A stretch of DNA of 64,000 nt. It comes from Thiomicrospira pelophila DSM 1534 (GTDB lineage Bacteria > Pseudomonadota > Gammaproteobacteria > Thiomicrospirales > Thiomicrospiraceae). Of the stretch, positions 1 to 64,000 are shown piece by piece (the stretch's first letter is position 1; every line of letters starts with the position of its first letter). The stretch is taken from positions 124,001 through 188,000 of the forward strand of contig NZ_JOMR01000001.1 of the NCBI RefSeq assembly GCF_000711195.1, in the 5' to 3' direction. Below the pieces are notes generated by a model, which saw only the letters and a list, made by a program, of their open reading frames with translations, ran no database searches and was not told the origin of the DNA. Both the position numbers and the translations under genes were made by a program.

Positions 1-661
1 ATGCGCCGGCGGTTACTTGAGCTTTTTCGCAATAAATGAAATCGACATTTTTCATCATCTGATCAGCTTGGCCTTTATCAACCAGTTTTTGAGCTTTATT
101 CAATACGCTACTAAGCGGCTTATCATATTTTTTCTGATAATCTTCTGGTGATTGTTGCTCAGAGGTGGCTGGAGCAATCAACACTACTTTATCAATTTGA
201 GCACGATCATGTTCGGCCGCAAACCAAGCGATTTGATTCCCGCCACGTGAATGTCCCATTAAGGTAACTTTATTTGCACCTTGTTTTTTCAACCAATCTA
301 ACCAAATCGCGACTTCATCCAACGCGTCGGTATGTTTGTGGGTGTGGGGAACATTACAATCGTACTCACCCTGACGATCATTCAAACCTAAAGATAAGTT
401 GATCGATAAAGAACTCACGCCGTGCAGAGCTAAATTGTCTTGCAAGATGGTATAAGTGGAGCGACCTTTATGCGTTAAGGTGCCATGCAACAAAAGCACA
501 AACTCGTCCGCATAGTTTTTACCTTCTGCCATCACTAAGTTGGCATTCAGCGTTTGGCCTTGATGAGTTTGTTTGACCTCTTCCGCTTGCACCAGGCCTA
601 CAAATGCAAACGCGGCCGTAAGCAAACCGATCAAAGCCGATTTATTGATTAAACTTTTCAT
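1..661 (-). CDS. Secreted alpha/beta hydrolase, 3' end cut by window edge
   Basis: I translated this from the reverse strand. It starts at the ATG at 659-661 behind a strong GGAGGAG ribosome site and runs off the window at base 1, so the C-terminus is missing. The first ~26 residues form a signal peptide ending near VQA-E, which places the enzyme in the periplasm. An LLLHGT oxyanion-type strand and the nucleophile elbow GHSRGG mark the alpha/beta hydrolase fold, with Ser as the expected nucleophile. The substrate is unknown. It lies downstream of the MFS gene on the same strand with a ~114-base gap, so the two may be co-transcribed and share the operators upstream. The partner genes suggest a sulfur-stress context, but that is inference. 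Confidence 0.8.
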   Translation of the reverse strand, partial: MKSLINKSALIGLLTAAFAFVGLVQAEEVKQTHQGQTLNANLVMAEGKNYADEFVLLLHGTLTHKGRSTYTILQDNLALHGVSSLSINLSLGLNDRQGEYDCNVPHTHKHTDALDEVAIWLDWLKKQGANKVTLMGHSRGGNQIAWFAAEHDRAQIDKVVLIAPATSEQQSPEDYQKKYDKPLSSVLNKAQKLVDKGQADQMMKNVDFIYCEKAQVTAGA

Positions 662-775
662 TTTCTCCTCCTATCAGAGATGGTCTTATTGATTTCAACT
701 TATATACTCCCCTACTTGATGAGAGAGGGGCAAACCATTTATCAAAAAACTTCTGCCTTCGGGTTTCGGTGGTGA

Positions 776-2029
776 TTAATTTTTAACGTTCGGTTTCAAC
801 GCCAACCATACCCACAGCCCAGATAGAAACATCATTATGGCGACAAAATAAAACGGCCAAACCACAGACTCAGTATAAAAGGCCAACAAGCCCATTAAGA
901 AGGCACCGGCGGCATAACCAAAGTCACGCCAGAAACGATAAATGCCTAAAACACTGGCGCGCTGATTAGGCACACTCGTGTCGGCGACGGCCGCGCCCAA
1001 AGTTGGGTACAGCATCGCCATACCAAAGCCCATGATCGCGGCTAAAATTGACCAAGACCAAACCGTATCGACTAATACAAAAGTAAAACTGGTGATGGCA
1101 CATAACCAGAAGCCCCACACAATTAAGCCTCTGCGTCCCCAACGATCCGACAAGGGCCCAGTGATAAGTTGTGACCCGCCCCAAACTACACCATAAATGG
1201 CAATGATCGCGCTGGCTTGCACCAAACTTTGGGCTTGGCTGATAAGATATACTGGCATAAAAATCCACACTAGTGCATCAATAAATTTTTCGACCAGACC
1301 GGCTTGATTTAATGCAACCAACTGAGGTTGCTTAAAGGTGGCATAACCAAACATTTGCCCAAGACTTGGTTTCGCACCATCCTCGCCATTCGCCTGGCGA
1401 TGATGATGTTGATGCAGGTCTGACCAGGCACGCGTATCAACCACCTTCCAAATCGCGAGCACTAAGCCCAGACCAATGACCACTAAGCCAAAACCTAAGA
1501 TGGCTTCGCGTGCGCCATAAAGTTCCGCCAAATATGCAGTTAACCAGCCGGCAACGCCCACCGCGGCATAACCTGAAAACTCATTAAAGCCGTTAATTAA
1601 GCCTTTCTGATTGGCTTTGGCTAGGTCTAATTTACTGTTCAAAGCCATCGACCAACATAAACCTTGGTTTAAACCTAAAAACACCATTGCCCACACAATC
1701 CAGTACCAATCTTGCGCAAAGTAAATTAAAAATGGCACGGGTATCGCGAGCAACCAACCCGCTACTAATAAAGAACGCCGCCCCCAGCGATCACTTAAAT
1801 GACCCGCCAATAAATTCATAGTGGCTTTCACCAAACCAAATACCACCACAAACATTACCAAGCTCATAAAAGCTTGGGCCGCTAAACCAAACTCGGTTTC
1901 CGCCAGGCCTGGTACCACGGTGCGAGTCATTCCCAAAGCCAAGCCAACTAAAAACACCTGGATCAGCTGCTGTATAATTTGGTTTAAATTGGCTTTGATA
2001 CCGTGTTCGACTGACTGATTGTTCTGCAC
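776..2029 (-). CDS. MFS transporter
   Basis: This is a 417-residue major facilitator superfamily carrier with about twelve hydrophobic segments. The conserved cytoplasmic loop motif occurs in both halves, as GHLSDRWGRR (residues 76-85) and GPLSDRWGRR in the second half, which is diagnostic of the family. The central loop carries a histidine cluster, HQHHH (206-210), which could bind metal or simply be a linker. The substrate cannot be read from sequence. It is transcribed divergently from the metallo-hydrolase/YeeE/ArsR-rhodanese operon, with three ATTCAAC-type inverted repeats between them. The nearest repeat starts 20 bases upstream of its start codon, so it is probably controlled by the same repressor. 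Export or import of a sulfur compound is plausible but unproven. Confidence 0.85.
   Translation of the reverse strand: MQNNQSVEHGIKANLNQIIQQLIQVFLVGLALGMTRTVVPGLAETEFGLAAQAFMSLVMFVVVFGLVKATMNLLAGHLSDRWGRRSLLVAGWLLAIPVPFLIYFAQDWYWIVWAMVFLGLNQGLCWSMALNSKLDLAKANQKGLINGFNEFSGYAAVGVAGWLTAYLAELYGAREAILGFGLVVIGLGLVLAIWKVVDTRAWSDLHQHHHRQANGEDGAKPSLGQMFGYATFKQPQLVALNQAGLVEKFIDALVWIFMPVYLISQAQSLVQASAIIAIYGVVWGGSQLITGPLSDRWGRRGLIVWGFWLCAITSFTFVLVDTVWSWSILAAIMGFGMAMLYPTLGAAVADTSVPNQRASVLGIYRFWRDFGYAAGAFLMGLLAFYTESVVWPFYFVAIMMFLSGLWVWLALKPNVKN
1902..1913. repeat. Iterated palindrome, core CCAGGCCTGG
   Basis: The 10-base core is intact and the first outer base is G instead of A. It lies inside the MFS gene and encodes Pro-Gly-Leu (residues 40-42). 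Confidence 0.85.
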
Positions 2030-2048
2030 TGTAAACCCCCTTTGATTT

Positions 2049-2068
2049 ATTCAACTATCTGGTTGAAT
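2049..2068. promoter_or_regulatory. Operator 1 of the sulfur-stress divergent promoter
   Basis: This is a perfect inverted repeat, ATTCAAC-N6-GTTGAAT, lying 20 bases upstream of the MFS start. The arm sequence and 6-base spacer recur at 2149 and 2195. The shape fits the dimeric ArsR-family repressor encoded at 4280-4927; the assignment is inferred. Confidence 0.65.
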
Positions 2069-2148
2069 ATTAGTGGGTTCATTTCAAATTTGCAATCTAA
2101 TTGGTCAAAATCTCACCTCGTAACTTTTTTGGCTAGCCTAAATAAATT

Positions 2149-2168
2149 AATCAACCGGCAGGTTGAAT
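2149..2168. promoter_or_regulatory. Operator 2 of the sulfur-stress divergent promoter
   Basis: The arms are AATCAAC and GTTGAAT with a 6-base spacer. The inner TCAACC/GGTTGA is perfect and one outer base deviates from the other two sites. It lies exactly 100 bases from operator 1 and 46 bases from operator 3. Confidence 0.6.
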
Positions 2169-2190
2169 CAGAAGCCTGAACCCGATATAG

Positions 2191-2218
2191 TTCCATTCAA
2201 CTAAATGGTTGAATGGAA
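2191..2218. promoter_or_regulatory. Operator 3 of the sulfur-stress divergent promoter
   Basis: This is the strongest of the three repeats. ATTCAAC (2195-2201) and GTTGAAT (2208-2214) are flanked by TTCC and GGAA, giving 11-base perfect arms around a 6-base spacer. It lies 75 bases upstream of the metallo-hydrolase start, where a bound repressor would be expected to block the promoter. Confidence 0.65.
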
Positions 2219-2235
2219 CTAATGACAATAAACAA

Positions 2236-2247
2236 ACCAGGCCTGGT
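2236..2247. repeat. Iterated palindrome ACCAGGCCTGGT (intergenic)
   Basis: An exact 12-mer in the 5' leader of the metallo-hydrolase operon, between operator 3 and the ribosome binding site. Confidence 0.9.
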
Positions 2248-2292
2248 TGTTCGTACCTAGGCCTCAAAATCAGGTTTAAAAGGAGATATGCA

Positions 2293-3027
2293 ATGTTTTT
2301 ATTTCAACACACACCGGATTCTGAACCGGGTTCTTTATCTTATATGCTAGGTTGTGTCGGTCAGGGGTTAGCGATTGCGGTAGATGTGCATCAGGATGAA
2401 GTTGAATTGTATTTAGAAAAGGCGGCGCAAAAAGGCGTCAAAATCGCTTATGTGGTGGATACACATGTACACGCCGATCACTACACGGGCGGTGCAGAAT
2501 TGGCGAAACGTGCCGGTGGTGAATATTGTTTACATCAAGATTCACCCGCTCAGTGCGACTTTACCCCGCTGGCTGAAAATCAAGTGATTGAAGCCGGTAA
2601 TGTGCATGCTCAAGTTTTGTATACGCCAGGGCATACTGAAGATAGCATCAGCTTATTGGTAACCGATAAATCGCGCTGTGATGAAGCTTGGTTTGTCATC
2701 ACCGGCCACACATTATTTGTAGGTAGCGTAGGTCGTCCAGATTTACGTGGTCGTGAAGTCGAAATGGCGAATAAATTGTATGACTCAATTCAGTACAAGC
2801 TATTAAATTTACCAGACTATATGGAAATCCTTCCCGGTGCGCAAGCGGGGAGCGTTTGTGGCGCAGGCATTAGCGGTAAAGCCGTCTCTACGATTGGATT
2901 TGAGAAGCGTTACAATCCAAGCTTACACCTTGATAAAGCTCAATTTGTTGAACAACTCACTAGCACTATCCTGCCTTATCCAGAAGATATGCAAAAAATT
3001 ATCGGTTTTAATGTTAAACCTTTATAA
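2293..3027 (+). CDS. MBL-fold persulfide dioxygenase-like metallo-hydrolase
   Basis: The start is placed at ATG 2293, just after AGGAG at 2281-2285; an upstream in-frame ATG at 2209 would put the third operator inside the gene. The 244-residue product has the metallo-beta-lactamase signature THVHADH (H58, H60, D62, H63) and TPGHT (H114). It ends with the AGSVCGAG and STIGFEKR segments typical of ETHE1/Blh relatives found beside rhodaneses and ArsR regulators. In ETHE1 persulfide dioxygenases the third metal ligand is the Asp of TGD; here the matching segment reads TGHTLFVG, with His139. The likely role is oxidation of glutathione persulfide to sulfite in the cytoplasm. Family membership is firm, but the exact reaction is inferred. 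Confidence 0.85.
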   Translation: MFLFQHTPDSEPGSLSYMLGCVGQGLAIAVDVHQDEVELYLEKAAQKGVKIAYVVDTHVHADHYTGGAELAKRAGGEYCLHQDSPAQCDFTPLAENQVIEAGNVHAQVLYTPGHTEDSISLLVTDKSRCDEAWFVITGHTLFVGSVGRPDLRGREVEMANKLYDSIQYKLLNLPDYMEILPGAQAGSVCGAGISGKAVSTIGFEKRYNPSLHLDKAQFVEQLTSTILPYPEDMQKIIGFNVKPL

Positions 3028-3106
3028 TCACCGGCATCATAATCGGTAGATCGCTCAATCTAGCGACTTATAACAAAAATAAAACCAAAGCCGGGAGCAA
3101 CGGAAC

Positions 3107-4228
3107 ATGAACGAGATTCCAAATCTTTTTATTAATTATTATGTGCTGGCCTTTGCGCTGGCCTTTATTTTAGGCCTAGTTGGACAACGCAGTTCATTTT
3201 GTGCGGTCGGGGGTTTAAGAGACCGCATTACCCTAGGTAATGGTACACGTCTTTGGACATTTATAGCGGCGATGGGGGTCGGCATTATTGCTTCCGGTAG
3301 CCTGGAATGGCTAAATGTGATGAACCTTTCAGACAGTCGACCACCTTATCGCACGGCGGATTTTGCTTGGGGACGTTATATTGTTGGCGGCTTTATTTTC
3401 GGTTTAGGCATGGTTTTGGCCACCGGCTGCGGTATGCGTAATACCGTTAAAATGGGACAGGGTAGTTACAAATCACTTTGGTTGGTCGCCGTCATGTCTG
3501 TTATGGCCTATATTATGACCCGTACCTCGTTTTATGGCGAATGGATAATGCCGATTTTTGCCCCCTTAACCGTTCACCTTGACTATGCCGGCTCGCAAGA
3601 CTTAGCCAGCTTAATCTTTGGTGCAGGTAGCCAACATATTGATCTAGCTTTACTGGTTTTAAGTTGGATGATCGGCTTAAGTTTGCTGTATTTTGCCTTT
3701 AGAAATCCCGAATTCCGCCGCCCAACGCCCATGATCAGCGCCCTAATTGTGGGCGCTATTATTGCGACGGCTTACGCTTTAACCGGCGGTCAGTTTGGCG
3801 CACAATTGATTGACGAAGCGGCCTTTATGGAAAGCCCACCCATCGGATTAGGCACGCAATCCTTTACCTTTGCGGCCCCGATGGGCGATACAGTTAACTA
3901 TTTAATGAGTCCTGCCAATGTCAGCTTGATTACATTCGGTTTGATCGCTGTGATTGGGGTGGCGCTGGGCTCTTTTGTTAGCAGCTTATTAAATCGCCAA
4001 TTTAAAGTCAGCGGTTTTGATTCGGCTAAAGATGGTGTGATTTCAAGCGTAGGCGCGTTATTCGTAGGTTTTGGTGCCGTACTGGCTATGGGATGTTCGG
4101 TTGGGCATGGCTTATCCGGTGTCGCAACCTTAGCTTTAGGCTCCTTTGTCGCGGTCGCCTCCATCACCGCTGGGGCTGTGGTAGGGATTAAATTTGAACC
4201 TATGTGGCGCAAAACTAAAGGTTGTTAA
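3107..4228 (+). CDS. YeeE/YedE family sulfur compound transporter
   Basis: This 373-residue integral membrane protein of the YeeE/YedE (DUF395, TsuA-like) family starts 14 bases after a GGGAG ribosome site begins. Conserved cysteines lie in SSFCAVGG (C32), ATGCGMRN (C108) and MGCSVGHG (C330). These match the membrane-embedded cysteines that relay thiosulfate in characterised TsuA proteins. Nine or so hydrophobic segments are visible. It follows the persulfide-dioxygenase-like gene and precedes the ArsR-rhodanese gene on the same strand, so the three form one operon. Uptake of thiosulfate or another sulfane-sulfur compound is the likely job; direction and substrate are inferred from the family. 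Confidence 0.85.
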   Translation: MNEIPNLFINYYVLAFALAFILGLVGQRSSFCAVGGLRDRITLGNGTRLWTFIAAMGVGIIASGSLEWLNVMNLSDSRPPYRTADFAWGRYIVGGFIFGLGMVLATGCGMRNTVKMGQGSYKSLWLVAVMSVMAYIMTRTSFYGEWIMPIFAPLTVHLDYAGSQDLASLIFGAGSQHIDLALLVLSWMIGLSLLYFAFRNPEFRRPTPMISALIVGAIIATAYALTGGQFGAQLIDEAAFMESPPIGLGTQSFTFAAPMGDTVNYLMSPANVSLITFGLIAVIGVALGSFVSSLLNRQFKVSGFDSAKDGVISSVGALFVGFGAVLAMGCSVGHGLSGVATLALGSFVAVASITAGAVVGIKFEPMWRKTKGC

Positions 4229-4279
4229 TCATCAATTTAAGGCTCCGTACCCTTATGACTGTTCAACAAAGTAATAAAT

Positions 4280-4927
4280 ATGACGATTAACTCTCTTAAG
4301 CTCGGTTTGTTTGAACAGCTGGCACAAGTCAGCAAGGCGTTGGGACATGCCAATCGTTTAATGATTTTAGATGTGCTGGCACAAACCCATTGCGATGTTG
4401 AAACCCTGCATAAAAAACTCGGCCTTAGCATTGCGAACGTATCCAAACACTTACAAACTCTAAAGCATGCAGGCCTGGTGACTAATGAGCGCCAAGGCCA
4501 ACACAGTGTTTATGCGTTAAGTGACGACAGCGTGTTTCGCCTAATTGTAAGTTTGCGTGACGTGGCTGAATCTCAACTAGATAGTATGCAAGCTTTATTA
4601 TTGGAGCATATACAACCCAATACCGACTATGAGCCTATTTCTCTGAAAGCCTTACGTGAGTTTAAACAGCCCTATACACTGCTGGATGTTCGCCCGGAAG
4701 ATGAATTTAAAGCTGGGCATATCCCGCACGCGATCAATATCCCGATTGAACAACTTCCACAAAAACTTAACGAACTGAAAACGGATCAAACCTTGGTTGT
4801 TTATTGTCGTGGGCCTTATTGCATGTGGTCACAAGAAGCCGTTAACGCTTTGCAAAAAAAAGGGATTAAAGCCCAGCGTTTGGCAGAAGGCTATCCTGAA
4901 TGGCAAGTAGAAAGTCACGCTTTTTAG
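4280..4927 (+). CDS. ArsR-family repressor fused to a rhodanese domain
   Basis: Residues 1-95 form a winged-helix ArsR/SmtB DNA-binding domain, with the recognition helix around LSIANVSKHLQTLKHAGLV. Residues ~115-215 form a rhodanese domain with active-site loop CRGPYC (C176, C181). The HTH half has a single cysteine (C38), near the position of one of the two redox cysteines of SqrR/BigR. The second sensor cysteine is not apparent there, so persulfide sensing might use the rhodanese C176. It closes the operon that starts at 2293 and is the obvious candidate to bind the three ATTCAAC-N6-GTTGAAT repeats upstream, which would make the system autoregulated. The domain call is strong; the sensing mechanism is inference. 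Confidence 0.88.
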   Translation: MTINSLKLGLFEQLAQVSKALGHANRLMILDVLAQTHCDVETLHKKLGLSIANVSKHLQTLKHAGLVTNERQGQHSVYALSDDSVFRLIVSLRDVAESQLDSMQALLLEHIQPNTDYEPISLKALREFKQPYTLLDVRPEDEFKAGHIPHAINIPIEQLPQKLNELKTDQTLVVYCRGPYCMWSQEAVNALQKKGIKAQRLAEGYPEWQVESHAF

Positions 4928-5099
4928 CCAAAAAAACTAGACCTCTGGTAAATGCACCTTCTGAAAACACTGTCACACTTTACCTAAGCTCAAAAAGTAT
5001 GTTTGCATTACCAAGACTATCTATATGGCTGATCTTTCATTATTAACGAATTTAAAAACTGGAAATAAACCAGCTTACTTTTAGGTGCCTCACCATTGT

Positions 5100-5789
5100 T
5101 TAAACACCAGGCCTGGTAGTTTTATGATGCTGGCGAGCTGCTCGATATAGCTGCATAAATTCGGCTTCACTCATTTCAAAATAACCCTGCATTTGTTCAC
5201 TGGCATAAGCCAAATCTTCGTGTGTAATTTCGGGTGTTTTTTCGGGTTCCGACTGGGTTTTCTTAAACACTACATAAGGGTAATGACGCCATTTAAACGG
5301 CGCGTTTAATATAACGGCCATCGCCACCAAGGTGAGCAAGCTTGGTAATAAACTAAGCCATAATAAACTCCAGCCCAGCGTTTCGACTTCAACCGTACCT
5401 AGCGCAATAAATAAAGCCGTTGCGCCACCCGGTGCGTGTCGCGCTTTAAATATCAACATAAATAACAGGGTACTGGCCACCGCAATTGGCACCGCGACCA
5501 TCGGATTAGAAAATAAACTCCAGCTGGCTAAACCGCACACGCCCGCTAGCATTTGACCCACAATGACGGCCCAAGGCTGCGCCATCGGAGCGTGAGGGGT
5601 AGAGAATAAAATGATCGCACTCGCCCCCATAGAGGCGATCACAAACCAGGCATAAATTCCATTGCTAAGCCAATCCATCATGAGCACTACCGCAATCATG
5701 GCGATAAATACGCCGCTCACCGACAAAATCATTTCGGATAAGTGACCAGATTCAAATGAAAAGGCCGATTTGAGTAATCGTTTCATCAT
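5100..5789 (-). CDS. HPP family membrane protein
   Basis: The 229-residue product starts with two adjacent ATG codons behind GAGGAAAT. It has at least four hydrophobic segments and the HPP-family blocks STPHAPMAQPWAVIVGQ and ARHAPGGATAL, in which the name-giving His-Pro-Pro reads His-Ala-Pro. About 60 hydrophilic residues follow the last membrane segment as a cytoplasmic tail. Some HPP proteins are implicated in nitrite transport into plastids and cyanobacteria, but bacterial members are mostly uncharacterised. No partner operon gene is evident; it is transcribed towards the ArsR-rhodanese gene across a 172-base gap in which I saw no gene. The last residues, TRPGV, are encoded by a copy of the iterated palindrome. 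Confidence 0.75.
   Translation of the reverse strand: MMKRLLKSAFSFESGHLSEMILSVSGVFIAMIAVVLMMDWLSNGIYAWFVIASMGASAIILFSTPHAPMAQPWAVIVGQMLAGVCGLASWSLFSNPMVAVPIAVASTLLFMLIFKARHAPGGATALFIALGTVEVETLGWSLLWLSLLPSLLTLVAMAVILNAPFKWRHYPYVVFKKTQSEPEKTPEITHEDLAYASEQMQGYFEMSEAEFMQLYRAARQHHKTTRPGV
5106..5117. repeat. Iterated palindrome ACCAGGCCTGGT
   Basis: An exact 12-mer in the HPP gene, encoding Thr-Arg-Pro-Gly two codons before the stop. It is the only copy read in this frame. Confidence 0.9.
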
Positions 5790-5961
5790 TTATTTCCTCG
5801 TTTTTTTATGAGCTCTCTTCGAAGCTTACTAGTTGATTTTTATATTTTTTTCTATCATTCATACTATCTTGCTCTTTGACAAGGTGCGTATTTTTTGCTA
5901 GGTTTATTAATGACCTAAAGTGCAAGACCATTTAATAAATTTGGGTCAAAAGGGGGTTACT

Positions 5962-6618
5962 ATGTTTTACAAATCCAGTCTTTTAGGTGCTTGCTTTGTA
6001 GCACTGACTTTTAGCCAAATGGCCTTAGCCAAAGATTTGAAGGTAAAAATCAGTCCAGAAATTAGTGAAATTAGCGTCCAACATAACGGTAAACCCGTGA
6101 CGATCAAACGCATCCAAGACCAAAAAAACACGGTGGTTGAGGATTACGCTTTAACGTCTCGTGCTTGCCCACCATTTTGTGTGCAGCCGATCGAGGTCGC
6201 CCCGGGCGTGACCACAATTGGTGAACTTGAGCTGCTTGACTTTTTACAGCGAAAATCAGACGGTGACGAATCCATATTGATCATCGACTCTCGTACCCCT
6301 GATTGGGTTGAAAAGGGCACTATTCCGAGTGCGACCAATTTACCTTGGACCAAACTCCACCCTCAATCTGACGGATATGAACCGATCGAAGTTGAAGGCA
6401 TTCTCACGTTACAATTCAACGCCACGGTAAGTGATGGCATTTGGAACTTTTCCAACGCCAAAACTCTGGTTTTTTTCTGTAATGGCCCTTGGTGTGGACA
6501 ATCTCCCACAAATATTAAAGCACTGGTTAACCTTGGTTATCCTGCCCATAAAATGTTTTGGTATCGCGGTGGCATGCAGTCCTGGCAGTCCTTAGGTTTA
6601 ACCACAGTAAAACCTTAA
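5962..6618 (+). CDS. Periplasmic rhodanese-like sulfurtransferase
   Basis: I chose ATG 5962 because it follows AGGGGG and opens a clean signal peptide of about 23 residues ending ALA-K; an upstream ATG at 5920 would spoil it. The 218-residue product carries a rhodanese domain in its C-terminal two thirds, with catalytic loop CNGPWC (C173, C178) and the conserved IDSRTPDWVEKGTIPSA entry segment. A second cysteine pair, CPPFC, precedes the domain and could form a disulfide. The secreted location suggests sulfane-sulfur transfer in the periplasm of a sulfur oxidiser, for which no partner is encoded directly beside it. It ends at a hairpin shared with the convergent nsrR gene. Confidence 0.8.
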   Translation: MFYKSSLLGACFVALTFSQMALAKDLKVKISPEISEISVQHNGKPVTIKRIQDQKNTVVEDYALTSRACPPFCVQPIEVAPGVTTIGELELLDFLQRKSDGDESILIIDSRTPDWVEKGTIPSATNLPWTKLHPQSDGYEPIEVEGILTLQFNATVSDGIWNFSNAKTLVFFCNGPWCGQSPTNIKALVNLGYPAHKMFWYRGGMQSWQSLGLTTVKP

Positions 6619-6632
6619 GTTCATCGCTTTAA

Positions 6633-6663
6633 GCATTAAGTTGGGGTTTAACCAACTTAATGC
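6633..6663. terminator. Bidirectional hairpin between rhodanese and nsrR genes
   Basis: GCATTAAGTTGG (6633-6644) pairs perfectly with CCAACTTAATGC (6652-6663) around a 7-base loop. The right arm contains the nsrR stop codon. It lies between convergent genes and lacks a long T tract. Confidence 0.6.
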
Positions 6664-7109
6664 ACCGCAACGCGTTGGGTTGAAATATCTGTAAGAAAAA
6701 TTTCGTGGCGCACTTGAGGCGTCACAATGTCACTCAAACTAAACTGGCTTAAATGCGCCAAATAACTTTCTTGTGCTTGATACAAAAAGTTTTTCAGCAC
6801 GCAGGTGTTTTCAATCAAACACACCGGCTCATGGCAATTCACTGGGCTGAGCGTCGCCTCCATTAACTCAACCACCTCTCTCAAGTTTATGTCTTCCGCT
6901 GACTTAGCCAGTTTTAAACCACCACCTTGACCTCGCACCGATTCAATTAAGCCGCTATTCGCCATTTTTTGCACAATCTTCATCACATGACTGCGCGAAA
7001 TGTCAAAACGCGTCGCAATGGTTTGAATTTGCGATAAATCTTGCGCCGGTTTAGAGGCTAAATAAATCAACACTCGAAACGCAAAATCGGTCTGTTTTGT
7101 GAGTTGCAT
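6657..7109 (-). CDS. nsrR: NsrR, nitric-oxide sensing Rrf2-family repressor
   Basis: The start is placed at 7109 (MQLTKQTDFAFRVL) behind AGGGGGACA, giving 150 residues, the usual NsrR length. An Rrf2 winged helix occupies residues 1-80. The iron-sulfur ligand cysteines C92, C97 and C103 occur in NCHEPVCLIENTC and match the 91/96/102 spacing of Escherichia coli NsrR. Nitrosylation of the cluster releases DNA in characterised homologues. The gene is divergent from the flavohaemoglobin gene, and a 23-base site with NsrR geometry lies between them. The pairing of regulator, site and hmp makes the call secure. Confidence 0.93.
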   Translation of the reverse strand: MQLTKQTDFAFRVLIYLASKPAQDLSQIQTIATRFDISRSHVMKIVQKMANSGLIESVRGQGGGLKLAKSAEDINLREVVELMEATLSPVNCHEPVCLIENTCVLKNFLYQAQESYLAHLSQFSLSDIVTPQVRHEIFLTDISTQRVAVH

Positions 7110-7184
7110 GGATTTTGTCCCCCTACCTTGATTGGTTATTATAGTTGACAAGCCACTAAACATTCAAATAATATGCACCTTTAA

Positions 7185-7207
7185 AAGATACATATTAAAT
7201 GAATCTT
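7185..7207. promoter_or_regulatory. NsrR operator upstream of hmp
   Basis: The site has two 11-base half-sites around one central base, AAGATACATAT-T-AAATGAATCTT. This is the canonical NsrR layout of AAGATGCATTT-N-AAATGCATCTT with three differences. It lies between nsrR and hmp, 82 bases upstream of the hmp start, so it could control both. Confidence 0.75.
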
Positions 7208-7288
7208 AATTATTTGAGTCGATCAACATGCCTTACTAACGGGCTTTATTACGACCCAAAACCCACAAAAATAACCAAAGAGTGCTAT

Positions 7289-8470
7289 ATGCTGACGCCA
7301 CAAATTATTCAAACTGTTAAATCCACTGCGCCGGTTTTGGCTGAACAAGGCGTGCAGATTACTAACCTGTTCTACAAAAAGTTGTTTACCCACCACCCAG
7401 AACTGAAGCATGTCTTTAATATGGCAAACCAAGCACAAGGTGAACAATCCAAAGCCTTAGCCGAATCCGTATTTATGTATGCCAACCGAATCGACGAACT
7501 AGAAGCACTTGGCCCAATGGTCAAACGCATTGCCCATAAACATGCGAGTTTACATATTCAGCCGGATCATTACCCCATTGTAGGCAAATACTTACTGGAA
7601 GCGGTTCAAGAACATTTGTCATTACCGGACGATCATGAGGTGTTAAAAGCCTGGGCCGTCGCCTATGCCTTTTTAGCGCAAGTATTTGTCGATACCGAAG
7701 AGCAGATTTATGCTGCCAATGAAGAAAAACCGGGCGGATGGCGCGGGTTTAAAGCCTTTAATATTTCACGCATCGTAAAAGAAGCCGATTCGGTCAAATC
7801 CTTTTATTTGATCCCCGAAGATGGACAGCTAGTGGATTTCGAACCCGGCCAATATTTGGGTATTAAATTGAAAGGTAAAGATGGCCAGTTTGATGAAATT
7901 CGCCAGTATTCGATCTCCAATGCGCCCGGTGAACCTTACTACCGTATCAGTGTCAAAACGGAAGCGCACTCGCCGGATCACCCAGGACAGGTTTCTAATC
8001 GCTTACACCAAGCACAGGTAGGCGATCAAATTTGGGTGCAACCACCAACCGGTGAGTTTTTTATAAAAAATCAAACCAATGCTAAAGTATTTATTGCAGG
8101 AGGCGTAGGAATTACACCGTTGGTGAGCATGTTGAATGACCAACTTAATAAAAACCCAGACCAAGATTTACGCTTCATTCAATGTGTTCGGGACGAATCG
8201 CACCATATAATGAAAAATGAAATCAGTTTGCTGAAACACAAATACGGGGTTGAATATTTCAGTGCTTATCAGTTTGGTGATGGCGCCGATCATCAGGGTT
8301 ATTTAAATACTGATATCTTGAGCCAATGGTTACCTAATACCCAAGCCGATGTATACTTTTGTGGACCCAAGCCATTCATGGCGGCGGTTTATCATGAGTG
8401 TATTGGGCTGGGTTTTAAATCGGAACAATTGCACTATGAAGTCTTTGGTCCAACCACGTCACTCACATAA
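7289..8470 (+). CDS. hmp: Flavohaemoglobin, nitric oxide dioxygenase
   Basis: Translation is placed at ATG 7289 (MLTPQIIQTVKS), giving 393 residues, the usual Hmp length; a start at 7199 would place the NsrR operator in the coding region. Residues 1-140 form the globin domain with proximal haem ligand H85 in IAHKHASLHI. Residues ~150-255 are the FAD-binding domain with RQYSIS, and the C-terminal third is the NAD domain with AGGVGITP and the YFCGPKPFM block. The enzyme converts NO and O2 to nitrate in the cytoplasm. It sits beside nsrR and nnrS in a dedicated NO-response cassette and is followed by a strong terminator. Confidence 0.95.
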   Translation: MLTPQIIQTVKSTAPVLAEQGVQITNLFYKKLFTHHPELKHVFNMANQAQGEQSKALAESVFMYANRIDELEALGPMVKRIAHKHASLHIQPDHYPIVGKYLLEAVQEHLSLPDDHEVLKAWAVAYAFLAQVFVDTEEQIYAANEEKPGGWRGFKAFNISRIVKEADSVKSFYLIPEDGQLVDFEPGQYLGIKLKGKDGQFDEIRQYSISNAPGEPYYRISVKTEAHSPDHPGQVSNRLHQAQVGDQIWVQPPTGEFFIKNQTNAKVFIAGGVGITPLVSMLNDQLNKNPDQDLRFIQCVRDESHHIMKNEISLLKHKYGVEYFSAYQFGDGADHQGYLNTDILSQWLPNTQADVYFCGPKPFMAAVYHECIGLGFKSEQLHYEVFGPTTSLT

Positions 8471-8479
8471 TGAAACAAC

Positions 8480-8518
8480 CCTAAGGCCGATAATTTATTG
8501 GCCTTAGGACTTTTTTTT
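8480..8518 (+). terminator. Rho-independent terminator after hmp
   Basis: CCTAAGGCC (8480-8488) pairs with GGCCTTAGG (8500-8508) and is followed by eight T residues. It lies between hmp and nnrS, so nnrS likely depends on read-through or its own promoter. Confidence 0.85.
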
Positions 8519-8530
8519 GGACTTAAAATC

Positions 8531-9691
8531 ATGAGCAGATCCCTATTTTTTGAACGCGCTTTTCGCAGCTTTTTTTTAGGCGGGGCGATATTTGCCGTCA
8601 TTGCGATGGCTCTTTGGTGGTGGCAATTCCCAAATGTGAGCGCTGGTTTTAGCGGGACATCCGGGGTTTACTGGCATGCACACGAAATGATTTTTGGCTA
8701 TGCCTTAGCTACCGTCACCGGATTTTTATTAACCGCGGTGATGAACTGGTCGCGCATGAACTCCGCCTCGGGCTGGAAGCTTGGGGTTTTGTTTGGCTTA
8801 TGGGTATTAGCGCGGGTGGCATTTTTAGTCGACCTGCCGATTATATGGGTCGCGTTATTTGATTTAGCCTTCAATCTTGGGTTGGTGTTGCATTTCGCCT
8901 GGCCAGTTTGGAAGCGCCGCTTGACGTCGCAAGCCGGACTCGCTTTATTGTTTGGCGCAATTTTTTTCGCCAACTTAAGCTTCTATATTAACGCCCACCA
9001 GGCCTGGATTTGGCTACATGAAAGCCTCATCATTGGCTTGTTCTTAGTGCTTAGTATTAACCTAACCATGATCCGGCGTTTAACCCCATTTTTTACCGAA
9101 AAAGCCCTTGGCTTAACACCGTTTAAAAACGCCGACTGGTTGGATAGGTCAATATTAGTTGGCTTTTTAAGCTTAATGCTAACCGTGGTATTTTCACCCT
9201 ATCCTTGGCTAATTAGCTTGATTGCCTGGCCTTTAGCTGGCTTATTTATGATTCGCCAGGCTTGGTGGTATCACCCAAAAATCTGGTCAGAGTTATTAAT
9301 TTGGCCGCTGCACCTGTCACACGCCTTTATTACGCTGGGGTTAGTGTTATATGGTTTTGTCGGCTTGGAATGGGTTGCGGCCAGTCTAGCGATTCATGCA
9401 CTCGCGGCGGGTGGCATAGGTTTATTGTGTTCATCCATGATGGCTCGCATCAGCCTCGGTCACACTCAACGCAACGTGTTTGAACCTCCAAAAGGCTTGA
9501 TTTGGGTCTTTGTTGCACTCGCGCTAGCGGCGTTTACACGTGTGGTTTTGCCGCTGATCTGGCCCGAATTAAGTTTAATCTGGATTCAGTTGAGCCAACT
9601 CGGTTGGATTTTCGGCTTTGGTTTACTACTGGTTTTATATTGGCGCATCCTGACGCGCCCTAGCCTTAAAGCACCAGGTCTGGTGCTTTAA
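8531..9691 (+). CDS. nnrS: NnrS family haem/copper membrane protein
   Basis: The start is taken at ATG 8531 (MSRSLFFERAFRSFFLGG) rather than a TTG inside the upstream terminator, giving 386 residues. It is a polytopic protein with about twelve hydrophobic segments. It shows the NnrS signature YWHAHEMIFGYALATVTGFLLTAVMNW near the N-terminus and the ARISLGHTQR block late in the protein. NnrS proteins bind haem and copper and protect cells from nitrosative stress by limiting formation of dinitrosyl iron complexes. It stands downstream of nsrR-hmp, which supports the same role here. The stop codon lies inside a hairpin related to the iterated palindrome. Confidence 0.92.
   Translation: MSRSLFFERAFRSFFLGGAIFAVIAMALWWWQFPNVSAGFSGTSGVYWHAHEMIFGYALATVTGFLLTAVMNWSRMNSASGWKLGVLFGLWVLARVAFLVDLPIIWVALFDLAFNLGLVLHFAWPVWKRRLTSQAGLALLFGAIFFANLSFYINAHQAWIWLHESLIIGLFLVLSINLTMIRRLTPFFTEKALGLTPFKNADWLDRSILVGFLSLMLTVVFSPYPWLISLIAWPLAGLFMIRQAWWYHPKIWSELLIWPLHLSHAFITLGLVLYGFVGLEWVAASLAIHALAAGGIGLLCSSMMARISLGHTQRNVFEPPKGLIWVFVALALAAFTRVVLPLIWPELSLIWIQLSQLGWIFGFGLLLVLYWRILTRPSLKAPGLVL
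8997..9008. repeat. Iterated palindrome, core CCAGGCCTGG
   Basis: ACCAGGCCTGGA inside nnrS: the core is intact and the last outer base differs. It encodes Gln-Ala-Trp. Confidence 0.85.
9666..9691. terminator. Hairpin at the end of nnrS, degenerate iterated palindrome
   Basis: TTAAAGCACCAG (9666-9677) pairs perfectly with CTGGTGCTTTAA (9680-9691) across a 2-base centre. The centre is ACCAGGTCTGGT, one base from the iterated palindrome. The nnrS stop codon is its last three bases. No T tract follows. Confidence 0.55.
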
Positions 9692-9888
9692 TCTTCTCAT
9701 CTGGCTATCAAATCTATTGATTGTCAGACCACATTAACTCTGTCTAATATTCTTATTTATTTATATATAATTTTTTTTTATGCCAATAGATATGTTTTGG
9801 TCTAAAATCTTTTAAAAATAAGACCTTAGTATTAATTTTGTGTTAAAAGTAACCTTTCTAAAATCATTTAATTTTGAAAGTGCGTCTT

Positions 9889-11208
9889 ATGAAAAGAATG
9901 ACTGAAAACTCTTTCGGCATGTGGATTGCCCTAAGTTTGTTGTTGGTGATGTTACTAATCACGGCCTTAGTCATGACCGCACAGCAATTAACCAATTCAA
10001 CCCTAAACAAAGCTGGCGAACTGGTAAGTCACCAGCACCAGAAACTGCATAGTCTATTAAATATGCATATCGCCGGTCAAAACCGCACGATCAATTTACA
10101 GCAAATGTTATTACTAGAAGACCCTTTGTTGATTGATGAAGCTTTAATGAGATTTTATGACAATGCGAGCGATTACATGTCTAATCGCGAAAACTTAGCA
10201 AACTTGTCTGATGAAACACCATTTGAACGTCAGTGGATTGACGACATCCATCGAATGGCAAACGTTACCGGTCCGTTACAAACCCAAATTGCCAGAATGA
10301 CGCTGCAGGGAGAGGAGCTAGAAGCCCGCAACCTGGTTACTACCCAAGCGATTGATCTCCTCAATGCTTTTACCGATAAAGTGAATGAGTTCTCTCAATA
10401 CCAATCGGTCGAAATTCAAAACTCGATTCAACAAGCCGCTAATTCGATTGATAAGCTAATGATGAAGGTGGTAGGTCTAGCCATCGCTTTAATTATGATT
10501 AGCTTTTTGTTTGCTTTATTTGTATTTAATAAATTTAGTTTAATTAACAATGCGTTACGTGAATCTAATGAAGACCTTGAACAGCGCGTTGCCGAACGCA
10601 CAATGGCCTTAACTGAGATACAGCACAAGTTAATTGATAAAAACCGCATGTTAGAAAAGCTCTCAGAAACCGACACGCTGACTGGCTTGGTTAACCGCTT
10701 CAAAATGGATCAATATCTACAAACGGCCCACCAACGTTTTCTAAAATTTGGCGAGCCTTACCAAGTACTTTTTCTGGATATTGATCATTTCAAACAAATT
10801 AATGATGAGCACGGCCATGAATTGGGTGATGAGGTATTAGTCGAATTCTCCGCGTTACTCAAGGCCCAGTTTGGCGATCTTAACTTGATTGGTCGTTGGG
10901 GTGGTGAAGAGTTTATTATGCTGAATGCATCGCTTGATAAAGCCCAAGCTTGCGAACACGCTGAATCGATTCGACAAGCGATTGAAGCCCATGAGTTTAA
11001 AGGATTAGAGACTATTACTGTCAGTATTGGCGTGGCTCGTGTCACCTATCAAGATCAAATTAAACAAGTGATTAATCGCGCAGATATTGCACTTTATAAA
11101 GCCAAAAACACTGGGCGCAATCGTGTCGAAGGCTGTGAACACATGCTAACCGCTGCTAATACTGAAGACTATGCCATTACATCCAGTCAATCTGAACCCA
11201 TTAATTAA
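9889..11208 (+). CDS. Membrane-bound diguanylate cyclase (GGDEF)
   Basis: I start at ATG 9889 (MKRMTENSFGMW), giving 439 residues. A first membrane helix (~12-30) is followed by a ~160-residue periplasmic sensor region. A second helix (~190-215) and a coiled linker, LEQRVAERTMALTEIQ, lead to a C-terminal GGDEF domain. The active-site signature is GGEEF at 338-342 and the substrate segment FLDIDHFKQINDEHGHELGD is intact, so synthesis of cyclic di-GMP is expected. The periplasmic region matches no named sensor I recognise. It converges on the HDOD gene with a 14-base gap. The 197 bases upstream are AT-rich and hold no gene. Confidence 0.9.
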   Translation: MKRMTENSFGMWIALSLLLVMLLITALVMTAQQLTNSTLNKAGELVSHQHQKLHSLLNMHIAGQNRTINLQQMLLLEDPLLIDEALMRFYDNASDYMSNRENLANLSDETPFERQWIDDIHRMANVTGPLQTQIARMTLQGEELEARNLVTTQAIDLLNAFTDKVNEFSQYQSVEIQNSIQQAANSIDKLMMKVVGLAIALIMISFLFALFVFNKFSLINNALRESNEDLEQRVAERTMALTEIQHKLIDKNRMLEKLSETDTLTGLVNRFKMDQYLQTAHQRFLKFGEPYQVLFLDIDHFKQINDEHGHELGDEVLVEFSALLKAQFGDLNLIGRWGGEEFIMLNASLDKAQACEHAESIRQAIEAHEFKGLETITVSIGVARVTYQDQIKQVINRADIALYKAKNTGRNRVEGCEHMLTAANTEDYAITSSQSEPIN

Positions 11209-11222
11209 ATCAGATCAAATTG

Positions 11223-12107
11223 TCAGTGGCTAGCTTCTGGTAGTCCTTCAGAATCCGCCCATTTTTCAAGCGCCGCATCCGCAGACTTTAACATTGGCTC
11301 GGTGACATCAATAAACGCACAGGCCTCCTCAAAACTGTCTTCTAACTCTTTCGTAATAGAGTGGTCTGAGAAACGCTCAAACACCAAAAAATTAGCAATT
11401 CGGTTCAGTGCCACCATTTTACTGGTGCGTTCATCATACTTAGCCAAGGCTTGCAAATCGCTATGATGATGAAATAACACACTACGATACAACAAAGCCC
11501 CTAAATCCCAACGCTTGGTAATCAAGCCACCGACATAAGCATGCGAAGTTTTGTAGTAATTTTCTTCATCTTCGTACTTACTAATAGGAAACTCTTGTTG
11601 CTGATTATAAAATCTATCGCGATAGTTAAGTGGATCATGACGCATCATGTATAAAGCGCCAATATCTTGCATATAACTGATCAAAAATGTTTCGCTTCGG
11701 CTAAAACCATATAGCCAATGAGTCAGCTCTGCTGACGCAATTCCCGCTCGCATACAGCGTTTTAGTATTTTGTGATCTGCCTGAGATACCGGTACAATTT
11801 TAAGTACATGTGACAGCACAAACAGTTGATGGATCTCTTCTAGGCCGAGTAAATGAATGGCAGAGGTCACATTTAATATCAAATCATCAGCGGGTCTGTT
11901 CAAAGCCTTATTAGCGATACTTAAAAACTCGCCCATTACTTCCGGGTTGCGTGAAATCACCGCATCAATGTCGGCAATACTTGGGGTATCTCCAGTAATT
12001 AATGCATGTAACTGTAGTATTTCAACAGGAACCGTTTCAACTTCCAAGGCTTTGAGAATAAGGCTTGCCTTGGCGATACCCTCTCGCATGGCATCTTCAT
12101 TAAACAT
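11223..12107 (-). CDS. HDOD domain protein
   Basis: Translation is placed at ATG 12107 (MFNEDAMREG) behind AAGGAT, giving 294 residues. An HDOD domain fills most of it, with the LPxLP-like lead EILQLHALITGDTPSIADIDAVI and NVTSAIHLLGLEEIHQLF. HDOD domains resemble HD phosphohydrolases but lack the metal-binding His-Asp pair and usually act in signalling or scaffolding. No second catalytic domain is attached. It is encoded tail to tail with the diguanylate cyclase, which hints at a shared signalling role but is not evidence of one. Confidence 0.85.
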   Translation of the reverse strand: MFNEDAMREGIAKASLILKALEVETVPVEILQLHALITGDTPSIADIDAVISRNPEVMGEFLSIANKALNRPADDLILNVTSAIHLLGLEEIHQLFVLSHVLKIVPVSQADHKILKRCMRAGIASAELTHWLYGFSRSETFLISYMQDIGALYMMRHDPLNYRDRFYNQQQEFPISKYEDEENYYKTSHAYVGGLITKRWDLGALLYRSVLFHHHSDLQALAKYDERTSKMVALNRIANFLVFERFSDHSITKELEDSFEEACAFIDVTEPMLKSADAALEKWADSEGLPEASH

Positions 12108-12266
12108 GTTTATCCTTTTTGGCTTTAGCCTCATATTCAACCCCTAAATTATAAGCAATCACTTACTCTACAATTAGGTTAATTTAATAATCACGCTTTA
12201 AAATCTAATCAAGCAAAGCGGCAGACTGGTATGATGCCAATGAACTCAAAAAAATAAGAATCTTAT

Positions 12267-12869
12267 ATGCCTAATCGAATTGAAGACTTACTCAAACAAA
12301 TTACCCTATTAGAAGACGAACTTGGAGCGACTTTACGGGAACGTCAACAAAAAATCAGCTATCACTTAAAAGGAAAGCGCGTAGAGTTTGAGCAGTCGAT
12401 TAGTCAATCCCATCAAAAACTCAAAACTAGCTTGTTACATACCTTGTTTATCGACCGTCCACAAAACATTATTACGGCTCCAATTATCTACGGCATGGCG
12501 ATTCCATTGGTTTTAATGGATATTTTAATCAGTTTTTACCAATACACCTGTTTTCCGATCTATGGGGTCGCACGTGTTAAACGTCGTGCCTATTTTATTT
12601 ATGATCGCGATCAACTGCGTTATTTGAATATTGTTCAAAAAATTAATTGCCACTACTGTGCTTACGGCAATGGTTTAATGGCATATGCAAGCGAAATCAT
12701 TGCCCGCACAGAACAATATTTTTGCCCGATTAAGCACGCAACAAAACGCTTAGGCGCCCATCCGCGTTATCTTGAATTTAGTGAGTTTGGTGATGCCGAA
12801 AATTTTAAAGACGACCTCACTAAGTTACGTAAAGAATTACGCGAAGTGAATGACGAACAGATTACTTAA
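12267..12869 (+). CDS. Uncharacterised membrane protein with CxxC motif
   Basis: I do not recognise a named function for this 200-residue protein. Residues 1-60 are charged and look like a coiled coil. One or two hydrophobic segments follow (about 68-100, NIITAPIIYGMAIPLVLMDILISFY). A conserved-looking cytoplasmic part then contains CHYCAYGNG and later YFCPIKHA, so three cysteines could bind a metal. It is followed 41 bases later by cmoM on the same strand. Similar proteins exist in other gammaproteobacteria to my recollection, but without an assigned function. Confidence 0.7.
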   Translation: MPNRIEDLLKQITLLEDELGATLRERQQKISYHLKGKRVEFEQSISQSHQKLKTSLLHTLFIDRPQNIITAPIIYGMAIPLVLMDILISFYQYTCFPIYGVARVKRRAYFIYDRDQLRYLNIVQKINCHYCAYGNGLMAYASEIIARTEQYFCPIKHATKRLGAHPRYLEFSEFGDAENFKDDLTKLRKELREVNDEQIT

Positions 12870-12910
12870 ACACTTTATAATAGCGGCTGTTTATTTTGAG
12901 CAAACACGCC

Positions 12911-13687
12911 ATGAACCAAGACCGCAATTTTGACCGTTTAATTGATAAATTTGAAAAAAAAGTCTACGGCACACTCAAAGGTGAGTGGCGCTTAAAATTG
13001 ATCAAAGAAGACCTGGCTAGGTTTCACGTGAAACAACCTGAGTCTGATCACTTACAGATATGGGATGCCGGCTGTGGTTTTGCTCAAATCGGGTTATGGC
13101 TGGCTCAAGCGGGTCATCAGCTCACGCTTTGTGATCTATCGCGCAAAATGTTGGATCGGGCAAAACAAAATTTTGCGCAGGCCGGGCTTGAAGCTCAATT
13201 CTTACACGGTGCATCACAGGATTTAGCTAACGATTTGCCAGAGTATGACCTAGTGTTATTTCATGCCGTACTGGAATGGCTAGCCGACCCCAAGACGACC
13301 CTACAAACCGTGGCATACAAAACCAGGCCGGGCGGTTATCTGTCGTTACTGTTTTACAACCGCAATGCATTTGTTTACAGCAATGTGTTAAAAGGCGAAT
13401 GGCGTTGGCCGCTTATTTTGCAAAATACCTATATTGGCAAGGGTAAAAAACTCACCCCACCCAATCCGCAATATCCGCACGATGTTTTAACTTGGCTAAA
13501 TGACTGGGGGTTTGAGGTTGAAGTTCACACGGGCATTCGGGTTTTTAATGATTATATTCGACCGGATATTCTAGAGAAAAGTGATTCCCAGGCTTTGCTA
13601 GATTTAGAATATCAGTACTGCCGCCTCCCCACTTATCGCGATATGGGGCGTTATGTTCACCTACTAGCGAAGCGATGCCCAAGTTAG
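12911..13687 (+). CDS. cmoM: tRNA 5-carboxymethoxyuridine methyltransferase
   Basis: The 258-residue product starts at ATG 12911 (MNQDRNFDRLIDKFEKKVYGTLKGEWR), the hallmark N-terminus of CmoM (formerly SmtA). The class I methyltransferase SAM motif is WDAGCGFAQIG, and YDLVLFHAVLEWLADP follows. It methylates the carboxymethoxy group of cmo5U34 to give mcmo5U in tRNA. The enzymes for the preceding steps, cmoA and cmoB, are also in this window at 26.3-28.1 kb. A parS-like site lies in the 5' part and encodes FHVK. An earlier in-frame TTG at 12896 is possible but less likely. Confidence 0.92.
   Translation: MNQDRNFDRLIDKFEKKVYGTLKGEWRLKLIKEDLARFHVKQPESDHLQIWDAGCGFAQIGLWLAQAGHQLTLCDLSRKMLDRAKQNFAQAGLEAQFLHGASQDLANDLPEYDLVLFHAVLEWLADPKTTLQTVAYKTRPGGYLSLLFYNRNAFVYSNVLKGEWRWPLILQNTYIGKGKKLTPPNPQYPHDVLTWLNDWGFEVEVHTGIRVFNDYIRPDILEKSDSQALLDLEYQYCRLPTYRDMGRYVHLLAKRCPS
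13020..13035. other. parS site 1 (ParB-binding), inside cmoM
   Basis: GGTTTCACGTGAAACA matches the parS consensus TGTTNCACGTGAAACA at all but the first base. The inner 14 bases form a perfect palindrome. It encodes FHVK in CmoM. Confidence 0.8.
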
Positions 13688-13775
13688 AGTACGTACAAGT
13701 TTCTCAATGGTAAACTCCTGTCGATTCAATTAAATTTGCTCGTATAATAAACCCTTCAGAAATCGGAGATTCGAT

Positions 13776-14735
13776 ATGGCAAGATGGCGCAGATGGCGAC
13801 GCCGACGCGGCAATAACGGGAACGGTTACACCAAAGAAAACCACCCAACTAAAACTAAATTCGCGCGCTTAAAGACTTATGCCAAGGTAGCCGGCGTAAG
13901 TGCCCTAGCCGCCAGTGTTTGGTATGCCGTTGAAACTCAGGTTATGCGGAGCAGCATGAGCTTTGAGGGCACACCCAAACATCGTGATTTTGACATCGAC
14001 TGGGAAGACCAGTTGACCACACGGGTATTTCGCAATGATGCCTACATGGTGGGTTATTCTGAAAAATTGGGCAACCCGATTTGGGTGACTTATCAGGTAT
14101 TATCCAAGCCAGAATTTAGCCCGCGCCTTCCACGCCCCAGCACATTTAAGTCGGATTGGCGCAGTACGCGGTGCTGGTTAATCTTGCCCTGTATTGAACA
14201 TGACGACTACACCGAAACCGGCTACGACCGAGGTCACTTAGCACCCAATCATGTGATTGCCTCACGTTATGGGCAAGATGCCCAAATCGAAACCTTTTTA
14301 ATGACCAACATTACGCCACAAGCGCCTAACTTGAATCGTCGGGCTTGGCAGCGTTTAGAAGCCATTTCGGCCGATCATTTTGCGGATCGTTACGCGCCCT
14401 TTACCGTCATAACCGGCCCGATTTTTGAGGACAAACCTAAACACCTACCAGGTTACAAATTGATCGCAATTCCTAAAGGTTTCTACAAAATATTTATTCG
14501 AGAATCTGAAAACGGCGAACCGCCGAAAGTGCTGGCGTTTGTTATGCCCCAAACGGCGTTAGGTAACGAAGACTTACGACAGTACTTAGTCAGTGTAAGA
14601 GATATTGAAGATCAAACTGGATTGGATTTTATGCATGAGTTAGATGACGGCGTAGAAGCCTATGTGGAAACCTTGATTGATCCACAGTCGTGGGATTTCA
14701 ATGAAAGTATCGCGAACCAAAGTGCGCGATATTAA
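13776..14735 (+). CDS. Membrane-anchored DNA/RNA non-specific endonuclease (NUC1 type)
   Basis: The 319-residue product begins with an extremely basic segment (MARWRRWRRRR). A membrane-spanning helix follows at about 36-52 (AKVAGVSALAASVWYAVE), and then a DNA/RNA non-specific endonuclease domain. The catalytic motif DRGH lies at 151-154, with H154 as general base. The magnesium-binding Asn region follows in MTNITPQAPNLNRRAWQRLE. The anchor would hold the nuclease at the membrane, facing the periplasm if the basic segment stays inside. Roles in nucleic acid scavenging or processing of incoming DNA are possible. No immunity protein or DNA uptake gene is adjacent. Confidence 0.85.
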   Translation: MARWRRWRRRRGNNGNGYTKENHPTKTKFARLKTYAKVAGVSALAASVWYAVETQVMRSSMSFEGTPKHRDFDIDWEDQLTTRVFRNDAYMVGYSEKLGNPIWVTYQVLSKPEFSPRLPRPSTFKSDWRSTRCWLILPCIEHDDYTETGYDRGHLAPNHVIASRYGQDAQIETFLMTNITPQAPNLNRRAWQRLEAISADHFADRYAPFTVITGPIFEDKPKHLPGYKLIAIPKGFYKIFIRESENGEPPKVLAFVMPQTALGNEDLRQYLVSVRDIEDQTGLDFMHELDDGVEAYVETLIDPQSWDFNESIANQSARY

Positions 14736-14742
14736 TCTGAAA

Positions 14743-14764
14743 AGAGCACCAGGCCTGGTGCTCT
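14743..14764. terminator. Bidirectional palindrome between nuclease and chemoreceptor genes
   Basis: This is a 22-base perfect palindrome with no loop bases, built on ACCAGGCCTGGT (14748-14759) and extended by AGAGC/GCTCT. It lies between two convergent genes, which fits a terminator grown from the iterated palindrome. Confidence 0.6.
14748..14759. repeat. Iterated palindrome ACCAGGCCTGGT (intergenic)
   Basis: An exact 12-mer at the centre of the longer palindrome 14743-14764. Confidence 0.9.
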
Positions 14765-14775
14765 AAAATTTAAGC

Positions 14776-16773
14776 TTATTTCTTAGGAATGGCTTTCACT
14801 TTTGTTACTTTAAAGCGCGCAATCAAATTCGCTAAGGTTTCAGACTGTTTAGCCAACATTTGCGCGGATTGCACAGTTTCGTCCACAAAACTCACCATAC
14901 CTTGAGTATCCGAATCCATCGAAGAAACAGCCTGATTAATTTCTACAATACCACGATATTGCTCTTCTGAAGACTCAGCCACATTGGATATCAGCTCAGA
15001 TACCTTCAAAATACTTTGCTCAATATCTGTGAATGTTTCAGCTGACTCTTTCACTAAGTTTAATGAACCGCCAACTCTTTCTGAGGTCTGCTCAATTAGC
15101 CCACGGATTTCTTTTGCGGCTTCCGCTGATTTTTGAGCCAGCACACGGACTTCACCGGCTACCACCGCAAAGCCACGCCCAGCTTCACCGGCTCGTGCCG
15201 CCTCAACCGCGGCATTTAATGCTAGTAGGTTGGTTTGAAAAGCAATGCTATCGATCAGGCCAACTATATTTTCTATCTTTTGACTTGAGTCGCTGACACC
15301 TTGCATCGCTTCATTCAAACTTGCCACTTTTTTTCCACCTAAAGTCGCCGTTTTGTTAGATTGTGAGGACAACTGATTAGCCTCTTGTGTTGTAGAGGTA
15401 TTATGTTGTATTGATGCGGTCATTTGTTCCATAGTTGCGGCGGTTTGCTCCAAAGCGGCTGACTGTCTCTGAACTCGTTGGGTCAAATCCTGCGAACCAC
15501 TTTGTAGCCTATGTGAATCGTCTTGAATCAATTTACTCGATTGAGACAGTTGAGACACTAAATCACTCAGCGAGTAAGTAGCCTGATTAATGGCTTGCTT
15601 CAATTCATTTAATTCACCATTTAATGGCTGCTCAATAGGCTGGGTTAAGTCTCCATCTGCTAAACTTTGTGCTGCTTGGCGAATAGACTCAAAACCTTGT
15701 TGTACTTGATCTAGCGATTGATTCAAATTATGACTGACCTCACCAAGCAATCCAGGGGCCTCACCTTGCATGCGCTGACTAAAATCACCCTGTTGCATGG
15801 CGTGTGCTATCTGCGCAATTTGATTGAGTTCTTGCGCCATTAACTCCATCGCTTGGTCTACCTTTAAGCGTGTCTTTCCAGTCACTCGACTATCAATACG
15901 GACACTAAAATCACCATTTGATAACCCGTCCATAACCGCATTTAAGCTTTGCATTGTCATGTCCAAATTATCCGCAGCGGCATTAACCGCTTCCTTAATA
16001 ACTAGTAAATCGCCCTTATAATTTTTTGTAACACGGACGGAGAAGTTGCCTTCTGCTATCTGCTTCATAACAGAACCAATTTCTATTAACGCTTGATCCG
16101 TACTGCTCATCAAATCTTCAAGCGCATCAAGAGTAACGTCTCTTAATTTTGTTTGGCTCAAGTCCACTTTATAATTACTGGTTTCGGCTGCTTGTCTTAA
16201 ACTTTGCGCAACTAATGAGTTGACCATAAATTCTTTGCGCATAACCTGCGCCAAATAGATCAAAACGCCTGACTCAACCACAACAAAAAAAGCATGTAAA
16301 AACGTAATATCCCAACTGCATCCATAGTTAAATAACATAATGGGCATATCGGCCAACATCACCGAATTCAATTGAAAATAAGTCAACAAGACATGATGCA
16401 CAGCCCCGACAGTTGCCGCAACCAATACCGGCAGTGCATCACGATAAGCCAACAGAAAAGCGAGTGCGACAAATATATGAAAGTGCATTTCTATACGACC
16501 CATTTGGGCCTGAATAAGAATCGCTGAATTTAACATCAACGCAGCACCTACCACCGCTGAAAAGCCGCGCGTACCTTTTAAACTGATATAAGCCGCCACA
16601 ACCAATAACGCCGTAATACCCGAGGCGACTATGGCAAAAGTTTGTGTGTCATAACCCCAAGGTGCCAAAATCATAGTAAAAGGTAAGTGGGCTAATAAAA
16701 TAATTAGCATCAATTTATCCACTTTCTTGCGCTCAATTTGAAATGCTTGTGCAAGTGCTTTAGTAGTGTTCAC
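14776..16773 (-). CDS. Methyl-accepting chemotaxis protein with membrane-embedded sensor domain
   Basis: The 665-residue chemoreceptor starts with GTG behind AAGGAAATT. Residues ~20-175 hold about six hydrophobic segments with almost no periplasmic domain. Histidines lie in or near these helices (H29, H97, H99, H126, H127, H160). Repeated HAMP-like linkers follow (~215-400) and then a long cytoplasmic signalling domain. Its hairpin tip matches the canonical receptor tip (residues around DSIAFQTNLLALNAAVEAAR). The signal must be sensed within or across the membrane. The histidine pairs could hold haem or metal, suggesting redox or oxygen taxis, which is inference. No other chemotaxis gene is nearby. 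Confidence 0.93.
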   Translation of the reverse strand: MNTTKALAQAFQIERKKVDKLMLIILLAHLPFTMILAPWGYDTQTFAIVASGITALLVVAAYISLKGTRGFSAVVGAALMLNSAILIQAQMGRIEMHFHIFVALAFLLAYRDALPVLVAATVGAVHHVLLTYFQLNSVMLADMPIMLFNYGCSWDITFLHAFFVVVESGVLIYLAQVMRKEFMVNSLVAQSLRQAAETSNYKVDLSQTKLRDVTLDALEDLMSSTDQALIEIGSVMKQIAEGNFSVRVTKNYKGDLLVIKEAVNAAADNLDMTMQSLNAVMDGLSNGDFSVRIDSRVTGKTRLKVDQAMELMAQELNQIAQIAHAMQQGDFSQRMQGEAPGLLGEVSHNLNQSLDQVQQGFESIRQAAQSLADGDLTQPIEQPLNGELNELKQAINQATYSLSDLVSQLSQSSKLIQDDSHRLQSGSQDLTQRVQRQSAALEQTAATMEQMTASIQHNTSTTQEANQLSSQSNKTATLGGKKVASLNEAMQGVSDSSQKIENIVGLIDSIAFQTNLLALNAAVEAARAGEAGRGFAVVAGEVRVLAQKSAEAAKEIRGLIEQTSERVGGSLNLVKESAETFTDIEQSILKVSELISNVAESSEEQYRGIVEINQAVSSMDSDTQGMVSFVDETVQSAQMLAKQSETLANLIARFKVTKVKAIPKK

Positions 16774-16836
16774 GACAATTTCCTTCTATTAGTTTTCTTA
16801 ATAAAGACTGACTGTTGATTAAAAAATGCCCTTAAC

Positions 16837-17433
16837 TTAGCTACTCCGAAGCACCGCTAGGTCTTGCTGCATTTTTTTATAATTCAAGTAACGACCCGTG
16901 TAGGTCCGGCGCCATTGACCATTTGGGTCAATTAAAAAAACAAACCCTGCATGATTAATTTCATAATCATTTTGTTCACCAGGTGAATGGTAAAAGGGCA
17001 CGTTATATTCAAGTGCTAGGTTTTGCATTTCGGCCTTAGAGCTGCCATACAAAGCGATAAAGCGCTGACCTAAACTTTCTATTCTTTGCTTCAAAAGCGC
17101 TTGACTATCACGCTGTGCATCCATGGTTATAAACACAATCTTAAAATCTTGATCTGAGCTTTGTTTATCTAAATGGAAGAAGGTGGATAAATGGGTCTGA
17201 CAAACACCATTGCAATTTAAATAGCCAAAATATAAATAAGTAAACTGACCTTTAAAATCATGCAATTCGACGATTTTGTCATCCGTAGATTTAAGCCTAA
17301 AGTCCGGTGCGGTCTTATTCACAACTAGGCCATAACTATTATAAGAAGAGACCAGGCCTGGTATAAAAGGCAAAGCCATCAATGTACCGATGAATAAAAA
17401 TACAAACAAATAAGCTCGAAAATGTGGACGCAC
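16837..17433 (-). CDS. SCO1/SenC-type copper chaperone or thioredoxin-like protein
   Basis: I place the start at GTG 17433, which follows AGGTG at good spacing; a TTG at 17451 would add six residues. The ~198-residue product has an N-terminal membrane anchor (LFVFLFIGTLMALPFIPGLV) and an SCO domain with the copper-binding motif CNGVC (C74, C78) plus a downstream histidine in YEINHAGF. SCO proteins deliver copper to the CuA site of cytochrome oxidase or act as thiol reductases in the periplasm. It lies 146 bases downstream of the TonB receptor gene on the same strand, with a hairpin between them. Confidence 0.88.
   Translation of the reverse strand: MRPHFRAYLFVFLFIGTLMALPFIPGLVSSYNSYGLVVNKTAPDFRLKSTDDKIVELHDFKGQFTYLYFGYLNCNGVCQTHLSTFFHLDKQSSDQDFKIVFITMDAQRDSQALLKQRIESLGQRFIALYGSSKAEMQNLALEYNVPFYHSPGEQNDYEINHAGFVFLIDPNGQWRRTYTGRYLNYKKMQQDLAVLRSS
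17351..17362. repeat. Iterated palindrome ACCAGGCCTGGT
   Basis: An exact copy in the SCO gene, encoding Pro-Gly-Leu at the end of the membrane anchor. Confidence 0.9.
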
Positions 17434-17537
17434 AAAGACACCTAAATACAAAACATATACATATACTATACACCTATTGCAAAATAAAGTGCATTTAATT
17501 GATTTTGTTTAATAAATGTCGAAATGCTTAAATGTGA

Positions 17538-17561
17538 CTACCCAAGTAAAAGCTTGGGTAG
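17538..17561. terminator. Hairpin after the TonB receptor gene
   Basis: CTACCCAAG (17538-17546) pairs with CTTGGGTAG (17553-17561) around a 6-base loop. It lies 18 bases past the receptor stop codon in its direction of transcription. The T tract is weak, so it may be an attenuator before the SCO gene. Confidence 0.5.
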
Positions 17562-17579
17562 GTAAATATGAAGTGAATT

Positions 17580-19721
17580 TTAAAACGCGATTTTTGCACT
17601 TAGTTTAATGTTGCGCCCCATGCCTAATGTATAACCTTTGTAGGTGTCTAAAAAGTCACGGTAAGCCGTACCGAATAGGTTTTCGACCTTAAGCTGCAAG
17701 CCTAAATCATAATGATCGATCGGTAAATTAGCGGTATATTCAACATCCCATAATTGATATGCATCCGTACTGGCTGAGCCAAAATCGGTGCTATCAAACT
17801 GTGAAAATGGTTCATACAAACCGGCTGATTTTTTAGCCGCGACAAATTTACCCTGCACACCAAGCTTATTATGTTCTAGCACGCCTAAATTTCCTAAGGC
17901 ATATTCGGCTTTTACTCTCAGGTTATTGGCGGGCATTAAAGGTAAGTCACGCTTACCTTGTAAATCTCGACCATCAATTAATTCCAAGGCCGCCCAAGTT
18001 TTAATTTTAGGTGTCCATTGAGCCCAGCCACTTAATTCGAAGCCTTGAATGCGTGCATTGGTTTGCTGGTTTTGCATTTCGTCATAACAACCGGCTGTAC
18101 CGGCTGTGCAAGTAACACCTTCCTCGTCAACATTGTTGTCAGTTCTTTCCAAGTAGATAAAATCATCAATCTGGTTGTTATAAACCGTCGCTGTCGCGCC
18201 TGCTTGCTGAGTTTGCCAACGCAAAGAAACGTCGGTATTTAAAGAAGTTTCGGCTGTTAAATCTGGGTTGCCTAACTGGTAAGCTTGTACGCCACCATGC
18301 GTGCCTCCAGCATAGAGTTCAAAAATGGTGGGTGCACGAAAGCCTTGCGCGAGATTTAGTGCGGCCGACCAATTTGAGTTGAATTTATAAGTCGTGCCAA
18401 ATGAGCTTGTAAATACTGAGAAATCCCGTTCATTATTGCTGGCATCAAACACATGACTAAATTCATCATTTCCTTGCCCGTCTAAAGGGGCTTCAATATT
18501 GATTTGATCGTAACGCGCGCCAAACTGTACAACCCATTTGTTGATATCGGCTTCTTCAAAAACATAAATAGCCTGGCTATTAGCTTTTGCGGTTGGCGTT
18601 AAGTGACCCGATTTTAAGGTCTGATCCTTTTGAGACCATTCCATACCAACTTCACCTTTAAACCCAGCTACTTCCGGATGTTCGATACCTAATTTAATGT
18701 CGTCCCGAACCACTAATATATCCAAATAATGATCGGTACCTTTCTCTGCCGCCATCGTTTCAAACGGTTCATCATGGGTGGCTTCACGTGTATTACGTGT
18801 ATGTGACCATTTAGGCTTTAGCACCCATTCTTCTGCAACAAAAAACTCGCCGCTAACTTGGGTTTCTTGGTTTTTTAAAAGCTGACCTGCTCCAACCGCT
18901 TCAGGTGGCGTGCCCTCAATATTTAAATAGTTTTGTTTACTCTGCCAGTCCGAATAATTAACTGCGACTTGACCCCAGCCCGACTCATAACCTAAGCCAA
19001 CATTCGCGGCTTGATTTTCAAAATTTGTAAAAGGCACTTCACCGGTAAACAATGCACGATCATTGTCTTCTCCCGTTTGCCATTCGATGGCTTCACCCGT
19101 TCTAAAGTTATCACCTTCACGCAAACTGCCACCTAAATTCAACATCCAGTTCCCTGAACGTGCTTTTAGTTTCGAACCAATCTGAGTTTCGGCATTATTA
19201 GAATTGTATTCAGTGCGAACTTCTCCAGCTAAGCCGTCTTCTGATAGAAACTGTGGCGATAAAATATTCACCACGCCACCCATCGCTTCAGATCCGTAAA
19301 GCACACTACTTGCGCCACGGATTACCTCAACTTGTTCTGCTAAAAACGCATCCACATTTGGATTATGACGTGTGCCGTAGGCTTGATAATCCGTAGTCAT
19401 ACCATTTGACATCACTTTTACTCGATTACTGGTTAAACCGCGAATCACCGGTTTACCGGATTGAGATCCGGTTTTTTGATTGTTGACACCCACCATTTCT
19501 TCTAGCATCTCGCCCAGCGAACCGGACTCTAAATGAGATTTATCTTCACCTTGCAGGTGTTCAACTTGAGAGGGGACTTCAAAAGCCGTGTGTTGATGAA
19601 CCGGGGAAGCCGATACAACAATCGTGGATAATTCATTGGCTTGAGTCAGATTGGCAAATAAAGATAAAGCAGGTATACCTAGAGCTGACAATACAGATAG
19701 GCGTAAAGTAGTATGTTTCAC
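17580..19721 (-). CDS. TonB-dependent outer membrane receptor, probably metal-related
   Basis: The 713-residue product starts at GTG 19721 behind AAGGAG. A signal peptide of ~28 residues precedes a plug domain containing STIVVSASP, SGKPVIRGLTSNRVKVMSNG and VEVIRGASSVLYGSEAMGGVVNIL. A 22-strand beta barrel follows and ends in the aromatic SAKIAF. The plug resembles receptors of the ZnuD/OprC metal uptake branch. The neighbours, an SCO copper chaperone downstream and a His-rich DUF2946-like protein upstream, point to copper; the substrate is inferred only. A parS-like site overlaps its start codon and ribosome binding region. Confidence 0.88.
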   Translation of the reverse strand: MKHTTLRLSVLSALGIPALSLFANLTQANELSTIVVSASPVHQHTAFEVPSQVEHLQGEDKSHLESGSLGEMLEEMVGVNNQKTGSQSGKPVIRGLTSNRVKVMSNGMTTDYQAYGTRHNPNVDAFLAEQVEVIRGASSVLYGSEAMGGVVNILSPQFLSEDGLAGEVRTEYNSNNAETQIGSKLKARSGNWMLNLGGSLREGDNFRTGEAIEWQTGEDNDRALFTGEVPFTNFENQAANVGLGYESGWGQVAVNYSDWQSKQNYLNIEGTPPEAVGAGQLLKNQETQVSGEFFVAEEWVLKPKWSHTRNTREATHDEPFETMAAEKGTDHYLDILVVRDDIKLGIEHPEVAGFKGEVGMEWSQKDQTLKSGHLTPTAKANSQAIYVFEEADINKWVVQFGARYDQINIEAPLDGQGNDEFSHVFDASNNERDFSVFTSSFGTTYKFNSNWSAALNLAQGFRAPTIFELYAGGTHGGVQAYQLGNPDLTAETSLNTDVSLRWQTQQAGATATVYNNQIDDFIYLERTDNNVDEEGVTCTAGTAGCYDEMQNQQTNARIQGFELSGWAQWTPKIKTWAALELIDGRDLQGKRDLPLMPANNLRVKAEYALGNLGVLEHNKLGVQGKFVAAKKSAGLYEPFSQFDSTDFGSASTDAYQLWDVEYTANLPIDHYDLGLQLKVENLFGTAYRDFLDTYKGYTLGMGRNIKLSAKIAF

Positions 19722-19729
19722 GTGAAACT
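19714..19729. other. parS site 2 (ParB-binding), over the TonB receptor start
   Basis: TGTTTCACGTGAAACT matches the consensus at 15 of 16 positions. It overlaps the GTG start codon (19719-19721) and the space up to the ribosome binding site, so ParB binding could affect expression of this gene. Confidence 0.78.
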
Positions 19730-19763
19730 CCTTAATTAATAGACAAAAAATTTGAATAATTAA

Positions 19764-20123
19764 TTAAGCAGTCGGTGGCGCGCGTCCCCAATGGGAAGGA
19801 TAAAATGTTGAGGGTAACAGAATAGCAAATGTAACCACCAGGCCTGGTGCCGAGGTAGCTGTAATTAGCAAGACTAAATTGGTGCCCGATTCTATTGCGG
19901 GGTTAGGCACACTATCAAATAACTCACAAACCCAATCATCAATGCCGGTTAAATCGTGTGTTTGATCGGCTTGGAAGTGCTCAAGTGTTGCGTGGACGTG
20001 AGTGTGGTTTTCAGTTTCAAAATCAGCTGCATGAAACGGATGCGCCACGGCATGCGTTAAGCTTAAGGTCTGTACAAATAGCAGACTGATGATAAGAAAT
20101 AGGCTAAAACGATAGGGTTTCAT
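19764..20123 (-). CDS. Small His-rich membrane protein, DUF2946-like
   Basis: The start is placed at ATG 20123 (MKPYRFSLFLIISLLFVQ), giving ~119 residues. A signal peptide or first helix is followed by a His-rich stretch (HAVAHPFHAADFETENHTHVHATLEH), a hydrophobic segment (LVLLITATSAPGLVVTFAILL) and a C-terminal RAPPTA. Small proteins of this build with an ARxPP-like tail are typical of the DUF2946 family, often found beside copper genes. It lies just upstream of the TonB receptor on the same strand, separated by 42 bases, and probably forms one operon with it. Metal binding by the histidines is an inference. Confidence 0.7.
   Translation of the reverse strand: MKPYRFSLFLIISLLFVQTLSLTHAVAHPFHAADFETENHTHVHATLEHFQADQTHDLTGIDDWVCELFDSVPNPAIESGTNLVLLITATSAPGLVVTFAILLPSTFYPSHWGRAPPTA
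19837..19848. repeat. Iterated palindrome ACCAGGCCTGGT
   Basis: An exact copy in the DUF2946-like gene, encoding Pro-Gly-Leu in the hydrophobic segment. Confidence 0.9.
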
Positions 20124-20240
20124 AAAACGAATTATAACGGATGAGTCTGGATTCACCTATAGCGTTTAACGACTGATTAATCAAATAATATGGTCTGTAT
20201 TTAAACCACTACAAAGCTGGTGACAGACCATAGGTTTAGC

Positions 20241-20246
20241 TATAAT
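20241..20246 (+). promoter_or_regulatory. Possible -10 element of mltC
   Basis: A perfect TATAAT lies eight bases before the likely ATG at 20254. Transcription would start about at the start codon, suggesting a leaderless message. No good -35 was seen; TGACAG at 20221 is the nearest. Confidence 0.35.
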
Positions 20247-20253
20247 GCAGGAT

Positions 20254-21393
20254 ATGAAAAGACGCCAACTCCTCCAATTACTTACCGCCAGCCCCTTTTT
20301 GGGTTTACTGGGTTGCACCCCAAACGAAGTTAGACGTACCCTAGAAGCCGGTCAAAACTTGACCAAGGGCGATGTCACTAAAGCTTTGACCGATCAAATA
20401 CCCACCACCGGCATTCCGGCTTTAGATCAATTGGTGCGTAAGCGATTTGAAGAGTTAGCTGAACGCTTATTAAAAGAATGGGGCGATGAAAAAGTCGCCA
20501 GTCAAAAAGAATACATCAAATACACCGACGCATATCAAAGCCGCGCCATTGTGAACTTTGAAACCGGTGTGATTCGAGTTGAAACAGTGGATTCAAAAGA
20601 CTCGAAAGCCAAGTTGGAACAAGCGATTATCACCACACTATTAACCCCGGATGATCCCAGCAAAGTTGAACTATTAACAGATAAAGATGTCGCGCCGAAT
20701 GGCGAACCTTTTTTGTTGAATTTGGTACTCGACCACCAAGGCAAGCCAGTACGTTATGCATGGCGCGCGCAACAATATGCGAAATATTTAATGCGCACCG
20801 CCTACAAACAAGACACCTACAATAAAAAAGCCCGCCATTTTGTGACCTTCAATATGGTGAAAAATCACCAAACCGATTCACAGAATAAATATGCAGCTTA
20901 TGTCACCGAAAACACCCGACGTTATAAAGTTAAACCATCTTTAGTGTATGCCATTATGGAAGCTGAAAGTAGCTTCAACCCTTACGCGATAAGTCACATT
21001 CCAGCCTACGGTTTAATGCAAATCGTGCCCAGTTCAGCCGGTCGGGATGCCCATCAGCTGGTGTATAACAGACCCGGCACGCCAACCAAAGACTATTTGT
21101 TTGTCCCCAAAAACAATATCAGGATGGGCACGGGTTATTTGTCGATTTTAAATGATCGTTACTTAGCAAAAGTGACGCATCCGCAATCGCGAGAATATTG
21201 TGTGATCGCCGGTTACAACACCGGCAGCGGCAATGTTTTAAAAGCCTTTGATAAAGATCGCGCCAAAGCCTTTGATCGAATTAACCGACTTAGCCCTAAC
21301 CAGGTCTATCAGCAACTCGTCAAAAACCTGCCTTACGAAGAAACCCGTCGTTATTTACAAAAAGTCACTCAGTATCAGCGCAAATACGCCTAA
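20254..21393 (+). CDS. mltC: Membrane-bound lytic murein transglycosylase C
   Basis: The product (~379 residues from ATG 20254; an in-frame ATG at 20245 adds three) begins with a lipoprotein signal ending at the lipobox LLGC. An MltC-type N-terminal domain (about 60-190) is followed by a soluble-lytic-transglycosylase (SLT) domain with catalytic Glu238 in MEAESSFNP, then AYGLMQIVPSSAG and AGYNTGSGNVLKAF. The enzyme cleaves peptidoglycan glycan strands to 1,6-anhydro-muropeptides at the outer membrane. Length and domain order match MltC. It converges on an acyltransferase gene; a hairpin spans both stop codons. Confidence 0.93.
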   Translation: MKRRQLLQLLTASPFLGLLGCTPNEVRRTLEAGQNLTKGDVTKALTDQIPTTGIPALDQLVRKRFEELAERLLKEWGDEKVASQKEYIKYTDAYQSRAIVNFETGVIRVETVDSKDSKAKLEQAIITTLLTPDDPSKVELLTDKDVAPNGEPFLLNLVLDHQGKPVRYAWRAQQYAKYLMRTAYKQDTYNKKARHFVTFNMVKNHQTDSQNKYAAYVTENTRRYKVKPSLVYAIMEAESSFNPYAISHIPAYGLMQIVPSSAGRDAHQLVYNRPGTPTKDYLFVPKNNIRMGTGYLSILNDRYLAKVTHPQSREYCVIAGYNTGSGNVLKAFDKDRAKAFDRINRLSPNQVYQQLVKNLPYEETRRYLQKVTQYQRKYA

Positions 21394-21408
21394 CGTTTTC
21401 GTTAGGCG
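21387..21408. terminator. Bidirectional hairpin spanning two stop codons
   Basis: CGCCTAACG (21387-21395) pairs perfectly with CGTTAGGCG (21400-21408) around TTTT. Both the mltC stop and the acyltransferase stop lie in the stem. No T tract is present. Confidence 0.6.
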
Positions 21409-22625
21409 CGGCCGTGTCGATGGAAGGGTTTTTCAATAAAGACATGCAGTAGCAAACTAAATAACCAAGTCAAAGTCGAACCCAACAAAAAGATCAAACC
21501 GATTTGCCAATAATGCACTTCGTTGATGGCATTTACATCGGTGGTGCCAAATACCACGACAGCCGCAATGGCTAACATTGGAAAATGAAATAAATACAGC
21601 GGAAATACCATTTCACTCCAAGAGCGCCAAAAGCGCGCACTCAAGAAACGCTTAACGCCCAACTTTATCCCTTGTACTTTAGGCAACAGAATCGCCAACA
21701 TTAATAGGGTGATACCGAGTGCAAACAAGCTACGATGATACGCCAAACCCAATCCGTTTAAAGTTGGGTACAAAACCTCGATTTGTTTATGATCTGGAAA
21801 CAGCATGCTGAGCGCCACTAATATCCAACCAATATGGAATAACTTGGCTTGATGCTGCTGCAACCAGGCCTGGTGATTTACCCAAAAATAAGCCGCCAAC
21901 ACACCCATAATTAACGGGTCAAATCGCATCCAGGTCGGATAATAAATCTGATCAAGAATAATCGCCGGATCTATTTGTTGGGTCAAATAAGCCATAATCG
22001 ACTCTTGATACAGTCTCGTATCCGAAAAAATAACCCCCAGTTTAATGGCCAACGCAAACGTTAATATGCTCAATAATACCGGTGCTAAAAAACGTCCCGA
22101 TAAAGCCAAAATAATCGGCAAAACTAAATAAAACTGCATTTCAATCGCTAACGACCAACCCACCGGAATCAGTTTGGTTGCATCAGGAAAATTGTTTTCC
22201 ATAAAAAACAAGTTGAGTAATAAGCTGTAAACATCGCCTTTCCAAGCCGCAGCAGCGTAAAGCACCAGCGCGATCAAAAACAGCGGCAAAATTCGAAACA
22301 AGCGTTTGCGATAGAATCGCCAAAAGTCGATAGGATGACCTTTTTGTTGCGCTTTTAATAGCGAAGTCGCAAGTAAAAAGCCTGAGATAACAAAAAATCC
22401 ATCCACCGCCTTGTCAAAACTCACGATTAAACCTAAACCCCAGGGTAGATTAATCACCAGCTCACTAAAAGCCTGCTTTGAAAGGACCACATGAGCGATA
22501 TACAGCGAGTGAAACGCCATCACCATTAAAATCGCGATCGCGCGCAAACCATCAATCGCCGAATGTTCATGATCACTTGCACTTAATGCTTGAGAAAAGT
22601 CAGATTTGATTTGCCAAAATGCCAC
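21402..22625 (-). CDS. Acyltransferase family 3 membrane protein
   Basis: The 407-residue integral membrane protein has the acyltransferase-3 signature: an N-terminal HSAIDGLRAIAILMVMAFHS helix with the catalytic-type His, the FFVISGFLLATSLL block, an RILPLFLIAL segment and about ten hydrophobic helices. Such proteins O-acylate periplasmic or surface glycans such as lipopolysaccharide. The acceptor is unknown and no glycan genes are adjacent. The upstream intergenic DNA carries an iterated palindrome. Confidence 0.88.
   Translation of the reverse strand: MAFWQIKSDFSQALSASDHEHSAIDGLRAIAILMVMAFHSLYIAHVVLSKQAFSELVINLPWGLGLIVSFDKAVDGFFVISGFLLATSLLKAQQKGHPIDFWRFYRKRLFRILPLFLIALVLYAAAAWKGDVYSLLLNLFFMENNFPDATKLIPVGWSLAIEMQFYLVLPIILALSGRFLAPVLLSILTFALAIKLGVIFSDTRLYQESIMAYLTQQIDPAIILDQIYYPTWMRFDPLIMGVLAAYFWVNHQAWLQQHQAKLFHIGWILVALSMLFPDHKQIEVLYPTLNGLGLAYHRSLFALGITLLMLAILLPKVQGIKLGVKRFLSARFWRSWSEMVFPLYLFHFPMLAIAAVVVFGTTDVNAINEVHYWQIGLIFLLGSTLTWLFSLLLHVFIEKPFHRHGRA
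21863..21874. repeat. Iterated palindrome ACCAGGCCTGGT
   Basis: An exact copy in the acyltransferase gene, encoding Gln-Ala-Trp in NHQAWLQQ. Confidence 0.9.
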
Positions 22626-22676
22626 AGAAAGTTTCCAGTTTGGTTTAAGTGGCTGGATTTTAACCGATTTTCCACT

Positions 22677-22688
22677 ACCAGGCCTGGT
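22677..22688. repeat. Iterated palindrome ACCAGGCCTGGT (intergenic)
   Basis: An exact copy between the acyltransferase start and the terminator of the upstream FMN reductase gene. Confidence 0.9.
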
Positions 22689-22703
22689 GATTCAAAAATA
22701 AGC

Positions 22704-22734
22704 ATAAAAAAACCCGCCTTTTCAAGGGCGGGTT
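22704..22734 (-). terminator. Rho-independent terminator after FMN reductase gene
   Basis: Reading the minus strand, AACCCGCC (revcomp of 22727-22734) pairs with GGCGGGTT (revcomp of 22711-22718) and is followed by a run of T residues. Confidence 0.88.
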
Positions 22735-22767
22735 AAAACTAGAGTAACGCTTAAATCTTAAAAAAGC

Positions 22768-23301
22768 TTAGGCACACATAGCTTTTAAAGTCTGCATTTG
22801 TTCTTTAATTAACGATTTAGTATTTTCGTCTGTTAACTCACCTTGCGCAGTAAAACGCTCAAATGCATTGCCTACCATCACTTCTGGCACGGCCAAAACT
22901 TTTACGTCAGGATAAATCAACATTTGACGCAGCTGATATTGTGCACGCGCGCCACCTAAGCCGCTAGGGCTGGCACTCATCATTGCAGTCGGCTTGTTCT
23001 TTAGTGGTTTTTCTGGGTGAATCGACAACCAATCAATCACGTTTTTCATCGCCGCGGTCACCGAATAATTAAACTCTGGAGAAGCTAAAACTAAGGCATC
23101 GGCCTGCTTAACCTCAAGCGCCAGTTTATTAATTAAATCCGGGAAACCGCTTTCTAATGTATTGGGATCAAGCAGCTCAATACCGTTCAATGTGCGAACA
23201 TCCATTGTTACTCCTTCCGGCACCAGTTCAGCCGCCGCATGTAATAATGAGGTATTCAATGAACCCTTACGTACACTGCCACTTATCGCTAAAAACTTCA
23301 T
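22768..23301 (-). CDS. NADPH-dependent FMN reductase
   Basis: The 177-residue flavodoxin-like protein has the FMN phosphate loop SGSVRKGSLNTSLL at the N-terminus, the SPEFNYSVTAAMKNVIDWLS block and the SPSGLGGARAQYQLRQ segment of the NADPH-dependent FMN reductase / chromate reductase family. It reduces flavins or quinones in the cytoplasm. It lies 24 bases downstream of the pirin gene on the same strand, and both are divergent from a LysR regulator. This is a common arrangement for a stress-inducible pair. Confidence 0.92.
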   Translation of the reverse strand: MKFLAISGSVRKGSLNTSLLHAAAELVPEGVTMDVRTLNGIELLDPNTLESGFPDLINKLALEVKQADALVLASPEFNYSVTAAMKNVIDWLSIHPEKPLKNKPTAMMSASPSGLGGARAQYQLRQMLIYPDVKVLAVPEVMVGNAFERFTAQGELTDENTKSLIKEQMQTLKAMCA

Positions 23302-23325
23302 ATTTTTCCTTTCGTAAATATTGAG

Positions 23326-24021
23326 TTAACACAAATCAAATAATAAAAATTCGGCTTTCGAATCTGTGGTCATTACCAGGCCTGGTTCATCTTCTACCGC
23401 TAAACCATCACCCGTTTGCATCGACTCACCATTCACATCTAGCTCGCCTTTCACCAACTGAATCCAAATACCGCGACCAGGACGGATATCAAATTTCACC
23501 TCTTGACCCGCTTCCATTTCAGCTCGGTATAAATCCACATCTTGGTTAATAAATACCGCGCCATCTCTAGAGTCTTGGGAAGCTAAAAGCACCAAATCCC
23601 CTAGTGCCGCCTGATCATAACGTATCTGCTGATAGGTAGGCTTAATGTTGTTTTTCGCCGGCATTAACCAAATCTGATACAAATGCGTGGTATCGGTATC
23701 CGATGGGTTAAACTCACTGTGCGTTATGCCCGTACCCGCACTCATACACTGAATCTCGCCCGGTTGAATTTGTTCCATATTGCCCATGCTGTCTTTGTGC
23801 GCCACACGACCTTCAATCACATAAGTGATGATTTCCATATTATCGTGTGGATGGGTCGGAAAACCTGAGCTTGGATCAATCCAATCCTCGTTCATTACGC
23901 GTAAACTGCGAAAGTTCATTTGATTACGATCAAAGTAGCTTGAAAATGAAAACGTGTGATAGGATTTTAACCAGCTATGCTCAGCATATCCGCGTTCCTT
24001 AGATGGTCTTAAACGTAACAT
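23326..24021 (-). CDS. Pirin family protein
   Basis: The 231-residue bicupin starts MLRLRPSKERGYAEHSWLKSYHTFSF. It carries the metal-binding cupin motif FPTHPHDNMEIITYVIEGRVAHKDSMGN with His and Glu ligands. Bacterial pirins of this family (YhhW-like) can act as quercetin dioxygenases, but the physiological substrate is usually unknown. It forms an operon with the FMN reductase gene and is divergent from the LysR gene at 24130 with a 108-base gap, which probably holds their shared promoter. Confidence 0.92.
   Translation of the reverse strand: MLRLRPSKERGYAEHSWLKSYHTFSFSSYFDRNQMNFRSLRVMNEDWIDPSSGFPTHPHDNMEIITYVIEGRVAHKDSMGNMEQIQPGEIQCMSAGTGITHSEFNPSDTDTTHLYQIWLMPAKNNIKPTYQQIRYDQAALGDLVLLASQDSRDGAVFINQDVDLYRAEMEAGQEVKFDIRPGRGIWIQLVKGELDVNGESMQTGDGLAVEDEPGLVMTTDSKAEFLLFDLC
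23375..23386. repeat. Iterated palindrome ACCAGGCCTGGT
   Basis: An exact copy in the pirin gene, encoding Pro-Gly-Leu in DEPGLVMT. Confidence 0.9.
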
Positions 24022-24129
24022 TTCAATCTCCTTGTTTAATTGACAGCCAAAGTTTAACTTTTTCTTGTATGATTGATAAGATCCAAATTATGAATTTACT
24101 TTTTCCATAAGAGAAAGGTACAAACTGGC

Positions 24130-25044
24130 ATGATTAATCGAAAAGATTCTCTAGAAGGCTTAACTATTTTTGTACAGGTTATCGAATCTGGCAGTTTTAG
24201 TGGTGCGGCAACCGAACTGGGTCATGCGGTGTCGCACATAAGCAAAGCCATCACCAAACTGGAAAAGCGGCTCGCCGCGCGCCTCATCAACCGAACGACA
24301 CGTAGCTTAAGCTTAACGGATGTGGGTCAAGTGTATTTCGAAAAAGCCAAACAAATTGTGAGTGATGCTTACGAAGCCGAACAAAGCATTACTCAGCTGC
24401 AAGACAGCCCAACCGGGCGTCTGAAAATCAGTTTACCCAACAGTTTCGGTCAATCTCATATGCAGCCGATTGTCACTCAATATTTACTGCAGTATCCACA
24501 GGTCAAACTTCAAGTCGATTTTAGCAGCCGCTTAGTCGATGTAATTGGAGAAGGGTTTGATTTGTGCGTACGTATGGGACAGCCGCAAAGCTCCAACTTA
24601 ATCAGCCGTAAACTGCTCGACTTCGAATTTATCACCGTCGCAACACCAGACTACTTTGCTAAATACGGCCAACCCAAACACCCGCACGATTTAAAAGCGC
24701 ACTTAGCAATTAAGTATATGTATAACCAAGTGCCGGTGACCTGGGAATATCATAACGAACAGCGCGAAACCATCCATGTGGATGTCGAAAACCTAGTCGA
24801 ATGTAACAATTTACCAATGCAGAAAACCCTGATCATGAATGGACTGGGTATTGGCCGCCTGCCCAGCTTTATGTGTGACGAAGAACTCCAAAAAGGTCAG
24901 CTGGTACGTGTACTGGCCGAGTATGAAAAATCGGCTCAATCGGCCTATTTGCTTTATCCACATCGGCTACATTTATCCGCCAAAGTACGGGCCTTTGTAG
25001 ATTTGGCGATTGACTACTTTCAAACTGGCCAACATAAACCATGA
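24130..25044 (+). CDS. LysR family transcriptional regulator
   Basis: The 304-residue protein has an N-terminal LysR winged helix (GSFSGAATELGHAVSHISKAITKLEKRLAARLINRT) and a substrate-binding-like effector domain. It resembles the group of LysR regulators that sit divergently from pirin and quinone or FMN reductase genes, so it is the likely activator or repressor of 22768-24021. The effector is not predictable. Its stop codon overlaps the start of the DUF3095 gene by four bases, so the two are translationally coupled. Confidence 0.9.
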   Translation: MINRKDSLEGLTIFVQVIESGSFSGAATELGHAVSHISKAITKLEKRLAARLINRTTRSLSLTDVGQVYFEKAKQIVSDAYEAEQSITQLQDSPTGRLKISLPNSFGQSHMQPIVTQYLLQYPQVKLQVDFSSRLVDVIGEGFDLCVRMGQPQSSNLISRKLLDFEFITVATPDYFAKYGQPKHPHDLKAHLAIKYMYNQVPVTWEYHNEQRETIHVDVENLVECNNLPMQKTLIMNGLGIGRLPSFMCDEELQKGQLVRVLAEYEKSAQSAYLLYPHRLHLSAKVRAFVDLAIDYFQTGQHKP

Positions 25045-26234
25045 AAATAACTGATCTGAATTCATCTAACGAGCATTTTTACCAAAATTTAAATGTCATC
25101 ACGGATTTTGAAGACATCTTGCACCTGCATCATTTTACAGAAATCCCCAGTGACTGGTGGCTAGTGGTCACCGATGTCGTCAACTCCACCCAAGCGATTC
25201 AAGCTGGACAATATCGAGCGATCAATGCAGTGGGCGGAGCGACTGTCGCGGCCATCACCAATGCGGTTAAACCTTTACGCATTCCCTATATTTTTGGTGG
25301 TGATGGCGGTAGTTTTTGTGTTCCACCCAGTCAGCTTGAATCAGTTAAGGCCGCTTTAATCGGTTCAGCTCAACTAGCGCGCGATAGCTTTGATTTGTCA
25401 TTGCGTATCGGCTGTGTGCCCTATAGCACGATTCAGCACAAAACCAAAGTGCTGGTCGCCCGATTCCAAAAAAATGCCAGTCTTGAGCAAGCGGTTTTCA
25501 TCGGTGGTGGCTTGGCCGAAGTCGATCGTCTAATCAAACAAGATCCTCAATATATCCTGCCAATTAATGATGTCGAACAATCCGCTGACTTCTCAGGCTT
25601 CGAATGCCGATGGAATCGTATTCCCAGTCCCAAAGAAGTCACACTCAGCCTTCTCGTCAAACCTCGTAACCCAAAACTAGATCAACAGCTCGCACTTTAC
25701 AGCCAACTCAAAGCAAAAATCCGTCAGTGTGTCGGAGATGAAAACCAACATCATCCGATTAACACTGAAGGCATGCAGCTGGGTTTTAAAGCCCAAACCT
25801 TAATGGGAGAACTTAATGTAAAGGCCTTTCATAAAAGCGCTTGGCAAAAATTCAAGATTCTATGGAAGCTGCGTTATGAGAATATAATTGGCGCGATATT
25901 CATGCGATACAATATTAAACACGGTGACGCTAAATGGGGCACCTATAAAACCGACTTTGTCGCCAATTCCGACTATCGTAAGCTGGACGACATGTACCGA
26001 ACCGTCTTAAGTGCCAGCCAAGCCGATTGCCAAAACCTTATTGACTGGCTTGAGAGCCAATACCAACATGGCCAGCTTTATTACGGTGTGCATCAAAGTG
26101 ACGCCTCCATCGTCACCTGTTTAATCAGCAAAACGGGCGTGGACCATATGCACTTCGTTGATGGTGCCGATGGAGGCTATGCGCTCGCGGCACAAGCTTT
26201 AAAACAGCAAATGAATAAAAAACCAACTCTCTGA
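25041..26234 (+). CDS. DUF3095 family protein, cyclase-like
   Basis: The 397-residue protein overlaps the LysR gene by ATGA. Its N-terminal part (WWLVVTDVVNSTQAIQAGQYRAINAVGG) resembles the metal-binding strand of class III nucleotide cyclases, and IFGGDGGSFCVPPS looks like the second half of such a site. The protein matches DUF3095, whose function is not established. No membrane segment or signal peptide was seen, so it is cytoplasmic. A role in making or sensing a nucleotide is possible but unproven. Confidence 0.75.
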   Translation: MKITDLNSSNEHFYQNLNVITDFEDILHLHHFTEIPSDWWLVVTDVVNSTQAIQAGQYRAINAVGGATVAAITNAVKPLRIPYIFGGDGGSFCVPPSQLESVKAALIGSAQLARDSFDLSLRIGCVPYSTIQHKTKVLVARFQKNASLEQAVFIGGGLAEVDRLIKQDPQYILPINDVEQSADFSGFECRWNRIPSPKEVTLSLLVKPRNPKLDQQLALYSQLKAKIRQCVGDENQHHPINTEGMQLGFKAQTLMGELNVKAFHKSAWQKFKILWKLRYENIIGAIFMRYNIKHGDAKWGTYKTDFVANSDYRKLDDMYRTVLSASQADCQNLIDWLESQYQHGQLYYGVHQSDASIVTCLISKTGVDHMHFVDGADGGYALAAQALKQQMNKKPTL

Positions 26235-26290
26235 ATTAAAGACCAGTCCAAATCGCTGGCCGATAGACCTAAACTACCGGGCACTTTATA

Positions 26291-27061
26291 ATGAGCGCTC
26301 AAACTAGAGTGAGCCCCAGAATGAATCAACAAAACAACCATAAAGACACCCTGTTCGCCCAGCCTTACGAAGCTTTAGGCGCGTTTCAATTTGACGAATC
26401 TGTGGTATCGGTTTTTCCTGATATGATTCAGCGTTCGGTGCCTGGTTATCAAACCATTCTCGCCGGCATTGGCGAACTCACCACTCAGTTGGTGAAACCC
26501 AATACTCGCATTTATGACTTGGGTTGTTCATTGGGCGCGGTTACGCTCACAATACGGCGTAAGTTAGAAACCACGCCCTGCCAAATTATTGCGGTCGATA
26601 ATTCAGCGGCCATGATTGAACGTGCCAAAACCTATTTAGCCGCTTTTCATTCGGATGTGAAAGTCGATTTTCAAATCGACGATATCGCGAATATTGAAAT
26701 CCAAAACGCCTCACTAGTGGTGCTTAACTTCACCCTGCAATTTATTGCTCCCGAACAACGTGAAGCTTTAATCCAAAAAATTTACGACGGCTTAAACCCG
26801 GGAGGCGCATTGATTCTGTCCGAAAAAATTCACCTCGATGACCCAATCACACAAAGCGCAATTGAGCACCTACACCTACAATTTAAACGCGCAAATGGCT
26901 ACTCTGAGCTTGAAATTAGCCAAAAACGTGCCTCGCTAGAAAATGTACTCATCAGTGACACACCCGAACAAAATATTGACCGTCTAAAAAAAGTCGGTTT
27001 TAAACATAACGCAATTTGGTTACAAGCGTATAATTTCGCTTCCTTTTTAGCGATTAAATAA
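26291..27061 (+). CDS. cmoA: tRNA cmo5U biosynthesis protein, carboxy-SAM synthase
   Basis: The 256-residue class I methyltransferase-fold protein begins with a variable N-terminus, then FAQPYEALGAFQFDESVVSVFPDMIQRSVPGY, diagnostic of CmoA. The SAM-binding segment YDLGCSLGAVTL follows, then VVLNFTLQFI. CmoA makes carboxy-S-adenosylmethionine from prephenate and SAM; CmoB then uses this to carboxymethylate hydroxyuridine 34 of tRNA. It is followed 14 bases later by cmoB. Starts at 26291 or at a later in-frame ATG at 26321 are both possible. Confidence 0.94.
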   Translation: MSAQTRVSPRMNQQNNHKDTLFAQPYEALGAFQFDESVVSVFPDMIQRSVPGYQTILAGIGELTTQLVKPNTRIYDLGCSLGAVTLTIRRKLETTPCQIIAVDNSAAMIERAKTYLAAFHSDVKVDFQIDDIANIEIQNASLVVLNFTLQFIAPEQREALIQKIYDGLNPGGALILSEKIHLDDPITQSAIEHLHLQFKRANGYSELEISQKRASLENVLISDTPEQNIDRLKKVGFKHNAIWLQAYNFASFLAIK

Positions 27062-27075
27062 CCATTACAGCATGA

Positions 27076-28071
27076 GTGTTCCACGTGAAACAACATCTTG
27101 ATAGTCTTTGGCCCCAACTCGAAAACACCCGTTTAGAATTTTGGAAAGCGGCACTCGACCCACTTATCGAAGAAGCCCTCCACCCAGAAGGCAATGGCAA
27201 CTTACCACGCTGGATAGCCGCATTAGAAACAATCCAAAAATTCAATCCATCAGAACGAGTAGAACTTAATCGCTCCGCAATTCTGGCTCAGTCCACCGAC
27301 TTTAGCGAGTCGCAACGCCAACAACTCGAAACCGCCTTGCGCGCACTCATGCCTTGGCGCAAGGGCCCGTTTGAAATTGAAGGCTTATACTTAGATACAG
27401 AATGGCGTTCCGACTGGAAATGGGATCGCGTGCTCCCGCATCTCGCGCCTTTAAAAGATCGTCGAATTTTAGATGTTGGCTGTGGCAGCGGTTATCATCT
27501 GTGGCGAATGACGGGCGAAGGCGCCAAGCTGGTCATCGGCATCGACCCAAGCTTATTATTTATGGTGCAGTTTTTAGCCATGCGTCAATTTATCGGCGAA
27601 ACCTCCACCTACTTTCTACCTTTGCCACTAGAAGTTTTACCGGAATCCAAATTTGGTGGCGAGTTTGATACCGTATTCTCAATGGGCGTGCTTTATCACC
27701 GCCGTTCACCTATTGACCACATTGACGAACTCAAACGTCAGTTAAAAAAAGGGGGTGAGTTGGTATTAGAAACCCTGGTGATCCCAGAAGAGCGCGGCCA
27801 AATCTTATTACCAGATGATCGTTACGCCCAAATGCGCAACGTCTGGTTTTTGCCCTCCGTCAAAGAGCTGGCTCATTGGCTAAACCGTTGCGGTTTCGAA
27901 AATGTGCGCTGTGTTGACCTAGACCAAACCTCAACCGACGAACAGCGCGCCACCGACTGGATGCAATGGAACTCACTCAAAGATTTCCTAGATCCCAACG
28001 ACCCCAGCAAAACTATCGAAGGCTACCCAGCGCCTTTACGAGCGGTTATGTTAGCTAACAAACCTACATAA
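27076..28071 (+). CDS. cmoB: tRNA U34 carboxymethyltransferase
   Basis: The 331-residue product starts at GTG 27076 or GTG 27085. It contains the CmoB block LMPWRKGPFEIEGL, then DTEWRSDWKWDRVLPHL, the SAM loop ILDVGCGSGYHLWRM and the ending FLDPNDPSKTIEGYPAPLRAV. It transfers the carboxymethyl group from carboxy-SAM to 5-hydroxyuridine at the tRNA wobble position. The start overlaps a perfect parS sequence encoding FHVK. It forms an operon with cmoA. Confidence 0.95.
   Translation: MFHVKQHLDSLWPQLENTRLEFWKAALDPLIEEALHPEGNGNLPRWIAALETIQKFNPSERVELNRSAILAQSTDFSESQRQQLETALRALMPWRKGPFEIEGLYLDTEWRSDWKWDRVLPHLAPLKDRRILDVGCGSGYHLWRMTGEGAKLVIGIDPSLLFMVQFLAMRQFIGETSTYFLPLPLEVLPESKFGGEFDTVFSMGVLYHRRSPIDHIDELKRQLKKGGELVLETLVIPEERGQILLPDDRYAQMRNVWFLPSVKELAHWLNRCGFENVRCVDLDQTSTDEQRATDWMQWNSLKDFLDPNDPSKTIEGYPAPLRAVMLANKPT
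27077..27092. other. parS site 3 (ParB-binding), perfect consensus
   Basis: TGTTCCACGTGAAACA is identical to the Bacillus subtilis parS consensus over all 16 bases. It covers the first codons of cmoB. Confidence 0.88.
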
Positions 28072-28082
28072 TCAGGCCTGGT
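28071..28082. repeat. Iterated palindrome, near match
   Basis: ATCAGGCCTGGT differs from the 12-mer at one base. It lies directly at the cmoB stop codon and overlaps the first arm of the long inverted repeat 28079-28150. Confidence 0.6.
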
Positions 28083-28150
28083 GTTTGACAAACAAGCATC
28101 AAATCGCCGGGTTTAATGACTTACTTAGGCTTGTGCAGGATCAAACACCA
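28079..28150 (+). other. Nested inverted repeat after cmoB
   Basis: The outer arms TGGTGTTTGA (28079-28088) and TCAAACACCA (28141-28150) pair perfectly. Inside them ACAAGC (28092-28097) pairs with GCTTGT (28129-28134). This could be a long stem in the cmoB 3' region or a small structured RNA. The rest of the gap up to moxR holds no gene. Confidence 0.35.
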
Positions 28151-28277
28151 AGTTTTACCATTGAAATGGCTTTTCCATGATTTGGTATATACGTTATTCA
28201 GCCCGTTTAACAAATACCCCACACCCATGCATAACTTTTATGTGCCTAACTATTAGTCAAAAGCAAACTCAAACGGA

Positions 28278-28305
28278 TTGCATTTAGCCATCAGTTTGCC
28301 ATAAT
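28278..28305 (+). promoter_or_regulatory. Possible promoter of the moxR-bat operon
   Basis: TTGCAT and CATAAT are separated by 16 bases and lie 30 bases upstream of the moxR start. The match to sigma-70 elements is moderate. Confidence 0.4.
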
Positions 28306-28334
28306 GATGAACTCATTATGTTGAGAGGATCACG

Positions 28335-29294
28335 ATGAGCCTAGTCACCGAATTTCAAACATTACAAAACGCGTTAAACCAAATCATTGTGGGGCAACCG
28401 CATTTAATTGAGCGCATGTTAATTGCGCTATTATCGGATGGTCATTTATTGGTGGAAGGTCCGCCAGGCCTGGCGAAAACTAAAGCCATTAAAACCTTAG
28501 CGCAACAACTCGAAGGCCGATTTCATCGGATTCAATTTACCCCAGACTTATTACCTGCCGATATTACCGGTACTGAAATTTACCGGCCAGAGACCGCAAG
28601 CTTCGAATTTCAAGCCGGACCCATTTTCCATAATTTAATTCTGGCAGATGAAATCAACCGTGCATCAGCCAAAGTCCAATCGGCTTTATTGGAAGCCATG
28701 GGTGAAGGTCAGGTGAGTGTTGGCAAACACTCTATATCTATGGAAAAGCTGTTTATGGTTATGGCGACCCAAAATCCAATTGAGCAGGAGGGCACTTATC
28801 CGTTACCAGAAGCGCAATTAGACCGTTTTATGTTACACGTCAATATCGACTATCCTGACCGCGAAAGCGAGCGTCTTATTTTAGACCTAGTTGAAAACGA
28901 AGCCCGCGATCTTAGCCAAGCCTTGCCCAACGAAATTAATCAAATCACCTTGTTTAGCGCACGGGATGAGATTCTCAACATACACATGGCCGATGCGGTC
29001 AAAACTTATATCGTTGAATTAGTAATGGCGACCCGCCAGCCACAAAACTATAGTAACGAATTAGCTCAACAAATTGCATATGGCGTTAGCCCGCGTGCAA
29101 CACTGGCGTTGTCACGCGGTGCACGAGCACACGCTTGGTTACAAGGGCAAGACTTTGTTAGCCCGGATAATGTACAGGCGGTAGTTCATGATGTGTTTCG
29201 TCATCGTTTACTTTTAAGTTTCGAAGCCGAGGCGATGGGCAAAAGTGTCGACGACCTCGTCAATGACATTCTAAACTGGGTAACCTTGGTATGA
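28335..29294 (+). CDS. MoxR family AAA+ ATPase
   Basis: The 319-residue ATPase has a Walker A motif GPPGLAKTK near residues 42-50 and Walker B-type LILADEINRASAKVQSALLEAMGEGQV. The sensor region VMATQNPIEQEGTYPLPEAQLDRF is characteristic of MoxR proteins. These act as chaperone-like ATPases with von Willebrand factor A partners. It opens a tight operon of DUF58, DUF4381, two VWA proteins and BatD, the classic moxR-bat set tied to stress tolerance and metal insertion in various bacteria. It starts after GAGAGGATCACG. Confidence 0.93.
   Translation: MSLVTEFQTLQNALNQIIVGQPHLIERMLIALLSDGHLLVEGPPGLAKTKAIKTLAQQLEGRFHRIQFTPDLLPADITGTEIYRPETASFEFQAGPIFHNLILADEINRASAKVQSALLEAMGEGQVSVGKHSISMEKLFMVMATQNPIEQEGTYPLPEAQLDRFMLHVNIDYPDRESERLILDLVENEARDLSQALPNEINQITLFSARDEILNIHMADAVKTYIVELVMATRQPQNYSNELAQQIAYGVSPRATLALSRGARAHAWLQGQDFVSPDNVQAVVHDVFRHRLLLSFEAEAMGKSVDDLVNDILNWVTLV
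28463..28474. repeat. Iterated palindrome, core CCAGGCCTGG
   Basis: GCCAGGCCTGGC, a palindrome with both outer bases changed symmetrically. It encodes Pro-Gly-Leu inside the Walker A loop of MoxR. Confidence 0.85.
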
Positions 29295-30208
29295 ATGAGT
29301 CGCCTGCCGTTTATAGTGATTTAACGCGCTTAAACGCTTGGCGGTTTCACGTGAAACATTTAAAGCTAGGGCACCAACAAAACATAATGGCGCAAGTCGG
29401 CGGCTCAAATCGTACACTGCGAAAAGGCCGTGGAATGGATTTTAACGAAGTACGGCCTTACCAAGCTGGAGACGATGTACGTCATATAGATTGGCGCGTA
29501 ACCGCCCGTACCCAAAAAACGCACACCAAACTCTTTAGTGAAGAACACGAGCGTCCAATTGTATTTATAGTAGAACAAAGCCCGACGCTTTTTTTTGGTA
29601 GCCAGCGCTGCTTTAAATCGGTATTGGCTTTGGATTGTTTAGCGATTTTAAGCTGGGCAAGCTTAAATCAAGCTGATCGTGTCGGTGGCTTAGTAATGGG
29701 TTTAAAGCCAAGCAGCTGGGTAGAACCTAAGCGACAACACAAAGTATTGCAACAATTGTTTCATCAGGCCTTGCTACAAAACCAGCAGCTCAATAAGCCG
29801 GGTATAACCAACCACCAGGCCTGGTCACAAACACTAAAACAGGTGCAGCCGCTTATTCATCCAGCGAGTCGGTTAATTTTAATTGGCGATGGCTTTAATT
29901 TAGATGAAGACGCCTTCAAAACTTTGAAAACGATAGCACGCCACAACACGATAGATTTTTTGCATATCGAAGATGAACTTGATAAACAATTACCGGCCAT
30001 CAGCCATTTATCGGTTACGGATGGTGAACGTAGTATAAATATTGACAGTCAGAATCCTGTGGTTGGCCAAGCCTATACAAATCAATATCACCAGGCCTGG
30101 TGGTCATTAAAACAACGTTTACAAGCGCTTAAAATACCTTTAATCAGTATTGATCCCAGCCAATCGACGATTGAAACCTTAGTTAGAAATAAGTTACTTC
30201 GACCATGA
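29291..30208 (+). CDS. DUF58 domain protein of the bat operon
   Basis: The 305-residue protein overlaps moxR by four bases (ATGA). It contains the DUF58 signature RKGRGMDFNEVRPYQAGDDVRHIDWRVTARTQKTHTKLFSEEHERP, followed by a VWA-like fold. DUF58 proteins accompany MoxR ATPases and are thought to present substrates or partners to them. No membrane segment is obvious, so it is cytoplasmic. A parS-like site near its start encodes FHVK, and two iterated palindromes lie in its second half. Confidence 0.9.
   Translation: MNESPAVYSDLTRLNAWRFHVKHLKLGHQQNIMAQVGGSNRTLRKGRGMDFNEVRPYQAGDDVRHIDWRVTARTQKTHTKLFSEEHERPIVFIVEQSPTLFFGSQRCFKSVLALDCLAILSWASLNQADRVGGLVMGLKPSSWVEPKRQHKVLQQLFHQALLQNQQLNKPGITNHQAWSQTLKQVQPLIHPASRLILIGDGFNLDEDAFKTLKTIARHNTIDFLHIEDELDKQLPAISHLSVTDGERSINIDSQNPVVGQAYTNQYHQAWWSLKQRLQALKIPLISIDPSQSTIETLVRNKLLRP
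29343..29358. other. parS site 4 (ParB-binding), inside DUF58 gene
   Basis: GGTTTCACGTGAAACA matches the consensus at 15 of 16 positions, the first base differing exactly as in site 1. It encodes FHVK. Confidence 0.8.
29814..29825. repeat. Iterated palindrome ACCAGGCCTGGT
   Basis: An exact copy in the DUF58 gene, encoding Gln-Ala-Trp in NHQAWSQT. Confidence 0.9.
30090..30101. repeat. Iterated palindrome ACCAGGCCTGGT
   Basis: A second exact copy in the DUF58 gene, 276 bases from the previous one, encoding Gln-Ala-Trp in YHQAWWSL. Confidence 0.9.
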
Positions 30209-30669
30209 ATTCAGAAGCCTTACAACAGTTAGAAGATATTATTATTCCGCCCGCCGTTGGTTGGTGGCCACTGGCAATCAGTGTTTGGATAAGTTTGATT
30301 TCGTTAATGGGTTTAATTGTGGCGTTAATTTGGTATTTTCGTTTACGCCACAAACAGCGTTTATATCGTCGAATAGCCCGTCAACATTTAAATCAAATTG
30401 ATCAAACGGACGATCAAGCCTTTTTAATTGAGATTAACCGTTTGCTCAAACAAGTCGCGATCACCACCTATGGTCGACAAACCTGCGCGCATTTAGACCA
30501 CCAGGCCTGGTTGGACTTTTTAAAATCCAAAGCTCAATTTATCAAAATCCCCAAAGCCTTTGAAAAAATCAACCAACGTTATCGAACAGACTTGCCCGCT
30601 TTAACTAACAAAGACAAAAAACAAATCCAGCGTTACGCAAAACGTTGGATTGAGCGGCATCATTTATGA
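30205..30669 (+). CDS. DUF4381 membrane protein of the bat operon
   Basis: The 154-residue protein overlaps the DUF58 gene by four bases. A short N-terminus with PPAVGWWPLAI precedes one membrane helix (~20-45) and a basic cytoplasmic helical domain. This matches DUF4381, the small membrane component commonly found between DUF58 and VWA genes in moxR-bat operons. Its function is unknown. Confidence 0.85.
   Translation: MNSEALQQLEDIIIPPAVGWWPLAISVWISLISLMGLIVALIWYFRLRHKQRLYRRIARQHLNQIDQTDDQAFLIEINRLLKQVAITTYGRQTCAHLDHQAWLDFLKSKAQFIKIPKAFEKINQRYRTDLPALTNKDKKQIQRYAKRWIERHHL
30500..30511. repeat. Iterated palindrome ACCAGGCCTGGT
   Basis: An exact copy in the DUF4381 gene, encoding Gln-Ala-Trp in DHQAWLDF. 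Confidence 0.9.
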
Positions 30670-30688
30670 TTAACCAGGTCAAAACAGC

Positions 30689-31702
30689 ATGAATACATTA
30701 CTTGCTCAGTTAGACAACTTCCATTTTATTTGGCCGTGGCTTGGGGTACTGGTGTTATTGCCGTGGTTTGTAGTGCGTTTATTAAAACCCGCCAGCCAAC
30801 CACAGAAACCCTTAATTGCGCCGCATTTATTATCACGCTTAAATCAAATACCCAATAAAACCGACTTAATCCTGACGGCGGGTTCGGCTCGATTTAGTTT
30901 GTTATGGCTGATCATTTGGTTATTAGTGATACTCGCCGCGATGCGACCTGTTTGGTTTTTAACCCCTACACCATTTGAATCCAGCGGGCGCGATATGATG
31001 TTATCGGTGGATTTATCCGGCAGCATGGAAAAGCCCGATATGATAGTGCAGGGACGTGAGGTTGATCGTCTCACTGCATTAAAAAGTGTGGTGGATGAAT
31101 TTATTGCTCAACGCCAAGGCGACCGAATCGGCTTAATTGTATTTGGCACACAAGCCTTTATGGTAAGCCCACTAACCTATGATTTAAATGCAATCCGCCG
31201 ATTATTGAGCGAAACCGCCATCAGTATGGCCGGCAACAATACCGCGTTAGGCGACTCGATTGGTTTGGCGATAAAACATCTAAAACAGGCTAATAATCAA
31301 AAAGCCGTGTTGGTGTTATTAACCGACGGGTCAAATAATGCGGGTGCGGTTGATCCAATTGTCGCCGCCCAAAAAGCGGCCGAAGCTGGCCTGGTGATTC
31401 ATACCATTGCATTTGGCCAAGTTGGCAACCAAAATGGCAATCGAGATATTGATACTCAAACCTTACAAACTATCGCCGAATTAACCGGTGGTGAAGCTTT
31501 TATGGCGAGTCAAACTGATCAACTTGCACGCATCTATCAGCGTATTAATGAAATTGAATCCAGCCACTTCACGCTCAATCAATACCGCGCACGGACCGAA
31601 CTCTATATTTGGCCACTCGGTTTGGCTTTAATGCTGAGTTTCTATTTAGCTTGGCAACGAACACGCACAAAAAAACACCTGCATAGTGGAGACGTGACAT
31701 GA
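30689..31702 (+). CDS. batA: BatA-type von Willebrand factor A membrane protein
   Basis: The 337-residue protein has two N-terminal membrane helices (~15-32 and ~70-92) and a periplasm- or membrane-associated VWA domain. The domain carries an intact metal-ion-dependent adhesion site DLSGSM (108-113) and LLTDGSNNAG. A C-terminal helix at ~310-325 closes it. This architecture is that of BatA, the first VWA partner in bat operons. It overlaps the next gene by four bases. Confidence 0.88.
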   Translation: MNTLLAQLDNFHFIWPWLGVLVLLPWFVVRLLKPASQPQKPLIAPHLLSRLNQIPNKTDLILTAGSARFSLLWLIIWLLVILAAMRPVWFLTPTPFESSGRDMMLSVDLSGSMEKPDMIVQGREVDRLTALKSVVDEFIAQRQGDRIGLIVFGTQAFMVSPLTYDLNAIRRLLSETAISMAGNNTALGDSIGLAIKHLKQANNQKAVLVLLTDGSNNAGAVDPIVAAQKAAEAGLVIHTIAFGQVGNQNGNRDIDTQTLQTIAELTGGEAFMASQTDQLARIYQRINEIESSHFTLNQYRARTELYIWPLGLALMLSFYLAWQRTRTKKHLHSGDVT

Positions 31703-33633
31703 ACGAACTGGTGTTTTTAAGACCTTATTGGTTATTAGCTTTATTGCCTGCAGCCTATTTATGGTGGCGAGTAAAACGCAATCAAACTCAACAATCCGAC
31801 TGGAAAAACTGGATTGATCCAGCGTTTCATCCTTATTTACTGGCGGAAAAAAACATCAAAACTGCTGGATCAAACTGGGCTTTGGTGGGATTAGCTATTA
31901 TTTGGCTGAGTGCCATCCTTGCATTAAGTGGCCCAAGTTGGAACAGTGTGCAACTGCCCGCTCAAAAGACCAACAGCGGCAGCGTGATCGTTTTAGATTT
32001 GTCGTTGTCGATGTATGCTGATGATTTAGAACCTAACCGACTGACACGAGTGCAATTTAAGTTAACCGACTTGCTAAAAGAAAACCCAGGTTTACGCACC
32101 GGTCTTGTCGCCTATTCAGGCTCTGCCCACATTATTTCGCCTATATCGGATGACAATGCCACCTTATTAAATCTGTTGCCGCACCTCAATCCACTGATCA
32201 TGCCGGCCTATGGATCCGACGCGATCGCCGGTTTTAGGCTTGCAAATGAGTTGTTAGAAAGTGCGCAAATAAATCAAGGTCATATTATTTGGATAACCGA
32301 TGATATAGAACCAAGACAAACGGATACACTTAAAGAACTAATTAAACAAAACAACCTCAGCTTAAGTATATTAGCGGTTGGTAGTCAAACCGGGGGGGCC
32401 GTAAAAATACCCGAATATGGTTTATTAAAAGACTTACAAGACCGTTTAGTTCAAGCGCCACTGCCCTTAGCTGATTTACAAAACTTTAGCCAACAAGCCA
32501 ATGCGAAACTGGTTCGGTTACAACTTAACAACCAAGATTTAGACAGCTTAACACCGACCTATTTAGCGGAAGAAAAGCGTGAGGAAGAGGACGCAAAACA
32601 GCTCAGCCAGGCATTAGATTATGGTGTATATTTGATCGTCTTAATTTTGGTTTTGGCCGCTTTATCGGCTCGACGTGGCTGGGTTTTATCCATTGCTTTT
32701 ATCACACTGGTACCAGGCCTGGTCGTATCTCCGCCGAGTTTTGGTGAAACGCAAAACCCAAGTCTCAATAAACCTGAAAACGAAGCCAACCAACCCGAAA
32801 TTAAACTTTCAGATCGGTGGCGTGAGGTTTATTTAACTGGCGATCAACGCGGCTACCAGGCCTGGTTGAATCAAAATTATATCGCAGCCGAACGCGAGTT
32901 TGCTGATCCGGCATGGAGAGGTAGCGCGTTATATCGTCAAGCGAAATACGCCGAAGCCGCCGAAGCCTTTAACAAAGTAGAAACGGCAAACGGTCGCTAT
33001 AATCTAGGCAATGCCTTAGCGAAGTCGGGCGAACTGGAAGCCGCCAAACAAGCCTATCAACAAGCATTGGAAAAAAAACCCAACTTTAAACAGGCGCAAC
33101 GCAATTTAGAAATTGTTGAAAATCTCCTCAAACAGCAAGCACAACAAAACCCGTCGGAAGACGGCGGTACTGATCAAAATAAACAACAATCTGATAAAGC
33201 CGATTCTACTCAATCAGAAACCAATTCAACACAGAATAACAAGGAATCAGACCAAACCAATCCAAACTCTGAGCAGAATCAATCGAACCCTGACGAAACT
33301 CAAACACAACAACAAAATGCATCGGCCAGTGAACAAGAATCAGATGCTAGCACCGAACAAAGCTTAAATGAAACCAGCGAAACCACTCAGCCAGAACCAA
33401 CCGAACCTGAAGCAAACTCAAAAGAGCTGACTGGCTCTAAGCAGGGCTTAAAAAACTCAGATAAGGATGAATCTTCTCAACAAGCTAATCAACGCGAACG
33501 AGAACAAGCCGATAAGGCCTGGTTGAATCAAATACAAGATGAACCGGGATTGTTTTTAAGACGTAAATTTGACTATCAATATCAACAAAATCCCCCGGAT
33601 GACCCCCAGCAAAACGAGCGTAAAATATGGTAA
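31699..33633 (+). CDS. BatB/BatC fusion: VWA domain plus TPR and low-complexity tail
   Basis: The 644-residue protein begins with two helices and a VWA domain with MIDAS DLSLSM (100-105). A further membrane helix at ~310-345 is followed by tetratricopeptide repeats (about 370-470, including RYNLGNALAKSGELEAAKQAYQ). Then comes a long Gln/Asn/Ser/Glu-rich stretch (~475-600) with almost no hydrophobic residues. BatB and BatC are separate in many bacteria and fused in others. The acidic, polar tail is unlike its neighbours in composition and is probably disordered. It overlaps batD by seven bases. Confidence 0.87.
   Translation: MNELVFLRPYWLLALLPAAYLWWRVKRNQTQQSDWKNWIDPAFHPYLLAEKNIKTAGSNWALVGLAIIWLSAILALSGPSWNSVQLPAQKTNSGSVIVLDLSLSMYADDLEPNRLTRVQFKLTDLLKENPGLRTGLVAYSGSAHIISPISDDNATLLNLLPHLNPLIMPAYGSDAIAGFRLANELLESAQINQGHIIWITDDIEPRQTDTLKELIKQNNLSLSILAVGSQTGGAVKIPEYGLLKDLQDRLVQAPLPLADLQNFSQQANAKLVRLQLNNQDLDSLTPTYLAEEKREEEDAKQLSQALDYGVYLIVLILVLAALSARRGWVLSIAFITLVPGLVVSPPSFGETQNPSLNKPENEANQPEIKLSDRWREVYLTGDQRGYQAWLNQNYIAAEREFADPAWRGSALYRQAKYAEAAEAFNKVETANGRYNLGNALAKSGELEAAKQAYQQALEKKPNFKQAQRNLEIVENLLKQQAQQNPSEDGGTDQNKQQSDKADSTQSETNSTQNNKESDQTNPNSEQNQSNPDETQTQQQNASASEQESDASTEQSLNETSETTQPEPTEPEANSKELTGSKQGLKNSDKDESSQQANQREREQADKAWLNQIQDEPGLFLRRKFDYQYQQNPPDDPQQNERKIW
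32712..32723. repeat. Iterated palindrome ACCAGGCCTGGT
   Basis: An exact copy in the batB/C gene, encoding Pro-Gly-Leu at the end of the membrane helix. Confidence 0.9.
32855..32866. repeat. Iterated palindrome ACCAGGCCTGGT
   Basis: An exact copy only 143 bases after the previous one, in a different frame, encoding Gln-Ala-Trp in YQAWLNQ. Confidence 0.9.
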
Positions 33634-35285
33634 ATTCCAAACAACTTCGCCCCTTAGTTTTTATATTGTTGGTTTTAAACCTCATACCAGGCCTGGTATG
33701 GGCGGATAAAACTCTGCAAGCCAGTGTAGATCACAATCTAATTGAACAGGGCGATATTATTCAACTGAATATTAGCGCCAATTTTCAAACCACCAGTCGC
33801 GGGCCAGACTTAGAGCCGCTCAAAAAAGACTTTGAAGTATTAGGTTCGCAAGCTTCCAATCAATTACAAATCGTAAACGGTCAGTTCAGTGCTGTAACTA
33901 ATTGGGATGTGCAAATTTTAGCCAAACGCATTGGCGAGCTTAAAATACCGTCTTTTGAAGTCGAAGGGCTCAATACCCAGCCGATTCAAATTCGTGTGTC
34001 ACCCGCCTCTAAAAAACAAAGCGACTATCAAGTTAGTTTTTTAGAGGCTCAAGTCGATAACACCAACCCTTACGTACAAAGTGAAGTACTCTATACGCTG
34101 CGTTATTACCACTTAGGTTCGTTAGTGCGCGGTAATATTGATTCGCCAGAGTTTGATGGGTTTATGGTCGAGCGCCTACAAAACCAACGCAGTTTTGAAC
34201 GTCAGCTAGACAGTCGTACTTATCGAGTTTATGAATGGGTTTATGCGCTTTATCCACAGTCAAGTGGTGACATAAGCATTCCAACCCAACATTTTGATGG
34301 CACCTTATTGCATCAGCGCCAATTACGCCAAATTGAACAAAGTTCAGAAGCCATACAACTTAATGTCAAACCCATTCCAGCTGATTTTCCAGCTAACACC
34401 AATTGGTTGCCCGCCAAATCATTACAACTTACAGACGAATGGACACAACCCGATACATTAAAAACAGGCGAAACCTTAGGTCGGCGCATTACGCTGCAAG
34501 CACGCGGTCTAAAAGCCAGCCAACTACCCAGCCTGGAATGGAAAGAAACCCAAGAGTACCGACTATATAGCGATCCGGTGAGTCAAAATGACCACATTGA
34601 AGCTGGCGGTTTGAGCAGTCATAAAATGCAGGACTTTATGATGGTTCTGCTCAAACCCGGAGAGATTCGTTTCGATTCAATAGAAATACCCTGGTGGAAC
34701 ACCCAAACCGACCAATTAGAAATCGCGCGCTTAGACCCAAAACCTTTCAAGGTAGACGATAACCCAGCGGTAGATCAAGCATTAGGTTTAACCAATCCTA
34801 CTTATAACAACCCGGTAGTGCATGACCATACAAACTCATTATTTTGGCCATTAATCAGCGGTTTATTCGCCATTTTATGGCTGATCACACTGGGAGTATT
34901 ATTTAAACGAGGTCGCGTAAATAAATTAAGTCCTAAAACAGAGTCAAGCCAGCATGAAGGAAATTTAATTCAACTGGATGACGCTAACATTGCGCAACTG
35001 AGTCAACTATCGGATGCTCAGCTGGATTTAGCACTCAAACATTGGCTTAAAATCCATTATCAAATTAATCACTGGAGCGAACTGCAACAAAAGCAGCCCC
35101 GACTTTATGAACTTATGCAGCGCTTGCAAACCCAGCTATATCATCCGCAAGCTTCAAAATTAGATTTTGACCGACAAGCTTTATTACATGAATTGAATGG
35201 CTTAACCACACAAGAACAACGTCACCCAAGCTCACCATTAGTAGACTTATATCCTAGCCAAAAATCCAGTACGAACAAAAATTGA
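33627..35285 (+). CDS. batD: BatD oxygen tolerance protein
   Basis: The 552-residue protein has a signal peptide ending LVWA-D and a large periplasmic beta-rich region. The opening block LQASVDHNLIEQGDIIQLNISA and the GRRITLQARGLKASQLP segment are typical of BatD. A membrane helix at ~405-425 and a cytoplasmic tail follow. BatD is the last member of the bat operon and is thought to scaffold the VWA proteins at the membrane. Its start lies seven bases inside the previous gene. The next 111 bases to the ABC transporter hold no gene. Confidence 0.88.
   Translation: MVNSKQLRPLVFILLVLNLIPGLVWADKTLQASVDHNLIEQGDIIQLNISANFQTTSRGPDLEPLKKDFEVLGSQASNQLQIVNGQFSAVTNWDVQILAKRIGELKIPSFEVEGLNTQPIQIRVSPASKKQSDYQVSFLEAQVDNTNPYVQSEVLYTLRYYHLGSLVRGNIDSPEFDGFMVERLQNQRSFERQLDSRTYRVYEWVYALYPQSSGDISIPTQHFDGTLLHQRQLRQIEQSSEAIQLNVKPIPADFPANTNWLPAKSLQLTDEWTQPDTLKTGETLGRRITLQARGLKASQLPSLEWKETQEYRLYSDPVSQNDHIEAGGLSSHKMQDFMMVLLKPGEIRFDSIEIPWWNTQTDQLEIARLDPKPFKVDDNPAVDQALGLTNPTYNNPVVHDHTNSLFWPLISGLFAILWLITLGVLFKRGRVNKLSPKTESSQHEGNLIQLDDANIAQLSQLSDAQLDLALKHWLKIHYQINHWSELQQKQPRLYELMQRLQTQLYHPQASKLDFDRQALLHELNGLTTQEQRHPSSPLVDLYPSQKSSTNKN
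33686..33697. repeat. Iterated palindrome ACCAGGCCTGGT
   Basis: An exact copy extended to an 18-base palindrome (33683-33700) in the signal peptide region of batD, encoding Pro-Gly-Leu. Confidence 0.9.
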
Positions 35286-35396
35286 TCTCACCGAATTTTT
35301 GATTGTTAAAAGAGTTTTAATTCTAATTGCTATTGCAAATTAATATCATTTAGCTTACATTTGCACTTAAGAATTCAATCAGCAAATGGCAGCGAC

Positions 35397-36068
35397 ATGT
35401 TAAAGATCAGCGACATACAAGTTGTTTACAATCAAACACCGGTACTAGACCAGTTTAATCTGGATATTAGTGCCGGTGAAATTGTGGGTATCCTTGGTCC
35501 AAGCGGGTGCGGAAAAAGCACTTTGCTGCGTGCCATCGCGGGGTTTGTAGAAATCGCAAAAGGTGAAATTTGTCTAAATAACGATTGTTTAGCTAGTTGC
35601 CAATGCACGATCCCGCCAGAAAAACGCGGAGTAGGTATGGTATTTCAAGACAATGCGCTGTTTCCACATTTAACCGTCGAAGAAAATATTGCCTTTGGTC
35701 TAAACAAAATGCCGAAAGCTGAACGTAAAACCCGCGTGGCTGAACTCATTGAACTCATCCAACTACAAGGATTAGAACAACGTTATCCACATGAGTTATC
35801 TGGCGGCCAACAACAACGCGTTGCCTTAGCACGCGCTTTAGCGCCGCGTCCAAGTTTAATCTTGTTTGATGAACCCTTCTCAAACCTGGATACCACTTTA
35901 AGTGAACATTTAGCGATTGAAATTCGTCAGCTTCTTAAACAACAAAATACCTCAGCCATCCTTGTCACACATACTTTCCGTGAAGCAGAGTTGATGTGCG
36001 ATCGTTATGGCACGCTTGAAAGCTGTTTGTTGGGAAACGCTGAATGGCAACATACTAACGCCGCCTAA
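35397..36068 (+). CDS. Ferric iron ABC transporter ATP-binding protein
   Basis: I start at ATG 35397 (MLKISDIQVVYNQ), giving 223 residues. Walker A is GPSGCGKST (34-42), the signature is LSGGQQQRVALARAL and Walker B is LILFDEP. FbpC-type ATPases usually carry ~120 further residues (TOBE-like regulatory domain), which are absent here. Its neighbours, an iron-binding protein and a fused permease, set the function as ferric iron import across the inner membrane. A terminator separates it from the binding-protein gene. The AT-rich upstream DNA (TTGCAAATTAATATCATTT near 35333) loosely resembles a Fur site, but not convincingly. Confidence 0.85.
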   Translation: MLKISDIQVVYNQTPVLDQFNLDISAGEIVGILGPSGCGKSTLLRAIAGFVEIAKGEICLNNDCLASCQCTIPPEKRGVGMVFQDNALFPHLTVEENIAFGLNKMPKAERKTRVAELIELIQLQGLEQRYPHELSGGQQQRVALARALAPRPSLILFDEPFSNLDTTLSEHLAIEIRQLLKQQNTSAILVTHTFREAELMCDRYGTLESCLLGNAEWQHTNAA

Positions 36069-36087
36069 AACGGTAGGCTAAAAAACT

Positions 36088-36113
36088 AAAACGCCCACTT
36101 CGGCGTTTTTTTT
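36088..36113 (+). terminator. Rho-independent terminator between ATPase and binding-protein genes
   Basis: AAAACGCC pairs with GGCGTTTT around a 6-base loop and is followed by further T residues. It implies that the binding-protein gene has its own promoter. Confidence 0.85.
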
Positions 36114-36171
36114 GAAATGTAAATATTAATAATTCTCTTTTACAAAAACCTAATCAACATGAGGTCTAATC

Positions 36172-37200
36172 ATGAAAAAAATAATCGCAGCAATTTTAGC
36201 AAGCAGCAGCTTACTAATGATGGGATGTTCACAAGACCAAGAAACAGATCAAGCCCAAGCAGATAACGCAAAAGTCGTCGTTTATAGCGCGCGTGCTGAA
36301 CATTTAATCAAACCACTGTTTGATGAATTCACAAAGCAAACTGGGATTGAAGTGCAATTTCAAACTGGTAAAGCAAACGCTTTGGTGGAACGCTTAAAGG
36401 CCGAGTCAAGCAATACCCCTGCCGATATTTTAATGACAACCGATGTGGGTAACCTCTGGTATGCCGCTGATCAAGGTTTATTTCAACCAATGAACAGTGA
36501 AATTATTGAACGTAATATTCCAGTGCATTTACGAGATCCTGAGCAACTCTGGACGGGTTTATCGGTTAGAGCGCGTACTTTGGTTTACCATCAAGATCGC
36601 GTTTCTGCCGACCAGGTAGTAAGTTATGAAGACCTAGCGGATCCCAAATGGCAGGGTCGCTTATGTTTACGCACCTCTAATTCGGTATATAACAAATCGT
36701 TAGTCGCGTCATTAATCGAGCATCATGGTGAAGAAAAAACCACCCAAATTATAACCGGTTGGGTAAATAATTTAGCGGCGAAACCCCAGTCAAAAGACTC
36801 GCATGTTATGGACGCCATTTTGGCTGGTCAATGCGATATTGGTTTGGTAAATACTTATTACTATGGTCGTCTGCAGGCTGAAAACCCAGATACACCATTA
36901 CGCTTAGGTTGGGCTAACCAAACAACCACCGGTACCCATATCAACGTTTCAGGTGCAGGCTTATTAAAGCATGCGAACAATACCGAAAACGCACTGAAAC
37001 TCATCGAATGGTTATCAGAAAAACCGGCGCAGCAAATTTTTGGCGCTCTCAACCGTGAATATCCGGCTAATCCGAATGTAACAGTGGATCCACAAGTTGA
37101 GTCTTGGGGTGTGTTTAAACAAGACGAAATTAATCTAAAACGCCTAGGTGAATTACAACAAGCCGCTACTATGCTTATTAATCGCGTAAATTATGAGTAA
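36172..37200 (+). CDS. Ferric iron ABC transporter substrate-binding lipoprotein
   Basis: The 342-residue protein begins with a lipoprotein signal ending at LMMGC and belongs to the FbpA/FutA iron-binding family. KVVVYSARAEHLIKPLFDEFTKQTG opens the mature fold, and the paired tyrosines of NTYYYGRL match the ferric ligands of FbpA. As a lipoprotein it would be tethered in the periplasm and would pass Fe(III) to the permease encoded 52 bases downstream. It starts after CATGAGG. Confidence 0.92.
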   Translation: MKKIIAAILASSSLLMMGCSQDQETDQAQADNAKVVVYSARAEHLIKPLFDEFTKQTGIEVQFQTGKANALVERLKAESSNTPADILMTTDVGNLWYAADQGLFQPMNSEIIERNIPVHLRDPEQLWTGLSVRARTLVYHQDRVSADQVVSYEDLADPKWQGRLCLRTSNSVYNKSLVASLIEHHGEEKTTQIITGWVNNLAAKPQSKDSHVMDAILAGQCDIGLVNTYYYGRLQAENPDTPLRLGWANQTTTGTHINVSGAGLLKHANNTENALKLIEWLSEKPAQQIFGALNREYPANPNVTVDPQVESWGVFKQDEINLKRLGELQQAATMLINRVNYE

Positions 37201-37252
37201 AAAAGTGTGCGACAGACACAACTTGCTTCGGGTTTCGCACTAAAATAAGCGC

Positions 37253-38848
37253 ATGAATTCTAAAACCCTTTGGCACATTGCTTTGTGGGGGTTGATCATC
37301 TTGATCAGCCTGCCACTTCTTCGCATATTAAGCGCATGGTTTGAACCCAGTTCAGCCATTTGGCAACACCTATCCGACACCCTTTTATGGGACATGATCA
37401 CCAATACCTTATGGTTATTGTTGGGTGTAGGCATTGGCGTGACTTTGCTTGGTGTCAGTTTGGCTTGGTTTGTCACTATGTGTGAATTTCCGGGTCGAAA
37501 GATATTGGAATGGATGTTGTTTTTACCCTTTGCCATCCCAGCCTATGTGCTGGGTTTTGTGTATTTAGGTTTGTTCGACTTTCCCGGGCCGGTGCAAACT
37601 TACTTGCGTGAATTGTTTGGCTGGAGCGGATTGGATATTCGAGACGGCAAACTCAGCATCATGATCGTGATGTCACTCGTGCTTTATCCCTATGTTTATA
37701 TGCTGGCGCGTAATGCCTTTTATAGCCAAAATAATACCTTGGTTGAAAGTGCACGTTTATTAGGAATGTCAGGTTTTGGCATTTTTTGGCGAATCTCTGT
37801 GCCTATGGCGCGACCTGCCATTGCCGCAGGTGTAATGTTGGCCTTAATGGAAACCCTAGCCGATTTTGGAACCGTCGCGATTTTTAATTATTCCACTCTA
37901 ACCAGTGGCATATTCAGCGTGTGGGAAAATTTTCGATCTTTGCAAGCCGCGGCTCAGCTATCGACTTTATTACTCGGTATTGCGGTTTTGCTGATTTTTA
38001 TCGAACGTTGGAGTCGTGGTCGAGCGAGATACGATTCCAATAAACGCATGACTTTACGGCCTTATAAACTGAAAGGTCACCAGGCCTGGTTGGTGACAAG
38101 TTTGGTAGGCTCGGTAGTTTTATTCGCCTTTATTTTGCCAGTATTGCAATTGTTATTCTGGTCTCTAGCTAGCTTAAACCTAGAGTGGGATGCACGTTAT
38201 TTAGACTGGATAAGCAATAGCTTTGTATTAGCGGTTGGAGCGGCCTTATTAACGGTTGGGCTTGCTGTGATTGTAAACAGTGTACGTCAGCAAACTCATT
38301 TATCTTGGCCATTAAAAACCGGTATTAGGTTTGCTAACTTAGGTTATGCCTTACCTGGTTCTGTTTTGGCCGTGGGCATCATGTTATTGATTATTGATAT
38401 TGGTGAGTTTGTTTCACCTGGTCAGGGAATCTGGCTGAGTAGTGGTATTTTTGCTTTGTTATTGGCTTATATGGTGCGATTTTTAGCGGTCGCTTATGGG
38501 CCGGTTGAAAGCAGTTTTGATAGTATTACGCCTTCTATGACCGAAGCCGCCCGCAGTTTAGGTGCCAATACATCTCGTTTAGTTTCACATGTATATTTTC
38601 CACTACTAAAACCAGGCCTGGTGGTGGCTGGATTTATGGTAGCCGTAGATGTAATGAAAGAATTGCCCGCCACCTATTTATTACGCCCGTATGGTTGGGA
38701 TACCTTAGCGATACGCGTATATGAATTAAGTTCAGAAGGTTTGTATGAACGCGCGGCGATACCGTCGTTAATGCTGTTAGGATTGGGTTTATTAGGGCTC
38801 TATATGGTGCATCGGATCAATAAACGCTATAAAATTCGAGCTAAATAA
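37253..38848 (+). CDS. Ferric iron ABC transporter permease (fused)
   Basis: The 531-residue permease consists of two homologous membrane halves, each with about six helices and an ABC coupling EAA loop. The first is VESARLLGMSGFGIFWRISVPMARPAIAAG and the second is TEAARSLGANTSRLVSHVYFPLLKPGLV. This matches FbpB, in which one chain forms the whole channel. It follows the binding-protein gene in the same direction and completes the importer begun at 35397. Confidence 0.92.
   Translation: MNSKTLWHIALWGLIILISLPLLRILSAWFEPSSAIWQHLSDTLLWDMITNTLWLLLGVGIGVTLLGVSLAWFVTMCEFPGRKILEWMLFLPFAIPAYVLGFVYLGLFDFPGPVQTYLRELFGWSGLDIRDGKLSIMIVMSLVLYPYVYMLARNAFYSQNNTLVESARLLGMSGFGIFWRISVPMARPAIAAGVMLALMETLADFGTVAIFNYSTLTSGIFSVWENFRSLQAAAQLSTLLLGIAVLLIFIERWSRGRARYDSNKRMTLRPYKLKGHQAWLVTSLVGSVVLFAFILPVLQLLFWSLASLNLEWDARYLDWISNSFVLAVGAALLTVGLAVIVNSVRQQTHLSWPLKTGIRFANLGYALPGSVLAVGIMLLIIDIGEFVSPGQGIWLSSGIFALLLAYMVRFLAVAYGPVESSFDSITPSMTEAARSLGANTSRLVSHVYFPLLKPGLVVAGFMVAVDVMKELPATYLLRPYGWDTLAIRVYELSSEGLYERAAIPSLMLLGLGLLGLYMVHRINKRYKIRAK
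38079..38090. repeat. Iterated palindrome ACCAGGCCTGGT
   Basis: An exact copy in the loop joining the two permease halves, encoding Gln-Ala-Trp in GHQAWLVT. Confidence 0.9.
38611..38622. repeat. Iterated palindrome ACCAGGCCTGGT
   Basis: An exact copy in the second EAA loop of the permease, encoding Pro-Gly-Leu in KPGLVVAG. Confidence 0.9.
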
Positions 38849-38866
38849 AATTACACATTAAACCGA

Positions 38867-39430
38867 TTAACGAAGCCGTTGATCAGTTTGCGCATCCCAA
38901 ATTTGAGACGGATTCTCTAGGCCGCCTAACGCCGCCTCTAAACACCAAACGTGATGATTAAAATAATCCATCACTTGTTGACAATTTTTCGCCGGTGGCA
39001 AGGTCGCCGGGTTCGCTGAGGTGGAGACCAGCACAGTATCACCACACAACGCCTGAACAATTGGGTGATGGCTTAATCTAACGGCAACACTCGTATGAAT
39101 ACCACTAATCCAGCTCGGACAAATATCTGTTTTGGGTATAACCCAAGTTATCGCTTGATCGGCTTGTTTCCACGAATCTAAAATCTTTTGAGACCAGGCC
39201 TGGTGCTGCAGTTTACAAAATTGGTCTAAGGCTTTAACTTCGGCCGCAATCAAGATCAAACCTTTTGATTGAGGTCTTTGTTTTAAAGCTAACAAATGCT
39301 CAACCGCTTTTTGATTTAACGGATCACAACCCAACCCATAAACCGCCTCTGTTGGATAAGCAATCACATCGCCCTGCTTAATACGTAAACGTGCCTCACT
39401 AATTTGCTCTAAAAGCCGTTTATCAAACAT
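38867..39430 (-). CDS. tsaC: L-threonylcarbamoyladenylate synthase
   Basis: The start is placed at ATG 39430 (MFDKRLLEQ) behind AAGAGGTC, giving 187 residues, the short TsaC form. The YrdC fold is shown by IAYPTEAVYGLGCDP, the KxRxxxK-like LKQRPQSKGLILI and VSTSANPATLPPA. It makes threonylcarbamoyl-AMP from threonine, bicarbonate and ATP for the t6A37 modification of tRNA. It lies 17 bases downstream of the cysteine-cluster gene and is probably co-transcribed with it. Confidence 0.93.
   Translation of the reverse strand: MFDKRLLEQISEARLRIKQGDVIAYPTEAVYGLGCDPLNQKAVEHLLALKQRPQSKGLILIAAEVKALDQFCKLQHQAWSQKILDSWKQADQAITWVIPKTDICPSWISGIHTSVAVRLSHHPIVQALCGDTVLVSTSANPATLPPAKNCQQVMDYFNHHVWCLEAALGGLENPSQIWDAQTDQRLR
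39193..39204. repeat. Iterated palindrome ACCAGGCCTGGT
   Basis: An exact copy in tsaC, encoding Gln-Ala-Trp in QHQAWSQK. Confidence 0.9.
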
Positions 39431-39447
39431 GTTTGACCTCTTGTAAA

Positions 39448-39831
39448 TCAAGCCACCTGTGGAAAATTAGGCGGTGTATGGGTGGGGTTATGCGGCGGAT
39501 CAACTGGCTCTAAACCATGCAAAGCACGGATACGTTGACACTCTGGATTAATAGAACCATCCTCTAACCACAAAGGAAAATCACGGCAAGCTGATGGGCG
39601 CTTATCATAGATAGAGCAGGATACCTCAACCCCAACTTCACCGCTTAAAGCTACGCAACGCGGGGTTTTACAGTTGGTACCCTGCATACAAATATAATGC
39701 GGGTTGATGTTTTCCGTCAACTCAACTGGCACGCTTCCGCCTAAAAACGGATCCGCTTCTGCCCAATAAAAAGATACACGAAAATGACTGCAACACACAC
39801 CACAAGACAAGCATGGATTAAAACTATCCAT
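39448..39831 (-). CDS. YkgJ family cysteine cluster protein
   Basis: The 127-residue protein has the N-terminal CLSCGVCC cluster followed by cysteines in YICMQGTNCKTPRC, VSCSIYDKRPSACRDFP and the tail. This matches the YkgJ/UPF0153 zinc- or iron-chelating CxxCxxCC family. The function is unknown. It lies directly upstream of tsaC on the same strand. Confidence 0.88.
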   Translation of the reverse strand: MDSFNPCLSCGVCCSHFRVSFYWAEADPFLGGSVPVELTENINPHYICMQGTNCKTPRCVALSGEVGVEVSCSIYDKRPSACRDFPLWLEDGSINPECQRIRALHGLEPVDPPHNPTHTPPNFPQVA

Positions 39832-39989
39832 ACATTAGACTCCAAATAAATACCGTTTAATAGAGTGGCCCAACGTAAAATCCGATCAAATTCGGATGGC
39901 TTATTCTACTCAGAGTTAGACAAAAAAATAGCCTGTTAAGCAAACTATTTTTTACTTAACAAGCTTATTTTTGAATCAAATAAATTGGA

Positions 39990-42062
39990 CTATTTTTGCT
40001 TGTCTTTTGTTGCTTCACTTAACAAGTTTGGTGGCAAATCATCCTCTTCTAAATGCTGATTATTCCATGGCAAAATACCTGAAGAGGTGTGTAAGAATTG
40101 TAAATAACGCTCAAAATGATCCAAAATATCAGAAATCAAATCAGCTTGTTCATAACCATATACATCATATGATTGGCTGCCACGACGTAGAAAAACTTCC
40201 GCTCGGTAATAATGGGTTTCCTCCGCTTCATCAGCTCGATTAATTTCAGGATAGGCATAACCTGGCAAAGTATAGTTACGTAATCGAATTTCATAAATAA
40301 ACTCAATTTGCTCGGCTTTAAATACTTCAATTCTAACCCGACATTGATCTTCATCAACAAACACTTGAGCTGGCCAGTCTTGTGATTTCAACTCTTTTTC
40401 GACCTGTCTCATGCTGGGTAGAACTGTCATCATAATAAAATCTTCTACTTGTTGGCGGCTTGGAAAATCCACCAAACTGGCTAAACGTTGCTTCCAAACT
40501 TTGGTTGATTGGTGAGCACGCCCACCTTGCATCGCATTTTGTAAACTAATATCTCGATGGGTTTCGATATTCAGCGCACGCCACATACCAAAGGCGGCGA
40601 TTAACATAATCACCGCAAAGGGTAAGGCACTCACGATCGAAGCCGTTTGTAAGGCGCTTAAACCACCGGCTATTAAAAGCACCGATGCCACCACGCCCAA
40701 TAAGGCCGCCCAGAAAACACGTTGCCAAACTGGCGTATTAAGTGCGCCACCTGAGGCTAATGAGTCAATAACTAAAGCGCCTGAATCGGCTGAGGTTATA
40801 AAAAACGTAATAATTAAAAATACAGCCAAGAATGAAACAATACTGCTATAAGGCAATAATTCAAATAATTGAAAAAGGGCTATCGCATGATCGGCCTGAA
40901 CTTGGTCAATTAAACTTGTATAACCTTCAACCATAATCAAATGTAAGGCCGTGTCGCCAAATACAGAGAACCATAAAAACGTAAAAATGGTTGGCACCAA
41001 CATCACGCCTAATACAAACTGGCGAATGGTACGGCCTCGGCTAATTTTGGCAATAAACAAGCCGACAAACGGGGCCCACGCAATCGTCCAACCAAAAATA
41101 AATAACGTCCAGTTGCCAATCCAATCACTGGATGTATAAGCTTGCAAACTAAACGTACGCTCAACAATGCCACTCAAGTAACTGCCGGTGTTTTCTAGAA
41201 AGGTTTCAAGAATAAAAATGGTTGGGCCAACAATAAACACAAATGCCATAATCGCGATGGCAATAGCGATATTGATTAATGACAAACGTTTAATGCCTTT
41301 ATCCATCCCAGCTACCACCGAAATAATAGCTAAACCGGTAATCACCGCAATCGTAATGACCTGAGTGGTGATACCAACCGGAATACTTGGCCAAAGATAA
41401 TTCATACCTGCGTTAATTTGGGAAACCGATAAACCCAAGGTTGTGGCTATACCAAAGGTGGTACCTAATATGGCAAAAGTATCAACGGTATGCCCCATTG
41501 GACCGTGAATTTTTTCACCAATTAATGGGTAAAGGGTTGATCGCATGGATAAAGGCAAACCATGACGAAATGCAAAATACGCGAGAGTTAATCCTACTAA
41601 ACCGTAAATCGCCCAAATATGAAAACCCCAATGGAAAAACGCGATTTGCATGGCTTGTTTGGCCGCATCTACTGTTTCGGCCGCACCTTCTGGCGGTGAC
41701 GCATAATGTAAAACCGGTTCTGCGACACCAAAGAATAACAGCGCAATACCGTATCCGGCCGAAAATAACATCGCAAACCAAGACGTAAAACTGTATTCCG
41801 GTACCGCATGATCTGGACCGAGTTTAATACTTCCCCAACTGGTGAAGGCTATTGAAACAATAAAAACTAAGAAAATAGCCACCGATAACATGTAAAACCA
41901 ACCAAAACTATCGGTGATATAGGATAAGGTTTGGGAAAAAACTTGGCCAGCAAATTCAGGATTACTCAGCGTACCAACAATCATTAAAAAAATAACGACT
42001 ACCGCTGGGATAAATACCGGTATTAATACGGTGGAAGGCCAAGTGAATTTTATTGAACGCAT
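39990..42062 (-). CDS. BCCT family transporter with long C-terminal extension
   Basis: The 690-residue protein has twelve hydrophobic segments of the betaine/choline/carnitine transporter family. They include GIALLFFGVAEPVLHYASPP, FFHWGFHIWAIYGLVGLTLAYFAFRHGLPLS and the tryptophan box WTLFIFGWTIAWAPFVGLFIAKISRGRTIRQF. About 170 cytoplasmic residues follow the last helix (from ~520), as in BetT-type carriers that sense osmolarity through the tail. Uptake of choline or glycine betaine with sodium or protons is likely. No betaine synthesis gene is adjacent. Confidence 0.92.
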   Translation of the reverse strand: MRSIKFTWPSTVLIPVFIPAVVVIFLMIVGTLSNPEFAGQVFSQTLSYITDSFGWFYMLSVAIFLVFIVSIAFTSWGSIKLGPDHAVPEYSFTSWFAMLFSAGYGIALLFFGVAEPVLHYASPPEGAAETVDAAKQAMQIAFFHWGFHIWAIYGLVGLTLAYFAFRHGLPLSMRSTLYPLIGEKIHGPMGHTVDTFAILGTTFGIATTLGLSVSQINAGMNYLWPSIPVGITTQVITIAVITGLAIISVVAGMDKGIKRLSLINIAIAIAIMAFVFIVGPTIFILETFLENTGSYLSGIVERTFSLQAYTSSDWIGNWTLFIFGWTIAWAPFVGLFIAKISRGRTIRQFVLGVMLVPTIFTFLWFSVFGDTALHLIMVEGYTSLIDQVQADHAIALFQLFELLPYSSIVSFLAVFLIITFFITSADSGALVIDSLASGGALNTPVWQRVFWAALLGVVASVLLIAGGLSALQTASIVSALPFAVIMLIAAFGMWRALNIETHRDISLQNAMQGGRAHQSTKVWKQRLASLVDFPSRQQVEDFIMMTVLPSMRQVEKELKSQDWPAQVFVDEDQCRVRIEVFKAEQIEFIYEIRLRNYTLPGYAYPEINRADEAEETHYYRAEVFLRRGSQSYDVYGYEQADLISDILDHFERYLQFLHTSSGILPWNNQHLEEDDLPPNLLSEATKDKQK

Positions 42063-42231
42063 AAGGGTTCTCCAGATTTTTGATGTTTATAACCTTAACA
42101 AAAACCCTTTGCAAAAGGAATCAACAATCCCCGTATTTAATAGCTTAATGGAATTTAATCAAATAGTTAAAGATAGGAAAAAACACGAATTTTTGATAAA
42201 GTGGCGGCCACTATAATCTCGAGTCATCAAC

Positions 42232-43038
42232 ATGATAAAACTGGTTGTAATTGATTTAGACGGTACGTTATTAAATCCTGAGCACACTATTTCTCAAATT
42301 TCGATACACACCTTACAACAGTTATATCAACAAGGTATTGAAATCATGTTGGCCACTGGTCGACATTATCAAGATGTGTATTTATTAGCTCAACAATTAC
42401 AAATTCCAAGCTGCTTAATTACTTCAAATGGGGCAAGAGTTCATAACGAACAAGCTAAACTTGTTTATGAAAACCATATTCCAGAATACTTAGTGCACCA
42501 AATTTTGAGTTTATCTTCTGGATATGAAGTCCATCGAAATCTTTACCAACAAGATTTATGGTTGGTGGAAGAACCTAACGAACCCTTGCTCAATATTCAT
42601 CATAGCTCTGGATTTGAATACCAAATTACCAACTTTGATGATATAGATTGTCAGCATATTGATAAATTTTACTTTAATGCGCCTCATCAAAAATTGAAAC
42701 CACTTCAACAGCAACTAATGAAAAAATTGGCTGACCAACTTTATATTACTTTTACAACTGAAAATTATTTAGAAGTCATGAATAAAGGGGTATCGAAAGG
42801 TCAAGCACTAGAAAAAGTGTTGATTCAAAAAAACATTAAAGCGTCTGATGTGATGGCATTTGGTGATGGCTTAAACGATGTGGATATGTTGAAGTTAGTA
42901 GGTTATCCAATCATTATGCAAAATGCTCACCCGGATTTAAAAGCCCAATTACCGAGTGCCGCACAAACTAAATCTAATGCCGAAGACGGGGTGGCTTACT
43001 ATTTGCAAACGCACCTTCTTAAGTCTTTTCAAAGTTAG
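42232..43038 (+). CDS. Cof-type HAD family phosphatase
   Basis: The 268-residue protein has the HAD nucleophile motif DLDGTLLNPEH at the N-terminus, a C2B-type cap, and the late motifs KGVSKGQALEKVL and MAFGDGLNDVDMLKLVGYPIIMQNA, which are typical of Cof/YidA phosphatases. It is a cytoplasmic sugar-phosphate or nucleotide phosphatase of unknown substrate. It is divergent from the BCCT gene and converges on mnmE. The 169 bases upstream hold no gene. Confidence 0.92.
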   Translation: MIKLVVIDLDGTLLNPEHTISQISIHTLQQLYQQGIEIMLATGRHYQDVYLLAQQLQIPSCLITSNGARVHNEQAKLVYENHIPEYLVHQILSLSSGYEVHRNLYQQDLWLVEEPNEPLLNIHHSSGFEYQITNFDDIDCQHIDKFYFNAPHQKLKPLQQQLMKKLADQLYITFTTENYLEVMNKGVSKGQALEKVLIQKNIKASDVMAFGDGLNDVDMLKLVGYPIIMQNAHPDLKAQLPSAAQTKSNAEDGVAYYLQTHLLKSFQS

Positions 43039-43048
43039 TATTTTGTGA

Positions 43049-44404
43049 TTATTTGCCGATACAAAAGGAACTAAATATTCGACCCAATAAATCATCTGAA
43101 CTGAAACGACCCGTGATTTCAGACAAGGCATTTTGGGCTAATCTTAAATCCTCGGCCACCAACTCACCGGCTGCAAAATGTTCAAGCTGATGTTGCGCAT
43201 TGTGAACCGAATCTAACGCTAGCTGAATCGCATCTAAATGACGCTTTCGCGCCATAAACACACCTTCTGAGGTTTGCTGGAAACCCATAACTTCTTTTAA
43301 ATGTGACGTTAGTAGATCTAAACCGGTTTTATGTTTAGCCGATAACCAAATTTCAGTGTGATCGTCGGTTTCCACCAGGCCTGGTTGTGCTTCAACCAAA
43401 TCAATTTTATTACGAATTAAACTAACCGCCAAGTTAGGTGGCAATTTATCCAAAATAGCTTGATCTTCTGGATGAATCGTTTCACCAGCCTGTAATACAA
43501 CTAAAACACGATCTGCATTTTCAAGCGCTTTCCACGCGCGTTCAATACCAATTTTTTCAACTTGATCGGTCGAATCCCTTAAGCCGGCTGTGTCTAAAAC
43601 ATGCAAGGGCATACCATCAATATGAATTTCTTCTTTTAAAACATCACGCGTTGTACCAGCTATATCCGTCACAATTGCGCTTTCACGACCGGATAATGCA
43701 TTCAGTAAACTCGATTTTCCAGCATTTGGTCGCCCTAATATTACGACTGACATGCCTTCTCGTAACAATACCCCTTGTTGTGCTGATTTTTGAATCGCAA
43801 TTAAACGTTGTAACAAATGCTCGATTTGACCCGCTACATGGCCATCAGATAAAAAATCAATTTCTTCTTCTGGAAAATCTATCGCGGCTTCTACATATAA
43901 CCGTAATTGAATTAAAGCCTCAACCATTTCATCAATCTGATACGAAAAATTGCCTTGTAAAGACTTTAAAGCGCTACGTGCAGCCTGGTCAGAAGAAGCT
44001 TCAATAATATCGGCTATGGCTTCGGCTTGAGCTAAATCTAACTTGTCGTTTAAAAATGCCTGTTTAGAAAACTCACCCGGTTGAGCTAGGCGTGCACCTA
44101 ATTCAATTACTCGAGTTAGGATCCATTGCAAAATAATGGGTCCACCATGAGCTTGGAGTTCTAAAACATCTTCGCCTGTAAATGAATGCGGTGCTTGAAA
44201 ATAAAGTGCTATTCCTTGATCAAGTATTTGATTTTCAGAGCCATAGAATGCACCGTAATGGGCTTTTCTAATGGAAGGTAGAGAACCCAGCATCTTTTTT
44301 GTAATATCAGCAACAAGAGGTCCTGATACACGCACAATACCAACTCCACCACGGCCAGGTGGAGTTGCAATTGAAGCTATGGTATCGGTTTGGTTAAAGG
44401 TCAT
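43049..44404 (-). CDS. mnmE: tRNA uridine-5-carboxymethylaminomethyl modification GTPase
   Basis: The 451-residue protein has the N-terminal folate-binding domain ([21 protein letters not shown]) and the helical domain. A central Ras-like G domain carries [21 protein letters not shown] and RNKID, and the C-terminus is FCIGK with the conserved catalytic cysteine. With MnmG it forms the cmnm5 group at the wobble uridine. In many gammaproteobacteria it follows yidC; here it lies about 18 kb away from yidC and on the opposite strand. Confidence 0.96.
43374..43385. repeat. Iterated palindrome ACCAGGCCTGGT
   Basis: An exact copy in mnmE, encoding Pro-Gly-Leu in [10 protein letters not shown], a variable loop after the RNKID motif. 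Confidence 0.9.
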
Positions 44405-44407
44405 AGA

Positions 44408-45130
44408 TTAATTGAAATCAAAATCATCCAGATCAGGCTTAGGTGGGTTGCCATCATAAATTAGGTTATTGCGATATTGTAAATAACTTTCACGATAAAA
44501 AATATACGGATCATATGAATCCTTAACCGTTTCAATCAAATCCATAACTTGGACGTAATTATCAAATTGATCGGCAACTAAAATTTTGGTTCGGCCTTGC
44601 ATATCAGTTTGAATAATATAGTTGTAGGTCGGGTTATAACCGCCATCAACACCAGACCCAACCAATTCACGGAAAGTGTAACCACCCACAACTGGCAATA
44701 CGACAAACGAGGATTCTTTCCATAGTCCCCATTTATACATAGTTTGACCAAAGTCTTCTTTTTGATAAGGCAAACCAGCTGGTGTTGCAATATCTAGTAA
44801 ACCTCCCAAGCCAAAAACCGTGTTAATGGTAAAGCGCATAAAATCGCCTAAAGCTTGTTCTACTTCCCCTTGAAGCAAATTGTTAGTCATGTTTAATGGC
44901 ATTTTTAAGTTAATAAAAAAATTATGTATGCCAGTTCTAGCGGGTTGAGGAACGTATTTTTTATAAGATTTACCTATCGGCTTGCCGACTAAATCATGAA
45001 ACTCTATGTTTAATTCAAACATAGAGCGGTTAAAGGATTCATATGGATCTTCAGCATTCATTTGAGCTGACGTTCTAGAAGAGAATAATAAGCATAAAAA
45101 TGCTATTAGCATGTATTTAATGGATTTCAT
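44408..45130 (-). CDS. mlaA: MlaA/VacJ family outer-membrane lipid asymmetry protein
   Basis: The start is placed at ATG 45130 (MKSIKYMLIAFLCLLFSS), giving 240 residues. MlaA blocks are clear: EDPYESFNRSMFELN, PQPARTGIHNFFINLKMPLNMTNNLLQGE, TINTVFGLGGLLDIA and KEDFGQTMYKWG. It removes misplaced phospholipids from the outer leaflet of the outer membrane. The usual lipobox cysteine after the signal is absent here (SSRTSAQ), so it may be processed by signal peptidase I. The other mla genes are not adjacent. The upstream end overlaps the oxyR coding region only if an earlier start is used. Confidence 0.9.
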   Translation of the reverse strand: MKSIKYMLIAFLCLLFSSRTSAQMNAEDPYESFNRSMFELNIEFHDLVGKPIGKSYKKYVPQPARTGIHNFFINLKMPLNMTNNLLQGEVEQALGDFMRFTINTVFGLGGLLDIATPAGLPYQKEDFGQTMYKWGLWKESSFVVLPVVGGYTFRELVGSGVDGGYNPTYNYIIQTDMQGRTKILVADQFDNYVQVMDLIETVKDSYDPYIFYRESYLQYRNNLIYDGNPPKPDLDDFDFN

Positions 45131-45144
45131 AATAATTCGTACAA

Positions 45145-46065
45145 TTAGTGTTTCTGTATTGTACAAGGAATCCGAATATTGTTTAGCGCGATTTTTAAAG
45201 TGTTGAGTAGTTGTTTACGCGGAAAACTCTTTCGCCAAGCTAACGCTACCGTTCGAGATAATAGAGTTGATTCGATTTCTTTAACGGTAAATAAGTCGGC
45301 ATCATGAGTGTTAAGTGAGCTACAAGGTAAAATAGTAATACCGGCTCCTGAAGCAACCATAAAACGTATAGTCTCTAATGAACTGCCTTCTAAGGTACGT
45401 TGTAATTGAGTGTGTTGTAGGTTCAAGTTGTTTAAGTTTGGAAAGGCATCGACTACTTGATCTCGAAAACAGTGACCTGCACCAAGTAGTAACAGAGTTT
45501 CCTTTTCAATGTCCGCTAAAGTAAGTTTAGATTTATTAGTTAGCTGGTGATCGTTAGGTAATGCGACTACAAAAGGCTCTTCATAAAGTTCCAATGTTTC
45601 GATATGAGGGTCATTAAAAGGTAACGAAAGGATTACTACATCTAAGTCACCATTTTTTAGTTTATCAATTAAGTTAACAGTGTAATTTTCTTCTAGAATA
45701 AATGGAATTTTTGGTGCTAGTTGATGAAATTCTGGTATCAATTTAGGTAATAAATAGGGTGCGATTGTATAAATGGCACCAACTTTTAATTCTCCACTGT
45801 GATCACCTTGCTCTTCTTTTGCTATTTGTTTAATTAGATAGCTTTTATGTAAGATGTCTTCAGCAAGTCTAATAACTTCTTCGCCTATCGGCGTGATAAT
45901 TATTTCTGACTTATGGCGCTCAAAAATGGTTATACCGAGTTCTTCTTCAAATTTTTTAATGGCAATACTTAAAGTTGGTTGGCTAACAAAGCAGATTTCG
46001 GATGCTTTACGAAAATGGCGTTCTTTTGCTACTGCGACGATATATTTAAGCTCATTAAGTGTCAT
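45145..46065 (-). CDS. oxyR: OxyR-type LysR regulator lacking the second redox cysteine
   Basis: The 306-residue LysR protein has the OxyR N-terminus (MTLNELKYIVAVAKERHFRKASEICFVSQPTLS) and the redox loop GAGHCFRDQ. The cysteine falls at residue 199, the same number as the peroxidatic Cys of Escherichia coli OxyR. Residue 208, the resolving cysteine in that protein, is Phe here (VVDAFPN), read directly from TTT on the coding strand. A peroxide-responsive role is expected from the family, but the standard C199-C208 disulfide cannot form. No catalase or peroxiredoxin gene is beside it; a nitroreductase gene is divergent. Confidence 0.85.
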   Translation of the reverse strand: MTLNELKYIVAVAKERHFRKASEICFVSQPTLSIAIKKFEEELGITIFERHKSEIIITPIGEEVIRLAEDILHKSYLIKQIAKEEQGDHSGELKVGAIYTIAPYLLPKLIPEFHQLAPKIPFILEENYTVNLIDKLKNGDLDVVILSLPFNDPHIETLELYEEPFVVALPNDHQLTNKSKLTLADIEKETLLLLGAGHCFRDQVVDAFPNLNNLNLQHTQLQRTLEGSSLETIRFMVASGAGITILPCSSLNTHDADLFTVKEIESTLLSRTVALAWRKSFPRKQLLNTLKIALNNIRIPCTIQKH

Positions 46066-46368
46066 AAAGTTATCCCTATAAAGTATTTAATTTTTTCTTT
46101 CTTTCTTTTTTTTGTTTTTATTGTGCAGATCTATAAAACGTATAACTTAAATTTAAACTTATGAAACAACAACTTGCATTGTTATTAACCTGTCTAAGAA
46201 CCAGGGTTGTTTTGTTTGTATGAGGTGTGTGCGAATTGTGGATAACATTTGAACTTTATAAAAACATCAAACTTACCCACAGTTGTACACATCTTGTTAG
46301 TCAAGTTGTTGGCTTGTGATCTAAGGCTTTCTGTTAGACAATTCTTAAACCAAAATTATGAGGCTGTT
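46066..46368. other. oxyR-nitroreductase intergenic region with DnaA-box cluster (possible origin element)
   Basis: This 303-base gap contains an AT- and pyrimidine-rich stretch (46087-46120). A perfect DnaA box lies on the minus strand (TGTGGATAA, 46237-46245), with TTACCCACA (46273-46281, one mismatch) and TTGTACACA (46283-46291, two mismatches) on the plus strand. The spacing recalls part of a chromosomal origin. It may equally be an ordinary promoter region. No gene was seen inside. Confidence 0.3.
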
Positions 46369-46932
46369 ATGTTTTTACAACTTGTTCAACAACGACGTAC
46401 TATTTATCAGTTTATTGATCAAAAGGTCGAATCTAAAAAGTTAAATCAATGTTTAGAGGCGGCTATTTGGGCACCGAATCATGGTTTAACTCAACCTTGG
46501 CGATTTTATGTTATCGGTAATCAAACTCAACAAGCACTTACTCAATTGTACGCTAAACTGCGAGCTGATAAGCGTGCTTTAGCGGGTTCAGAGGAACACC
46601 AAGCTATCTATTTAAAAGCTTGTGACCGTTTTATGGCGAATCCTCAAATTGTGATTGTAGGTCAGGTTTGCAGTTCAGATTCAGTAAAATCAAAGGAAGA
46701 CTATGCAGCTTGTGCATGTGCGATCCAAAACTTTCAATTAGCGGCGTGGGAACAAGGATTAGGCGTTCAATGGAGTACTGGCCCTATTATAAATGAGGCT
46801 GAAACTTATCAATTATTAGGCTTAAATTCAGCCGAGATTAAACTGATTGGGATTTTATATATGGGTTATCCTGAATGTATTCCAGAATCGCAACGTTTGC
46901 CATTGTCGAAAGTCGTTAAAAGCTATCCTTAA
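46369..46932 (+). CDS. Nitroreductase family protein
   Basis: I place the start at ATG 46369 (MFLQLVQQRRTIYQF) behind ATGAGG, giving 187 residues. The FMN-binding nitroreductase fold is shown by RRTIYQF, AIWAPNHGLTQPWRFYVIG, ACACAIQNFQLAAWEQGLGVQWSTG and the C-terminal GILYMGYP. It resembles the YdjA-like subgroup. The substrate is unknown. Its stop codon overlaps that of the convergent acetolactate synthase gene. Divergence from oxyR raises the possibility of redox control. Confidence 0.88.
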   Translation: MFLQLVQQRRTIYQFIDQKVESKKLNQCLEAAIWAPNHGLTQPWRFYVIGNQTQQALTQLYAKLRADKRALAGSEEHQAIYLKACDRFMANPQIVIVGQVCSSDSVKSKEDYAACACAIQNFQLAAWEQGLGVQWSTGPIINEAETYQLLGLNSAEIKLIGILYMGYPECIPESQRLPLSKVVKSYP

Positions 46933-48572
46933 GATTGCATTTCTGAAATTACATTACCTAATAATTCAGTTAGACGATCATTTTCAGAATAGTTTACTGG
47001 GCAGTCAATTACCGTGACAGTAGGTGATTTTAAGGCCTCTTCTAGAGTCGGCAAGAGTTGATCAGCATTCTCAATACGATGTGCTTTAGCGCCGAAGGAT
47101 TGAGCATATTGAACAAAGTCCGGATTTTTAAAATCTATAAACGCTGAACGTCCGTATTTTCTTTTTTGTTTCCACTCAATCAAGCCGTACTGACTGTCAT
47201 TCCAAATTAATATAACAATTGGCGCATTACAGCGCATTGCGGTTTCGATTTCTTGAGAGTTCATCATAAACCCGGCGTCTCCAGTCACCGCGACTACCGC
47301 TTGATTAGGAAAAGCTAATTTTGCCGCTATTGCGCCAGGCACGGCAATTCCCATACCAGCAAAGCCATTCGAAATAATGCAGGTGTTGGGTTTTTCGGCT
47401 CTGAACATACGTGCCATCCACATTTTATGCGCACCCACATCACAAATAGCAATGTCGTCAGACTTCATGGCTGTTCTTAAATCCCAAATGATTTTTTGTG
47501 GCAGTAAAGGCCAATCTTGGCTATTTGAGCAGCGATTCATTTCTTGCATAGTGGCATCACGTAAAGGATGATCAATTGGCTGTGGTTCAGCCAAATTAAT
47601 TAGGCTACGCAAGTTTTGAAGATTATGCGCTATATCTCCCACCAACTCAATTTCGGGCATATAGCTGGAATCAACTTCAGCCGCTAAGGTATCGATATGA
47701 ATTATTTTATGATTACGATTTGGGTTCCATAAATGGGGATGGTATTCCACCATATCAAATCCAATACAAATAACGATATCGGCTTTGGAAAAACCGCCAT
47801 TTTCATAGTCACCTTTTTGCAGTCCAGCGGTACCCATTGCAATCGTATTTTTGAAAAAAGGCACGATGCCTTTTGCCATAAAGGTATTTACAACCGGAAT
47901 ATGAAGTTGCTTACTAAACGCGTAAACTTCACCACCAGCTTTAGCTCTAACAGCACCGTTACCGACTAATATGAGTGGATTTTTGGCTTGTTGAATGGCG
48001 ATTGCGGCTTGTTTGATCAAGGTTTCGGAAGCCGTAGTTAACCGGTTTTGAAAAACCGTTAATGGACGTTCATTTGTATCCATTTCTGCGATATTTTCAG
48101 GAAAGTCGATAAAACTAGCACCAGGCTTTTCGGTTTGAGCTAATTTAAACGCTTTACGTACGACTTCTGGAATTGTGCCGGGTTCTAAAATTTGGGTAGC
48201 ATATTTAGTGATGGGTTTAAACATACTGACCAAATCTACTACTTGGTGGGATTCTTTATGCATGCGAGTAGTGGCAGCTTGACCCGCAATCGCAACCAGT
48301 GGTGCATTATCCATATTGGCATCTGCAACCCCCGTAACCAGGTTAGTCGCGCCCGGTCCTAAAGTAGACACACATACTCCGGCTTTACCGGTTAAGCGGC
48401 CATAAACATCCGCCATAAAAGCCGCACCCTGTTCGTGGCGAGTGGTAATAAATTGAATTTTTGAATCCAGCAGGGCATCCATCATATCGAGGTTTTCTTC
48501 GCCTGGAATACCAAAAATATATTCCACACCTTCGTTTTCTAAACACTCAACAAATAATTTAGCCGCTTGCAT
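46929..48572 (-). CDS. Acetolactate synthase large subunit (AlsS/IlvB type)
   Basis: The start is ATG 48572 (MQAAKLFVECLENEGVEYIFGIPGEENLD) behind GGAAG, giving 547 residues. This is a thiamine diphosphate enzyme: the catalytic Glu lies in TTRHEQGAAFMADVYGR, and the ThDP motif runs GDAGFMMNSQEIETA to WNDSQYGLIEWKQ. It condenses two pyruvates to acetolactate. No regulatory small subunit is adjacent, which favours the catabolic AlsS-like form or a stand-alone homologue. It follows the cytochrome c assembly genes and dsbA after a gap holding an extended iterated palindrome. Confidence 0.88.
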   Translation of the reverse strand: MQAAKLFVECLENEGVEYIFGIPGEENLDMMDALLDSKIQFITTRHEQGAAFMADVYGRLTGKAGVCVSTLGPGATNLVTGVADANMDNAPLVAIAGQAATTRMHKESHQVVDLVSMFKPITKYATQILEPGTIPEVVRKAFKLAQTEKPGASFIDFPENIAEMDTNERPLTVFQNRLTTASETLIKQAAIAIQQAKNPLILVGNGAVRAKAGGEVYAFSKQLHIPVVNTFMAKGIVPFFKNTIAMGTAGLQKGDYENGGFSKADIVICIGFDMVEYHPHLWNPNRNHKIIHIDTLAAEVDSSYMPEIELVGDIAHNLQNLRSLINLAEPQPIDHPLRDATMQEMNRCSNSQDWPLLPQKIIWDLRTAMKSDDIAICDVGAHKMWMARMFRAEKPNTCIISNGFAGMGIAVPGAIAAKLAFPNQAVVAVTGDAGFMMNSQEIETAMRCNAPIVILIWNDSQYGLIEWKQKRKYGRSAFIDFKNPDFVQYAQSFGAKAHRIENADQLLPTLEEALKSPTVTVIDCPVNYSENDRLTELLGNVISEMQS

Positions 48573-48593
48573 ACGAATTCTTCCAATGTAAAA

Positions 48594-48613
48594 AACCACC
48601 AGGCCTGGTGGTT
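48594..48613. terminator. Extended iterated palindrome between dsbA and acetolactate synthase genes
   Basis: This 20-base perfect palindrome has ACCAGGCCTGGT (48598-48609) extended by AACC/GGTT. On the minus strand it follows the dsbA stop and is followed by a run of five T residues, so it could end the resB-ccsB-dsbA transcript. Confidence 0.6.
48598..48609. repeat. Iterated palindrome ACCAGGCCTGGT (intergenic)
   Basis: An exact copy at the centre of the longer palindrome 48594-48613. Confidence 0.9.
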
Positions 48614-48638
48614 ACATGTTGAAGGTTTAACCCAATAA

Positions 48639-49259
48639 TTACTGGGTTAGTAGTTGATTAACGGTAAGCCATAAAGGTTCTTGCCCACCCGTCATGGTCA
48701 AATCTGTTAGGTATTGGCCATTTACAATTATGCTTGGTACACCTTCAATGCCATAGGCTTGTGTTAAACGCTGTGCACGACGCATAGCTTGGTCAATTTT
48801 AAACGACTCAAACATTGCGATAAAGTCTTGTTTGGTCGTTCCAAATTGACTGTGAAACTGGGCAATGTCTTCTAAGTTGAAAAGCGGTAATTTGTCACGG
48901 TGTAGAGCGTGAAAAAAAGGCAAATGTGATTTTTCTACTATACCCAGTTCTTGGGCAGTTAAAAAAACCTTAGCCATAAATATCCAGTTTGGATTATTTA
49001 AAACGGCCGGCACGCGTTCAAAATTTACATCGCTTGGTTTCGTTTTCAACCAATTATGCAAGCTAGGTTCTAAGTTATAACAATGTGAACAGCCGTAATA
49101 AAAGACTTCAACTACTTGTTTCTTATGCGGTTCAATTGATTGCGGCTGGGGTACTTTTGTATAATCTTTACCCAAACTCAGTGTATTAGCCAAGGTTATT
49201 GAGCTAAAACCTGTTAACAAACCTAAACCGGCAAGTTGAAATAATTGACGTCTAAACAT
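48639..49259 (-). CDS. dsbA: DsbA family thiol:disulfide interchange protein
   Basis: The 206-residue protein has a signal peptide of ~24 residues ending ANT and a thioredoxin fold with active site CSHC in VEVFYYGCSHCYNLEP. The cis-proline loop is EGVPSIIVNG. It oxidises or isomerises disulfides in the periplasm. It lies 14 bases downstream of ccsB, so a role in handling the CxxCH cysteines of cytochromes c, as well as general disulfide formation, is reasonable. Confidence 0.9.
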   Translation of the reverse strand: MFRRQLFQLAGLGLLTGFSSITLANTLSLGKDYTKVPQPQSIEPHKKQVVEVFYYGCSHCYNLEPSLHNWLKTKPSDVNFERVPAVLNNPNWIFMAKVFLTAQELGIVEKSHLPFFHALHRDKLPLFNLEDIAQFHSQFGTTKQDFIAMFESFKIDQAMRRAQRLTQAYGIEGVPSIIVNGQYLTDLTMTGGQEPLWLTVNQLLTQ

Positions 49260-49273
49260 AGCTGACTCCTATT

Positions 49274-50437
49274 TTATAACTCACCGTAAGAATGAAGACC
49301 CGATAGGAAGATATTTACGCCTAAAAAAGCAAAGGTCGTAATAAATAAGCCGATTACCGCCCACCAAGCCATAGGTGCACCATGCCAACCTTTGGTCATG
49401 CGGATGTGTAACCAAGCGGCGTAGTTAAGCCAAACAATTAAAGCCCAAGTCTCTTTTGGATCCCAAGACCAATAACCGCCCCAAGCTTCTGCGGCCCACA
49501 TAGCGCCAAGCACGGTCGCTACGGTAAAGAATGCAAAACCAATCGCAATTGAGCGATACATAATATCGTCCATAATGCGTTGAGTCGGTAGGCCTGTTAA
49601 TAAACGGCTTTGCGGGTTATGTTTTTCTAATCTTAAACGAATTAACATCGCCACACCAACCATCGCGGCAATCGAAAAACCACCGTAACCAACAAAATTG
49701 GCAGGTACATGAATTTTCATCCACCAGCTTTGTAGAGCTGGAATAAGTGGTTGAATTTCGTGTGACTGTCGATCAAATACATACCAAAGAACAAATAGAA
49801 CTGAGGCACTCATCACCAACATAACAAACCCGCCCATCGCACGGGTTTTGAACTTCTGTTCGTAGTAGAGGTACATAAGGACTGTCATAACGATAAATAA
49901 AATAAATACTTCGTATAATGAGCTTACCGGAATATGACCATAGTCAGAACTAATTAGATAGGACTCATACCAACGTACCATTAAGCCAACAAAGCCTAAA
50001 GTAGCAGCTGTCCAGGTAATAAAAGTTGAAACTTTATAAATGAAATCGGATTGTCTAAATAGACCAAAAAAGTAGGTGACGGTACCTAATAAGACCAAAA
50101 AACTCATCCACATGATAGCGGCTTGACTTGATATGAGGTATTTTAGGAAAAAAATGGTTTCATTGGCTTCATATTGATTGCCGTTAGTTTGATAAAACCA
50201 TATGGATATCAAACTTATGGTGGCAACAAAATAAGCATGGGTTTGAAAGCTTTTCCAATACCAGCCTAACCAGATGGTTGCTAACGAAACTCCAAATAAT
50301 ATGGCAACCTCATAGCCATCCATATTGTCTTGGTATACTTGCCAAGCAACTATACTTCCGATTAATACGATTAATGGCCAAAGCCAGTCCCGTAGTGAAA
50401 AGCGTTGCCAAATTGCATTTTTGTTTGTGTTTTCCAT
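49274..50437 (-). CDS. ccsB: Cytochrome c biogenesis protein CcsB (CcsA/ResC type)
   Basis: The 387-residue membrane protein has about eight to ten helices and the haem-handling WWD-type motif WAAEAWGGYWSWDPKETWALIVWL. Conserved histidines lie nearby in KIHVPANFVGYGG and LNYAAWLHIRM. Together with ResB it forms the system II cytochrome c synthase, which carries haem across the membrane and attaches it to CxxCH. It is 11 bases downstream of resB. System II, rather than the Ccm system, is therefore used here. Confidence 0.93.
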   Translation of the reverse strand: MENTNKNAIWQRFSLRDWLWPLIVLIGSIVAWQVYQDNMDGYEVAILFGVSLATIWLGWYWKSFQTHAYFVATISLISIWFYQTNGNQYEANETIFFLKYLISSQAAIMWMSFLVLLGTVTYFFGLFRQSDFIYKVSTFITWTAATLGFVGLMVRWYESYLISSDYGHIPVSSLYEVFILFIVMTVLMYLYYEQKFKTRAMGGFVMLVMSASVLFVLWYVFDRQSHEIQPLIPALQSWWMKIHVPANFVGYGGFSIAAMVGVAMLIRLRLEKHNPQSRLLTGLPTQRIMDDIMYRSIAIGFAFFTVATVLGAMWAAEAWGGYWSWDPKETWALIVWLNYAAWLHIRMTKGWHGAPMAWWAVIGLFITTFAFLGVNIFLSGLHSYGEL

Positions 50438-50448
50438 AAGAGCCCGAC

Positions 50449-52443
50449 CTATGCTTTAAATTGTGTAACAAATTTTTCGAATTCTGCTTCTGTTTCCGGC
50501 AGTTTCTTATTGTCTTTTCCGGCTATCGTCACTTCTGTTTTATCGCCTGCCGCTTTTAGGTGTATCCAAACGCGACGTTGTCGTACATAAAACATAAAGA
50601 AGACTCCCATTATAAGCATCGCGCTCCCAAAATAAACCACATCTTTACCAGGAGATTTTGTTATCTGTAATCCGGTCGATTGTATTTGCTCAAAGCCAGT
50701 TAGCTCAAAAAATAATGGTGGACCGTATCGATTTAAACTGGCAATAGCAGTTAAAGCGTCTTCAAACCATAGTTGATGTTCTTGGCTGATGTTGCCAGGA
50801 TCGTCCATAATAACGCCTTCTTCATCTAAAATATGTAGATATAAAGTTTGTAAAGCGTTGGCTAATTGATCGTAATAAAATGCCATTACTTGTTCTTGTT
50901 GATCTTGCGGCACATTGGTTTCAACAAAACGCGCTATGCCATCAAACCCGGTTTGGCGATAAAGGTTAATTAATTGACTAAACAAACGTAATTGGGTCTG
51001 ATAAGTCGAATCTTCCATATCTGCAGGTTTGGGTACCATATTTGCAAGTGCTGTTTCTCGAGCTTCTGGATTGTTTAGCAAAGCTAAAAACTTAAAGAAA
51101 CGATCTTTACTACGATTAGCATCGGCTGGAATAAATAAATAGCGGAAAGGGTCGGCGACCGAAGTACGCACGCCACTCATGAAAAACCAACGATTTTCTT
51201 GTTTGTTTGGGATCATGTAGTTTTCATACTCCCACGCTTTGCCTTGTTCGTTCCGGACTTTAAACAATACACTAGGCCCGTTGTTTTGCATTTTACGGCC
51301 AGTTAGCTCGGCTTCTTCTTCGTCTCTAGGTATGATGTTGTAGAGCTTAAAATCTGTAAGCTCAATACGGAACTGGCCAACAGGTGTGGTTAAAGATTCA
51401 TTTTGATTAACGGCTGATTCAACTATAGAGTTGCTGATGTTGGGGGAAGCAAGTGCGTGCACTTTAAAATTTACTTTTGAGCCACCATCGCCAAATGATG
51501 ATTGATAAATTGCATAGTCTTTATAATAAAGCGGGTGATTTACTTCGATGGTTTTTGCTAAAGGCTCTTCCAAATCATCGGCATATAGCAATATGTCACT
51601 TTCATATGATTTGGGCATGCCATTGTCGTAATAATCCAGACGGAAGTCAGTCACTTGGATTCTAAAAGGCAGTTGTTGAACCAAATAACCATCCCCATAA
51701 GGTAAAAACAACACATCAGCATCACGCCCTTCTGTGATGTTTACATTGCCTCGATATGAGTAGTTATCTGAAGATAACCAGGCTTTTGAATCGACATCAT
51801 TCAAAGATACATTGCGCGTTTCAGGTGCTAAGTTACCGGTCCATTCGCTAAATTTTAAGTATAAGTTTCCATCCATTAATGCACCGATACAAATAACGAT
51901 GATTGAAACATGGCTGAAAAAATAACCTAATCGATTCCAGTGGCCTTTTAAACCGGCCACCGTAACACTGCCATCGTCTTTTTGATGAATACGATGACGA
52001 AAACTTTCTTGTTTTAATGTTTTAACCGCATGTTGTTGAAGATTGTCGACAGAATCGTTTAATGTAAAGCTGCTATGGTTTGGTTGATGTTTTAAAGCAT
52101 TTAGTGAGAGTTTCTCACTAAATTGTTTCATGTCTTTAATAAACACAGGCGTATTTCGGCTAACACAGACGCCTGTAGATACTAATAAAAACAATAAAAC
52201 TAGCATAAACCATGAAGCACCATAGACGCTGTAAAGGTCTAAACGACTGTAAACCTCATGCCAGAAAGGTCCAAACTTAATAATGTAATCTTGTACAACT
52301 TGATTCTGTTTTAAAACCGTACCGATCACCGAGGCAATCGAAAGCATTACTAATAAAGTAATGGCTAGATTCATTGAACCTAAGAACTCTAGCCAGCTAG
52401 GTGATTTACGATTAGGCTTGGATATATTTTTGTTTTCAGACAT
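50449..52443 (-). CDS. resB: Cytochrome c biogenesis protein ResB (Ccs1)
   Basis: The start is ATG 52443 (MSENKNISKPNRKSPSWLEFLGSMNLAI), giving 664 residues. Three membrane helices near the N-terminus, with the block GSMNLAITLLVMLSIASVIGTVLKQNQ, precede a very large periplasmic domain and a final helix (PGKDVVYFGSAMLIMGVFFMFYVRQRRVWI). These features define ResB/Ccs1, the partner of CcsB. It is the first gene of the resB-ccsB-dsbA operon and is divergent from engB. Confidence 0.93.
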   Translation of the reverse strand: MSENKNISKPNRKSPSWLEFLGSMNLAITLLVMLSIASVIGTVLKQNQVVQDYIIKFGPFWHEVYSRLDLYSVYGASWFMLVLLFLLVSTGVCVSRNTPVFIKDMKQFSEKLSLNALKHQPNHSSFTLNDSVDNLQQHAVKTLKQESFRHRIHQKDDGSVTVAGLKGHWNRLGYFFSHVSIIVICIGALMDGNLYLKFSEWTGNLAPETRNVSLNDVDSKAWLSSDNYSYRGNVNITEGRDADVLFLPYGDGYLVQQLPFRIQVTDFRLDYYDNGMPKSYESDILLYADDLEEPLAKTIEVNHPLYYKDYAIYQSSFGDGGSKVNFKVHALASPNISNSIVESAVNQNESLTTPVGQFRIELTDFKLYNIIPRDEEEAELTGRKMQNNGPSVLFKVRNEQGKAWEYENYMIPNKQENRWFFMSGVRTSVADPFRYLFIPADANRSKDRFFKFLALLNNPEARETALANMVPKPADMEDSTYQTQLRLFSQLINLYRQTGFDGIARFVETNVPQDQQEQVMAFYYDQLANALQTLYLHILDEEGVIMDDPGNISQEHQLWFEDALTAIASLNRYGPPLFFELTGFEQIQSTGLQITKSPGKDVVYFGSAMLIMGVFFMFYVRQRRVWIHLKAAGDKTEVTIAGKDNKKLPETEAEFEKFVTQFKA

Positions 52444-52532
52444 AAGTGTTTTCTTCAATTTGGCGGATTTAAAAAAATCGATCGGCGTATGAGTATATAC
52501 TTCTCACTGTTAATGTTAAAGGTAAAAAAACC

Positions 52533-53165
52533 GTGATTACTCAACACCCTCTGTATCAAAAGGCCACCTATTTAAAAAGTGCGCCGAACTTGTCTCACTG
52601 TCCTGAAGATGAAGGTTACGAAGTCGCATTTGCAGGTCGTTCAAATGCCGGAAAGTCCAGTGCGCTTAATGTCATCACGTCACAAAAGAGCTTAGCGCGA
52701 ACCAGTAAAACTCCCGGTCGAACGCAAATGATTAACTTTTTTACCTTAGATGAAACACGCTACTTGGTGGATTTACCCGGTTACGGTTTTGCGAAGGTAA
52801 ATGTAAATGTGAAAAAATTATGGGAAGCGGGTTTGGCCGAGTATGTCGAAAAGCGCAAAGCGTTAAAAGGTTTGATGTTAATGATGGATGTGCGCCATCC
52901 TTTACAACCCTTAGACTTAATGATGCTGGACTGGACAAAGGAATTGGGTTTACCGGTTCATATTTTATTAACTAAGTCCGATAAGTTTAAGCGGGGTCCC
53001 GCTAATAGCGCGTTGCTAGGCGTAAAAAAAGTCCTGAAAGAGGATTACCCGCATGCTACGGCACAGCTTTTTTCGTCTTTAAACCGAGATGGTTTGCACC
53101 AGGCCTGGGCGAAACTAGATGAGTGGTTTGACAATCAAGTCAAACAAGATGAACCAGAAGAATAA
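52533..53165 (+). CDS. engB: Ribosome biogenesis GTPase EngB/YihA
   Basis: The 210-residue protein starts with GTG 52533 ([20 protein letters not shown]). The GTPase motifs are G1 [10 protein letters not shown]3 DLPGYGFAK and G4 TKSD, in the EngB/TrmE-type order. It is essential for 50S ribosomal subunit assembly in many bacteria. It is divergent from resB with an 89-base gap and precedes hemF. Confidence 0.95.
53098..53109. repeat. Iterated palindrome, core CCAGGCCTGG
   Basis: ACCAGGCCTGGG in engB: the core is intact. It encodes Gln-Ala-Trp in LHQAWAKL. Confidence 0.85.
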
Positions 53166-53193
53166 TTAAAGAACACACTAGAACAAGATTTAA

Positions 53194-54141
<948 letters not shown>

Positions 54142-54143
54142 GC

Positions 54144-54155
54144 ACCAGGCCTGGT
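54144..54155. repeat. Iterated palindrome ACCAGGCCTGGT (intergenic)
   Basis: An exact copy two bases after the hemF stop and 15 bases before the hslR start. Confidence 0.9.
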
Positions 54156-54170
54156 ACTTCTAGAGACGAT

Positions 54171-54554
54171 ATGCAACTAGACGAATCTAAACTTCGAATT
54201 GATAAATGGTTATGGGCTGCGCGATTTTTCAAAACGCGCGCCTTGGCTTCTGAAGCCGTCAAAGGTGGCAAAGTTGAAATCAACGGCCAAAAACCCAAAC
54301 CCAGTAAAACCATTCAACTTGGTGATACCTTGCGTGTTACTCAAGCGCATCGTAAAGTTGAAATTAAGGTCTTAGTTTTGTCTGACCGGCGTGGCTCATC
54401 GGATCAAGCCATGAGCTTATACGAATTAATATCAGAAGAACGCCTGCAACGTAAGCCAACCGCTGATATGGCGTTAGTGGGTTATCGTGAAAAAGGTGCG
54501 GGCCGCCCCACTAAACGCGATAGACGTAAAATTGATTCGTTGGATTATTCTTAA
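54171..54554 (+). CDS. hslR: Ribosome-associated heat shock protein Hsp15 (S4 domain)
   Basis: The start is ATG 54171 (MQLDESKLRIDKWLWAARFFKTRALA), giving 127 residues. An S4 RNA-binding domain covers about residues 7-65, with GGKVEINGQKPKPSKTIQLGDTL. A basic C-terminal tail (RPTKRDRRKIDSL) follows, as in Escherichia coli Hsp15. It rescues stalled 50S subunits carrying peptidyl-tRNA after heat shock. An earlier TTG start overlapping hemF is less likely. Confidence 0.92.
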   Translation: MQLDESKLRIDKWLWAARFFKTRALASEAVKGGKVEINGQKPKPSKTIQLGDTLRVTQAHRKVEIKVLVLSDRRGSSDQAMSLYELISEERLQRKPTADMALVGYREKGAGRPTKRDRRKIDSLDYS

Positions 54555-54579
54555 ACTGAAACGAGCCGTTTCGAGTTTT
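54553..54579. terminator. Bidirectional hairpin between hslR and response regulator genes
   Basis: AAACTGAAACG pairs with CGTTTC-G-AGTTT around AGC, with one bulged base. It starts two bases from the hslR stop and reaches the stop codon of the convergent response-regulator gene. T residues follow on both strands. Confidence 0.6.
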
Positions 54580-54946
54580 ATACAAGTTGCTTATCAAGGT
54601 TTTGATTGATTAAGACTTCAAGTTCGTCAAATTTAATCGGCTTGTGAATATAGCCGCACGCCCCGACCTGTTGGGCTTGGCTGTTCATGTCTATGTCGCC
54701 GTGACCACTCATGATCAGGCAAGGAATGTTGCTTAAGATGGTTTTAATTTTAGTAATTAAAGTAAAGCCATCCATACTTGGCATTCGCACATCGGTAATC
54801 ACAAAATCGACCGGCGTTTGCTGAATAACTTTTAATGCTTCTATTCCAGAGATCGCACTGATCACCTTATAGCCTGTGGTTTCTAAACGCCACTTTAGCA
54901 TTTTGATAATAGCCGGCTCGTCATCCACTAGTAATATCGTGCTCAT
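54578..54946 (-). CDS. Single-domain response regulator
   Basis: The 122-residue protein is a lone receiver domain: acidic pair in VDDEPAI, phosphoacceptor Asp in VITDVRMPSMDGF, Thr/Ser in LIMSGHG and Lys in IHKPIKFDEL. There is no output domain, so it acts through protein contacts, like CheY. It overlaps the upstream histidine kinase gene by four bases, which makes the pair one signalling unit. Confidence 0.92.
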   Translation of the reverse strand: MSTILLVDDEPAIIKMLKWRLETTGYKVISAISGIEALKVIQQTPVDFVITDVRMPSMDGFTLITKIKTILSNIPCLIMSGHGDIDMNSQAQQVGACGYIHKPIKFDELEVLINQNLDKQLV

Positions 54947-56595
54947 GATGGAATCTCAGATAGTTTATGGGGAATTTGCATTATAAAACGCGTACCTTTT
55001 CCTAGTTCTGATTGTATCATGAGATTAATATTAAATTCTTGCAGAATATTATGTACGATGGATAACCCAAGTCCCGTACCTTCTCCCGCTTCTTTGGTAG
55101 TAAAGAAAGGGTCGAGACAATGCTGGCGTGTCATTTCATCCATACCGATGCCATTATCTTCAATTACTAATGTGACGAATTGATGATCGCAGTTGAGTTT
55201 TACTTCAATTTTTTTAGATCGAGAGTTCTTAAGTGCACTTAAGGCATGACGCGCATTAGTAATTAAATTTACAATCACCTGCTCAAATTTCTGAGTTTCG
55301 ATCAATATTTGTGGGCAACTGGTATCAATATATTCAACTAATTCAATGGAGTTAATTCTTAATTGTTCTTTGAAAAAAGACAAAGCCGAATTTAAAGGAT
55401 GTTGAGGCTCAACCCAACGTTTAGGTGAGGGCTGTAGGCGCGCAAACGAACGCATATTGTTAATGATTTGGGTGGCGCGATCTACCTGATCAATAACATC
55501 TTGCGCGATTTCGACTTCAAAAGCTTGTGGGTTTTGGTCTTGTAATGAATGTTTAATCCCTTCGGCACCCAAGCGAATAACGGCCAATGGTTGATTAATT
55601 TCATGTGCAATCCCGGTGGCCATTTGTGCTTGATAGGCCAATTTTGCTTCAGCCGTTTTTAACGCGTCTATATCTTTAATAACCAGTAAATAGCGTGCCG
55701 TATCATCGAATCCATCCACTTTTAGATGGGTGTCAAACCTGGACGCAGATAATAAACCAAAGTGTTTGCCATTGGGATTGAGTTCAAAGTTAACCTCTAA
55801 GCTTTCTTGGCCAAGATTTTTAAGTTGACTTAATAATCGTTGGTTTTTTTGGCTGGTTTGAAAATATTCTTGGATAAAGTGACTTTGCAGGATTTCTAAG
55901 CTGGCTTCTAATTGCTGTTGAGCCGATAAATTGGCATCTAAAATGCGGCCCTGGTGGTCAATTAAGAACAACATATCTTGCATCGTATTCAAAATCTGTT
56001 GGTTATAACGATTTGAGTTATAGAGTTTTTGTTGAGACTCAAGCATCGCTTTCCACAGCTTTTGAGTAGCCGACCAAATGACAAACAACAACATCGTCAA
56101 TATGCTCAGAATAAAAAAGAATTTGCGCGATATTTCATCTAATAAAGTGTCGTAATTTTCTGGATTTACGTAATAGGTTACGCTGGCCAAAAGTTCCAAA
56201 GAGTGTTGGTCATAAAGCGGAGTAACGACCTTAAAGCAGTCTTGGCAGTTACTTTCACCACGCTGAAGTGAGCGATTATGATTGGGAAAAAACTCGGGGT
56301 TAAATTCGATCTTAATGCCCTTTACGAAAGGTTTTTGATGTTTTTCATCGTTATAGAGTAAGATTTTGCCCACTTCTCGTTGCAATAAGAACGCATCATC
56401 CAATACGGTTTTATGCATCAACTCTCGACTTAAAGATTGCGTAAGTAGATTAGCCTGCGACTGCGCTTCTTCATGCAGTCTGGGTTGTAGGACATAATAA
56501 AAATAGACAAATATCAATAAAATAATGCCCATAGATAAGGCAATAAAAATTAAGCCTAAGTTCCCGGTTAATCGATGGGTGCTTTGGTTATTCAT
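54943..56595 (-). CDS. Membrane sensor histidine kinase with PAS domain
   Basis: The 550-residue kinase has one helix at ~14-36, a periplasmic region ~37-157 with a cysteine pair CQDC (C117, C120), and a second helix at ~158-180. A PAS domain (~200-310) and the kinase core follow, with phospho-acceptor H331 in GIAHEINQPLA, N box NARHALSAL and G box GEGTGLGLSIV. It belongs to the HPK4-like HEINQPL group. The periplasmic cysteines suggest a disulfide or metal switch, which is inference. It overlaps both the upstream periplasmic-protein gene and the downstream response-regulator gene. Confidence 0.92.
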   Translation of the reverse strand: MNNQSTHRLTGNLGLIFIALSMGIILLIFVYFYYVLQPRLHEEAQSQANLLTQSLSRELMHKTVLDDAFLLQREVGKILLYNDEKHQKPFVKGIKIEFNPEFFPNHNRSLQRGESNCQDCFKVVTPLYDQHSLELLASVTYYVNPENYDTLLDEISRKFFFILSILTMLLFVIWSATQKLWKAMLESQQKLYNSNRYNQQILNTMQDMLFLIDHQGRILDANLSAQQQLEASLEILQSHFIQEYFQTSQKNQRLLSQLKNLGQESLEVNFELNPNGKHFGLLSASRFDTHLKVDGFDDTARYLLVIKDIDALKTAEAKLAYQAQMATGIAHEINQPLAVIRLGAEGIKHSLQDQNPQAFEVEIAQDVIDQVDRATQIINNMRSFARLQPSPKRWVEPQHPLNSALSFFKEQLRINSIELVEYIDTSCPQILIETQKFEQVIVNLITNARHALSALKNSRSKKIEVKLNCDHQFVTLVIEDNGIGMDEMTRQHCLDPFFTTKEAGEGTGLGLSIVHNILQEFNINLMIQSELGKGTRFIMQIPHKLSEIPS

Positions 56596-57094
56596 ACTGT
56601 TCGGCTACTCTGACAAAGAAGGGTTTTAAGACAATATTTTTAAGTTCTAATTGTTTCGGATTGATTTGTGGGCGTACTTGTTCTTTCACAGAAATACCAG
56701 TATCGGCCCCCATGGATACGGATTGATAAAAAGGTGAAAAATTCAATATTTGGTGTTGCGCTGTAAATTCAAGCAGGCTGTCTGATTGTAGGTCGGGATG
56801 GCTGATAAAAATAATCTGAATATCATCTGAGCTTAGGGTAGCTTCCAGTGTACGAATGCTAATAGGGTTATTCAGTGTTTTTTTAAGTTGTTGAGCTACC
56901 ACTTCTGCTTGATGACGGTTCTGTTGATACACAATCACAATGGCTGGGTTATTGTTCGGAGTACTTACAATCGACTTGACTAAAGTTGGGAAAACCTCGG
57001 TACCCACCCACAAATAAGCCTCATCGCGCTGGTTAAGGGCAAGGCTTAAGTGGCTGTATAAGATAAATATCAGCAAAAATAGGGGGCGTATCAC
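56588..57094 (-). CDS. Uncharacterised secreted protein upstream of a histidine kinase
   Basis: The 168-residue protein has a signal peptide ending SLALNQRD and no membrane helix after it. The fold may resemble the YfiR/DUF4154 or periplasmic-binding type: alternating strands and helices with IQIIFISHPDLQ, a serine-rich GADTGISVKEQVRPQIN segment and a C-terminal helix. The resemblance is weak and I claim no family. It overlaps the sensor kinase gene by eight bases, so it probably delivers or modulates the periplasmic signal read by that kinase. Confidence 0.6.
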   Translation of the reverse strand: MIRPLFLLIFILYSHLSLALNQRDEAYLWVGTEVFPTLVKSIVSTPNNNPAIVIVYQQNRHQAEVVAQQLKKTLNNPISIRTLEATLSSDDIQIIFISHPDLQSDSLLEFTAQHQILNFSPFYQSVSMGADTGISVKEQVRPQINPKQLELKNIVLKPFFVRVAEQYE

Positions 57095-57179
57095 TCGTTT
57101 AATAAAGGTAACTCAGTCTGTGGATAAGTAAAATAAATTATAACAAAGGACAGGATGGGCGGGTGACGGGATTTGATGT

Positions 57180-57222
57180 AAAAAAGCCCTGCTTGATACA
57201 CAGATCAAAGCAGGGCTTTTTT
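57180..57222. terminator. Strong bidirectional terminator after prk
   Basis: AAAAAAGCCCTGCTTGAT pairs with ATCAAAGCAGGGCTTTTTT around a short loop. A-rich and T-rich flanks allow termination from either side. It lies 19 bases past the prk stop. Confidence 0.9.
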
Positions 57223-57240
57223 AGAAGTGCTAATACAGAC

Positions 57241-58179
57241 TTAAGCTTTTGCTAAGGCCGCACGTTTCTTTTCTACAAGGTTATGGATAATTGGCGACAT
57301 CAATAAATCCATTGCTAATACCATGTGTTCCGAGTTGTATACCAAAGTTTCTGGAGTTTGTAACCAAGCCCCAGGAATCTTATCGGCAATCTTCTGTAGG
57401 TCAACGTCTTGATGGCGCACATGTGTCACCATTAAAGAGTTTTTAGGTTCTGGAACCAAAGCCGCCTCGTCTTCTAGTGTTGAGAAGGGATCCGAAGTAT
57501 CGACTAATGGTACACGGTGGAAGTTGATATGAGTACGGTGGAATTGAGGTACCACGTATTCAATATAGTCTTCCATACGCTCTAAAATAATATCGCGTAC
57601 TTGACCAACGCTATATGGACGCTCAGAGGTATCGCGATAGATTTTTTGCATCCACTCAATGTTTACAACTGGGCATACACCAATCCCAAGATCTACATGT
57701 TGAGCAACGTCATAAAAGTCAGCGTCTTCTTTTTCGGTTTTTACACGGCGAACCATACCATGAAGTCCTTCGTAAAAAAGAATATCGGTGCCTTCAGGGA
57801 TATCTTCCCAAGGAGTAAACTCACCTGGGTTTAAGTTGGTACCTAAACGTGCATTTAACTCAGCCGCTTCTTCATCACTATGAATGTAATAGCGACGTTT
57901 TCCACTACCAGTTGAACGGTACTCGCTGAACAATTGTTCTAGTTTTTTAAATTCGTTCGCATATTCAGAAAAATGAGTTAGCACTCGGCCGCCATTTTCC
58001 TTACTTTCAGCTACCTTTTGTTTCATAGTAGCGCGATCGTATTTGTGAAAACTATCGCCTTCAATGATTGCGGCATTAAGATTTTCGCGCTTAAAGATTT
58101 CCTCTACCGCACGTTTCACAAATGACGTACCAGCACCAGATGAACCGGTGACGGTAACAATAGGATGAACTACAGACAT
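57241..58179 (-). CDS. prk: Phosphoribulokinase
   Basis: The start is ATG 58179 (MSVVHPIVTVTGSSGAGTSFVKRA) behind GGAGG, giving 312 residues. The P-loop is GSSGAGTS (12-19). Substrate segments EGDSFHKYDR, HFSEYANEF, FYEGLHGM and the class I (proteobacterial) length are clear. It phosphorylates ribulose 5-phosphate to ribulose 1,5-bisphosphate and marks the cell as a Calvin-cycle autotroph. It is not in a cbb operon here; its neighbours are gyrB and a two-component system. A strong terminator follows. Confidence 0.96.
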   Translation of the reverse strand: MSVVHPIVTVTGSSGAGTSFVKRAVEEIFKRENLNAAIIEGDSFHKYDRATMKQKVAESKENGGRVLTHFSEYANEFKKLEQLFSEYRSTGSGKRRYYIHSDEEAAELNARLGTNLNPGEFTPWEDIPEGTDILFYEGLHGMVRRVKTEKEDADFYDVAQHVDLGIGVCPVVNIEWMQKIYRDTSERPYSVGQVRDIILERMEDYIEYVVPQFHRTHINFHRVPLVDTSDPFSTLEDEAALVPEPKNSLMVTHVRHQDVDLQKIADKIPGAWLQTPETLVYNSEHMVLAMDLLMSPIIHNLVEKKRAALAKA

Positions 58180-58222
58180 AAACAGCCTCCATAATAAAAA
58201 ATGAATGGATTGCATTCATTCG

Positions 58223-58234
58223 ACCAGGCCTGGT
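58223..58234. repeat. Iterated palindrome ACCAGGCCTGGT (intergenic)
   Basis: An exact copy in the 105-base gap between gyrB and prk, 44 bases upstream of the prk start. It extends to GACCAGGCCTGGTC. Confidence 0.9.
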
Positions 58235-58284
58235 CAGGATTTAAATTAAAAACTTTTGTAATGACCCTTTTTAGGCATTATTTT

Positions 58285-60732
<2,448 letters not shown>

Positions 60733-60795
60733 TTAAGTCATCGGATTCTACCACAAAATTTCCCTATTTGTTGAGTTGGCAAAGTTACGACTGGC

Positions 60796-61881
60796 TTAGA
60801 TGGCCTGGATTTTACCTTGTTGGATTTCAAAGAAAGCCGTATTTTCTGGGTTTAGGATTGGAATTAAGTCAGCCGCGGTTGTGGTGACGAGATGCTGAAT
60901 GTTTAGACTTTGTAATAATGACATTAAAGTGTTGCGGTGCTGGCTATCGAGCTCAGCAGGCAAATCATCAATCAACATGACCACTGAATTTTGAGTCTGT
61001 TTCTGTAAATATTGGGCTTGAGCCAATAATAAAGCGCAAACAAATAACTTTTGTTGACCACGCGACAAACTAACTAAGGGCTCTTGTTGTTGAATGCGAA
61101 ATTTTATATCGGATCGGTGGCAACCGTACTGGGTGTGTCCAAGTTGAACATCACGCACATAGTGTTCATCCAAACAAGTTGCATAACTGGCTTGGTTCGC
61201 GGGCCACCCTGGATAAAACCGTACATCAATTTGGCTATCTAGTTCTGGCATAAGATGCTGAATAAAATCGGTTAAATAGGGGGTTAGAGCACTTAAATAT
61301 TCGGCTCTTAAATGGTTAATTTGCTCAGATGTTTCAATTAGCTGCGCATCCCATAAGCGAGTTTGGGCACTAGGTAACTGCTTTTTTAAACTATGGTTGC
61401 GCTGTTTTAGAGCACGTTGATAGTGTCGCCAAGCTTGGATGAAACTGGGGTGGTGATAAAAGCAGCCCCAGTCTAAAAATTGGCGGCGAGCTTTCGGACC
61501 CTCTTCAAGCAAGCGATGGCTTTCGGGGGTTAGAAGTTGAATTGGCAAATGGCGCGCGAGTTCAGACTGGTTTTTTAAATTTTGGCCGTCAAGACGTAAC
61601 TCTAATCCGTTAGTGGTGCGCTGCAAGCCAAGTTTATGGGTGTGAGCATCTTGCTCAACTTCACAGTAGAGGGTCATATCGGTATGATTAATTTCAATCA
61701 GTTGTTGAGGTTTGGTAGTACGAAATGATCGACCAGAGGCCATGACCCATAAGGCTTCGATAACCGATGTTTTGCCGGCCGCATTATCGCCTATAATGAC
61801 ATTTAAACCGGGCGCGAGTGATAACCAGGCCTGGTGTAAGTTACGAAACTGGGTGAGTTGCAGTGTTTTAAGACGCGCCAT
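60796..61881 (-). CDS. recF: DNA replication and repair protein RecF
   Basis: The 361-residue SMC-like ATPase has Walker A GDNAAGKTSVIEAL, the signature VSLSRGQQKLFVCALLLAQ and Walker B VVMLIDDLPAELD. It loads RecA at gaps. In the classical cluster recF is preceded by dnaN and dnaA; here the upstream neighbour is rpmH, only 171 bases away, so that pair is missing from this position. Confidence 0.96.
   Translation of the reverse strand: MARLKTLQLTQFRNLHQAWLSLAPGLNVIIGDNAAGKTSVIEALWVMASGRSFRTTKPQQLIEINHTDMTLYCEVEQDAHTHKLGLQRTTNGLELRLDGQNLKNQSELARHLPIQLLTPESHRLLEEGPKARRQFLDWGCFYHHPSFIQAWRHYQRALKQRNHSLKKQLPSAQTRLWDAQLIETSEQINHLRAEYLSALTPYLTDFIQHLMPELDSQIDVRFYPGWPANQASYATCLDEHYVRDVQLGHTQYGCHRSDIKFRIQQQEPLVSLSRGQQKLFVCALLLAQAQYLQKQTQNSVVMLIDDLPAELDSQHRNTLMSLLQSLNIQHLVTTTAADLIPILNPENTAFFEIQQGKIQAI
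61824..61835. repeat. Iterated palindrome ACCAGGCCTGGT
   Basis: An exact copy in recF, encoding Gln-Ala-Trp in LHQAWLSL near the N-terminus. Confidence 0.9.
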
Positions 61882-61977
61882 GCTTTTTAATCATAAAAAA
61901 GGCCATTCTACCATGATCTAGATTTGCTAAGATTGGTAAGGGCTCGAGATTGATTTGTGTGTTTGTCGTTAATTTAC

Positions 61978-62006
61978 TTGCAATTTTTAGTTGGGTTCTT
62001 TAAAAT
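61978..62006 (+). promoter_or_regulatory. Predicted promoter of rpmH-rnpA
   Basis: TTGCAA and TAAAAT are separated by exactly 17 bases, and the -10 ends 46 bases before the rpmH ATG. No DnaA boxes are seen in the recF-rpmH gap. Confidence 0.55.
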
Positions 62007-62052
62007 TCGCTGTTCTCTTTTTTCGATCGAAATTTTGTAATAGGTAACTGAC

Positions 62053-62187
62053 ATGAAACGTACATTTCAACCAAGCGTAATCAAGCGCAAGCGCAATCAT
62101 GGTTTCCGTGCTCGCATGGCAACTAAAAATGGCCGTAAAATTCTTGCGGCGCGTCGTGCAAAAGGTCGCGCACGTTTAACTGTATAG
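62053..62187 (+). CDS. rpmH: 50S ribosomal protein L34
   Basis: The 44-codon gene runs from ATG 62053 to TAG 62187. The translation starts [18 protein letters not shown] and ends in GRARLTV, the full conserved L34 sequence, so length and ends are certain. It is the first gene of the rpmH-rnpA-yidC cluster and lies six bases upstream of rnpA. Confidence 0.98.
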
Positions 62188-62193
62188 AGTTAA

Positions 62194-62610
62194 ATGAGCG
62201 CCCCTTGCGTAAGCATGGATGCCTTATCTGGTGAGCAACAAGTCGACTTGTTGCGCCACCAAGATTTTCCTAAATCCCTCCGCCTACTTTCCCCAAACGA
62301 ATTTCAATTTGTTTTTGCCGATGCGCAAAAATTTGCCAATCGTCATTGGACGCTAATTGTCCGTCCAAACAATTTATCTATTCCACGTTTAGGCCTAGCC
62401 GTGTCTAAGAAACAACTGGCGCGTGCAGTATGGCGAAATCGGATCAAAAGAATCGCGCGTGAAGCATTTCGTCAACATAAGCTTAAGCTATGCGGGTATG
62501 ATATTGTGGTGCTGGGGCGCAAGGGTATGCAAGATATTGATAATCTAACGCTGACCAGCAGTTTTCAGCATTTAATTCAAAAGATTCAGACAAGTAATCT
62601 AAAAAAATAA
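62194..62610 (+). CDS. rnpA: Ribonuclease P protein component
   Basis: The 138-residue basic protein contains the RnpA signature RLGLAVSKKQLARAVWRNRIKRIAREAFR and the earlier FVFADAQKFANRHWTLIV. It binds the RNase P RNA for 5' processing of tRNA precursors. About 20 residues before FPKSLRLL form an N-terminal extension if ATG 62194 is used. The start is six bases after rpmH, as is usual for this overlapping pair. Confidence 0.95.
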   Translation: MSAPCVSMDALSGEQQVDLLRHQDFPKSLRLLSPNEFQFVFADAQKFANRHWTLIVRPNNLSIPRLGLAVSKKQLARAVWRNRIKRIAREAFRQHKLKLCGYDIVVLGRKGMQDIDNLTLTSSFQHLIQKIQTSNLKK

Positions 62611-62629
62611 ACAGAGTTAAGGAATAAGC

Positions 62630-64000
62630 ATGAATATGAGAGCATTTTGGTGGATCGCACTCGCCTTCACCGCCATGTGGATTTGGTTTGAGTGGATGAA
62701 ATTTAGCGCCCCTGAACCAGTAAATTCAACTGCGGCGGAGATTCACGCTGAACGTCCATCGGACGTGCCATCCGCCAATATGCCTTCAGTCGAAAATTCG
62801 AATGCTGAGCAAACGGATCAATCGGTACCACAGGCCACAACCAAAGTTGAACAGGGTCAGCGTGTTCGTGTGACAACCGATACGTTAGCCTTGGAAATTG
62901 ATACCTTGGGTGGCGATATTCGTGATGCCAAAATGTTGCAACATGGCATGCCAAACGATCATGATACCCCCTTCCATTTAATGGGCGATCAAGGCCCGCT
63001 AATTTATTTTGCTCAAAACGGCATTGCTGTCCCACGCAGTGCGAATTTACCGGCGCCGACTCACCGTGCTGTTTACCAAACCGAACAGCGTGATTACCGC
63101 TTAACGGATGAGCAATTACGTGTGCCTATGGTGTGGCGTGAAGATGGTATTGAAGTCACCAAAACCTATGTGTTTACTAAGGGTTCGTATTTGATTGATG
63201 TTGAATATGAAGTGCGTAATACCACAGACCAGGCCTGGTCTGGCAGTTTGTATTCACAATTTGTGCGTACGGCTTATGATCCTTATTCATCACGCATGAT
63301 GTATACCTATACGGGACCTGTTTATTACGACGATCATAGTGACGACAATAAATATAATAAGATTTCGTTCGATGACATTAATGATCAGCCGTTAGAAAAT
63401 CGCCAAATTCAGGGCGGTTGGGCCGCGATGATCCAGCATTATTTTTTAACGGCGGCCGTGCCAAATCAAGAGGCCACCAACACGTACTTTGCTAAAACGC
63501 TAGATCAAGGACGTTATGCAATTGGTGTGGTTGAGCCGAGCATCACTATTCAGTCAGGCCAGTCGGATGTTTTGCGCAGTCAAATTTATATTGGTCCAAC
63601 AGAACAGAATGTACTCAAAAAGATAGCACCAGGCCTGGAGAAAACCATTGATTATGGTATGTTCACAATTTTGGCGGAGCCGTTATTTTGGTTACTAAAC
63701 CATATTAACAATTTAATTGGCAACTGGGGTTGGTCGATTATTGCATTGACTATTTTGATTAAGTTGGCTTTTTACAAATTATCGGAAACCAGTTATCGAT
63801 CCATGGCGCGTTTGCGTAAATTTCAGCCTAAGTTAAAGCAGCTGAAAGAAAACTACGGTGACGATAAAGCCTTATTCCAGCAGAAAATGATGAAACTCTA
63901 CAAAGAAGAGAAGATTAATCCGCTGGGTGGTTGCTTGCCAATTTTGGTGCAAATGCCAGTATTTATCGCTTTGTATTGGGTGCTGATTTATTCGGTAGAG
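62630..64000 (+). CDS. yidC: Membrane protein insertase YidC, 3' end cut by window edge
   Basis: I translated this from ATG 62630 behind GGAATAAGC; it is open to the end of the window. The N-terminal signal-anchor MNMRAFWWIALAFTAMWIWFEWM is followed by the large periplasmic domain (about 40-340). Then come the conserved core NWGWSIIALTILIKLAFYKLSETSYRSMARLRKFQPKLKQLKENYGDD and the NPLGGCLPILVQMPVFIALYWVL helix. It inserts and folds inner-membrane proteins with or without SecYEG. The yidD gene that often separates rnpA and yidC is absent; the gap is 19 bases. Confidence 0.96.
   Translation, partial: MNMRAFWWIALAFTAMWIWFEWMKFSAPEPVNSTAAEIHAERPSDVPSANMPSVENSNAEQTDQSVPQATTKVEQGQRVRVTTDTLALEIDTLGGDIRDAKMLQHGMPNDHDTPFHLMGDQGPLIYFAQNGIAVPRSANLPAPTHRAVYQTEQRDYRLTDEQLRVPMVWREDGIEVTKTYVFTKGSYLIDVEYEVRNTTDQAWSGSLYSQFVRTAYDPYSSRMMYTYTGPVYYDDHSDDNKYNKISFDDINDQPLENRQIQGGWAAMIQHYFLTAAVPNQEATNTYFAKTLDQGRYAIGVVEPSITIQSGQSDVLRSQIYIGPTEQNVLKKIAPGLEKTIDYGMFTILAEPLFWLLNHINNLIGNWGWSIIALTILIKLAFYKLSETSYRSMARLRKFQPKLKQLKENYGDDKALFQQKMMKLYKEEKINPLGGCLPILVQMPVFIALYWVLIYSVE
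63238..63249. repeat. Iterated palindrome ACCAGGCCTGGT
   Basis: An exact copy in the periplasmic domain of yidC, encoding Gln-Ala-Trp in TDQAWSGS. Confidence 0.9.
63628..63639. repeat. Iterated palindrome, core CCAGGCCTGG
   Basis: ACCAGGCCTGGA in yidC, encoding Pro-Gly-Leu, 390 bases after the previous copy. Confidence 0.85.

Follow-up and report, generated by a model that had tools for sequence, protein, structure and literature searches.

The persulfide-responsive repressors BigR, SqrR, YgaV and PigS have an ArsR fold in common with the protein described here. Those of the BigR/SqrR group are single-domain proteins with a cysteine pair in helices alpha-2 (C41 in SqrR, C42 in BigR) and alpha-5 (C107 and C108, respectively) of the HTH part, as given in the accessible part of PMC9774590, whereas in our protein the cysteines are found in a fused rhodanese domain. 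Sulfur dioxygenase and sulfur-compound transporters are among the targets of BigR and PigS (accessible parts of PMC5823870, PMC10812762 and PMC9774590), and the operator of YgaV overlaps its promoter (PMC9774250, in part), as the operators do here. ArsR-rhodanese fusions are not described in the available portions of PMC12423496, PMC10509353, PMC9774590, PMC10812762, PMC6620896, PMC4725956, PMC2621215 and PMC8157059, and we found no description of the function of the family in the literature outside subscription-only papers and preprints. A published similarity network of ArsR sensors dropped sequences above 150 residues (PMC10509353, as far as its accessible text goes), and the length of the ArsR-rhodanese proteins explains why they are missing from it.

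The locus lies in a window of 64,000 nucleotides from the sulfur-oxidising bacterium Thiomicrospira pelophila DSM 1534, by which we mean the whole stretch of DNA that was analysed, and open reading frames and Pfam matches bear out the predicted gene order of MFS, persulfide-dioxygenase-like (PDO), YeeE and ArsR-rhodanese genes. The MFS transporter gene (776-2029, minus strand, GTG start; Pfam MFS_1 150.2 bits, cut-off 33.4) is divergent from an operon of the other three, and the context is BigR-like in that PDO-like and YeeE genes share an operon with the regulator. The first gene of the operon (2293-3027, plus strand) encodes 244 residues from an ATG at 2293, a metallo-beta-lactamase-fold protein with the motif THVHADH, a Pfam Lactamase_B match and PDB matches to 3tp9 (E 2.1e-32), 3r2u, 4ysb and ETHE1 4chl (E 9.8e-14). 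It thus matches the PDO part of the PDO-rhodanese fusions BpPRF and 3tp9, and human ETHE1; in BpPRF and 3tp9 the rhodanese is joined to the dioxygenase, whereas here it is joined to a repressor. A YeeE/YedE-family sulfur transporter follows (3107-4228, plus strand; Pfam Sulf_transp 180.9 bits, cut-off 27), which scores under the TsuA equivalog cut-offs in the NCBIfam profile comparison, and then the ArsR-rhodanese fusion, the predicted repressor (4280-4927, plus strand; 215 residues, Pfam HTH_5 and Rhodanese). At related loci the fusion gene has PDO, YeeE, DsrE, TauE and VTT-rhodanese neighbours. An Rrf2 protein is encoded at 6657-7163, and the genome has a second, separate ArsR protein of the BigR/SqrR type with both BigR-type cysteines. 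The most rational reading of the fusion, to which we give a probability of roughly two in three, is that it is an autoregulating repressor that would be released once C176 is persulfidated and C181 resolves the persulfide.

The fusion consists of a winged HTH domain (residues about 5-110), a linker and a rhodanese domain (about 120-213) with the loop C176-R-G-P-Y-C181, and its predicted structure has a pLDDT of 90.7 and a pTM of 0.85. Membership in ArsR is given by PF01022 (30.4 bits, cut-off 22) and NF033788 (78.7, cut-off 55), while the score against the NCBIfam BigR equivalog NF040642 is 46.1 bits, below its cut-off of 155. The rhodanese part matches PF00581 with 66.6 bits (cut-off 22.2), has the loop cysteine C176 and gives rhodanese fold matches with Z about 14-15. 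By sequence, the HTH half is closest in the PDB to Mb0332 of Mycobacterium bovis (2kko, 3gw2; E 1.1e-13), with a fold match to 3gw2 at Z 13.3 and rmsd 1.2 over 93 residues; the structure covers a 1-100 fragment, the full protein being longer. We take Mb0332 to be the ortholog of Rv0324; in the accessible literature we found neither a sulfur-sensing function for Mb0332/Rv0324 nor a paper pairing Rv0324 with rhodanese. The top fold match among the 50 listed is a BH2092-type rhodanese (3o3w, 3nhv; Z 15.7, rmsd 5.3 over 112 residues), with a loop CWGPAC of the same CxGPxC form that aligns without a gap, but its solved chain, unlike the fusion, has no DNA-binding domain. No full-length ArsR-rhodanese structure is among those 50 fold matches (VIA-align 2). 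NCBIfam also holds TsoR (NF045707), an ArsR regulator whose name is paired in the library with the rhodanese/DsbD protein TsoB; the fusion matches it over residues 12-102 only, with 59.2 bits, under the cut-off of 115.

The only cysteines of the fusion are C38, C176 and C181, with none between 39 and 175. The original prediction was right that C38 is the sole cysteine of the HTH domain here, but this residue does not align with the alpha-2 cysteine of BigR and SqrR, which is absent in the fusion; the position is held by D31, and residue 31 is D, E or Q in 182/182 proteins (102 + 80). The alpha-5 cysteine is absent as well, E97 standing there when the gapless alignment is extended by three residues. 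The weight that had been put on C38 is not borne out, and we reject it as the sensor: most homologues have R, K, S, T, N, H, Y, A or Q at this position. Among 231 homologues the HTH part has no cysteine in 154, one in 64, two in 10 and three in 3. C176, on the other hand, is conserved at 151/151 homologue loci and C181 at 150/151, in a set that was not fetched by the loop motif (L114-L193, fetched partly by the pattern YCRGPYC, were excluded from this count); one homologue has a serine in place of C181, in a loop CRGALS. The conserved candidates for sensing are, as had been suggested, the rhodanese cysteines and not those of the HTH domain.

In the 13 rhodanese structures compared in the accessible part of PMC8533005, residue 6 of the loop is Arg, Thr or Ser, and in CRGPYC it is Cys, by count and not by superposition. 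The loop spans 176-182 in the model and has a gap in the 3tp9 alignment. It probably exceeds the canonical rhodanese loop by one or two residues, which is why the placing of C181 at the loop end is a count. With a second cysteine in place of the loop-end Arg, Thr or Ser, the persulfide of C176 would be trapped in the loop if the family is a sensor class. The rhodanese could also simply be an enzyme that hands sulfur to the PDO or to other acceptors, the fusion moonlighting as a repressor whose DNA binding is insensitive to the rhodanese cysteines. C176 is the expected catalytic cysteine, PDO and rhodanese genes are neighbours, and elsewhere a single protein contains both domains (PRF 5ve3-5ve5, found with the PDB matches). 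We consider this unlikely, as an enzyme without a sensing role would hardly be expected to be fused to a DNA-binding domain, C181 stands where those published structures have another residue, and no further conserved cysteine could serve as sensor. Slightly less probable still is that what the C-X4-C loop senses is not sulfane sulfur but a soft metal, arsenite or an electrophile. ArsR proteins are often metal sensors, the HTH half matches such sensors, e.g. CzrA, and two nearby cysteines can bind metals or electrophiles, but at a general look through the HTH half, conserved metal ligands of the ArsR types already described did not stand out, the genes adjacent to the sites encode PDO, MFS and regulator, and the annotated clusters have no ars or metal-efflux genes.

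Three candidate operators are found between the MFS gene and the operon. They had been described as three repeats of ATTCAAC-N6-GTTGAAT, and this holds exactly for site 1 (2049-2068, 20 bp before the MFS start codon) and site 3 (2195-2214), whereas site 2 (2149-2168) has one mismatch, AATCAAC-CGGCAG-GTTGAAT; the spacings of 100 and 46 are correct from start to start. Site 3 is embedded in a longer perfect palindrome, 2188-2221, with arms of 14 nt. With at most one mismatch, three sites are found in the window, while 100 dinucleotide shuffles average 0.03 and never give three. In the whole genome, up to two mismatches give 20 places against 17 for the reversed-pattern control, and a larger regulon in this genome is rejected on that ground. 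Among the 20 places four sites stand out, all within 3.1 kb, and the search for further sites that the original prediction had called for points to a small and local regulon. The fourth candidate site (G000:C1:123131-123150) lies outside the window, repeats a 28-bp stretch found at site 1 and, from its sequence, ties the MoxR-DUF58 operon to the predicted regulon. A place with one mismatch at 352293 falls within overlapping ORFs.

The candidate sites overlap promoter-like elements. Site 1 overlaps a -10-like TAATAT (2067-2072, minus strand) of the MFS gene, which has a -35-like TTGCAA (2090-2095) at a 17-nt spacer; both are consensus matches only, and the same module is found at site 4. The right arm of site 2 is itself the -35-like TTGAAT (2163-2168) of the PDO operon, with a -10-like TATAGT (2186-2191, plus strand) exactly 17 nt behind the arm, and site 3 covers the expected transcription start. 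A sigma-70 promoter scan of the window alone was at chance (1 found, 0.9 expected), and the case for promoters rests on the relatives, where a TATA(G/A/T)T-type hexamer is kept at equal spacing. In 21/128 site orientations (background 0.59%) an operator arm is followed at exactly 17 nt by a hexamer that has at least five of the six TATAAT letters, and in 49/128 (background 7.75%) a -10 abuts the operator. The candidate sites of the Thiomicrospirales are built into sigma-70-like promoters, and this placement, with an arm as the -35 box and the start covered, implies repression by occlusion. It is improbable that the fusion acts chiefly as an activator, or as a switch in both directions whose sulfur-modified form still binds; HlyU, a persulfide-responsive ArsR relative, activates hlyA (PMC10509353, in part), but here the sites lie over the -35 box and the start and not upstream of the promoter.

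Homologous fusions were found in 98/369 genomes sampled from the class, in 47/398 sampled from the phylum and in other phyla too, and more than half of the non-redundant loci (cut at 80% identity) have ATTCAA-N8-TTGAAT just upstream. An operator was counted if it had at most one mismatch over the 12 fixed bases and stood upstream, no more than 120 bp from the regulator gene. It was found at 16/23 non-redundant loci from the class and phylum searches, against 0/387 other windows there and 0/460 shuffles, and at 35/53 named loci, against 0.08% of 2646 windows and 0/1060 shuffles; a later set had it at 31/52 loci, within 220 bp. Among Thiomicrospirales loci the figure at 120 bp is only 8/26, because in this group most sites are found at the promoter of the operon. 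Around the fusion genes of L064, L084 and L085 no near-consensus site was found. In 62 family genomes there are 89 exact sites in the 44 with the regulator and 10 in the 18 without, while the reversed pattern gives 13 and 9. The sites accompany the fusion gene in Alpha-, Beta- and Gammaproteobacteria, Mycobacteroides (where L180 has a complete fusion and a perfect operator) and Ktedonobacterales. Loci L087-L113 and L194-L197 were taken from the top scores of their searches and are not a random sample. L085, with a truncated regulator, was excluded from the alignments, and L060 was left out of alignment A1; elsewhere its C-terminal tail was read past the stop, which leaves the counted columns unaffected.

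The pairing of protein and operator is seen in the covariation of recognition-helix residue 56 with operator base 7. The mutual information is 0.764 (permutation maximum 0.220, 0/5000), and residue 56 ranks first for base 7 among HTH columns 5-99. K56 goes with C in 36/38 half-sites, R56 with T in 27/32, H56 with A or G in 10/10 and Q56 with T or G in 65/72. Outside the Thiomicrospirales residue 56 is again first (0.518, permutation maximum 0.264). In a later, enlarged set, mostly of Q56 proteins, the value is 0.196, reached by 53/5000 permutations, and another column ranks above residue 56; a phylogeny-aware test has one pair on well-supported branches and five in all, too few for significance. 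The covariation makes it very probable that the fusion itself binds the candidate operators, and together with the family-wide upstream sites it upholds the idea of the fusion as their regulator, very probably a repressor. That another regulator binds the palindromes, e.g. the BigR/SqrR-type ArsR of this genome, with its own cysteine pair, or the Rrf2 protein, is the least probable alternative, as the sites follow the fusion gene across taxa and covary with its recognition helix, and the SqrR box is ATTC-N8-GAAT (PMC9774250, in part) against ATTC-N12-GAAT here.

DNA binding and autoregulation by the fusion are, on this comparative evidence, strongly supported. The winged-helix domain, presumably a dimer as in other ArsR proteins, would bind ATTCAAC-N6-GTTGAAT with K56 of the recognition helix reading base 7. 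With site 1 over the -10 box and start of the MFS gene, site 2 over the -35 box and site 3 over the start of the PDO-YeeE-regulator operon, binding would shut both divergent promoters. As sulfane sulfur rises (persulfide, polysulfide, perhaps thiosulfate), C176 would gain a sulfur atom and C181, six residues on in the same loop, would capture it in a di- or polysulfide within the loop; the change in the loop would be relayed to the DNA-binding domain and the DNA released. The PDO could then oxidise persulfide to sulfite, YeeE would move a sulfur compound and the regulator would reset. We infer the sensing chemistry (persulfidation, the C176-C181 link and allosteric release), the fusion dimer and the substrates of the transporters, while the parts supported by the sequence are the protein-operator pairing, autoregulation, the promoter overlap, the conservation of C176 and C181 and the absence of BigR-type cysteines.

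We hypothesize, at somewhat better than even odds, that this is a family-wide class of sensors in which a rhodanese active site has changed from an enzyme into a switch, the loop-end cysteine trapping the C176 persulfide with loss of DNA binding. One operator code, ATTCAA[7]-N6-[7']TTGAAT with base 7 set by residue 56, would then reach beyond Proteobacteria into Mycobacteroides and Ktedonobacterales, and the MoxR-DUF58 operon of Thiomicrospirales would also be controlled. In the ArsR-type persulfide sensors known so far the pair of sensing cysteines belongs to the DNA-binding domain itself, and in the ArsR-rhodanese family sensing appears to have moved to the fused rhodanese domain. The family is common (98/369 class and 47/398 phylum genomes), and apparently a widespread and undescribed type of sulfur sensor. 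The operator code allows candidate targets to be listed in any genome with the fusion gene, and with it the question of sensing could be tested using a single protein, a single DNA fragment and a pair of point mutants.

The three operator sites of the window lie between the divergent MFS gene (776-2029, minus strand) and the genes for the PDO-like protein (2293-3027), YeeE (3107-4228) and the ArsR-rhodanese regulator (4280-4927), all three on the plus strand. The original prediction of three repeats at this place is confirmed; sites 1 and 3 (starting at 2049 and 2195) are perfect copies of ATTCAAC-N6-GTTGAAT and site 2 (starting at 2149) has a single mismatch, against 0.03 matches of this quality in a shuffled window. 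Site 3 is also the core of a larger perfect palindrome with 14-nt arms (2188-2221), and the outer part of it takes in the end of a -10-like box. Further downstream (5100-8470) are genes for an HPP membrane protein (minus strand), a rhodanese, an Rrf2 regulator (minus strand) and a globin-FAD/NAD flavohemoprotein-like protein. The rhodanese-domain protein at 5962-6618 (plus strand) has an apparent signal peptide and the loop CNGPWC, which is of the same CxGPxC form as the loop of the regulator.

The search for further sites in the genome that had been proposed (2,108,215 bases, one contig) gave a fourth, TTTCAACTATCTGGTTGAAT, at G000:C1:123131-123150 of the source contig (L039:3132-3151 in locus coordinates). 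The surroundings of sites 1 and 4 have 28 identical bases in common, and a TTGCAA-N17-TAATAT module precedes both. Site 4 is followed, after 33 bases, by the likely ATG of a gene for a MoxR-type ATPase, and a DUF58 gene comes next. Across 26 non-redundant Thiomicrospirales loci, a site lies at most 260 bp from the 5' end of genes for MFS (17), the regulator (11), PDO (10), MoxR (6), an alpha/beta hydrolase (3) and others (3); 17 of these loci have MoxR-cluster genes close to the regulator.

The operator accompanies the regulator gene. With one mismatch allowed in its 12 letters, ATTCAA-N8-TTGAAT is present in the 120 bp before the regulator gene in 16 of 23 non-redundant class and phylum loci, compared to 0/387 other windows and 0/460 shuffles, and in 35 of 53 loci from named genomes, compared to 0.08% of 2646 windows and 0/1060 shuffles. 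A later set, with the limit at 220 bp, had it in 31 of 52 loci, 19 of them exact. The same 120-bp measure gives only 8 of 26 loci in Thiomicrospirales because most of the sites there are farther from the gene, at the promoter of the operon; a site of such quality is present somewhere in 25 of these 26 loci, chance matches included. Of 62 family genomes, the 44 that encode the regulator have 89 exact sites between them and the 18 that lack it have 10; the corresponding numbers for the reversed control pattern are 13 and 9. At L085, a locus from a relative of the genus (G059:C1, about 884500), most of the HTH domain of the regulator is gone, the loop cysteines of the rhodanese are retained, and the 13-kb locus has no site at two or fewer mismatches. 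A fatty-acid-hydroxylase-family gene occurs in 13 of the 53 non-redundant named loci (e.g. L120, L138, L141, L171, L192 and L193), with a site at most 260 bp from its 5' end in 7 of the 53.

The sites are placed inside presumed promoters. Among ten Thiomicrospirales loci that have a pair of sites with a spacing of 46-50 bp, eight (two from a single genome) carry TATA(G/T)T at exactly 17 nt past the TTGAAT arm of the first member of the pair; weaker hexamers occupy this place in the remaining two. At least five of the six TATAAT letters were found at this distance in 21 of 128 site orientations (0.59% at random positions), and a -10-like box abutting the operator together with a -35-like box in 49 of 128 (7.75%), counts that are not independent since the loci are related to each other. 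A promoter scan restricted to the window was at chance level. The candidate boxes of the PDO operon are at 2163-2168 (-35) and 2186-2191 (-10), with the expected start within site 3, and those of the MFS gene at 2090-2095 (-35) and 2067-2072 (-10). The three-site array, with spacings of 99-101 and 46-50, is present in 6 of 41 loci (that of the window included; two in one genome). The overlap of operators and promoters implies that the regulator would repress both the MFS and the PDO operon promoters by steric block.

Base 7 of the operator, just inside the conserved arms, played no part in finding the sites, and it varies together with residue 56 of the regulator. In 102 non-redundant proteins, 77 with a site, K56 pairs with C (36/38 half-sites), R56 with T (27/32), H56 with A or G (10/10) and Q56 with T or G (65/72). 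The mutual information is 0.764 (maximum of 5000 permutations 0.220), a statistic that ignores kinship, the independent row pairs being one on well-supported branches and five in all; no other of the HTH columns 5-99 scores as high as residue 56. For the 76 proteins from outside Thiomicrospirales, 52 of which have a site, the value is 0.518 against a permutation maximum of 0.264, and residue 56 is again first. In the later set, which is dominated by Q56, the mutual information was weak (0.196, reached by 53 of 5000 permutations) and residue 56 was outscored by other columns; the lone K, H and R proteins of this set obey, or nearly obey, the rule. The predicted model places residue 56 in helix 51-63, which from ArsR family knowledge we take to be the recognition helix.

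Of the 62 family genomes, 44 have a full-length fusion at E 1e-10 or better; at 1e-20 the count is 98 of 369 sampled class genomes and 47 of 398 sampled phylum genomes. A scan of named genomes gave at least 583 relatives, and the 80 that were kept include Alpha-, Beta- and Gammaproteobacteria, Magnetococcales, one Mycobacteroides, one Ktedonobacterales MAG, two Anaerolineae loci, and MAGs labelled Acidobacteria and Deltaproteobacteria.

BigR-type systems control similar genes, according to PMC5823870, PMC10812762 and PMC9774590, and the last places the two cysteines used by BigR and SqrR in alpha-2 and alpha-5, respectively. The alpha-2 position corresponds to D31 in our regulator, by the coordinates of BigR/SqrR-type matches, and is D, E or Q in all 182 proteins (102 + 80); the alpha-5 position corresponds to E97 when the gapless alignment is extended by three residues. 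The HTH part has no cysteine at all in 154 of 231 homologues. The idea that the rhodanese domain would be the sensor is for the most part supported, with C176 and C181 conserved and the BigR-type cysteines absent; the weight put on C38 was wrong, as this residue is not conserved among the homologues. In 151 homologues fetched independently of the loop motif (71 + 80), C176 is present in all and C181 in 150, the loops being CRGPYC, CRGPHC, CRGAYC and similar, and one CRGALS. The same genome also encodes another ArsR protein, which does have the two cysteines of BigR/SqrR type (L043:2119-2430, minus strand).

The sixth loop residue is Cys in the regulator, whereas PMC8533005 gives Arg, Thr or Ser for 13 compared rhodanese structures, and describes this residue as required in RDL2 for taking sulfur from thiosulfate. 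The solved BH2092 rhodanese, with the loop CWGPAC, also has Cys there. Compared with canonical rhodaneses, the loop of the regulator may have one or two extra residues. Our literature search, which drew on partial texts, turned up none that describes what an ArsR-rhodanese fusion does; an ArsR sensor similarity network excluded proteins above 150 residues (PMC10509353), and the family would therefore be missing there. The ArsR-rhodanese regulator is predicted to work like BigR and SqrR but does not belong to their dithiol group, and we infer that C176 accepts the sulfur atom and C181 resolves it, in place of turnover.
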